A stretch of 38,369 nucleotides of DNA from Gracilaria vermiculophylla (taxonomy: Eukaryota; Rhodophyta; Florideophyceae; Gracilariales; Gracilariaceae). Made by a program: the position numbers and the translations under genes. Below the pieces are notes generated by a model. It was given only the letters and a program-made list of their open reading frames with translations. It was not told the DNA's origin and did no database searches. How positions within the stretch are numbered: the stretch's first letter is position 1; every line of letters begins with the position of its first letter. The stretch is from the NCBI GenBank assembly GCA_019155205.2, contig JAHNZQ020000181.1, forward strand, positions 2,703,929 to 2,742,297. The letters are read 5' to 3'. Shown piece after piece: positions 1 to 38,369 of this stretch.

Positions 1-761
1 GATATCAGAACAAAAAATAATTGGGAAAAGTTTTAATGTTTTCACCTAACTACAAAGTAATTAAAATTGACCTCATATGAGGTCATTTGACCTCATATGA
101 GGTCGCTGGTCAGATAGACACTAGATATAAGGACCTGATGGTGGGCGACTGCCATACCTTTAAAGCCGAGTTTTATCATCAGTCTTTTTTCAATTAGTTA
201 AGTGCCACAAATTAACTGTCTCGTAACATGAATGAAAGTTTTCCAAGTTGAAGCCATGTTTGGGAATCGCCGAAAGAAAGTGTATATAGTTTCCAATACA
301 TACTCTCAAATGCAGCTTCGGCTATCAGAGCTCAAGGACCATAAAAAATAGCCTATTACACTGGACAGTTTTAAGTTACCTGAGTCGCGATTCGCAACAG
401 TCTAGGGCCGCGCTCGGCATGAAAAAATGGCAACAACATGCTTTCCTCTCTTGTGTGCTGAAGCATTCAATCGTAGAGGCTTGCCAGAACCAAACACAAG
501 CTTCATAGAATTTGTGCAGTATTTTGATGGAAATTATAATTACGGTTGTTTTGATGCAAAGCGCCAATAACCGGCAGCAATCTTTATGAAATCAGCGCAG
601 ACCCCAACGCTCGTGCTCGCTCGTTCGGGACCGACTCGTTGCCAACGTGATCGCGCATCTGCCTGAAAGTCGGCGACCGGAGCTTTCCACGGGTTTAGTC
701 CCGGGCACGGGCGGCGTTTTAGGGAGAGAAGACGGCTGGATCACGCTGTGCTATCATAACA
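1..761. other. Intergenic, AT-rich, window start to ALG12
   Basis: No convincing gene on either strand. The short frames here match no family I know. The left part is AT-rich and carries a doubled palindrome, annotated separately. From about 600 the DNA becomes more GC-rich towards ALG12. I found no tRNA-like A or B boxes. Confidence 0.6.
68..104. promoter_or_regulatory. Doubled 16-18 bp palindrome
   Basis: The perfect palindrome TGACCTCATATGAGGTCA occupies 68-85. Its 16-bp core GACCTCATATGAGGTC recurs exactly at 89-104. The two cores start 20 bp apart, close to two helical turns, so two symmetric dimers would lie on the same DNA face. This is seen directly; a role as protein-binding sites is inference. 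It lies about 660 bp upstream of ALG12 and may belong to a gene outside the window. Confidence 0.5.
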
Positions 762-2424
762 ATGCGGGCCGTTTACCTCGAATCCGTGCTGCTTTCCAGC
801 GTCATGCTGTTGCATCTCTTTCTCACTCCGTACACAAAGGTTTGTTCTCGCGGCTTGCTTTCCCAACATGTTGAAAAACTTTTTGTCCTCGTTCAAACTG
901 ACTCAAGTTTCCGATTTATGATGAAGACAGGTAGAAGAGAGCTTTAATCTGCAGGCCATGTACGATCTGTTGTACAAGCCGTGGGGAGATGTATCCAGGT
1001 TCGACCACACAGAGTTCCCCGGCGTGGTGCCGCGCACGTTTATTGGCCCCCTTCTCATCTCTGTGCCGGCAATGATACCCAAAGTGTTGCTCAGTGCATC
1101 GCCGTTCACAATGCTGCTGGTGGTGAGAGCAAGCCTTGGGTTTTGGGTTGTGTTATCATTGATGCAAGTGCGAGTGGCACTGTGTCGGCGCTATTCTCAG
1201 CTGACAGCCATGGTGTTCACGGCCATGACGGCTGCGCAGTTTCACATAATGTTCTATGCCAGCCGCCCCCTGCCGAATACATTTGCGCTGGTTCTCAGCA
1301 ACTTGGCGCTGGCAGATCAGTTGCAACCAGCAGCAAGCCGAAAACCGTACCGCTCGCTTGTGCTGCTGTCTGTGGCGTGCGCTTTGTTTCGATGCGAGCT
1401 GTGCCTGTACATATTGATGACGCTGGTGGTAAACGTTGTGGCAGGTCGTATTTCATTTGTGCGCGCTGTCAAGTACGGGGCGGCATCGGCCGTGGTGACG
1501 GCTGTGGCCTCCATCGCGGTGGATTCGCACTTTTGGGGCCGGGTGAGCTACCCAGAGTTGGAAGTGTTCTACTTCAACGTGGTGCAGAACAAGAGCTCGG
1601 CGTGGGGGACACAGCCGTTTCTGTGGTACTTGTACAACGCCCTTCCGCGAGCGCTGGGCGGTAGCTACGTGCTGGCGCTGAAGGCGTTGTTTGGCGGGGA
1701 GGGAGACGTGGGCATGGTGGTGGTGCCGGCGCTGCTGTTCGTGGGCGCGTACTCGATTCTGCCACACAAGGAACTGAGGTTCATCTTTTACGTGGTGCCG
1801 GTGCTGAACGCGGCGGCGGCGGTGGGGGTGGAGAGCGAGGTTCGGCGGGCGGTGGAGAGGGGGGCGGGTAGGAAGGGGGGGCGGGTGCGGGCGGCGGTGC
1901 TGGGGGGGTTTGTGGCGGCGACGTTGGCGAGCAGCATCGCGCAGACGGTGGTGTCGAGCGCGGCGTCACGGTGGAACTACCCGGCGGCGCACGCGATGCG
2001 GCGCATGCACGCGCTGGAGGAGCGGCTGTGCGCGGGGGGGGAGCGGCGGCGCGCGCTGGTGCACGTCGACGCCGACTCGGCGATGGGCGGCGTGTCGCAG
2101 TTTGTGCAGGAGTCGTACGACCGGCGGCGCAGCTGCTGCACGTGGCGCTACTCCAAGCGCGAGGACGTGCAGCGGCTGCGGCTGGCTAACTTCTCGCACC
2201 TCCTGTGGGCCAACCGCTCGGTGCGCGGCTTCCGCGTCGTGCACGTCGAGCGCGCGTTCACCGCCGTGCTGTGGCGCCGCGCCCGCATCGCCACCGCGCC
2301 GCACACCTTCGTGCACCGCAACCACAACTTTTCCGCCGCCGCGGACGCCACGGGCGCCATCGCGGACGCCGCGGATACCGCTACGGACGCCGCGGACGCC
2401 GCCACGGACCCCTTTTTTCGGTGA
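762..2424 (+). CDS. ALG12: ALG12 Dol-P-Man:Man7GlcNAc2-PP-dolichol alpha-1,6-mannosyltransferase, two exons
   Basis: GT22-family ER membrane enzyme that adds the eighth mannose to the lipid-linked N-glycan precursor in the ER lumen, using dolichyl-phosphate mannose. Exon 1 is 762-839 and exon 2 is 931-2424, giving 523 residues. The intron, 840-930, starts GTTTGT and ends ATGAAGACAG, with a CTGAC branch candidate at 898-902. Joining the exons rebuilds the GT22 signature TPYTKVEESFNLQAMYD, which an unspliced reading starting at 958 lacks. Other family blocks are DHTEFPGVVPRTFIGP, NKSSAWGTQPFLWYLYNALPR and LPHKELRFI, with many hydrophobic segments between them. The last ~35 residues are Ala/Thr/Asp repeats unlike the family and lie in extremely GC-rich DNA. 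Composition jumps in GC from about 1790, inside the gene. The family call is firm, and the splice sites are well supported by homology. Confidence 0.93.
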
Positions 2425-2512
2425 GCGCGAAAACACGCGCGCCGCCCGGGGCCCCTCGGCCGCTCTACACCCTTCCCCCGCCGTTCCCCGCCGCTCAGCT
2501 TTACGACCCTTT

Positions 2513-2559
2513 CCCCCCCCCCCCCCCCCCCCCCCGCCCCCCCTCGCGACCGCGCCCGT

Positions 2560-2598
<39 letters not shown>

Positions 2599-2600
2599 GG
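2513..2600 (+). repeat. C23 homopolymer and CCCGCG repeats before U2AF2
   Basis: A run of 23 C (2513-2535) is followed by a G and seven more C. CCCGCG-type repeats then run to 2600, directly before the U2AF2 ATG. The G-rich complement could form quadruplexes and the C strand an i-motif (inference). The run length may be uncertain through sequencing error. Confidence 0.8.
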
Positions 2601-2601
2601 C

Positions 2602-4038
2602 ATGCAGCACGCGCGCCGCGACCGGCTTCCTTCGCCGCCGCGGCGGCGGCGGCGCCGCCCCACGCTGTGGGACGTGCGCCACTTCCCTTACGGCATCCCC
2701 GTGCCGCCGCCCGGCGCCGCTGCATCATTCGCGCCGCACGCGCTCCGCGCGCCGCCGCCGCCGCCGCGACCCGACGCCGCCGCCCCCCCCGCGCCGATCC
2801 CCGGCCCCCGTGACGCCGTGCGCGCCCCCCTCCGCGGCGAAACCGGCCCGCTGGCCGGCATCGACATCGCCGCCCTCAAGGCGCTGCTCAACCCCCCCGC
2901 CCAACGCGCCCTCACGCCCACCGCTCAGCTCAGCCCCGCCCCCCCCTCGCTCGCCGCGGAGCCCAACATGCAGGCCACGCGCCACGCGCGCCGCCTGTAC
3001 GTCGGCAACCTCCCGCCAGACACCACCGACGCGCAGATCGAGGACTTCTTCAACCGCGCGCTGCAGGCGTCGCACGGCGCCGAGTCGCCCGGCAACGCCG
3101 TCATCTCCGTGTACACCAACCTGGAGAAGCGCTTCGCCTTCATCGAGACGCGCACCGTGCGCGAGGCCGCCGCGGGGCTGGCGCTGGACGGCGTCAAGTT
3201 TGGCGACATGTTTCTGCGCCTCAGGCGGCCCAACGACTACAACGCCGCGCTGGCGGGCGACGCGCGCCCGCCGGACCGCTTCGACGCCAGCATCCTGGGC
3301 ATTGTGTCCACGCAGGTGTCGGACGGCCCGAACAAGCTCTTCGTGGGCGGCATCCCGTACAACCTCAGCGAAGATCAGATCAAGAACCTGCTGTCCAGCT
3401 ACGGGGCGCTGGCGGCGTTCAATCTGATTAAAGAGCCCAACACGGGCATGAGCAAAGGCTTTGCTTTCTTCGAGTACGTGGACGCGGCGGTGGTGGACGC
3501 CGCCTGCGAGGGGCTGCACGGCATGCAGGTGGGCGACAAGACGCTCACCGTGCGGCGCGCCACGCACACCAACGGCGCGGCCACGCACGCGTCGGGCGTC
3601 ATGGCGCCGCCGCCGGGCAACGGCGGCGGCAGCAGCGCCGGCGTCGGCGGCGGCGGCGGCGGCGCCGCCGCCGTCGCGCTGGGCATGAACGGGGGGGGGG
3701 GCATGCGCGTGCACGCGCTGCTGCCAGAGCTGTCGCGCGTGGTGGCCGTGTGCGACGCACTCACGGACGAGCAGCTGGAGGACGACGACGAGTACGGCGA
3801 CATTGTGGACGACATGCGCGAGGAGGCGCGCAAGCTGGGCGGCGTCAAGGAGCTGCTGGTGGCGCGGCCGCGCGACGGCGACCGGCTGCGCAACGCCGTC
3901 GGCAAGGTGTTTGTCAAGTTTGGCCGCGCCGAGGACGCCGAGCGCGCCGTCCTCACCTTCGAGGGCCGCCGCTTTGGCGCCCGCGTCGTGCGCGCCCGCT
4001 TCTTCGACGAGCGCCGCTTCGACCAACGCCAGTTTTGA
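2602..4038 (+). CDS. U2AF2: U2AF large subunit (U2AF65)
   Basis: Nuclear splicing factor that binds the polypyrimidine tract and helps U2 snRNP dock at the branch site. The protein has 478 residues. Arg-rich residues 14-19 and the LWDV motif (Trp23) match the ULM peptide that binds U2AF35. RRM1 has RNP2 LYVGNL (132-137) and RNP1 KRFAFIET (176-183). RRM2 has LFVGGI (246-251) and KGFAFFEY (285-292). A Gly-rich linker (about 336-367) leads to the C-terminal UHM (about 370-470), with the acidic block EDDDEYGDIVDDM and the RRF motif (456-458), which contacts SF1-type ligands. The N-terminal RS region is short, and the Gly linker is expanded by GGC codons. A U2 snRNA gene lies 8 kb downstream. The start is the first ATG after the C-rich tract. 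Confidence 0.93.
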   Translation: MQHARRDRLPSPPRRRRRRPTLWDVRHFPYGIPVPPPGAAASFAPHALRAPPPPPRPDAAAPPAPIPGPRDAVRAPLRGETGPLAGIDIAALKALLNPPAQRALTPTAQLSPAPPSLAAEPNMQATRHARRLYVGNLPPDTTDAQIEDFFNRALQASHGAESPGNAVISVYTNLEKRFAFIETRTVREAAAGLALDGVKFGDMFLRLRRPNDYNAALAGDARPPDRFDASILGIVSTQVSDGPNKLFVGGIPYNLSEDQIKNLLSSYGALAAFNLIKEPNTGMSKGFAFFEYVDAAVVDAACEGLHGMQVGDKTLTVRRATHTNGAATHASGVMAPPPGNGGGSSAGVGGGGGGAAAVALGMNGGGGMRVHALLPELSRVVAVCDALTDEQLEDDDEYGDIVDDMREEARKLGGVKELLVARPRDGDRLRNAVGKVFVKFGRAEDAERAVLTFEGRRFGARVVRARFFDERRFDQRQF

Positions 4039-4191
4039 GCCGCGAAAAACGCCCAGCGCCCACCCGCCGCTCCCCGAATATATCGCCGCGCTTTTTGTCT
4101 CTGGCGCTGTCGCGCGTCGGCCTCGTCCGCCGCCCATCAACCCCCCCCACCCCTCCCCCACCCCCCTCCCCGTCGGCTTGGGTGTGCCGTC

Positions 4192-5148
4192 ATGGAGAGC
4201 CCGGAGGGCGCCGGCGACGGTGACGAGGACAAGCGCGCCGCGGAGGCGGCCGCCGCGCAGCGCCCTCCCGCGGGCAGCGGCGACGGCCTGCACGCGGTGC
4301 GCGTCCCCGAGCGCGTCGTGCGCACGCACGTCATCAACTACTTGCTGCACAACTTTTACGGGCAGACAGCGATGGCGTTGGTCAAGCAGCAGTTGCAACG
4401 CGAGCGCGACAGCGACGGCGACGGCGATGGCGGCGGCGACGGCGGCGGCGACGGCGGCGGTGGCGGCGTCGGCGTCGGCGACGGTGGCGGCGACGGCGGC
4501 GGCGGCGGCGGCGGCGACGGCGGCGGCGGCGACGGCGGCGGCGGCGACGGCGGCGGCGGCGCTGGGGACATGCAGGCGCTGCTGGCCGAACTCAGCAGCC
4601 GGCAGCGCATGACGGAGCGGCTGCGGCAGGGCGACGTGCTGCAGTCGCTGCGGGAGGCGGACGCCATCGTGCAGCGGCGACACACGACGATCGGCAAGCA
4701 GTACCCCGCGCTGCACGCGCGGCTGCTTTGCCAGCACTTCACGGAGCTGATCCGCGAGCGGCGCACGGTGGAGGCGCTGCGCTTCGCGCAGACGGCGATC
4801 GCCCCGGTGGGCCGGCGCGACGCCGCGGCCATGGCGCTGCTGCGCCGCTACTTCGCGCTGCTGGCGTACAAGCAGCCCGAGCTCAGCCCGCTCTTCGAGC
4901 TGGTGGACGTGCGCCAGCGCGACGCGCTGGCCGACGAGCTCAACGGCCGCGTGTGCGCGCTGATGCGGTGGGGGCGCGCGCGCGGCGACGTGCGCTGCGA
5001 GCTGGAGCGGCTGCTGAGGCAGCTGACGGCCGTGATGCGGCGCGTGCATGGCGGCGACGACGCGGCGGCCGCCGCGTGGCGGCTGGGCGACGTGTGGGAG
5101 CGGCGCGGCGACGAGCGCGCCGAGGCGGCTGTCGCCGAACGCCAGTAG
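4192..5148 (+). CDS. GID8: GID8/TWA1-like LisH-CTLH-CRA protein of the CTLH ubiquitin ligase
   Basis: Likely scaffold subunit of the GID/CTLH E3 ubiquitin ligase. The protein has 318 residues, against roughly 230 in usual GID8. LisH is about 41-72 (VVRTHVINYLLHNFYGQTA), CTLH about 136-198, and CRA follows from about 199 to 265. The stretch QHFTELIRERRTVEALRFAQ and the later FALLAYKQPELSPLFELV follow GID8 more closely than RanBPM. Between LisH and CTLH sits an insert of about 50 Gly/Asp residues (73-124) encoded by GGC and GAC repeats (4405-4560), which accounts for much of the extra length. The start follows a C/T-rich tract and is the first ATG in frame. RanBP9/10 or MAEA-type paralogues are the alternative. 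Confidence 0.82.
   Translation: MESPEGAGDGDEDKRAAEAAAAQRPPAGSGDGLHAVRVPERVVRTHVINYLLHNFYGQTAMALVKQQLQRERDSDGDGDGGGDGGGDGGGGGVGVGDGGGDGGGGGGGDGGGGDGGGGDGGGGAGDMQALLAELSSRQRMTERLRQGDVLQSLREADAIVQRRHTTIGKQYPALHARLLCQHFTELIRERRTVEALRFAQTAIAPVGRRDAAAMALLRRYFALLAYKQPELSPLFELVDVRQRDALADELNGRVCALMRWGRARGDVRCELERLLRQLTAVMRRVHGGDDAAAAAWRLGDVWERRGDERAEAAVAERQ
4405..4560 (+). repeat. GGC/GAC triplet repeat inside GID8
   Basis: About 155 bp of imperfect GGC and GAC triplets encode a Gly/Asp linker. It lies in frame between the LisH and CTLH domains. Such tracts often vary in length between individuals (general knowledge). Confidence 0.85.
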
Positions 5149-6209
5149 AGCTTGCGCGCGGGGTGGGGAGGGAAAGGCACTGAGGGGCGCTGCGGTGTCG
5201 TTGGTTTTACTGAGGCGGCTGGCGTGGCGGGGAAGGGGGGGAGGCGCGCGCGCGCTGCATGTGCGCCGCGACGGACAGGGCGAAAATTGAGGCGGTGGCC
5301 GAGATGAGCGTGCGACGGGCGATGCGGTGGGGGGGCGCGCGGCTGGCGACGGGGCGCGAGGGGCGCGCCGTGGCCGAGCACGCGGGAGGGGTGGCGTGGT
5401 GGCGCGCTTGGCGGCACGGGGCGCGGTGCGCGGGGAGCGCGCGCGCGGGCAGAAAGGCGTGCGTCGAAGCGGGGGCCATGAGGCGGGCGGCAGGCGGAGG
5501 TTGGTGGCGATGGAGGAGAGAGATGGCGGAGTGCGGTGGCTCTGCCAGGAGGAGGGCGGTTGTTGGATAAGAATGGGGGCGGTGGTTGGGGAAGAAGGAG
5601 GCCAGTGGCGAAGGAAAGGGGCGGGTGTTGGCGATGGGGAAGACGTCGATGACGGGTGACGACGGACGAGCGAAGACGGACAGAGAACGACGGACGGATG
5701 TTGAAGGAGGAGCAGCGGCGCAGTCGCCGCGCCGCTCTTAAGCGCGACGGCGAGTGCGCAGGCGGTGGCGGGGGGGATGGCGGCGGCAGGGGCGGCTCGC
5801 GCAACGGCGCTGGCGCTGCAGCAGCGCGGTGGCGGAGATATTTGGCGCGTGGCACGGCGCGCCGCGACGCTATTGGGCGCCGTAGATACGCGCCGTGTGC
5901 AAATCGGCGCGTGCGTGCCCGCGGCGGCCGCCAACGCGTGCGCGCCACGTGGTGCTGTACCCAGTGCGCGCGCGCCAGGTGGTAGCGCGCATCCCACAGC
6001 ACGGCAGCTGCAATCTCCGCCTCGCGCCGCCCATAAGCGGCGCCCCGCCGCCCTTAAGCGGCGCCCCGCCTTAGCCCCCCCCCCCTCCGTCAACCGCGCT
6101 CCTGTCGTCCACCGCCGTCCACCGCCGCCACCCTCCGCCGTCCAACGTCGTACGCCGCGCGTCTTCCCCACCAGCTCCCCTCCCCTTCACCCCCTTCTAG
6201 TCCAGCGCC
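5149..6209. other. GC-rich intergenic region before cbbX
   Basis: About 1 kb with no recognisable gene. The plus strand is G/purine-rich to about 5700, then mixed. Long open frames on both strands here are a by-product of high GC and match nothing. The right end holds paired repeats and C-rich sequence that probably form the cbbX promoter. Confidence 0.6.
6034..6070 (+). promoter_or_regulatory. Paired 16-bp direct repeat in the cbbX promoter
   Basis: TAAGCGGCGCCCCGCC occurs at 6034-6049 and again at 6055-6070, start to start 21 bp (two helical turns). It lies 140-176 bp before the cbbX ATG. A related TTAAGCGCGACGG occurs near 5737. A regulatory role is inferred from repetition and position only. 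Confidence 0.4.
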
Positions 6210-7406
6210 ATGGCCTTCATTCCTACAGGCGCCGCCCCCCTCCGCGGCTCCCGCACCTCCCGCGCCCGAGTGCTGTGCCCTCAGCGCACTCCCCGCCGCC
6301 TCTCCACCCCGCGCATGGCCGACACCGAGACGCCACAGTACGAGACTCCCGTCACGCGTCGCCTCTCCGACGCTCTCAAGGAGAAGGACGTCGAGGCGCG
6401 TAAAGTGCGCGAGGAAAACGAGCGCAAGGAGCGCGAGAAGCAGGAGAGGAGGATGGCACGCCAGTTGAAGGTCGACAAGCTCAACAGCATCCCCGACGAC
6501 CTTGAGGTCGGCAGCGTCAACCAGCACATGTACGAGGCTGGCGTGCAGGAGGAGCTGACCAAGCTCGACAACGACCTTGTCGGCCTCAAGCCCGTCAAGA
6601 CGCGCGTCGCCGAAATTGCCGCGCTACTCATCGTCGACAAGCTCCGCAAGGGCCTCGGGCTCGAGACTGCCGTCCCGTCGCTGCACATGTCTTTCACCGG
6701 CGCCCCGGGTACCGGCAAGACCACCGTGGCCATGAGGATGGGGCAGCTGCTCAAGAGGATGGGCTACTGTCGCCAGGGCCACCTTGTCGTCGCCACCCGC
6801 GATGACCTCGTCGGCCAGTACGTCGGCCACACCGCCCCCAAGACCAAGGAAGTTATCAAGAAAGCATTTGGCGGCGTGCTGCTCATCGATGAGGCTTACT
6901 ACCTCTACAACGCCTCTAACGACAAGGATTATGGCCAAGAGTCTATCGAGATTCTGCTGCAGGTGATGGAGCACCAGCGCGACGACCTTGTCGTCGTCCT
7001 GGCGGGCTACGAGGATCGCATGGACCGATTCTACGGCTTCAACCCTGGCATGAGCTCTCGTATCGGAAACCACATCCAGTTCCCTAACTACTCTTCCGAC
7101 GAACTTGTCGAGATTGCCAGGGTCATGAGTCGTGACCTAGAATACGAGTTTGCCGAAGGCTCTGATGAGGTGTTCAAAAAGTACCTTGAGAAGCGCATGG
7201 AAATGCCCTACTTTTCTAACGCGAGGACCGTGCGCAACGCCGTCGATCGTGCGCGCATGAGAGCGTCCATCCGTCTTTTCAACGAGGCGATGACCCCTGG
7301 CTCGGACGGCATGGTTTCCAAGACCGACCTGATGACGATTCTTCCGCAGGACCTCGTCAGCGCTGAGGAACTTGGAGCGCGTGGTACCAGCGTTATCGTG
7401 GAATAG
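6210..7406 (+). CDS. cbbX: Nuclear-encoded plastid CbbX, red-type Rubisco activase
   Basis: AAA+ ATPase that remodels inhibited red-type (form ID) Rubisco in the plastid stroma. The protein has 398 residues. A transit peptide of roughly 35-45 residues begins MAFIPTG, with the early Phe usual for red algal plastid import, and is rich in Arg, Ser and Pro. A charged helical stretch (about 55-90) precedes the AAA core. The Walker A is GAPGTGKT (164-171). The pore loop is the YVG in DDLVGQYVGHTA (204-206). The Walker B is VLLIDEAY (223-230), and MSSRIGNH (281-288) has the arginine expected near the arginine finger. Red algae also carry a plastid-encoded cbbX (known), so this is presumably the nuclear partner subunit. 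It is the best taxonomic marker in the window. Confidence 0.95.
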   Translation: MAFIPTGAAPLRGSRTSRARVLCPQRTPRRLSTPRMADTETPQYETPVTRRLSDALKEKDVEARKVREENERKEREKQERRMARQLKVDKLNSIPDDLEVGSVNQHMYEAGVQEELTKLDNDLVGLKPVKTRVAEIAALLIVDKLRKGLGLETAVPSLHMSFTGAPGTGKTTVAMRMGQLLKRMGYCRQGHLVVATRDDLVGQYVGHTAPKTKEVIKKAFGGVLLIDEAYYLYNASNDKDYGQESIEILLQVMEHQRDDLVVVLAGYEDRMDRFYGFNPGMSSRIGNHIQFPNYSSDELVEIARVMSRDLEYEFAEGSDEVFKKYLEKRMEMPYFSNARTVRNAVDRARMRASIRLFNEAMTPGSDGMVSKTDLMTILPQDLVSAEELGARGTSVIVE

Positions 7407-7878
7407 ACCGCTAGTAATTTTTTTTTCCCTTTCCCATGCATGTGTATGTTGTTAAGAGCCGCGACCGCGTCAAGTCTCGGTGGAGCGCCGTGAGGAGGGC
7501 GAGGGAAGCGGAGGGGCTCGGTCTCAGTGGCGCAAAGCTGGTTCAGCGCGCGGAAGCGGAGCATTAAACAGAGCGCATCGACCCGTTTGCCGTTTGCCCG
7601 TGCCGACGCGCGCCCAAGCGCGCGCGTTTTACCGAACCTTCGTAATTCCGCACCAATGCGCTGTCTCGCACGGGGAGATCTCGAGACAATTTGGTCACGT
7701 AGGGCGCCGTTTTGATCTTGACCAATCCATCCGTCCCATCTGCCACCGCTTTCCACCGCCACCCCCTCAGCCTTTTGCACCTGTCGCGCCACACGGCCTC
7801 GCCCGAGCCTGGTGACCCCCGGCGGCGGTCCCCGGATCCGCTCCGGCCGCTCGTCCTTTCTTCGCCGCGCCGCAGGAC
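7407..7878. other. Intergenic, cbbX to 7879 gene
   Basis: No gene recognised. A nine-T run follows the cbbX stop, and the rest is moderately GC-rich. It presumably holds the cbbX 3' end and the promoter and leader of the next gene. Confidence 0.5.
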
Positions 7879-9966
7879 ATGGTTGCCTTTGTTTCAAGCT
7901 TGGCGCGCGTGCCGCCCGGAGGCCTGCGAGCAAGCTCTCTTGCGCCTAGCTTTGCTTCACGACGCACTTCACAAACGTGCCCCTCGCGCCGAAACGCCCG
8001 CGCACTGGTAATGGCTGCCGACCACTCGCCCGATCACAGCTGGGCGCTGGACGACTTTGACCGAGACTACTATGACGAGCTCAAGGAAGAGTACAAGAAT
8101 ATGAAAAACGTGCACATCATTGCCAAGGACGACTACCAACTACACGACATCGACACACCGCACCTGTTTGACAACCGCGCGCGGGACCTCGACCAAATCA
8201 GAGAGGAAATGGCCTCCCGCCCAGGCGCACAGCTGGACCAACACACTCGCGTCGACAGCGCAATGACGCTCACGGATATGCACAGCGAGGACGAGCTTCA
8301 ACATTTCAAGAAAACGTTGCGAACACATGACGCCGTCAACGGCAAGCGCTGGCAAGATCCCATGCCACAGAGCGACCTCGACGGTGATCTGCACAACATC
8401 GACTTCCGAAAACCCCCCCAACCACAGGCAGATCCCAGAGAGGAGGACTTGCGTGCTACCCTCGGCGAGTCAAACTTGCTCAGGAGAAAGCAATTTGAGA
8501 GCCAGCAACACGAGATGGACGCCCTCAGTGTCACCTATGACATGATGTACTCCGAAACCGACGATGACTTTGAAGAGCCCTTTACCTCGGACGCCGACTT
8601 CGACGCACCAGACCCCGATGAATTCGCTCGCTGGCAGGCGGAAGCAAACGCCCGGGGTGGCAGCGCCACCGCAGGAGAGTCCTTCGACCTCCCACCGTTC
8701 AAACAGCCACCAACCGAAGCTCAATCTCCGCATGCACCCGCGGAGCTCGTTCCACCGCACCAGCAACGCACCTTCGCCAGTGCGCACCGCGGCGCGTGGC
8801 AGGGCACCGCCAGGGTGATTTCGCTGGACGCCGGAGACCGGTTCTCTCCGCGGCTGGCTGCGAGTTTCTCCGTGAGCACTGGCGTCGAACAAGAGGCGGA
8901 CGGCGCGGTGCGGTGGAGCTCGACGGCAAGCTCCGAAACTCTTGAGCTCGTTTCGCAGGTTCGCGTTCCCTCGCCGAAACATGGAGAGGCACTGGTGCCG
9001 GGCCGGGCAGTATCTGCCGACGGCTGCTACATTGTGTGTAGCAAAAGTAGCATCACTCGCAAAGACACCGAGTTTTTCACGGTGAGCCGCGCTTGTCTGG
9101 CGTCGCTGACAGACGATAAGAGCTGTCGCCCGGAGCTGGAGATTGCAGTCAACTCGGCACACGAAGGGGTTGCTGTGCGCCATAGGATCTTTCTGTGCAC
9201 CAGCGGTGGAAAGAGCGCAACCGAGGAAAACCAACAAACCAGGAAAAACAAGAAGGCACCGTTCTCCCACATTGTCGTTTTGAGGGAATGTCGGCCAACG
9301 GACTCGACGGCAAACACTTCGTCTACAGAGCACGAACTCGAGTTGACCAGTGCCGCAGATTTGCTTGGTTTATGGCATGGGCACGGTATTGTATTTCAGC
9401 CCGAGTATCCTCTAGAGTCATGTGTTCATATCGTAACAAGATACGAGGCATCGAAAGAGCACCGCATCACAGAGAATGATGTAACTTGGGTAGAGAAACA
9501 TATTCCTGATGATCCAAATCAAGCCTCACGACTTCGGGAGCGTACAGTTAAAAAAAAAAAGGTCTCCCGACGAGTGAAGGAGGCACGTACGCATGATCGA
9601 CGCCGTCTTTCTGATTGTCAAATACTCACGCGGGAAGATTATGGAACGGCAATTCAAGAGCAAAAGTTCGCATGGAAGCTTACTCCAAGTTCAGAAGCCT
9701 TCTCGTCGATGTATTCTCCGAGAATCGGGCGCTTTGTGTGCGACTACGGGGCTCTTCTTGTTTCAAAACAAGTTCTTCTTGCGTTTCCTGTCGACAATGC
9801 GTTCCCAAATGCCTGGAACACCGTGTCTGCAATTGAACTGAGCCGGCCATCGCGATTGAGAATTGAGGCTGGTAGAAGTGAAGAAGGGACGCTCGTTGGT
9901 GCATTGTTCATAAAAGAAAGTGAAGAGGGTGTAGCGGAAAGCGATAGCGTGGCGTCCTACGTTTGA
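7879..9966 (+). CDS. Plastid-targeted protein with possible calycin/DUF3598-like C-terminal half
   Basis: The protein has 695 residues and I do not recognise it with certainty. Residues 1-45 (MVAFVSSLARVPPGG, then Ser/Arg/Pro-rich) look like a red algal plastid transit peptide. Residues about 50-250 are acidic, with many DD, DE and DY pairs, and look largely disordered. A beta-rich half begins at about 303 with GAWQGTARV. It includes a Lys/Arg run near 560-580 and ends with SPRIGRFVCDYGALLV (613-628), AFPNAW and GRSEEGTLVGALF. This GxWxG start with a late RIGRF block suggests lipocalin/calycin-type barrels such as DUF3598 or BFA1-type ATP synthase assembly factors. That is recall of general pattern, not an alignment. 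Transit peptide confidence is high; function confidence is low. Confidence 0.55.
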   Translation: MVAFVSSLARVPPGGLRASSLAPSFASRRTSQTCPSRRNARALVMAADHSPDHSWALDDFDRDYYDELKEEYKNMKNVHIIAKDDYQLHDIDTPHLFDNRARDLDQIREEMASRPGAQLDQHTRVDSAMTLTDMHSEDELQHFKKTLRTHDAVNGKRWQDPMPQSDLDGDLHNIDFRKPPQPQADPREEDLRATLGESNLLRRKQFESQQHEMDALSVTYDMMYSETDDDFEEPFTSDADFDAPDPDEFARWQAEANARGGSATAGESFDLPPFKQPPTEAQSPHAPAELVPPHQQRTFASAHRGAWQGTARVISLDAGDRFSPRLAASFSVSTGVEQEADGAVRWSSTASSETLELVSQVRVPSPKHGEALVPGRAVSADGCYIVCSKSSITRKDTEFFTVSRACLASLTDDKSCRPELEIAVNSAHEGVAVRHRIFLCTSGGKSATEENQQTRKNKKAPFSHIVVLRECRPTDSTANTSSTEHELELTSAADLLGLWHGHGIVFQPEYPLESCVHIVTRYEASKEHRITENDVTWVEKHIPDDPNQASRLRERTVKKKKVSRRVKEARTHDRRRLSDCQILTREDYGTAIQEQKFAWKLTPSSEAFSSMYSPRIGRFVCDYGALLVSKQVLLAFPVDNAFPNAWNTVSAIELSRPSRLRIEAGRSEEGTLVGALFIKESEEGVAESDSVASYV

Positions 9967-10458
9967 ACAACAGGTAAGACAATATAGCAAACAGTGATCA
10001 ACTGGTTTGCATACCACCAAAGTGCTCGTCGTTTTCGCGAGTTATCGCATCAATTTTGTAAACGATCATAGGAATTACATAGATCACCAGTTGAGAACAA
10101 ACCACAGGACCCCCTTTTCGCATTCGATTTTCCAGGTATATTGCGCTTCACTACCCTTTCTTGATCTTGCACACGAAATGCCAATGTGGCCTCGATCTCC
10201 TCAGACTCTTTCGCTGATATGGTCATCCGGGCCAAATGGTGCAAATGGTGATGATGTGCTGCGTTTCAGAAAGCTTTGTATCACAGTGGTATCTAGATTG
10301 CTTGACTGCTTCAGCGAGAAGATTACAATCTCTTTGTGAATACGATGTCCATACTCTATCCTATGACAGGTTTTCCACCGTGTCAGAATTTTGGACCCCG
10401 TAGTGATGTTGACGTTAAAGGAAGGACGAGGAGCTAAACCCAATCAACAGCCTTTTGA
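9967..10458. other. Convergent intergenic region
   Basis: Lies between the 3' ends of the 7879 gene (plus) and gatA (minus). No gene recognised. Confidence 0.6.
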
Positions 10459-12114
10459 TTACACTGATAGGCTGACATCGGCAGCCACAGCTTCTGGCAG
10501 CTTCTGGTGATGGGCAGTTCTTTGTTGATACGCATGGGCAGCCTTAAACACAAGTTCATCCTTCATATACGAACCAATAATCTGCAGCCCTATGGGCAAG
10601 TTCTTCGAAGTCGTTCCGCAAGGCACACTGATGGCAGGAAGCCCTGCAAGGTTTGCTGGAATGGTAAACATGTCGTTCATCATCATCCAAACGGGGTCTG
10701 ATATGTTTTCACCAATGCCAAACGCGGGTGTAGATGCAACCGGGATGACCAGAAAATCAAACCCTTCAGCAAACATGTCATTCATGGAGTTGGTAAGCGC
10801 AGCTCTTACTCGCTGAGCCTTAAGGTAGTAAGCATCATAGTACCCGCTAGATAGAGCATACGTGCCTTCCATGATGCGACGCTTTACCTCCCATCCAAAA
10901 CCTGATGAACGTGACTCTGCATACATGTCAGTCGAGTTTTTAGCAGACTGCTCACGCACACCATATCTCACACCGTCATACCTAGCCAGATTGGCCGAGG
11001 CCTCAGAGCTTGTTACGACGTAGTACGCTGGAGCAGCCACAGAAAGCAACGGCAATGACACAAAATCAACAGAAGCTCCAAGACTCGTGAGTACATCCAA
11101 CGCACCCTGTACCGCTTCTGCAACTTGCGTATCTACTGCAGAAGACATACATTCATTAATCACCCCAATGCGCATATTGGAGAGATCACCTTCCAATAGG
11201 TCCGCAAAAGGTGGTACGGGAGTGTTGCTCGCAGTGGAATCCATGCCATCGACGCCCGCAATAATCTGCGTAACCAAGGCAGCATCTTCAGCACTGCGAC
11301 AAATGGGACCAACAGTATCCAAAGAAGAGCCGAACGAAAAAAGACCGTGACGACTCACACGACCATAGGAAGGTTTAAAGCCAGTAACACCGCAGAACGA
11401 CGCTGGCTGGCGAATACTTCCTCCAGTATCTGAACCGAGCGCAACTGGACATATATCGACAGCGACAGCTACAGCAGAACCTCCAGAAGAGCCACCAGGC
11501 ACGCAAGAAAGGTCCCATGGGTTTCGCGTGATGGCAAAAGCTGAATTCTCCGTAGAACCTCCCATACCAAACTCATCGAGATTGGTCTTTCCGAGAATAA
11601 TAGCGCCGGCATCGATAAGTCTCTGTACAGCGGTGGCATTGTATGCAGGAACGAATCCGTCGAGGATACGGCTTGCGGCTGTAGTCGGTATACCCTTTGT
11701 GGAGAGATTGTCCTTTATGGCTACTGGAACGCCTGCCAGAGGTCCTGGATCCTTCCCTTGCGCTATCTGCTGATCGATTTTGGCCGCTTGTGCTTGTGCG
11801 TGCTGCACGTCGACTGTAATGAAGGCGTGGACCAGATGTTCGACTGCCTCGATTCGAGCGAGCGATTGTTGCAGGACTTTGGACGCGGATGTTTCTTTAG
11901 AACGAATCGATTTGACGATGTTGCTAATGGACTGAGATGCCAACGCACGCGTAACATTTGGCCGCAGGGTCGGGTGTTGAAGGCGGGTGTGAAAGGTTGT
12001 ACGCTGTGTTGAAAGTAGGCGGGAGACGGTGTTTGTGGAGGATACAAACGTGGTGGTGGTCATTGATGATTGCTGTGGGTGCCGGGAATTTTGCGTATTG
12101 GTGGAAAGCGCCAT
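10459..12114 (-). CDS. gatA: Glutamyl-tRNA(Gln) amidotransferase subunit A, organellar
   Basis: Amidase subunit of GatCAB, which converts misacylated Glu-tRNA(Gln) to Gln-tRNA(Gln) in plastids and mitochondria. The protein has 551 residues. The amidase-signature Ser-cisSer-Lys triad is Lys134 (VAIKDN), Ser209 (PGGSSGGSA) and Ser233 (SDTGGSIRQPA), with the same spacing as in bacterial GatA. About 60 N-terminal residues rich in Ser, Thr and Arg form a targeting peptide. A second start, Met18 (ATG at 12061-12063), opens MTTTTFVSSTNTVSRLL and could give a different presequence, so dual targeting is possible. No gatB or gatC is nearby. It is transcribed away from the U2 snRNA gene. Confidence 0.95.
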   Translation of the reverse strand: MALSTNTQNSRHPQQSSMTTTTFVSSTNTVSRLLSTQRTTFHTRLQHPTLRPNVTRALASQSISNIVKSIRSKETSASKVLQQSLARIEAVEHLVHAFITVDVQHAQAQAAKIDQQIAQGKDPGPLAGVPVAIKDNLSTKGIPTTAASRILDGFVPAYNATAVQRLIDAGAIILGKTNLDEFGMGGSTENSAFAITRNPWDLSCVPGGSSGGSAVAVAVDICPVALGSDTGGSIRQPASFCGVTGFKPSYGRVSRHGLFSFGSSLDTVGPICRSAEDAALVTQIIAGVDGMDSTASNTPVPPFADLLEGDLSNMRIGVINECMSSAVDTQVAEAVQGALDVLTSLGASVDFVSLPLLSVAAPAYYVVTSSEASANLARYDGVRYGVREQSAKNSTDMYAESRSSGFGWEVKRRIMEGTYALSSGYYDAYYLKAQRVRAALTNSMNDMFAEGFDFLVIPVASTPAFGIGENISDPVWMMMNDMFTIPANLAGLPAISVPCGTTSKNLPIGLQIIGSYMKDELVFKAAHAYQQRTAHHQKLPEAVAADVSLSV

Positions 12115-12460
12115 GTAAAAGCAATGTAGACACTGGAGCGGCGTTGGCGGCTGGCGGAGAAGCGCTTGAGTTGCAGCGTATCTGCTGGGGCTCGCGCGAA
12201 ACGGACCTGAAGACGCTCGGTTGCTGCTCGGCGATGTCGTTAGCGACAGGCGATCACATCGTGATCACACTCGATGGTACCACCGGTGCACACGGCGCAG
12301 TGCACCAGTGTTGCAAGCGCCGACCGTTTCGGCGCTGTCCAGAAAGTCAACCTGGACACAAATATTTTAGTGCACGCCGCCGTCCAGCTGGTCCCGGCGA
12401 CAGTCCGCGAGAGTATAAAAGCCCTGCCGAGACTCCCCTCTGCTTGCTCGCGTTCTCCCC
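12115..12460. other. Divergent promoter region, gatA and U2 snRNA
   Basis: Holds the gatA 5' region (minus) and the U2 upstream sequence (plus). Three inverted repeats lie close together: GATCAC/GTGATC (12252-12266), GGTGCAC/GTGCACC (12285-12306) and AGCGCCGA/TCGGCGCT (12316-12336). They are candidate upstream elements (inference). Confidence 0.5.
12414..12420 (+). promoter_or_regulatory. TATA box of the U2 snRNA gene
   Basis: TATAAAA, about 47 bp before the predicted U2 5' end. Plant snRNA genes also use a TATA box plus an upstream element (family knowledge). No protein gene starts close enough to claim it. Confidence 0.6.
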
Positions 12461-12658
12461 CCCAACTGTCTTGGTGAAAGCCTTGATTAAGTGTAGTATC
12501 TGTTTTATCTAGTGTAACAGCTAGATGCGGTTCCACATGGAACTGCTATCTTTGTTACAACTATTTTTCTCGAGGGGCCGCAATCGTTCGCAGCTTGCTG
12601 TGACTTGTGTGCCGCGCTTTGCCCTGGTATTGCACTAGCCTCCAGGTTTCGCAGAGCA
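12461..12658 (+). ncRNA. U2: U2 spliceosomal snRNA
   Basis: RNA core of U2 snRNP, which pairs with the intron branch site. AAGTGTAGTATCTG (12489-12502) matches the universally conserved block, including the GTAGTA branch-recognition sequence. Upstream, GGT-GAAA-GCC (12473-12482) can form stem I. Stem IIa pairs ATCTAG with CTAGAT. Stem IIb is a hairpin built from GGTTCC and GGAACT around 12530-12546. The Sm site ATTTTTC is at 12563-12569. The 3' stem IV is CCTGGTATTGC...CTCCAGG (12623-12645). The length of about 195 nt is normal. Aligning the conserved block puts the 5' end near 12461; both ends are good to a few bases. Confidence 0.93.
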
Positions 12659-13173
12659 CCTCTCCCCCAATCGCTATCTTCTTTGTTTTTGTTTTGCGTG
12701 CGCCACAGGTGAATTTGCACAGCAATAATGCTGTCTCGCTCAGTGCTAGACTTCCTGTCTCGTCGCGAGGCATTGAACGTATGCCCAGTCTTCCGATCTA
12801 CTTCGAAGTGTACGTTGTGAACTAGTAGAATAGTAATGCAACTCTGCAAGTGTACATGTACAATAAATATGAATACTACATACCTTTTCCCAAGTCGTTG
12901 CCGATGTTTGCTGCACGAATTTGATGGAGAGCGATTATATTTGTCGAACCGCTTCTATTCTCTCCCAGAGGCGTGCCTTGACGCCACAATGCACAGCACC
13001 CCCCCTGTCTAGCGCCCTTGCGCAATTTTTTTTTCACTTTCTGTCACAGCCGGCGGCATCCTACGTGTATACTCCGACCTCTTCACAGAGCACCGCGGAG
13101 AAAGTGAATGCCTCACTCCCGAGCAGCCATACGATTTCACTGACTATCATCACCCGCTCTGTTGACATCCTAC
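12659..13173. other. Intergenic, U2 snRNA to MYND gene
   Basis: No gene recognised. T-rich sequence at 12678-12697 may be part of U2 3'-end formation. An AATAAA near 12861 has no obvious owner. Confidence 0.5.
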
Positions 13174-13752
13174 ATGTCGTCTGCTGAAGACGACGACATT
13201 ATCGCAGCCCTTGATAGGCTTAGCACAAACGTGCAGCAAACTGTCCATAAATCCCCTTCTCAACTCGACCACGTGCTCTTGAATGCTATTCATGCTACCT
13301 CCGATCTGCTCAAGTCCTTACCGGAAGATGTCAGCGAACCATGGCTGCAAGAGTTGTCAAAGTTTACGACAGAATCGCGTCGATTACCGAGTCCTGAGCA
13401 AAGCGATTCAACTAAATCTGCGCACAACAAGGAACATCGACCTGTTAACAATTCCTTGAGGGGTCCAGTTCACGTTCTGGCTCCTGCTGGCTCGAAAGCT
13501 GCGGCCCCCGACAACGTTGTCGATGGTCCAAACGAGACAACCTGTGTTTGTGGGACCGTGTTTTCACTGCCTGTTTCTGGCGATGGCTGCCATCCAAAGC
13601 ATGTGACATGCATTCACGGATGTGGTCGCGTTTTCCATTCAGCCAAATGCCGACGGAACCACAGTCGTAGTCACGCTCAAGACTGCCTGGCATTGCAAAA
13701 AAAAAGGCTTCTGAAACGCATTGGCCTAACTTCCGATGGCGACTTTTTCTGA
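13174..13752 (+). CDS. Small protein with a C-terminal MYND-like zinc finger
   Basis: The protein has 192 residues from the ATG at 13174. The 5' extension of the frame has only a TTG. The N-terminal half is acidic and helical (SSAEDDDIIAALDRL) with no known domain. The linker is rich in Ser, Pro and Asn. Residues 124-171 hold the cysteines Cys124, 126, 139, 146, 150, 159 and 171 plus several His. The tail FHSAKCRRNHSRSHAQDC resembles the YCxxxCxxxxWxxHxxxC end of MYND fingers, with His where the first Cys would be. MYND fingers bind Pro-rich partner peptides (family knowledge). Function is unknown, and it could be another treble-clef-type finger. Confidence 0.6.
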   Translation: MSSAEDDDIIAALDRLSTNVQQTVHKSPSQLDHVLLNAIHATSDLLKSLPEDVSEPWLQELSKFTTESRRLPSPEQSDSTKSAHNKEHRPVNNSLRGPVHVLAPAGSKAAAPDNVVDGPNETTCVCGTVFSLPVSGDGCHPKHVTCIHGCGRVFHSAKCRRNHSRSHAQDCLALQKKRLLKRIGLTSDGDFF

Positions 13753-14313
13753 GCCGTTGGAGAATGGATGAAGTGCCACGAGCGTGCCTGATTGTGACTT
13801 TACGAATGGGCGGCCCGATAGTCGACGCCTTTTGTAGACCATATGAACTGCTACTCTATCTTTCACCTTAACGAGAAGAATCGCGCCAAACTGTTTTGAA
13901 AGCAAACAGGAATCCTGACGTTTGTCAAATGACTCAATGGTCGCTGCACATTACATTTCTGCAATCTAGTGCCGCGACTCTCATAGCAGGTGATGAATTC
14001 TCAACTAAAATGTCCTTCTCTGAGTTGCGTCTGACGTGTTCATTCTTCTCCACATGAAGCGGGCCTCTTGGTTTGAGTGAAGGCTTCCGTACAGGTTATA
14101 ATGCGATATTGTGACTCGTTGGCGCAACATAGTATATCGCACAACGGCCAAATGGCGCCGTCCTCTGCACCCGGTCCAATCTGCACACAAAAGCCCTGGG
14201 CCCGTGGTCTCTGTACTGCTCGTACGGTTTGTCAGCATTGCAAGCAAACAACATCAACATAATCCTTCGACACATCGTACTCGGAGGAAGCGCATATCTT
14301 CAGCTGCCGCACT
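13753..14313. other. Intergenic, MYND gene to subtilase
   Basis: No gene, RNA or clear repeat recognised. Confidence 0.5.
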
Positions 14314-15939
14314 ATGCGGATTGTGCTTGTTGTTTTCGTGGCATTGATTGGAGTTTGCCACTCTGTTTCAAGGGGATACATCCGCAAGCGTTTCATTGTT
14401 TCACTTAAATCAGAGACTGAATGTGGCAGTTCGTGTGTTGACGCCGTAAAGAAGAGCATTGTCGAGTTAACCTTTGAAGGAAAACCCGCTCGATGTCAAA
14501 TTCTTCGACACAATGTGCACTTGGGTATGATCATTACTCGCTGCGGTTGCGTTCGCAGTGACACTACGGCAATGCTCTTGAACAATGAGCTGGAACAGAT
14601 AGAGGGTGTTCAATACGTGTCTCAAGATGCTATTCTAACCACCGCGCCAACCGATTCAGATACACAAACTGCCGATGCAGATGGCCCTGCTAACCCCGGA
14701 TTTGTTCCTGTTTCGAGAGAAGTGATGCCTCAAGGCTTCGCGCCGTACAACTGGGGATTGGACCGTATTGATGAGTACGACGCCGATCTTGACTACTTTC
14801 CCACGGACTACTCGTGCTACCCTAAAATGGGAGAAGGAGTTCGTGTGTTTGTCATTGACACAGGGTGTCGGGTGGACCACAATGAATTCGACAATCTCGA
14901 TATCACGACGGAGAAAGCGCCCGGCAGCCAGTTTTCCTCGGGCAATGATGATAATGGTCATGGAACCCATATTGCAGCAGTCATTGGCGGAGGTAATGTA
15001 GGTATTGCTAAAGGCGCTTCCATTACTTGCATTAAGGCCTTTGACCACCTCGGCAATGGAATTGCAACGGACACCATCGCTGCTGTCGAGCACATTTTGG
15101 ACGAGAAGACCAAGAATACATCCGTACCTTTCATAGTGAACTTGAGTTACTCGGCTCTTACCGGGTACTCATCGACACCTCTTGACGAGATTGTTTATTC
15201 GTCTTCTGCTCGCGGAATCATTTTCGTCGTTTCCGCCGGAAACTCGGCTGTGAACTCTTGCTTCTTCAGTCCGTCAAAGGCGGAGAGGGCTTTTACGGTC
15301 ACGGCCAGTACCAAGTATGATACGCTTGAAATGGACAGCAATATCGGACCGTGCGTTGAATTCATTGCTCCTGGTCACGAGATCTTCAGTGCTGGTATTG
15401 AGTCTCCAGCAGATTACTTCTTCATGAATGGAACATCCATGGCTACGCCTCACGTTGTGGGCCTTTCCGCACTTATACTTGCCGAAAACATGCATTTACA
15501 AAAGGTTCCGGCAATTGTGCGGGATGCTTTGTACGAGAAGCTGCTCTCTAGAACAGCAGATGTTGCCAACTTCCTCATGCCGCTGATGCACGTCGGCTGC
15601 TCTGCTTCGCAAAGTGAAATGAATACTCGTCGCTTTAAAAATCGCGATACGCTTGAATTGGAAGACGTGGAAGTATCACCAGGTGCATCGCCAGAGGAGT
15701 CGCTTGAGCCAATTGAAACAGAAGAACCATTGCTTGGAGACGATTTAGCGCCCTCATTAGAGCCTGAAGCCAAGCCGAGCGAGCCCCCTGCGCCACTGAT
15801 GTTTGTGACGTCATCATCACAAGCATCAAAGAAAGAGCTTTTGAGCGGGGCCACTGTCATTCCCAAGAAGCACAAGCGAAACAATAATGAACCAGATATC
15901 ATGTTGCAACTGATGCTCTGGCTCCAGAAGAACGGTTAA
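14314..15939 (+). CDS. Secreted subtilisin-like (S8, proteinase K-like) serine protease
   Basis: Secretory endopeptidase of 541 residues. Residues 1-18 (MRIVLVVFVALIGVCHS) form a signal peptide. About 22-110 is an I9-type prodomain (RKRFIVSLKS to GVQYVSQDAIL). The catalytic domain runs from about 145, with Asp182 (FVIDTGCRVDH), His216 (NGHGTH), oxyanion Asn310 (VVSAGNSA) and Ser375 (NGTSMATPH). All three catalytic residues are intact. Extra Cys pairs (Cys168, 185, 239, 316, 347) suggest disulfides as in proteinase K. A C-terminal tail of about 115 residues is acidic and Pro-rich (EESLEPIETEEPLLGDD), then basic (KKHKRNNN), with no recognised domain. A cell-wall, vacuolar or secreted role is inference. 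Confidence 0.92.
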   Translation: MRIVLVVFVALIGVCHSVSRGYIRKRFIVSLKSETECGSSCVDAVKKSIVELTFEGKPARCQILRHNVHLGMIITRCGCVRSDTTAMLLNNELEQIEGVQYVSQDAILTTAPTDSDTQTADADGPANPGFVPVSREVMPQGFAPYNWGLDRIDEYDADLDYFPTDYSCYPKMGEGVRVFVIDTGCRVDHNEFDNLDITTEKAPGSQFSSGNDDNGHGTHIAAVIGGGNVGIAKGASITCIKAFDHLGNGIATDTIAAVEHILDEKTKNTSVPFIVNLSYSALTGYSSTPLDEIVYSSSARGIIFVVSAGNSAVNSCFFSPSKAERAFTVTASTKYDTLEMDSNIGPCVEFIAPGHEIFSAGIESPADYFFMNGTSMATPHVVGLSALILAENMHLQKVPAIVRDALYEKLLSRTADVANFLMPLMHVGCSASQSEMNTRRFKNRDTLELEDVEVSPGASPEESLEPIETEEPLLGDDLAPSLEPEAKPSEPPAPLMFVTSSSQASKKELLSGATVIPKKHKRNNNEPDIMLQLMLWLQKNG

Positions 15940-16569
15940 GGGCGCTCATGTGGTTGCATGGGAGTTTCATTGGAATCAACCAGGTTGAGCACGAATATTG
16001 TGAAGTGTAGGTAGTATGGAATGGTATGCGAGAACCATCGTCGAATTGACCCATCGGATGCCAAAACTACAGCCCTTTACGCAGTGATTAACTCTAAAGA
16101 AGTAAACGCGTCAAAGCATAATGTATATATCGAAGGTACCTTGAAGACTTTCCGACGTGCCTAGGACTGCTGCGAGCCGTGTCAATATACTTTATGTCCC
16201 TGCATCAATTGTGCATGTGTCTTCTCACACCCAAACGCCACACTCCGGACGAAGAAACACATACGTTAGCAGCAGATTCCGGTACTCGTAATAACAATCG
16301 TGATGCGCATCATAACTACAGGTACGGTAGCATTGCTAAATTGTACCACTCGTCTGCATGCCCGTACAGTACTAGTTTTTGGCGCCAAAAATTCACGTAT
16401 CGTCGAAAGCAAACCGTGACGTCCTTGTTGAGGCTCTTTTCTGCTTATAAAGTATTCACTTCTCCTGGCCCTCATATATCGAAGCAGTCTCATTTGCAAT
16501 CCTCAATGCCCATCCCCCCCACTCCTTCACAATTTCATCTTCGGTAGATTGAACACCTCTGTGCGAGCC
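15940..16569. other. Intergenic, subtilase to POLD1
   Basis: No gene recognised. Contains TATAAAG at 16446-16452, about 118 bp before the POLD1 ATG, a possible TATA box. Confidence 0.5.
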
Positions 16570-19500
16570 ATGCCGGTCGCGTCACTCTCTTCCGCTCTTA
16601 AACCTCGAGAAGAATGGCTACGGCCTCCAATCGATACTATCAATCCCGGCATAGACCCACTGCAGGTCATGCAAGTTGATGTATCCGACGACTACGCTGT
16701 TAGGCCGAATGGTTCGGCAATCTTACGCCTTTTCGGTGTCACAGAGAAAGGGAACAGCGTCCTTTTGAGGGTTAATAGCTTTTATCACTACTTTTACACA
16801 CCGGTTCTTCACGATGTGGATGCTAACCTTCTCAAAAAAGCATTGAACCTGTCTTTGATGAAAAGTCATGCCGGTATGAAGAATGATATTGTGATCGATG
16901 TCCAGACTGAAACAAAACGAAACATTATGTACTTTGTGCCAGGTGACCCAGAAATGCAGTTCTTCAAAATCACTGTACTTCATCCGCGATATATGAAGGA
17001 AACTGCATCTTTACTACAATCTGGAGGTCTCCAAGTGGAATCAGAGCACGGTCCCAAAACACTTCCACAACTACTAACCTTTGAGTCAACCCTGGACTAC
17101 GCGTTGCGCTTTATGATAGAAACAGGCCTCGTAGGTTGTTCATGGTTGACGATACCGCCGAAGAAGTACGAATTGCGTTCTGCAAATGAACGAGAGTCTC
17201 TTCTTCAAATTGAAATTGACGTCCATGCTGATGATATAATATCTCACAAACCGGAAGGAAAGTGGCTTGCCACGGCCCCTCTGCGACGATTATCTTTCGA
17301 CATAGAATGTGCTGGGAGGAAGGGCGTCTTTCCCGAACCTCAGCATGATAGCGTGATTCAGATTGCCAACTACGTTTGGGACCACACTCAACCCAAGCCA
17401 GTTGCCCAGGTCGTGTTTACGCTAAAAAGCTGTGCAGCGATCGTGGGGGCCCATGTGCTTTCATATGAAGAAGAGGAGGCGATGTTATCTGCATGGGCGC
17501 GATTTGTACAACTCACAGATCCAGATATCCTCACTGGTTATAACATTGTCAACTTTGACCTCCCTTATCTTCTCGACCGCGCAACAGAACTGAAAGTTAA
17601 TGGTTTTCCTTATCTTGGACGTCTCCGAAACGCAAGAACAACCATGAGAAAAACGAGGATGAGCTCTTCTGCTTTTGGAACACACGAGTCAAGATCGTTC
17701 GCGATCCACGGCCGTGCTGTTTTTGATATGTTGCAGCTAATCACCAGAGAATACAAGTTGAGGTCTTACTCGTTGAACTCTGTTTCTGCCGAATTTCTCG
17801 GACAACAAAAAGAAGATGTTCACTACAGCATCATATCCGATCTGCAGAACGGAGATGAGCAAACGCGAAGACGCCTGGCTGTGTATTGCCTGAAAGATGC
17901 TTTACTCCCAATTAAGTTGATGGACAAGTTACTCGCTTTGACAAATTACATGGAAATGGCGCGCGTGACTGGAATTCCGTTGGGCTGGCTCGTGTCTCGT
18001 GGGCATATGGTCAAGGTCGTCAGCCTTTTGCATCGAAAGAGCCATGCCGTGGATCTTTTGATCCCGGACTTGAAGAGGCAGATGGGGGAAGCAGGCTCTG
18101 GGGATGGGCCACAATTTGAAGGGGCAACCGTTATTGAGCCCCAAAAAGGTTTCTATCAAGATCCCATCGCCACTCTTGATTTCGCATCCCTGTATCCATC
18201 GATTATTATGGCTCACAACTTGTGCTACAGTACATTAATCCGGCCACATCATTTGAACCACATGAGTCCAGAAGACTACACCACTAGTCCTAGTGGCTCT
18301 CATTTTGTAAAGAAGTCGGTCAAGAAAGGAATCTTGACCAAAATTTTGGAAGAGCTTCTTGCTGCGAGAAAGCAGGCTAAAAAAGATTTGAAGGAAGCCA
18401 AGGACCCTTTTCTGAAGTCTGTGTTGAATGGTCGTCAGTTGGCTCTTAAGATCTCAGCAAATGCTGTCTACGGTTTTACGGGTGCTTCTGTAGGAAAACT
18501 TCCATGTATGGATATATCAGCTTCAACTACTGCTTATGGGCGTCAGATGATTGAAAGCACTAAGGCCGAAGTTGAGAAACGGTACAAGGAGGCAACGGTA
18601 ATCTACGGCGATACGGATTCTGTTATGATCAAGTTTGGGAAACAGAAATCTCTGGAAGAAAGCATGCGCTTGGGAGAGGAAGCGGCAGAAGCGATATCTC
18701 AAGTTTTCCCAAAACCGGTCAAACTGGAATTTGAGAAATGTTACTATCCGTACCTGCTCATAAACAAAAAACGATATGCCGGTTTGCTTTGGACAAACAC
18801 GAAGACTTTCGACAAAATGGATTGTAAGGGGGTAGAATCGGTGCGCCGAGATAATTGTCGACTCGTGGCCAATCTTATTTCTACATCTCTTGAACTCTTG
18901 CTTAAGAAGCAAGATCTTGAAAAGGCTATCGAAATGGTTAAGCATACCATCTCAGATCTTTTGCAGAACAAAATCGACATTTCTTTACTTGTCGTTTCAA
19001 AAGCATTGACCAAGACCGACTATGAGGCCAAACAAGCTCATGTGACTTTAGCTGAGAAGATGAAGAAACGGGATCCAGGAACTGCTCCATCTTTAGGCGA
19101 TCGTGTTCCTTATGTCATTACCCATGGAGCAAAGAAAGAACCAGCATATTCAAGGGCAGAAGACCCTCTCTATGTGTTGGAAAACAATGTGCCGATTGAT
19201 AATAAGTATTACTTGGAAAACATGCTAAGAAAGCCTTTGGAGCGAATATTTGAACCTGTCATGGGAAAGAGGGTGTCATCTTTGTTTGTTGGTGAACACA
19301 CAAGGACGGTTTCGGTGGTAACTTCGAAAAAAGGTGCATTAATGAAATTTGCAAAAGTAAGGCTAAGTTGTTTGGGATGCAGGTCTCCGGTAGATGAAGG
19401 GGCCATTTGCAAGTATTGCGTGCCCAAAGAGGCTGCAATATATTCAAAGCATTTGAAGAATGTGGTCGAACTAGAAAAAGTGTATTCCTCTTTATGGACC

Positions 19501-19644
19501 GAGTGCCAACGCTGCATGGGTGAAATATGCCATGATGTGCTGTGCAGCAACGGAGATTGTCCGATATTCTATCGTCGAAGAAAGGCTCAGAAGGACTTGG
19601 ATTATGCGACAGAAAGGCTCCAAAGGTTTGAGCTTGAATGGTAG
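16570..19644 (+). CDS. POLD1: DNA polymerase delta catalytic subunit
   Basis: Family B replicative polymerase of 1024 residues that synthesises the lagging strand with PCNA. The start is the ATG at 16570; codons further upstream contain no ATG. The 3'-5' exonuclease has ExoI SFDIECAG (Asp244, Glu246), ExoII YNIVNFDLPY (Asp330) and ExoIII YCLKDA (Tyr439, Asp443). Polymerase motif A is LDFASLYPSII (Asp537), motif B KISANAVYG (627-635) and motif C YGDTDS (679-684). The C-terminus has the CysA zinc finger (CLGC...CKYC) and the CysB iron-sulfur site (CQRCMGE...CSNGDCPIFY). All catalytic residues are intact. No intron is needed. Confidence 0.97.
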   Translation: MPVASLSSALKPREEWLRPPIDTINPGIDPLQVMQVDVSDDYAVRPNGSAILRLFGVTEKGNSVLLRVNSFYHYFYTPVLHDVDANLLKKALNLSLMKSHAGMKNDIVIDVQTETKRNIMYFVPGDPEMQFFKITVLHPRYMKETASLLQSGGLQVESEHGPKTLPQLLTFESTLDYALRFMIETGLVGCSWLTIPPKKYELRSANERESLLQIEIDVHADDIISHKPEGKWLATAPLRRLSFDIECAGRKGVFPEPQHDSVIQIANYVWDHTQPKPVAQVVFTLKSCAAIVGAHVLSYEEEEAMLSAWARFVQLTDPDILTGYNIVNFDLPYLLDRATELKVNGFPYLGRLRNARTTMRKTRMSSSAFGTHESRSFAIHGRAVFDMLQLITREYKLRSYSLNSVSAEFLGQQKEDVHYSIISDLQNGDEQTRRRLAVYCLKDALLPIKLMDKLLALTNYMEMARVTGIPLGWLVSRGHMVKVVSLLHRKSHAVDLLIPDLKRQMGEAGSGDGPQFEGATVIEPQKGFYQDPIATLDFASLYPSIIMAHNLCYSTLIRPHHLNHMSPEDYTTSPSGSHFVKKSVKKGILTKILEELLAARKQAKKDLKEAKDPFLKSVLNGRQLALKISANAVYGFTGASVGKLPCMDISASTTAYGRQMIESTKAEVEKRYKEATVIYGDTDSVMIKFGKQKSLEESMRLGEEAAEAISQVFPKPVKLEFEKCYYPYLLINKKRYAGLLWTNTKTFDKMDCKGVESVRRDNCRLVANLISTSLELLLKKQDLEKAIEMVKHTISDLLQNKIDISLLVVSKALTKTDYEAKQAHVTLAEKMKKRDPGTAPSLGDRVPYVITHGAKKEPAYSRAEDPLYVLENNVPIDNKYYLENMLRKPLERIFEPVMGKRVSSLFVGEHTRTVSVVTSKKGALMKFAKVRLSCLGCRSPVDEGAICKYCVPKEAAIYSKHLKNVVELEKVYSSLWTECQRCMGEICHDVLCSNGDCPIFYRRRKAQKDLDYATERLQRFELEW

Positions 19645-19905
19645 GTATTAACAAATCGTTCCTTAAAGAGAATCAAAACCGAAGCGAAATAGAGAAGCCT
19701 GCTTCTTGGTGATTACAGGCGGGAAGAATTCTTCATCCCTTTGTCCATAATGATGCTATGACCACCGATTGTGTTTCATTTCGTGAAGAGTTGGCCGCAG
19801 CGCAAAACGCAACGCAAGACATCGTACATCCAGGACCTCTCCAAGAGCCTTTGAGATGCTTCTCCTTGTCAATAGAAAATAGCAGAGGCACTTCGGGTAG
19901 CTTCG

Positions 19906-21474
19906 TTATGAAAACGGCTTAGTTTGATATTCAATAAACTCGCGGAGCTGCGCATATGCTTCATCCAGGTTATCGTTGATCAAGGTTAAATCAAAAATGT
20001 TCGATGTGGCCGCATAAGACATTTCTCTCATGGCCGTGTTTAAACGCGTCTTTAATGTCTGAGTAGTCTCAGTCCCGCGATTTTTTAACCGTTCTTCCAG
20101 GGCCGACATGTTAGGCGGCGCAATCCAGACGAAGATAGGTTGCCATGAAAGGTCTGATTTCTTTCGCAGGGCCTCGATTCCCTGGATGTCCAAATCCAAC
20201 ACACAGAACGTGTCTCTTTCCAAAACGGCATTCACAGCCTCGTAAGATGTACCGTAGTACTGCCCATGCACGTGGGCATACTCAACAAACTTATCTGAAC
20301 CTATCATATCTTCAAACTGTTCATGGGATACAAAAATATAATCTCGACCTTCAAGCTCATTAGGACGCGGATCACGTGTGGTATGGGAGACGCTGTATTG
20401 GAACTTCTGAGGGAATTCATCCATGAGCCTGTGTATCAACGTCGACTTCCCTACTCCGGACGGCCCTGCGAAAACAAAGACTGGTTTGGACATTGAAGTT
20501 TCAGTGTATACAGCATCAGTGTCTTGTTGCATCCTCTTGATTTTTCGCGCCGCAAGTGCCGCGACTGTACCAATCATGCCCGTCTTCCCTATTTCAATTC
20601 GCGAAAAACTGTCCACAAACTCATTGAAGGTGCGAGCAAAAAATGGAAGTTTGTAAGTGAGCAAGCCCAGAACAACAGCAAGCGCTTGTTGCCGATCAAG
20701 TATCCCCAACATTTCTGAAGGGGATCTTGCCCCGTTAGAAAGGGCGAGGAGGATAAATGGAAGAGGCGGAAGAGCAAATCGAAATACGAGGAAGCGTGAG
20801 AAAAAGGTGGGTATGCCTAGCGCATCCACACTAGCTTGCAACATGACGAGATATGCGACGGAAGTTGCTGCACCGTAAGCATAGGCCATGGCCAAGTTTT
20901 TTCCAAACAGTACAGCTGAAAATGCCGTTCCCGTAGCTGCTATTACAAGCGTGGTGTTGAAGAGATTTGCTTTGAGTTTTCGATATTCTTCAGCAGCACG
21001 CTCCCGCGCCTCATTATCCATGGGTTTGACGTAAGCATAGCCGTCAGGGACGTTTGGAATACGATATGCATCCTGATCTGGCACATATACAGCATCGCGA
21101 GCCACGCGAATTTGGGCCACGTCGAACCATCTGAGCTTCCTATTGCGAGCAGACTGCAAGGCGAAAAGGTCAGTGCTCATTCTCCGCATTTCATGAACGT
21201 CGACAATCACTCGTTGTTGGGCGTCTCGCACGCTGTCTACGACACCTGCATTCTGTTCCCCTGCCCATTTTCCGGAGTACAATACGACATCCCCTGGCTG
21301 TGGCACAACAAAGCCACGAGAGTCAAGACGTTCGTCAGCAGCAGTGGCGCGTACGGGAAGCCGACCTCGGCCGGCAGCTATAGGACGGTTGAATGTTTGC
21401 TGCTGAACAGGACCAATTGGCCGTTTTGTTAGCGGTAACGCGGACAAAAACGCAAAGGCTCGTGCAGATGCCAT
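19906..21474 (-). CDS. Fusion: plastid transit peptide, UncI/CGL160-like membrane domain, guanylate kinase
   Basis: The protein has 522 residues. Residues 1-45 (MASARAFAFLSALPL) look like a red algal plastid transit peptide. Residues 55-130 are soluble and beta-rich, with GDVVLYSGKWAGEQ. Residues 160-282 are a charged helix (ERAAEEYRKLKANL) followed by about four hydrophobic segments. YAYGAATSVAYLVMLQASVD (198-217) and the later AVVLGLLTYK (266-275) resemble the UncI/Atp1 domain of cyanobacterial ATP synthase protein I and plant CGL160. Residues 328-522 are a complete guanylate kinase (GMP + ATP to GDP + ADP), with P-loop GPSGVGKST (337-345), SHTTRDPRP, GRDYIFV, VEYAHVHGQYYGTS and LDLDIQG. 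Met328 (ATG at 20491-20493) begins MSKPVFVFAGPSG, as a stand-alone kinase would. Kinase identity is very firm; the UncI similarity is by pattern only. Confidence 0.9.
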   Translation of the reverse strand: MASARAFAFLSALPLTKRPIGPVQQQTFNRPIAAGRGRLPVRATAADERLDSRGFVVPQPGDVVLYSGKWAGEQNAGVVDSVRDAQQRVIVDVHEMRRMSTDLFALQSARNRKLRWFDVAQIRVARDAVYVPDQDAYRIPNVPDGYAYVKPMDNEARERAAEEYRKLKANLFNTTLVIAATGTAFSAVLFGKNLAMAYAYGAATSVAYLVMLQASVDALGIPTFFSRFLVFRFALPPLPFILLALSNGARSPSEMLGILDRQQALAVVLGLLTYKLPFFARTFNEFVDSFSRIEIGKTGMIGTVAALAARKIKRMQQDTDAVYTETSMSKPVFVFAGPSGVGKSTLIHRLMDEFPQKFQYSVSHTTRDPRPNELEGRDYIFVSHEQFEDMIGSDKFVEYAHVHGQYYGTSYEAVNAVLERDTFCVLDLDIQGIEALRKKSDLSWQPIFVWIAPPNMSALEERLKNRGTETTQTLKTRLNTAMREMSYAATSNIFDLTLINDNLDEAYAQLREFIEYQTKPFS

Positions 21475-21756
21475 TGAGAAATGATAGCTGCGAGCCCAGT
21501 CCAGCTCGAGGGCGGGTGTGTGTTGTCCGCGGCGCCGACGTTAGCAGCCACAACCAGTCGCTCTACTCCTCGGCGCATAGATATCTCCCACCATGTCCAC
21601 CACGGTAGCTCCGCAGGTCATCATAATTGTGCAACGTGTGCGCGACAGCGATACAGCACCGGTGCCATGGTCAACTACCATCCCCGTATAACCCATCTGC
21701 GCCTACATTGCGTCCCTTCTTTTCCTACTAGCTGACCTCCATTCTCCTTCTCCGAC
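21475..21756. promoter_or_regulatory. Divergent promoter, kinase fusion and VMA22
   Basis: 282 bp separate the two divergent ATGs, so both promoters and leaders must lie here or overlap. No TATA box or clear repeat is visible. Confidence 0.45.
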
Positions 21757-22382
21757 ATGGCGTCAGAAGATATATCTGTCGAGAAACTCGCGATCAACGA
21801 CAAAGAATTAGAATCATTACTTGATGACGTGGATAGCAGAACACAGCAACAACAAGCATTTCACGATCTTCTAAGTGACGGTTTTATATCGCTCGCACGG
21901 GAACGTTATCGTGATCCGTTGTCAACAGAGCGTAAGTTTATCTTTAGTTCGAAGATACCGGGAACCGTAAATTTTGAAACTCAGCTGCTAATACCTGACT
22001 AAAATTGTGCTGTGAATCATTTGCAGGATTGGGGCGACTGGTATATGATCTTCGAGAAGATGTGACCAGTAGCTTCCACATCGATGTTCACCAAGATGAA
22101 AAAGATGGTCTCATATCAATGAGCAAGACCAGTTTGGGGACCGCTAGTGCTCCATCAGCGACACAACATACATTGCGTCGTCGAAGAATAAATGATGCCG
22201 ACAAAACATCCCACTCCACAGAAAAGAGAAGCAAGGCTCGCGGTAATGCGGCGAACACCTTTGTGGCCATTCCTAGCAGTGAAGTCAGAGAGGCAATCAG
22301 GTGCTTCAAGTTGGCTATAGACCAAGCTGTTGAACTCGTCAACACCAACAAAAAATTGCATGCATCATTGGACAAACAATAG
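21757..22382 (+). CDS. VMA22: VMA22/CCDC115-like V-ATPase assembly factor, two exons
   Basis: ER-associated factor needed to assemble the V0 sector of the vacuolar H+-ATPase. Exon 1 is 21757-21931 and exon 2 is 22027-22382, giving 176 residues. The intron, 21932-22026, starts GTAAGT and ends CATTTGCAG, with a CTGAC branch candidate at 21995-21999. Splicing splits an Arg codon and yields LSTERLGRLVYDLRED. LLSDGFISLARERY matches the Vma22 block around LQKGFQDGYIQLSRSNY. The C-terminus, FVAIPSSEVREAIRCFKLAI, matches the other conserved Vma22 block. Charged, probably coiled-coil flanks are typical. Without splicing the frame stops at 22002. The gene is divergent from the kinase fusion. Confidence 0.78.
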
Positions 22383-22781
22383 CACTATCTCTTCTGAGTC
22401 ATACTGCAGACAACTTTAGAATTGGAATATCTTAATGAGAACACCCTCTTCTGGTCTCAAGAGATAAAATTCTCTGCATTAAAGCAAAAAAGAAACTCTG
22501 TGAATGAAAACGAGTAGTCTAACCCCTAACTAACCCCTTCCTTTAGCAACGCTTTCGGTGGAATATATATGAATTTTACACACAAAGCTGATGTGTTCGA
22601 TATCTGTTCCTCTTCTAAACAGTCTCAAAAGGTGTAGTATAAAGAAACACAGGGATTCCCTGACTACAGTCAAACATCCATCTATTACCACGAAGATGAA
22701 TCCCAAGTTCTTAACACAGCGAACTTTGTCCTATTTTTGGGCAGTGTGACTTTGTACGAGAAAGAGAGCTCCTGACAACTT
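22383..22781. other. Convergent intergenic region
   Basis: Between the 3' ends of VMA22 (plus) and NIT2 (minus). AT-rich, no gene recognised. Confidence 0.6.
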
Positions 22782-23882
22782 CTACTTTAGATATTCGAGA
22801 GTGTATAAATCTGTTCTTCTCTGCTTTCTTGTTGGAATAGCCTTCCGAACCTTTTCGACTCGTGATAGATCGATCTCGGCTATGACAACTGTTTCTTTCT
22901 CTTCAGTAGCTGCAACGATTTTGCCCCATGGATCAACAACCATCGAATATCCCCACGCCTTGTATCCGTCTCCGCTTGTTGCTCGAGCCGGGGAACATGC
23001 TGCCACAAACACTTGGTTATCTAGTGCACGAGCTCTGATGAGCAACTCCCAATGAGCAGGACCAGTCGTCATATTGAAAGCGCCGGGATAAATTAACAAG
23101 CTGGCCTTCATATGGCGCGTCTGGACCATTGCCAGCTCAGGGAATCTCATATCATAGCAAATAGCCACTCCAGCCTTGAGCGATAGTTCCGGAACTTCAA
23201 ACGCAGTCGCTTTTTCTCCGGCAGTAAGAGCATCACTCTCCTTGAAAGTTATTCCGCCAGGAACATCAATATCGAACAGATGGGCTTTGCGATGCTTGGC
23301 GATAAGCTCCCCTGTCGGCGACACAGTCATACTGGTGTTGTAGACCTTATCTTCAGATATTTCCGGCACAGATCCGCCAACGATGTACATGCCCGTCTCC
23401 TGTGCAAGAGCCTGGAGCATTTTGAGAGATGGTGATTCATGGTTGCTGGTCACAGGATATGGGGGGTCAGGTAATGGCTCAGAGTATGCGCGAAAACAAG
23501 ATGTGTCATATGGGCATTGAAAGCACTCCGGCAACACTGCGATCTTTGCATCAGCCTTCTTGGCTTGTCGGAGAAAATCGCCTGCCTTTGCCAAGTTTGC
23601 TTGTTTATCGGAGGTGACAAGCATTTGGCATAGAGCGAGCTTGAAAGTTTCTGATTGAGCCGACATCGCGAGGGAACGGGAATACCTGCGGTAAAGTTTG
23701 TAATGTTGGTGCTGGGACCGTGAGATGCAGGAGGTGATTAGTCCGTTGAACCTCACCGGGCGACAAAAGTTAGAGCGAAAGGAAGAGAACGCTGTTTGAA
23801 TGCGTGGCATGAGATAGCTGTGACCAATTTGACGGTACGTCTTCTTGGCGAATCCGAGACGATTCGTGACGCAGACGACCAT
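22782..23882 (-). CDS. NIT2: Omega-amidase NIT2 (nitrilase superfamily)
   Basis: Hydrolyses alpha-ketoglutaramate and alpha-ketosuccinamate to alpha-ketoglutarate or oxaloacetate plus ammonia. The frame gives 366 residues. The Glu-Lys-Cys triad is Glu119 (VLPECF), Lys199 (HRKAHLFDID) and Cys242 (GVAICYDMRFPEL). YPGAFNMTTGPAHWELLIRA follows the animal NIT2 block very closely. The core matches NIT2 from about residue 78. The 72 residues before it are rich in Arg, Ser and His and could be a mitochondrial or plastid presequence. Three in-frame ATGs lead in: 23882 (full), 23810 (Met25) and 23666 (Met73, MSAQSETFKLALC). Which one is used is open, and the short form would be cytosolic. Confidence 0.92.
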   Translation of the reverse strand: MVVCVTNRLGFAKKTYRQIGHSYLMPRIQTAFSSFRSNFCRPVRFNGLITSCISRSQHQHYKLYRRYSRSLAMSAQSETFKLALCQMLVTSDKQANLAKAGDFLRQAKKADAKIAVLPECFQCPYDTSCFRAYSEPLPDPPYPVTSNHESPSLKMLQALAQETGMYIVGGSVPEISEDKVYNTSMTVSPTGELIAKHRKAHLFDIDVPGGITFKESDALTAGEKATAFEVPELSLKAGVAICYDMRFPELAMVQTRHMKASLLIYPGAFNMTTGPAHWELLIRARALDNQVFVAACSPARATSGDGYKAWGYSMVVDPWGKIVAATEEKETVVIAEIDLSRVEKVRKAIPTRKQRRTDLYTLEYLK

Positions 23883-24058
23883 TGACTTCAGTCTTATGAG
23901 CGACTCAAGATAACGAGCCTTGAGAATGGGAAAAGTCTCAGAAGATCAATCGAAAAAAATGAAGAGCTCAAAGAGTTTCGAGATTTTGACAGCTTTCGCC
24001 ACAGTCATTATTTGCTTGGAAAGTACTAAATGAATATTGAGAGAGAAGCTGGGGATTG

Positions 24059-24847
24059 ATGGGGAGTACCATGAACATATTAATTACACGAAACATGAAG
24101 GGCTCTTCATTCGTGCCTTCCGTTGCCCTGCAGTACAGGAGAGCGGAGAGCCTGTTGATTGAGAAACGCTTTCCGGGGGATATGCATCAATCTTGGCAAG
24201 CCAGCAGAATGAGCAATGTGGCTACGATGGATAGAGAGAGGCGCACAAGGTCTTTGTTGCAGCAAATGCGCCACAGTGGGTCTTTTATAAGAGAAGCCTG
24301 GACTGAGGCGATCCGCTGTACAGCAACGCGGACCGTGATCGATGCCACTGCCGGTCGTGGTTCCGATACGATCTCTCTAGGTCAGTATGTTGGCTGCGAT
24401 GGAGTAGTACACGCATTCGACATTCAGCAAGATGCAATTGAAGAAACAAGACGACGGTACGAAGAAGCTTCTGTAACTGGTAGACTGGGCGTGTTATGCT
24501 TGCATAATAGAAGCCATGAAGATTTCTCATTTCTTGGGCTGAAGCAAGGTTCTGTGGCATGCGTGGTGTACAACTTGGGTTGGTATCCTGGAAAAGGGGC
24601 TGATCGTAGTGTTATTACAAGGGATGCAAGCACGATTAATAGTCTAAAGAGTGCTGAAAGTTTGGTAGCTATCGGAGGCGTCATATCTATCATGGCTTAC
24701 GTGGGACATGAGGGCGGGAAGGAGGAGGAGGAGGCTTGCTTAGACTGGACGTCCAGTCTCTGTAGTCGCGAATGGAATGTAGTGGTAGTTAAGTACCCGA
24801 ATCGACGGGCAGCGCCTAGTCTCATTTTGTGTGAACGGAGTAGCTGA
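24059..24847 (+). CDS. mnmM: MnmM/YtqB-like tRNA wobble-uridine methyltransferase, probably organellar
   Basis: Class I SAM methyltransferase of the YtqB (rRNA_methylase Pfam) family. Its Bacillus member MnmM makes mnm5(s2)U at the tRNA wobble position, the last methylation step. The protein has 262 residues from the ATG at 24059; another ATG follows at 24071. Residues 1-60 are Arg/Ser-rich with few acids, like a targeting peptide. SAM motif I is IDATAGRGSDTISLG (94-108), motif II is HAFDIQQDAIEE, and the family block VYNLGWYPG (170-178) is followed by SVITRDASTINS and MAYVGHEGGKEEEEA. All match YtqB. Plant homologues are organellar (family knowledge). Substrate specificity is inferred from the family. 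Confidence 0.83.
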   Translation: MGSTMNILITRNMKGSSFVPSVALQYRRAESLLIEKRFPGDMHQSWQASRMSNVATMDRERRTRSLLQQMRHSGSFIREAWTEAIRCTATRTVIDATAGRGSDTISLGQYVGCDGVVHAFDIQQDAIEETRRRYEEASVTGRLGVLCLHNRSHEDFSFLGLKQGSVACVVYNLGWYPGKGADRSVITRDASTINSLKSAESLVAIGGVISIMAYVGHEGGKEEEEACLDWTSSLCSREWNVVVVKYPNRRAAPSLILCERSS

Positions 24848-25450
24848 ATTGCGACGCGATGCTCACAAGCTTCCGCCAGACGGAGGTCGTCGACGCGGAA
24901 GCCGCTAGCGCGTTCGACTCGTCGTGAAGGGCCAGAGTCTGTGCTCTCGATGAGCGGAAAAGTGACTCAGGCGATAGATAGGAAGCTGTTTAAACCGGGA
25001 GGAACGCTGGGACGAACGAAAACGAAAGGAGCCAGAGAGGCGCAGTAGCTGCCAAAATGACAAAATATTTGCTAGTTTTGGCGGCGTTTCCCGCAGCGAT
25101 TGATCCATTTGCGGTGTCAGCCGACTGTTGACTCACAAGTGTGCACAGCACTGCGCCGCTCCCTCCCGACGTAGCCGTCACGCCCCTGCCGCTTCGATCG
25201 ACGCGCCCCCGTCGCGCCGCTCCCGTCGCTGCGAGCGCCTCCCCGCTGGCTGCGTCCCCCGCACGCTCGCGCACTCGCCTGCTGCGCCCCCCTTCTCCCC
25301 TCCTCCGAATTAAGCGCCGTTTCATTCTGTTCGCGCAGTCGCCCTTTACCGCTGTAACCAGCACGTTTGGCGTTCTGCTTCCACCGCCGCTGTGCAGCTT
25401 GCGTTCTTGTCGGCTGTTTTCACGGCGTGCGCCCGCGCTGTTTCGACATT
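24848..25450. other. Intergenic, mnmM to COPA
   Basis: No gene recognised. From about 25140 the sequence is C/T-rich and probably holds the COPA promoter and leader. Upstream in-frame codons of COPA contain no ATG. Confidence 0.5.
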
Positions 25451-28400
25451 ATGTTGACCAAGTTTGAGACTAAGAGCAATCGCGTCAAGGGTTTGGCCTT
25501 TCATCCTACCCGCCCATGGATCCTTTCCAGTTTGCACAATGGTGCCATTCAGTTGTGGGATTACCGCATGGGCACCCTTATCGATCGATTCGACGAACAC
25601 GAAGGCCCAGTCCGAGGCGTAGACTTTCATAAATCGCAGCCGCTCTTTGTCTCTGGCGGAGATGACTACAAGATTAAAGTGTGGAACTACAAGCTCAGGA
25701 GATGCGTCTTTACCTTGATTGGTCATTTGGATTACATCAGAACTGTATACTTTCACCATGAGAGTCCCTGGATTGTCTCCGCCAGTGATGATCAGACCGT
25801 GCGCATCTGGAACTGGCAGAATCGTTCCTGTCTTGCGGTGCTCACCGGACATTCGCACTATTGCATGTCAGCAATGTTTTCTCCGAACGAGGACCTCGTC
25901 GTTTCTGCCTCCCTCGATCAGACCATCCGTGTGTGGGATATATCATCCCTCCGTCAGAAGTCCGTTCGCCCCACGGATGTCATGTCGCAAGTGCGTGGAC
26001 AGCTGCCTGCAGCAGTCAACGCCGATCTGTTTGGTGGTACTGACGCCGTCGTTAAATATGTATTAGAGGGCCATTCACGCGGTGTCAACTGGGCTTCGTT
26101 CCACCCCACTCTCCCTCTCATCGTTTCGGGAGCCGACGATCGTCAGGTCAAATTGTGGCGCATGTCGGACACCAAAGCATGGGAGCTGGACACGTTCAGA
26201 GGTCATTTGAACAACGTCTCTTGCGCCATTTTCCATCCACGGAAGGAACTTATCATTACCGACTCTGAGGACAAGACCATTCGTGTGTGGGACTTGAACC
26301 GTCGCACATGTTTGCATACATTCCGAAGAGATTCGGACCGCTTTTGGATCCTTGCGGTTCACCCCACTATCAACTTGATTGCAGCTGGTCATGATAGTGG
26401 AATGTTAGTGTTCAAGTTGGAGCGTGAGCGTCCAGCGTACCAGTCTACAGAACAGTCGTTGGTGTACACCAAAGACCGCTTTCTGCGAATGTTAGACTTT
26501 AATAACGGCCGGGATATGCCTCTGGTTGCAATCCGCCAGGCCGCCACGAGTATTTTTGATACTGTTGGAGCATTGGGCTTGGGCGGCTTTGGTCCCGGTA
26601 GTTCAATATTTGGTATACCCGTTTCTGGCGGTCCCAACAATGCCCACCAGCCCCCGGCACGTTCGATGTCTTACAACGCGGCGGAACACGCTGTGATCCT
26701 CAACCATGATGCTGATGGAGGCACTTATGAGCTGTATACCAACTTGCCTCGCATGGGGCAGAGTGGTAACGAAACGGTTGCGGAGCCTAGAAAAGGGTCG
26801 GGCGTATCTGCTGTGTTTGTCGGTCGCAATCGTTTCGCCTGTCTTGAGAAAGGAAGGGAAGTTGTTGTCAGAGATCTGCGTAATCAAGTTACGAAAAGGG
26901 TTCCCATTTCCATTCCTGGGGCGGACTGGCTATTCGGCGCTGGCTCTGGCTACGTGTTAGTACGTGCTGACGGTAAAGTAGTGTTGATGGATCTTCAACA
27001 AAGAAAGCAGGTCTCTGAGGTGGCTGCTCATGCCAATTACGCCGTGTGGTCGGAAGACAACAAGAGAGTAGCGCTCCTTGGCAAGCACGTCATTGTGTTG
27101 TGTACCTCAAAACTGGATCACCTGGCCACCGTTCATGAAACAATTCGCGTCAAATCTGCAGCATGGGACGACTCTGGCGTGCTGTTGTACACCACACTGA
27201 ATCATTTGAAGTATTGCCTTCCCAATGGCGATAATGGAATTGTATCCACACTGCAGCAGCCAATATACTTGACTAGAGTACGTGGACCTGCCGTGGGCTA
27301 CCTTGATCGGGAAGCCACACCGGGCATTTTGCCGATTGATCCAACGGAGTACGCGTTTAAGCTTTTATTATTACGGAAGCGGTATGACGATGTGAAGAGG
27401 ATGATTTCTCAGAACAGATTGAAAGGGCAATCAATCATTTCGTACCTGCAAAAGAAAGGATTCCCAGAAGTCGCGCTGCACTTTGTCAAGGACGAGAAGA
27501 CGCGCCTTGCACTGGCTTTGGATTCCGGGGCAATTGAAACGGCGCTCGAGGCTGCTGAGGCTATTGGTGACAATGACGCGTTCCATAGGCTTGCAGATGC
27601 GGCCTTGAAGCAGGGCAACCTGGAAGTATTCGAATTATGTCTTCAGCGAACAAAGGATCTGGACAGATTGGCATTCTTGTACGTACTGACTGGAAACTTT
27701 GAAAAGCTCGCCAAGGTGGGAAAGATTGCAGACGCGCGTGGAAACTTGGCGGCGCGCTTTCAGATTAGCATGTATTTGGGCGACGTGGAGGGGAGAATCT
27801 CTGTGCTGAGAGACTGCGGTCAAGTGGCAATGGCCAAGTTGACGGCCAAAAGCCACGGTTTGACAGAAGAATTGGAAGAGATGGGCGGCTGGGACGAATC
27901 GGAAGTGCGAGTGGATCCGTCATGGAGTGGCGGAGAATTGATGATCACACCAACGCCCATTGGCACTGACGAAATGGTTTGGCCGCATTTGCCCGTGGCA
28001 CGCGGGCTGTTCAGCCGGGACCCTGGTGCAGAAGGAGAGTTTGAAGAACCCACTGGTGACTACTACGAGGACGCGGCTGCGTTTGAAGCGTCCGAGAGGG
28101 ACGCTGCATGGGACAAGGAAGAGGAAGCACCAGGTGCGGCTGTTGATCCGTTTGCGGTGGGACTGTCGACTGAGGACGGTGCAGCCAATGGAGACGATGT
28201 GTGGGGAGGGGACTTTGACATTGACGACAGTGGATTGGGCGCAGAAGAGGTTGGAGCAGAAGAAGAGGAAGTGTTGGACGAGGGGCTGGGAAGCAACGGT
28301 GCAGGCAAAAAGGGAGCAGAGTACTACGTGGCACCTACGGCCGGGCCCGGGGCGGCGGCAAGATGGAAGAAGAACGGAAAGCTTGCGGGAGAGCTGGTAG

Positions 28401-29248
28401 CGGCGGGAGCGTTCCGGGAAGCGATGACGGTGTTGAAGGGGGAGATCGGGGTGGGGTCGTTCACCATGATGAAGGAAGCATTCATGAGCATCTACGGGGG
28501 GTGCCGGGGGGCGGTGGACGGGGTGCCGAACATGGAGGTGATGAGGGCGTACGTGGGACGGCCGAAAGACGCGGGGCTGGCGGCGATGAGCGTGAGCCTG
28601 GGGCTGTTGCGGGAGCGGTACCGGGTGGGGATGCAGCGGTTCCAGCAGGGCAAGTTCAGCGAGGCAATGAAGATGTTCGGGGGGGTACTAAGCGCACTGC
28701 CGCTGGTGGTGGTGCGGAGCGGGAAGGAGGCGGAGGACGCGAAGACGGCTCTGGCGCTGTGCCGGGAGTACATGATCGGGCTGCAGCTGGAGGCTGCGGG
28801 GCGGGCGGCGCGCGCGGAGGGGGACGCGGCGCGGCAGGTGCAGACGGCGGGACTGTTCTCGCGGTGCGCGCTGGCGCCAGTGCACGTGCAGCTGGCGCTG
28901 CGCGCGGCGATGAAGACGGCGTTCGACACGCAGAACCTGGCGCTGGCGGGGGCATTTGCGCGACGGATGTTGGAGCTCAAGCCGACGGCGACGATGGAGT
29001 CCAAAGCGCGGCAGCTGATCCAGTTGTGCGACCGCACGCCGCGCGACCGGCTGGACGTGGACTACGACGAGCGGCGCGAGCTCGTCGTGGACTGCGCGTC
29101 GCTCACGCCGCTGTACGCGGGCGCGCCGCGCAGCGCGTGCGCCTACTGCGCCGCCGCGTACGCGCCCAGCGCCGACGGCTCCCTGTGCCGCGTGTGCTCC
29201 ATCGGCGTTGTGGGCGCTCGCGCCTCGGGGCTGCGCGTCTATCGCTGA
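25451..29248 (+). CDS. COPA: Coatomer subunit alpha (alpha-COP)
   Basis: Scaffold subunit of the COPI coat, which carries retrograde Golgi-to-ER cargo and binds KKxx-type signals. The protein has 1265 residues, starting at MLTKFETKSNRVKGLAFHP as in other alpha-COPs; the upstream extension has no ATG. Residues 1 to about 340 are WD40 repeats (GGDDYKIKVWNY, SASDDQTVRIWNW, SASLDQTIRVWDI, SDSEDKTIRVWDL). A second propeller and the alpha-solenoid (about 600-850) follow. Next comes an acidic linker (about 865-960) with VWGGDFDIDDSG, then the COPI_C domain, ending in a Cys cluster (CAYCAAAYAP...CRVC). From about 28340 the sense strand becomes extremely G-rich although the protein remains alpha-COP-like. 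Confidence 0.97.
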   Translation: MLTKFETKSNRVKGLAFHPTRPWILSSLHNGAIQLWDYRMGTLIDRFDEHEGPVRGVDFHKSQPLFVSGGDDYKIKVWNYKLRRCVFTLIGHLDYIRTVYFHHESPWIVSASDDQTVRIWNWQNRSCLAVLTGHSHYCMSAMFSPNEDLVVSASLDQTIRVWDISSLRQKSVRPTDVMSQVRGQLPAAVNADLFGGTDAVVKYVLEGHSRGVNWASFHPTLPLIVSGADDRQVKLWRMSDTKAWELDTFRGHLNNVSCAIFHPRKELIITDSEDKTIRVWDLNRRTCLHTFRRDSDRFWILAVHPTINLIAAGHDSGMLVFKLERERPAYQSTEQSLVYTKDRFLRMLDFNNGRDMPLVAIRQAATSIFDTVGALGLGGFGPGSSIFGIPVSGGPNNAHQPPARSMSYNAAEHAVILNHDADGGTYELYTNLPRMGQSGNETVAEPRKGSGVSAVFVGRNRFACLEKGREVVVRDLRNQVTKRVPISIPGADWLFGAGSGYVLVRADGKVVLMDLQQRKQVSEVAAHANYAVWSEDNKRVALLGKHVIVLCTSKLDHLATVHETIRVKSAAWDDSGVLLYTTLNHLKYCLPNGDNGIVSTLQQPIYLTRVRGPAVGYLDREATPGILPIDPTEYAFKLLLLRKRYDDVKRMISQNRLKGQSIISYLQKKGFPEVALHFVKDEKTRLALALDSGAIETALEAAEAIGDNDAFHRLADAALKQGNLEVFELCLQRTKDLDRLAFLYVLTGNFEKLAKVGKIADARGNLAARFQISMYLGDVEGRISVLRDCGQVAMAKLTAKSHGLTEELEEMGGWDESEVRVDPSWSGGELMITPTPIGTDEMVWPHLPVARGLFSRDPGAEGEFEEPTGDYYEDAAAFEASERDAAWDKEEEAPGAAVDPFAVGLSTEDGAANGDDVWGGDFDIDDSGLGAEEVGAEEEEVLDEGLGSNGAGKKGAEYYVAPTAGPGAAARWKKNGKLAGELVAAGAFREAMTVLKGEIGVGSFTMMKEAFMSIYGGCRGAVDGVPNMEVMRAYVGRPKDAGLAAMSVSLGLLRERYRVGMQRFQQGKFSEAMKMFGGVLSALPLVVVRSGKEAEDAKTALALCREYMIGLQLEAAGRAARAEGDAARQVQTAGLFSRCALAPVHVQLALRAAMKTAFDTQNLALAGAFARRMLELKPTATMESKARQLIQLCDRTPRDRLDVDYDERRELVVDCASLTPLYAGAPRSACAYCAAAYAPSADGSLCRVCSIGVVGARASGLRVYR

Positions 29249-29862
29249 GCGCCGGGCGCGCGCCGCGCGCGCCTCCTCTTGCCACATCGTAAACACACCC
29301 CCCCCGGGCTGCCGAACTGCTCGCCAATGCCGCACTGGCGCGCGTGTCCACGTCGTTGCGCGTGTCCACGTCGTTGCGCGTGTCCACGTCGTTGCGCGTG
29401 TCCACGTCGACGCTCGTGTCCACGTCGGCGCGCGCGGCCACGTCGGCGCGCGCGGCCACGCCTGCACCATGGCCACGCGCTACATGCCATGTGGCCGCGC
29501 TGGCGGCAGCTGGCGAGTGCGCGTTGCCCGCTCCGGATTGGCGCCAGAGCGCGCCACGTTTGGACGCCGCGCGGTGCGGGAATCGGCGCGCGACGCATGG
29601 CGCAGCACGTGAGCGCGCGCGCTGGCATTGGTGTTGCACGCCTGCGCCTGCGCCTGCGCCAGCGCCCCGCCGACGCGACGCTCCGCGCGCACTTTGTCCG
29701 TTGCGCCACGCACGCGCGTGCCCCCCGCCTCGTTGTGGCCGCCGTCGACCTGCCCGAGCCGCCGACTGCGCCGCCGTCCCTTACTCCCCCCGCCTCCCCG
29801 TCCCCATCTCTACCCTCCCCTTTCTCGCCTTGCTCCCCCTCCCCTCCCCCTCCCTCGCCGAA
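29249..29862. other. Intergenic, COPA to LCB2
   Basis: GC-rich. Contains the 18-bp minisatellite (29341-29460) and, from about 29765 to 29860, a nearly pure C/T tract directly before the LCB2 ATG. No gene recognised. Confidence 0.6.
29341..29460 (+). repeat. 18-bp minisatellite, about 6.7 copies
   Basis: The unit CGCGTGTCCACGTCGTTG is exact in the first three copies (29341-29394). It then drifts through variants ending CGACG and CGGCG, and through CGCGCGGCCACGTCGGCG, to 29460. Every copy keeps CCACG, and all but the last partial copy keep CCACGTC, an ACGT core of the type bound by bZIP proteins (general knowledge). It lies about 400-520 bp before LCB2. Confidence 0.85.
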
Positions 29863-31551
29863 ATGGCCTCCAAGACGCCCCCCCACTCGGCCTACGCCGA
29901 GCTGCCGTACCTCACCGCTCTCACCACCTACCTCGGCTACGCCGTGCTCATTGTCTTCGGCTACGTGCGCGATGCCGCCTCCCGCCTCGCCCACGCCGCC
30001 GTCTTTTCCGCCGCCAATCCCGTCAGCAATCCCGGCCGCTCGCGCGCCCCCCTGCTCAGCGACTTTGAGGACTTCTACACGCGTCGCCTGTACCACAGGA
30101 TTAGCGACTGCTGGGGGAGGCCCATCCGCGGAACCGCCGGCGCCTGGATCCACGTCCTGGAGAGAGTCAAGGAGCGCGCCTGGTGCCCCACCGCCCGCGC
30201 CGTCCACCCCCCGTACGTCCCCACCGACGCCGTCGTGCGCCGCGCCGCCGACAAGCGCCCGCTCTCCTCCGACCCCACCGGCCGCGTAACCCGCTGTCTC
30301 AACCTGGGCAGCTACAACTACCTCGGCTACGCGGAGGTGCCGGGCGGCGTGCACGCCTCCGTCACCGACGCCCTGCACCGCTGCGGCGTCGCCGCCTGCG
30401 ACGTGTCGGTGTCCACGGGCCGCTCGGCGCTCGTGCGCAAGCTGGAGGCCACCGTCGCCCGCTTCCTGGGCAAGGAGGACGCCCTGGTCGTCGGTATGGG
30501 CTTTGCCACCAACTCGCAGATCATCCCCGCCATCGTGGGCAAGGGCGATCTCATCCTCTCGGACGCGCTCAACCACGCGTCCATCGTCGTGGGCGCCCGC
30601 TCCTCGGGCGCCAAGATTCGTGTGTTCGAGCACAACTCCGCTGACTCGCTGGAGAGCACCATTGTGGACGCCATTGCCGCCGGGCAGCCGGCCACCGGCG
30701 CCCCCTGGAACCGAATCATGATCGTCGTAGAGGGCATGTACTCTATGGAGGGCGAGACGTGCAACTTGAGGCAGATTGTGGCCGTCAAGAAGAAGTATGG
30801 CGCGTACCTGTACTTGGACGAGGCCCATTCCATCGGCGCGCTGGGTCCCACGGGAAGGGGCGTGGCGGAGCATCACGGCGTGGACACGCGCGATATCGAC
30901 ATTATGATGGGTACTTTCACCAAATCGTTTGGTGCCGTGGGAGGATACATTGCCTCGGAATCGGCGCTGATTGACAGTATTCGCGCGCTCTCACCGGCTT
31001 CGCTCTACGCATCAGCCATGTCGCCGCCGTGTGCGCAGCACATCAACTGGGCGTTTGAACAGCTCATGGGCAAGGATGGAACCGACGTGGGCAGAACCAA
31101 GATTCGCCAGCTGCGGGAGAACGCCATCTACTTTCGGAAACAACTCAACAAGATGGGCGTGCAAACGCTGGGAGACTGGGACTCGCCTGTGATTCCCATC
31201 ATGCTGTACAACCCTGCCAAGATTGCGGCGTTCTCCAGGGAGTGCTACGCGAGGGGTCTGGCTGTTGTGGTTGCGGGCTTCCCGGCCACACCGCTACTTC
31301 TGTCGAGGGCGAGGATCTGCCTGAGCGCAGCTCACACGCGCGAGGACTTGGACTGGGCTCTGCGCATCATTGATGAGGTGGCCGACATTATTCAGATCAA
31401 GTATGATCGTTCGTTTGCGACCAAGTGCTTGCCGAGGTCGTGGGCTAACTTTATTACGGGCAACCAACGTTCGATGGATTGTCTTTCTAACTTTGATGGT
31501 CATGAATATTGCAAGGGGCGTCATTGCCTCATGCGTGCACAGTCGATGTAG
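29863..31551 (+). CDS. LCB2: Serine palmitoyltransferase catalytic subunit (LCB2/SPTLC2)
   Basis: PLP enzyme of the ER membrane that condenses serine with palmitoyl-CoA, the first step of sphingolipid synthesis, as a dimer with LCB1. The protein has 562 residues, normal for LCB2. Residues 17-36 form a membrane segment (LTALTTYLGYAVLIVFGYVR). The alpha-oxoamine synthase fold follows, with NLGSYNYLGYA (147-157), LDEAHSIGALGPTGRG (318-333, PLP-binding Asp319) and GTFTKSFGAVGGYIA (350-364). Lys354 is the Schiff-base lysine that LCB1 lacks, so this is the catalytic subunit. The ATG at 29863 follows a C/T tract. GC content is very high in the first ~800 bp and falls towards the 3' end. Confidence 0.96.
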   Translation: MASKTPPHSAYAELPYLTALTTYLGYAVLIVFGYVRDAASRLAHAAVFSAANPVSNPGRSRAPLLSDFEDFYTRRLYHRISDCWGRPIRGTAGAWIHVLERVKERAWCPTARAVHPPYVPTDAVVRRAADKRPLSSDPTGRVTRCLNLGSYNYLGYAEVPGGVHASVTDALHRCGVAACDVSVSTGRSALVRKLEATVARFLGKEDALVVGMGFATNSQIIPAIVGKGDLILSDALNHASIVVGARSSGAKIRVFEHNSADSLESTIVDAIAAGQPATGAPWNRIMIVVEGMYSMEGETCNLRQIVAVKKKYGAYLYLDEAHSIGALGPTGRGVAEHHGVDTRDIDIMMGTFTKSFGAVGGYIASESALIDSIRALSPASLYASAMSPPCAQHINWAFEQLMGKDGTDVGRTKIRQLRENAIYFRKQLNKMGVQTLGDWDSPVIPIMLYNPAKIAAFSRECYARGLAVVVAGFPATPLLLSRARICLSAAHTREDLDWALRIIDEVADIIQIKYDRSFATKCLPRSWANFITGNQRSMDCLSNFDGHEYCKGRHCLMRAQSM

Positions 31552-32309
31552 CGAGGTGGGCACTGTGCGGTGTTGTACTTGAGGGGCAAACCATTTGTGC
31601 CAGCGTGCAAGAGGACCTGAGGTGGAGGCGAGAGGAATCGAGATCGACGTCTGAGGGTTTTTTTTTTTCTATTCGGTGTGCTAGTGGACGAGCAGTTTGT
31701 TGCCAGGCGATGGTGGAGACTGCCTCATCACATGTGACGCCGGAGCTGCGTGGCTTTTGCTATCGTCGACCAACTTGTTGTCGTTGTTGGTGTCGAACCG
31801 TATAACACAAAGGGTGCACGGGGATGGTACGGCTGTGCAGCCTATTTTTTCGTCAACGATGCCGTTTACAGTTTTTGTGCATTCAATCCAAGGGAATGTG
31901 TGGGGAAGCTTTCAGCCGCTGGTGTGCGGGTAAAGCAAAGTGAGGTTGCTGGCCCAAGCTGCGTCTGGTGGCTGTGGGTTGCCATGTTGCCGATCTGCTG
32001 CTTCGAGCGGCAAAGCGCCTCTGTTTTTCGGGGATTTCCGCCGGGCGCACTAAGTTTATCACCTACAGGTTGTCAATAAATGGTTTGGTTGAGCTCGGCT
32101 GCCGGACGCGGACGTCCGCGGTGCGTGTGCAGGGTCCGTTGCACGTGCGGCGGGCCGTTCGAGCCAGCGAGCGTAACGCAGGCGATGGCAGGCAGCGCGT
32201 GCGCGCCCATTGGGTCGTTCCGGTGCGATGTGGCCCTGCCGACGCGACGCTCGTACAGCGCTGCGATGCGCAAGCGTAGTTCTGTTCCGTTGGGGCGCAT
32301 GTTTACTCG
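31552..32309. other. Convergent intergenic region with AATAAA
   Basis: Lies between the 3' ends of LCB2 (plus) and MRPL24 (minus). An 11-T run is at 31658-31668 and AATAAA at 32075-32080. Short open frames here match nothing. It may be a long LCB2 3' UTR, but this is not demonstrated. Confidence 0.5.
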
Positions 32310-33095
32310 CTACTGCTGTGGCTTGTCCAGAAGGGCCTTGAAGCCGGCGTACTGGTCGTACAGGCCGTCCTCGTCCACGAAGCTTCTGTGCAGAGCGACG
32401 GTGGGCGGCGTGTCCTTCGAGCTATCGGCAGGGCGCGGCTTGCGCCGCTTGCTGAGGATTTCGGGCCGCGGGATGATGCCGCCAGACCTCTTCGACACGC
32501 GCACCTTTGTCCCGTCGTCCATGTAGGCGAAGGTGATGCGAGTGGGTAGGTCGGTCTGCGGGCACACGACGGCCACGCGCGAGACGTAAACGGGCGACTC
32601 GGTCTCGTGCACGACCGTGTAGCCGCCCGCCGCCGGCGCCTTCTTCTTGACGAGCCCCACGCCGCGCACCACGACGCGGTTGGAGGCGCGAACCACCTCC
32701 AGCACGCGCCCGCGCTTGCCCTTCTCCGGGCCGCTGATGACCTCGACCAGGTCGCCGCGCAGCACGCGCCAGCGCTTGATGGGGTTTGTCACCGGCGTGG
32801 GGATGCGAATGGCGTCGATCATGGACTCGGAGCGGTGCGTCATGTCCACGGATAGCTTGCCGCCGAAGCGCGGGCCGGGCACGGGGCCGCCGCGCCGCAG
32901 GCGCATGCCGCGCGCCAGCGACTTCTTGGAGGCGGCGCGCACCTGCTGGTGGCAGGGCGACGCCAGCGGCGCGCGGGGCTGCGCCCGCCACGCGCAGCGA
33001 GGGAGGCGCTGCATGGCGACGCGGAGGGGGCGGGGGGAGGCGCGCGGGACGCGCACGGGGGCGATGGAAGCGGCGGCGGTGCGGTTGGCGAACAT
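32310..33095 (-). CDS. MRPL24: Mitochondrial large-subunit ribosomal protein uL24m
   Basis: Assembly-initiating protein of the mitoribosome large subunit. The protein has 261 residues from the ATG at 33095; the frame continues upstream only to a TTG. Residues 1 to about 60 are Arg/Ala/Pro-rich without acids (MFANRTAAASIAPVRVPRAS), a mitochondrial presequence. The KOW domain is at about 105-150 (NPIKRWRVLRGDLVEVISGPEKGKRGRVLEV). The downstream KVRVSKRSGGIIPRPE is characteristic of mitochondrial rather than bacterial or plastid uL24. The last ~50 residues follow the long mitochondrial form (KDTPPTVALHRSFVDED). A CCAAT palindrome lies 48-65 bp before the ATG. Confidence 0.9.
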   Translation of the reverse strand: MFANRTAAASIAPVRVPRASPRPLRVAMQRLPRCAWRAQPRAPLASPCHQQVRAASKKSLARGMRLRRGGPVPGPRFGGKLSVDMTHRSESMIDAIRIPTPVTNPIKRWRVLRGDLVEVISGPEKGKRGRVLEVVRASNRVVVRGVGLVKKKAPAAGGYTVVHETESPVYVSRVAVVCPQTDLPTRITFAYMDDGTKVRVSKRSGGIIPRPEILSKRRKPRPADSSKDTPPTVALHRSFVDEDGLYDQYAGFKALLDKPQQ

Positions 33096-33142
33096 TGGCG
33101 TGGCCTGCGGGCGCACTCGGAGCGCAATTCGCCACGCACTGC

Positions 33143-33160
33143 GCCAATTGGCCAATTGGC
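33143..33160. promoter_or_regulatory. Double CCAAT-box palindrome before MRPL24
   Basis: GCCAATTGGCCAATTGGC is a perfect 18-bp palindrome containing CCAAT twice on each strand. It sits 48-65 bp upstream of the uL24m ATG. Binding by NF-Y-type factors is general knowledge; use here is inference. Confidence 0.5.
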
Positions 33161-35044
33161 TGCGCGGGCGGGCGCCTCGCTCAGAAAAAGAATGTCCCCA
33201 ACTGGGAGCAGCGACCAATGCAAGTCGTCCTCACCTCTTCCGCTTTGCGGCGGGGTTGCCATCGACAGGCAGCGCCTCCGCAACGACATGTTGTTGCCGA
33301 TGTTACGTGAGGGCCGCCGCCGAAGAAGGAAGCCTAAGGGGCCGACGCCACCCCGGCGACTGCCCACCTCCTCTGCCGTTGTTGTCGACGTCGCCGCGCT
33401 TGTTCGCCGCTAAATTGAGCTGCTCGACGCGTCGCAACGCGGATGCACCCGCCGCGGCGTTCGCCGCAGCACCCTCCTGCGCCCCCGCGCCCTCGCGCGC
33501 CATTCTGCCACGTCTTCCGCGGCGTTGACGGCCGCCCACGCCCTCTCTTGCGGCAGAGGTCACACCTTGGCCGTGTCTCGCTGAGCTTCGCCGCGCCAAA
33601 TTGTGTGCGCAGCCAACGAGAGACGCTCTGCATTCCGTATTCGTCCGCGCGGAACGAGGCTGTCGACCAAGCACCTCTCGAGAGCTCCCTGAACACAAAC
33701 GTGCACGGTCCACCTGTAACTCTGAACCAAGTCAGTTGGTCCACGTCCACATGCCAAGTTATCCCACGCTCATCTCAAATCAATCTCTATTGCCTCACAT
33801 TGATAGAGACATCACCGCCGCGTGCATCCAGCGTTGTGACCAGCCTCCATCATCTGCAACTTGCGCCCTGTGAATCGGTGAATCGTCAACGTCGCATGCT
33901 TCACAAAACGCCGCTTTTTCTTGGAGTGCCGGTGCTTCGGACGAAGGTGTGCGACCAGTCCTTCGAGCCTCGCTTCGAGCGACCTAACCGACCATCAATC
34001 CGACAAGAAAATCGGTACAAAAACAATTGTTGTGCTTTCATATCATTAATTGTCTGATCTGTCGCTCACTATTACTGTTAGCAGCTTCAATAGTGACAAG
34101 TTATAGGTCTCTGGAAGAAGTCGTGCTCAGTACATGCCGGCAGCAGGCACCACCACAACTCCAACATCTATATGCAGCTCGGTCCAGTTTGTCGTAAATT
34201 TCGTCAAAATCTGGAGCCCTCTCCTTGAATTTTGATCTCCTGAACAGCCGCATCTTTCGAGAGAGAGATGCATCTGACCTGCATTTAACCATACACACCA
34301 AGAATCTCACACACGAATGGAACAACTATTGTTCACTGTGGATAGGTCCCGACCAACAGAGTACAAACATAAGCGTCACGGGAACGTCTCGTCAAAAGCC
34401 ACGAACGTGTCATTGAATTCACTGAATTGAAAACTATGGCGGTGAATCATTCAAAGGTTTCTGGCGTGTATGAAACGATCACGGCTTGACTCTGGAGAGT
34501 CAGGCGGCGTGCAAACGCCGACCGTCACTTTATTCTGCGCGGTGCACTGGAACGTATGGTCCATCTACGCTGTTCCAGTTAACGGCCATAAATGCCCTTT
34601 TCACCGTCCCTCGCAAACATGCATAGAGCAATGTTTTGCGTACCAAGCGACCCAGACGTTGTGACTGTCTTTAAAACCCTTACGACAAAACCCATTTTGA
34701 AAAATTTTGCAGCACAAGGAAAAAGTATTCTTTGCACACTTATCTGATAAGTAAAGCTTCTCATATTCATTCCCAAAGTATGCATTTATACCACCTGTAG
34801 AAACACAAACATAATAATAATAATAAAGGAAGTTGATGGTCTGCACACAGTAAAATAAAATTCGTAATCTGCACAATAAGCGTATCTCCTCAAAATATTC
34901 TGTTCCTACCGCAATTGTGAGCAAATGAGCTGGTTGTATATCGGAGCTTACTTTTATTATGTCAAACACTACAGTAGAACAGCTAGACTTAAGCTCACAG
35001 CAATCGAGCTCCAAGTAAAGTGGAGGCAGAGCTATCCTCTCACA
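33161..35044. other. Gene-poor stretch; right part probably 5' LTR
   Basis: GC-rich to about 33960, then AT-rich. The frame at 33443-34057 begins as a Pro/Arg run and matches nothing. The DNA just before 35044 probably belongs to the 5' LTR of the copia-like element. It ends CTCTCACA at 35044, directly before a primer-binding site. I cannot fix the left edge of the LTR, because its partner lies outside the window. An ATA microsatellite lies near 34812-34826. Confidence 0.45.
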
Positions 35045-35056
35045 GGTTATGGTCCC
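35045..35056 (+). other. Primer-binding site like Drosophila copia (internal initiator-Met tRNA)
   Basis: GGTTATGGTCCC directly follows the LTR-like end ...TCACA. It resembles the reverse complement of the initiator tRNA anticodon loop region (GGTTATGAGCCC type), as in Drosophila copia, which primes from a cleaved half tRNA. Ten of twelve bases agree with that generic form. Confidence 0.6.
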
Positions 35057-35331
35057 GAACGCTACCACTCCGACTCCATTTGCAAAACGACAACATCCCC
35101 TCACACGTCCAACACCACCACGAATTCCCAAGACGCAAGAACTCTTCGTCGTGACACACGACAATACCTGAAGGACCTTCAGGAACTTACCACGGAGTTA
35201 TACACCAACGCCATTCACGAACACACCGACACAAATAAGCCACAAGACACTACACAACAAACGACAGCTATGGACACCGAACACCACCTCAAGATACCTG
35301 AACTCGACCCATCCAACTATGCTCCCTGGTA

Positions 35332-35357
35332 CAGTGCGTTTCAAAAATATAGGACAC
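35332..35357 (+). repeat. Tc1 left terminal repeat (outer)
   Basis: CAGTGC followed by a 20-bp core, GTTTCAAAAATATAGGACAC, that is identical in inverse at the right end. Confidence 0.93.
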
Positions 35358-35427
35358 TGCAAAAGTGCGCCAAAATATGAATTTTTGCCCACTGTAGCCA
35401 CCCTTCTTCGTTAATACCATCAAAAAC

Positions 35428-35449
35428 GCGTTTCAAAAGTATAGGACAT
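35428..35449 (+). repeat. Tc1 left inner direct repeat
   Basis: A 22-bp copy of the terminal repeat matching the outer copy (35336-35357) at 20 positions, in the same orientation, 92 bp inward. Confidence 0.85.
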
Positions 35450-35467
35450 TCTTAGTATCCCTTAGTT

Positions 35468-36463
35468 ATGGCGAGAGGAAGTCCACTTTCGCTTTCAGAA
35501 CAGCACCGAATCCTTAAAGATAAAGCAAAATAACACAACGTCTTCAATATTGCTAAGACACTAGGCCGTTCGCGTCATATTGTAGCATCTTTTCTATCAA
35601 ATCCGACAAAATATGGATTTGAACGTTCCCCTGGACGCCCGAAACTTCTGAAACCAGCTGATGAGAGGGCGTATAAAGCGCGAACTATCGTTAGGAAGTG
35701 CGTCGTGCGCAAAAATGGCAAAAGCATTGCCTAAACAAGCTCAAAATCAACAGTATGGCGAGCAATCAAACAAACAAATTTGCATCGATTCGTAAATATG
35801 AAAAAATCATTCGTTTTGCAGGACCACCATAAAGCAAATCGCGTTGCATGGTGTGCTCAGATGGATTGCTGGAAAAGTGAATGGAAAGATGTTATATTCT
35901 CAGATAAGAAGAAGTTCAATTTAGACGGACCAGATTGCTTTAAATATTATCGGCATGATCTGAGAAAAGAAAAGAAGACTTTCACATCCAGGCATTCAGG
36001 TAGAGCTTCTGTTTTGGTGTGGGCTGGAATCTCTAAGAAATGTACAACTGATACTGCTTTTATTGAATGTAATATGAATTCGGAAGGTTATCAGAATGTT
36101 TTTTACAACTACTTGTTACTATTTGCATATTGCTTGCGTGGAAATGATTTTGTTTTTCAGCAAGATAACGCTGCAGTACACACCTCTATTCACATGTAAG
36201 ATTGGTTCTCTGAGCTTGGCATGAATGTCATGCAGTGGCCAGCGCGATCGCCGGATTCAAACCCTATTGAAAACGTCTGGGGTTTACTGGCTAGGATGGT
36301 TTCTGGCCATGGCAGGCAGTTTAATACAGTTTTTTATTTAAAAACTTGTATTGAAAATTTCTGGAAAACTATCAATAGTTCAACTATAGATTATTACATA
36401 GATTCAATGCGAAAGCGTTGCATTAGTGTAATCCAGCAAAAAGGTGCAAAAGTCAATTATTGA
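35468..36463 (+). pseudogene. Tc1-like transposase with three in-frame TAA codons
   Basis: One reading frame of 331 codons runs from the ATG at 35468 to the TGA at 36461-36463. It is interrupted only by TAA at 35531, 35732 and 36197. The N-terminal helix-turn-helix region includes FNIAKTLGRSRHIVASFL, followed by a GRPR-like SPGRPK. The DDE residues lie in VIFSDKKKFNLDGPD, FQQDNAAVHTS and SPDSNPIENVWG. Thirty-four positions separate the second Asp from the Glu, the DD34E spacing of Tc1 rather than the DD34D of mariner. No frameshift was needed, so decay is by point mutation and probably recent. Confidence 0.9.
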
Positions 36464-36491
36464 ACAAGAGATAATGACCGTTTGAATTAAA

Positions 36492-36512
36492 GTGTCCTAT
36501 CATTTTCAAACG
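36492..36512 (-). repeat. Tc1 right inner repeat
   Basis: Inverse copy of the terminal repeat with about three mismatches in 21 bp, roughly 100 bp inside the right end. Confidence 0.75.
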
Positions 36513-36592
36513 ATTCTTAACTTAACATTTTTCAAAAACTGGTTTGCATAGGCCTACAGTACTAAAATTGATGATTTGCATCAAAATGCCAG

Positions 36593-36618
36593 GTGTCCTA
36601 TATTTTTGAAACAGACTT
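36593..36618 (-). repeat. Tc1 right terminal repeat (outer)
   Basis: Inverted partner of 35332-35357; 23 of 26 positions agree. Followed by the TA target copy at 36619-36620. Confidence 0.93.
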
Positions 36619-37943
36619 TACCTAGCCTTGGAGACCTACGCCATCACTATCGAAGCAACTGCACACCTTGATTCCAACCCCACTGCACCCACGGACCCAG
36701 CTCTCCTCAAAACGCACACAAACAAGAAGTCCAAGCTCCTTTCCGCCATACTAAGCAGTGTACCGCCTCCTTTACTCGGTCTCTTATTAGTACCGAAGTT
36801 CGCCCTACGCCATATGACCTCGTCCACTTTATTAAGATACACATTAACCAATCTACGAAGGACGACCATAAGTTCTTGAAAACCGAAGCAGAAAGCGTAC
36901 CATTCACCGCCGACACGGACATAGACGAGTATATCACAACCCACACCTCCATTAGACAAAAAATGATAGCAGCACGCTATCCAAACATCAAGGATGAGGA
37001 AACCACTGTGGATTTTATCCTAGCAGGACTACGCAACAACAGCACCCTCACACCCATCTTAGCCCCCATCATCCTACAGAAACCCAACACGATCAAGCAA
37101 TTTGTTAGAAGCTTCAAGGAACTGCATTCCCTCTACAATCCAATTCATGGACCGACGCCTTCCGCATCAGCAACATTGGGCTTCACCGGGGACTATCCGA
37201 CACCTCGATTCACCGGGGACTACCGCGGCCGGAGATTCCGAAGACCATACCGAGAATACCGCCGCAATTCATACCCCAGAAGCCTCCCACCAGGCGCAAC
37301 TCCGTGCAGATTTCACACGTCCCTAGGAATACCCTCTTCACACACCGATGCACAATGCAAAGATAGGCGACACCCAAAGTACCACATGAAACCCCAGGCC
37401 AACTATGCACGCCTGCATGATCCTCATCAACATACTCCCCCATCCCCGGTATTCCCCACTCCCCACTTCACTAAAGCCCAACAACCTTTACCATCCCCTC
37501 ATCAGGCACCAGATATCACTTTAGAGGCGGACACAGAATCCCATAGTACGTTTCTCTTAGACAGCGGTGCCCACCCATCTCACATCCAAAACCCCACTCC
37601 CGCCATGACCCCACCCCGCGACCCTATTCTGACCACCACCGCAACAAACACACAGACCAGATGCACCCACCATGGAAACATTCACATCCACCCCCACAAT
37701 AGTCCACACACGCTCACCACGTATGCGGTGTCCAACAAACACCTCAAACACAACCTACTGTCAGTCAATGACCTGGCCCACCGCTACGGACTAGTCCTCT
37801 TCACACCCAGAAAAGGATACATAACCAGCACCCAAACCAAACATCCGACGATCGTAGCAGCAGCATCCTGGACGACCAATCAATACCAACTTAGCGGCAA
37901 GGTCAGTAACGCGTACACGTCAAGAACAATTCCCCGTAAATAA

Positions 37944-38369
37944 CAGCACCAGCTTTCCATCACAACCAAACCTTCCAGATCCACAATCATGCCACCTAAA
38001 AACCAGAAGCCCTCCTCACAACCGCCCCACCACAAAACCAACAACAACATGGCCCCGCCAATTATTCCACTTCAAAAGAAACAGCAAGGAACCCGAATCC
38101 TAGCTACAATACACAACCCCCATCGACATCGACACCCATCAGCTATGGAACAGACACAACACAACTGGCACATAAGACTCAATCATACACACCCAACCAA
38201 AATCGCAGCCACAGCCAAACATCGACTCATCCCTAACATACCTGTAGTGCAACGCCAAAGGCGGGAAAAACACCACGAAGACGTTCGGAATCTTCCCCTT
38301 CTAGGGTAGCAAAGCAAACAGAGCCACTCTGGGCGTGCCACGGCGAAGCCGATTTGTAAGATCGAGGGC
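37944..38369 (+). pseudogene. Copia pol fragment (pre-integrase region), broken and truncated
   Basis: In the same frame as gag-protease after the TAA at 37941. HNWHIRLNHTHPTKIAATAK (about 38159-38218) matches the GAG pre-integrase WHxRLxH block. The expected Cys motif then appears only in another frame (CNAKGGK), and the first frame stops at 38307-38309. A third frame reads TEPLWACHGEADL near 38320-38360. At least two more frame breaks are implied. Confidence 0.65.

Follow-up and report, generated by a model that had tools for sequence, protein, structure and literature searches.

Small guanylate kinases (GKs) such as human GUK1 and yeast Guk1 are not known to have targeting or membrane parts, the plastid/mitochondrial kinase GKpm is a soluble protein, and the GK domains of MAGUK scaffolds are not known to be catalytic and have a degenerate nucleotide-binding site. 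In rice, GKpm (VIRESCENT 2) is reported to exist alongside a separate cytosolic GK, with no mention of a membrane part, and the GDP-making step is described as able to limit plastid GTP (PMC4127815). On the side of ATP-synthase assembly, Arabidopsis CGL160 is described as acting in c-ring building, with a stromal N-terminus that recruits CF1, and Synechocystis Atp1 could replace its membrane domain (PMC9806626). CGL160 has been named as conserved only in the green lineage, although conservation of Atp1 in diatoms is mentioned as well (PMC4383579). In these plant reports, GMP kinase and the ATP-synthase assembly factor are separate proteins.

In this study, we analyzed a 38,369-nucleotide stretch of Gracilaria vermiculophylla DNA (the window), which contains a gene that joins the two. 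Like Arabidopsis CGL160 (At2g31040) and cyanobacterial Atp1/UncI, the encoded protein has a predicted four-helix CGL160_C domain and a soluble N-terminal extension, with a leader that may target it to the plastid. In contrast with them, it carries a predicted SH3-like barrel towards its N-terminus, which may be unrelated to the CF1-beta-binding N-terminus of the green protein, and a guanylate kinase follows the last helix. Like GKpm, it is a predicted plastid GMP kinase that could limit the plastid GTP pool, whereas its kinase is predicted to be membrane-tethered and is the only GK found in the assembly. MAGUK scaffolds (SH3-GK order, e.g., PSD-95) also combine an SH3-like and a GK domain in one polypeptide; however, the P-loop and GMP site of the fusion are complete, and four predicted membrane helices lie between barrel and kinase.

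Architecture of the fusion gene

The features are given below by position in the window, with protein residues in brackets.

19906..21474 (-): whole gene, CGL160-type membrane protein fused to guanylate kinase; 522 aa in one uninterrupted frame
21343..21474 (-): leader, residues ~1-44, predicted to be a plastid transit peptide; rich in Arg and poor in acidic residues, with Phe7 and Phe9
21040..21321 (-): soluble domain, residues 52-145, SH3-like (tudor/chromo-barrel type); without a Pfam match in the 25 listed rows
20602..21015 (-): CGL160_C/Atp1-type membrane domain with four predicted helices (residues 154-291), from PF24763, the AlphaFold model and hydropathy
20539..20595 (-): conserved motif G-K-T-G-M-[IVL]-G-T-x-A-x-L-x-A-R (residues 294-312), with which a predicted stromal helix (300-324) begins
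20575..20577 (-): Met300 codon, a purely hypothetical candidate internal start for a soluble kinase, from column conservation
20485..20538 (-): variable linker (residues 313-330), 14% mean identity
19921..20484 (-): guanylate kinase domain (residues 331-518); P-loop (GPSGVGKS) and residues of the GMP site intact

The original prediction was of a single frame with a beta-rich soluble domain, about four membrane segments of UncI/Atp1/CGL160 appearance and a complete guanylate kinase, and each of these elements was recovered. First, translation of the window gave 522 open codons from ATG to stop at 19906-21474 (-); by comparison, the longest six-frame stop-free run in 200 base-shuffled copies of this segment averaged 108 codons and never exceeded 209. 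The leader is followed by the SH3-like barrel and the four-helix CGL160_C membrane domain; after these come the conserved helix motif, the variable linker and the complete guanylate kinase. That a gene-model or assembly artefact had joined two neighbouring genes is almost certainly wrong, given the one stop-free frame in the window and the presence of membrane part and kinase in a single chain in 46 database proteins. These come from several species and sources, including one with the label mmetsp. The fusion is real and conserved.

Second, we examined the N-terminal half in an alignment of 47 sequences (the window protein and these 46 database proteins). An extension of at least 25 aa was recognised in 26 of the 47 rows, the window included, and 23 of the 26 carry a Phe within the first 14 residues (exceptions: P0006, P0028 and P0060). 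Plastid import in red algae follows a Phe rule. The AlphaFold model of residues 1-325 (mean pLDDT 86.9) placed beta strands between residues 63 and 138. Foldseek returned no PDB match for residues 1-325 at E≤0.001, and a Pfam search (E≤10) gave nothing matching residues 1-150 in the best 25 of 26 rows. In the model of the whole protein (pTM 0.40), no fixed arrangement of the parts was predicted and the N-terminal half was poorly resolved.

Third, a profile search of the membrane part, set beforehand as a check, came out in favour of CGL160_C. PF24763 (CGL160_C) matched the window protein at 8.8e-10 with 39.5 bits, above the Pfam gathering cut-off of 34.2, and by this profile score it is a member of the CGL160/Atp1 family. 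The match spans just profile positions 7-69 of 133, near-full cover being found in relatives, as in Chondrus crispus (47.3 bits, positions 2-130 of 133). CGL160_C was found at E≤0.001 in 45 of the 47 sequences, some of them below the gathering score (e.g., P0018, P0015, P0071 and P0060). The two misses were P0066 (Compsopogon, E 0.13), which could nonetheless be aligned to the non-kinase part (98 of 289 positions identical, 34%), and P0063, where the domain was absent from its 25 listed rows. The modelled helices comprise residues 154-190, 192-217, 224-246 (broken) and 261-291. Hydropathy gave four peaks in the membrane part of the window protein, two of them weak (1.24 and 1.30), and, at the threshold used, four peaks in eight of the 11 scanned sequences (window included), with fewer in P0005, P0063 and P0028. 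Thus, on the model and hydropathy, the domain has the four predicted transmembrane helices of the CGL160/Atp1 family.

Finally, the kinase domain was matched by PF00625 over residues 333-515 (7.9e-56, 189 bits) and by the equivalog-level model TIGR03263 (201.3 bits, cut-off 160.45). All 47 aligned sequences matched PF00625 at E≤0.001. G337, P338, S339, G340, G342, K343, S363, R367 and R370 were unchanged in all 47 rows, and Y379, E398 and Y407 were each kept in 46, the exceptions being one H and gaps; the roles of these nucleotide- and GMP-site positions are presumed from yeast GK. Since the nucleotide-binding residues are intact, the domain is predicted to be an active GMP kinase. Two other classes were considered for it: a non-catalytic MAGUK-type GK was rejected on the P-loop, intact in 47 of 47 sequences, and the soluble organellar GKpm type does not accord with the four predicted membrane helices that precede the kinase. 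Among single-domain kinases of known structure, the best matches were mouse (171 bits), yeast (165) and E. coli (132), so that by sequence similarity the fusion kinase is nearest to eukaryotic GKs within that set; the top match overall was the multi-kinase protein FAP42 (199 bits).

The 46 relatives were compared with the window protein over six parts. Mean identity was highest in motif 294-312 (62%), followed by the kinase (59%), the barrel (52%) and the membrane domain (43%), and was lower in the leader (17%) and the linker (14%). Together with the invariant or nearly invariant P-loop and GMP-site residues, these values suggest that the parts are under constraint and that the linker is a tether.

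Distribution and origin of the fusion

The same architecture was sought in other red algae and turned out to be widespread, as far as the protein searches reach. With residues 1-330 as query, 16 matches were obtained, all 16 with a kinase Pfam label, and a profile of the non-kinase part gave 26 matches, again all labelled as kinase; scoring in both searches was confined to the 7997 candidates with the most words in common. A query with the kinase part, limited to proteins of about 183-583 aa, found at least 35 proteins of the fusion type among the best 120 of 1633 matches (the degenerate P0014 included). Several records begin inside the barrel, and P0028 stops inside the kinase. Named carriers were Agarophyton chilense, Gracilaria domingensis, Gracilariopsis chorda, Chondrus crispus and Compsopogon caeruleus. 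The nearest relative was that of A. chilense (79% identical over residues 1-330). Taxonomy look-up placed C. crispus and C. caeruleus in different classes of Rhodophyta, and the fusion thus spans Florideophyceae to Compsopogonophyceae. The C. caeruleus protein, which spans the fusion, carries the source label mmetsp, which we take to denote a transcriptome project, and a message spanning the fusion therefore probably exists in this species.

A quick tree was built from 46 fusion kinases and 24 others (13 eukaryotic by name or source and 11 unnamed), with no named bacterial kinase among them. The fusion kinases formed one side of one branch with an SH-aLRT of 89, below the starred level of 95; the labels changed once on the tree, and none of 500 shuffles was as low. 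Compsopogon and P0060 were the outermost fusions. The simplest reading of these sequences, with moderate support, is a single old fusion of a eukaryotic-type GK with a CGL160-type protein. The fusion is an old combination of two known families, and no description of it turned up in the open-access literature searched, most subscription journals lying outside it.

These data bear on whether the combination matters for function. Two unrelated plastid proteins may simply share a gene and a targeting signal, each acting independently. The variable linker, the intact catalytic site and the low pTM of the whole-protein model, with its poorly resolved N-terminal half, would all suit such a neutral fusion. 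However, all 26 relatives found with the profile of the non-kinase part, from Florideophyceae to Compsopogonophyceae, are fused with no fission seen, and the motif before the linker is strongly conserved. We lean against neutrality, while regarding it as a serious contender.

Some database proteins differ from the common pattern. P0028 (source label lgn) has the barrel, CGL160_C and the start of the kinase behind a signal-peptide-like hydrophobic N-terminus, with the same order of parts (126 of 362 positions identical); such an N-terminus would suit an alga whose plastid is complex, and hints that an alga of this kind inherited the fusion. P0014 (G. domingensis, 326 aa) is a second, divergent copy that lacks the N-terminal half and is changed at kinase motif positions invariant in the 47 aligned sequences, and it looks like a decaying duplicate. 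P0029, P0030, P0031 (Clydaea vesicula) and P0033 contain two or three tandem guanylate kinase units.

Predicted role at the thylakoid membrane

Our preferred reading, which we hold to be reasonably likely, is a nucleus-encoded red-algal plastid protein in which a functional guanylate kinase is attached to the stromal C-terminus of a CGL160/Atp1 assembly factor. The leader would direct import into the plastid, and the four helices would insert in the thylakoid with both ends stromal, as suggested by the number of helices and by Arabidopsis CGL160, the N-terminus of which is stromal. Because there are four helices, the C-terminus would return to the stroma, and barrel and kinase would both face it. 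By analogy with its family, the membrane domain may help c-ring assembly of CF1CFo. The tethered kinase, the residues for which are present, would convert GMP to GDP with ATP at the membrane, and its product would feed the plastid GTP needed for plastid translation. The plastid GMP kinase would thereby be thylakoid-bound in fixed proportion to an ATP-synthase assembly factor, and it might be the only GMP kinase of the cell. If so, red algae physically link guanylate supply to thylakoids and to the assembly of ATP synthase, and the tethering might, as originally proposed, couple GMP phosphorylation to thylakoid energetics. The gene also shows that red algae possess, in a different form, a factor that was named after the green lineage.

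The kinase could also serve as a sensor that gates the assembly role according to whether GMP, GTP or (p)ppGpp is bound, or it could carry a ppGpp brake on plastid GTP at the thylakoid. One RelA/SpoT domain in the genome would fit, as would the motif that precedes the linker, with its mean identity above that of the five other parts compared; in plants, in vitro inhibition of plastid GKpm by ppGpp is reported, and GTP is said to fall in a ppGpp-dependent way when Arabidopsis is starved of nitrogen (PMC8887892, PMC10107265). On the other hand, best matches place the kinase closest to GKs of eukaryotes, whereas the GKs described as ppGpp-sensitive in the sources used are firmicute enzymes and plant GKpm, and an unconserved linker suits a loose tether better than an allosteric joint. 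We consider a sensor quite unlikely. For work on the influence of plastid GTP and ppGpp on photosynthesis, the fusion offers a target in red algae.

The sole RelA/SpoT domain found in the genome (L003, G000:C11:969722-970078) belongs to a frame of 623 aa, which has an Ala-Phe near its start that resembles the one in the fusion's leader. Plants and algae have at least three RSH families according to a review (PMC10107265).

The only guanylate kinase locus found and the supply of GTP

The profile searches covered a genome of 44.84 Mb in 27 contigs. No second guanylate kinase was found in it with two kinase profiles. One of these was searched with a limit of E≤10, and the two additional matches so obtained scored about 16 bits, below the cut-off. 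A profile search of the same assembly for CGL160_C found no second gene beyond the fusion locus, and adenylate kinase was found in four places. The GMP synthase frame (517 aa) begins directly in the enzyme, without a leader, and no leader was seen in the IMP dehydrogenase frame, the first exon of which may be missing. Because both frames appear leaderless, GMP is probably made in the cytosol. A sole, plastid-confined kinase would therefore leave cytosolic GMP unphosphorylated, and the simple form of our preferred reading is incomplete. In plants, a separate cytosolic GK is described as essential (PMC4127815). The supply of GTP to the cytosol from one plastid-fused GK gene is thus a puzzle with three possible solutions: the assembly lacks a second GK, the gene yields a second, soluble product, or GMP and GDP cross the envelope. 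For the published G. vermiculophylla assembly (44.95 Mb, 4,240 scaffolds), 28.2% of BUSCO genes are given as missing, and for red algae a median of 69% as present (PMC10388701). Since such a share of genes is absent, a second GK may be missing from the assembly only.

The second way out implies one gene with two products, a plastid membrane fusion and a short soluble kinase of the cytosol or mitochondria, arising by a downstream transcription start, an internal start (Met300, 315 or 328) or proteolytic release. It would solve cytosolic GMP phosphorylation from a single gene, and it accords with the only GK locus found by the two profiles, with a GMP synthase lacking a leader and with a kinase nearest to eukaryotic single-domain ones of known structure. 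Met300 is conserved in 40 of 47 rows, and 43 of 47 have at least one Met in the stretch from the membrane domain to the P-loop; residues 300-317 form a basic segment, the hydrophobic moment of which is 1.35, a single value without a control. However, seven of the 47 rows are without Met at column 300, and P0050, P0052, P0060 and P0071 have none in that stretch. Leaky scanning alone is unlikely because six in-frame ATGs lie between the first ATG and Met300. Moreover, conservation of the motif equally fits a structural role, and the possible assembly gap would account for a missing second GK. Two products are thus possible, though on balance doubtful. An unlikely combination with the preferred reading is that an ATP-synthase assembly factor controls the sole guanylate kinase gene of the cell: the long product ties GMP phosphorylation to the thylakoid sites of ATP-synthase building, such that plastid GTP supply, and with it plastid translation, co-varies with ATP-synthase biogenesis, while the short product serves the cytosol.

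Two neighbouring regions of the window were also annotated. A frame at 16570-19644 (+), presumably DNA polymerase delta-like, is convergent with the fusion gene at a distance of 261 bases. At 34925-37943 (+), translation showed gag- and aspartic protease-like frames of a retroelement, which we take to be of the Ty1/copia type.
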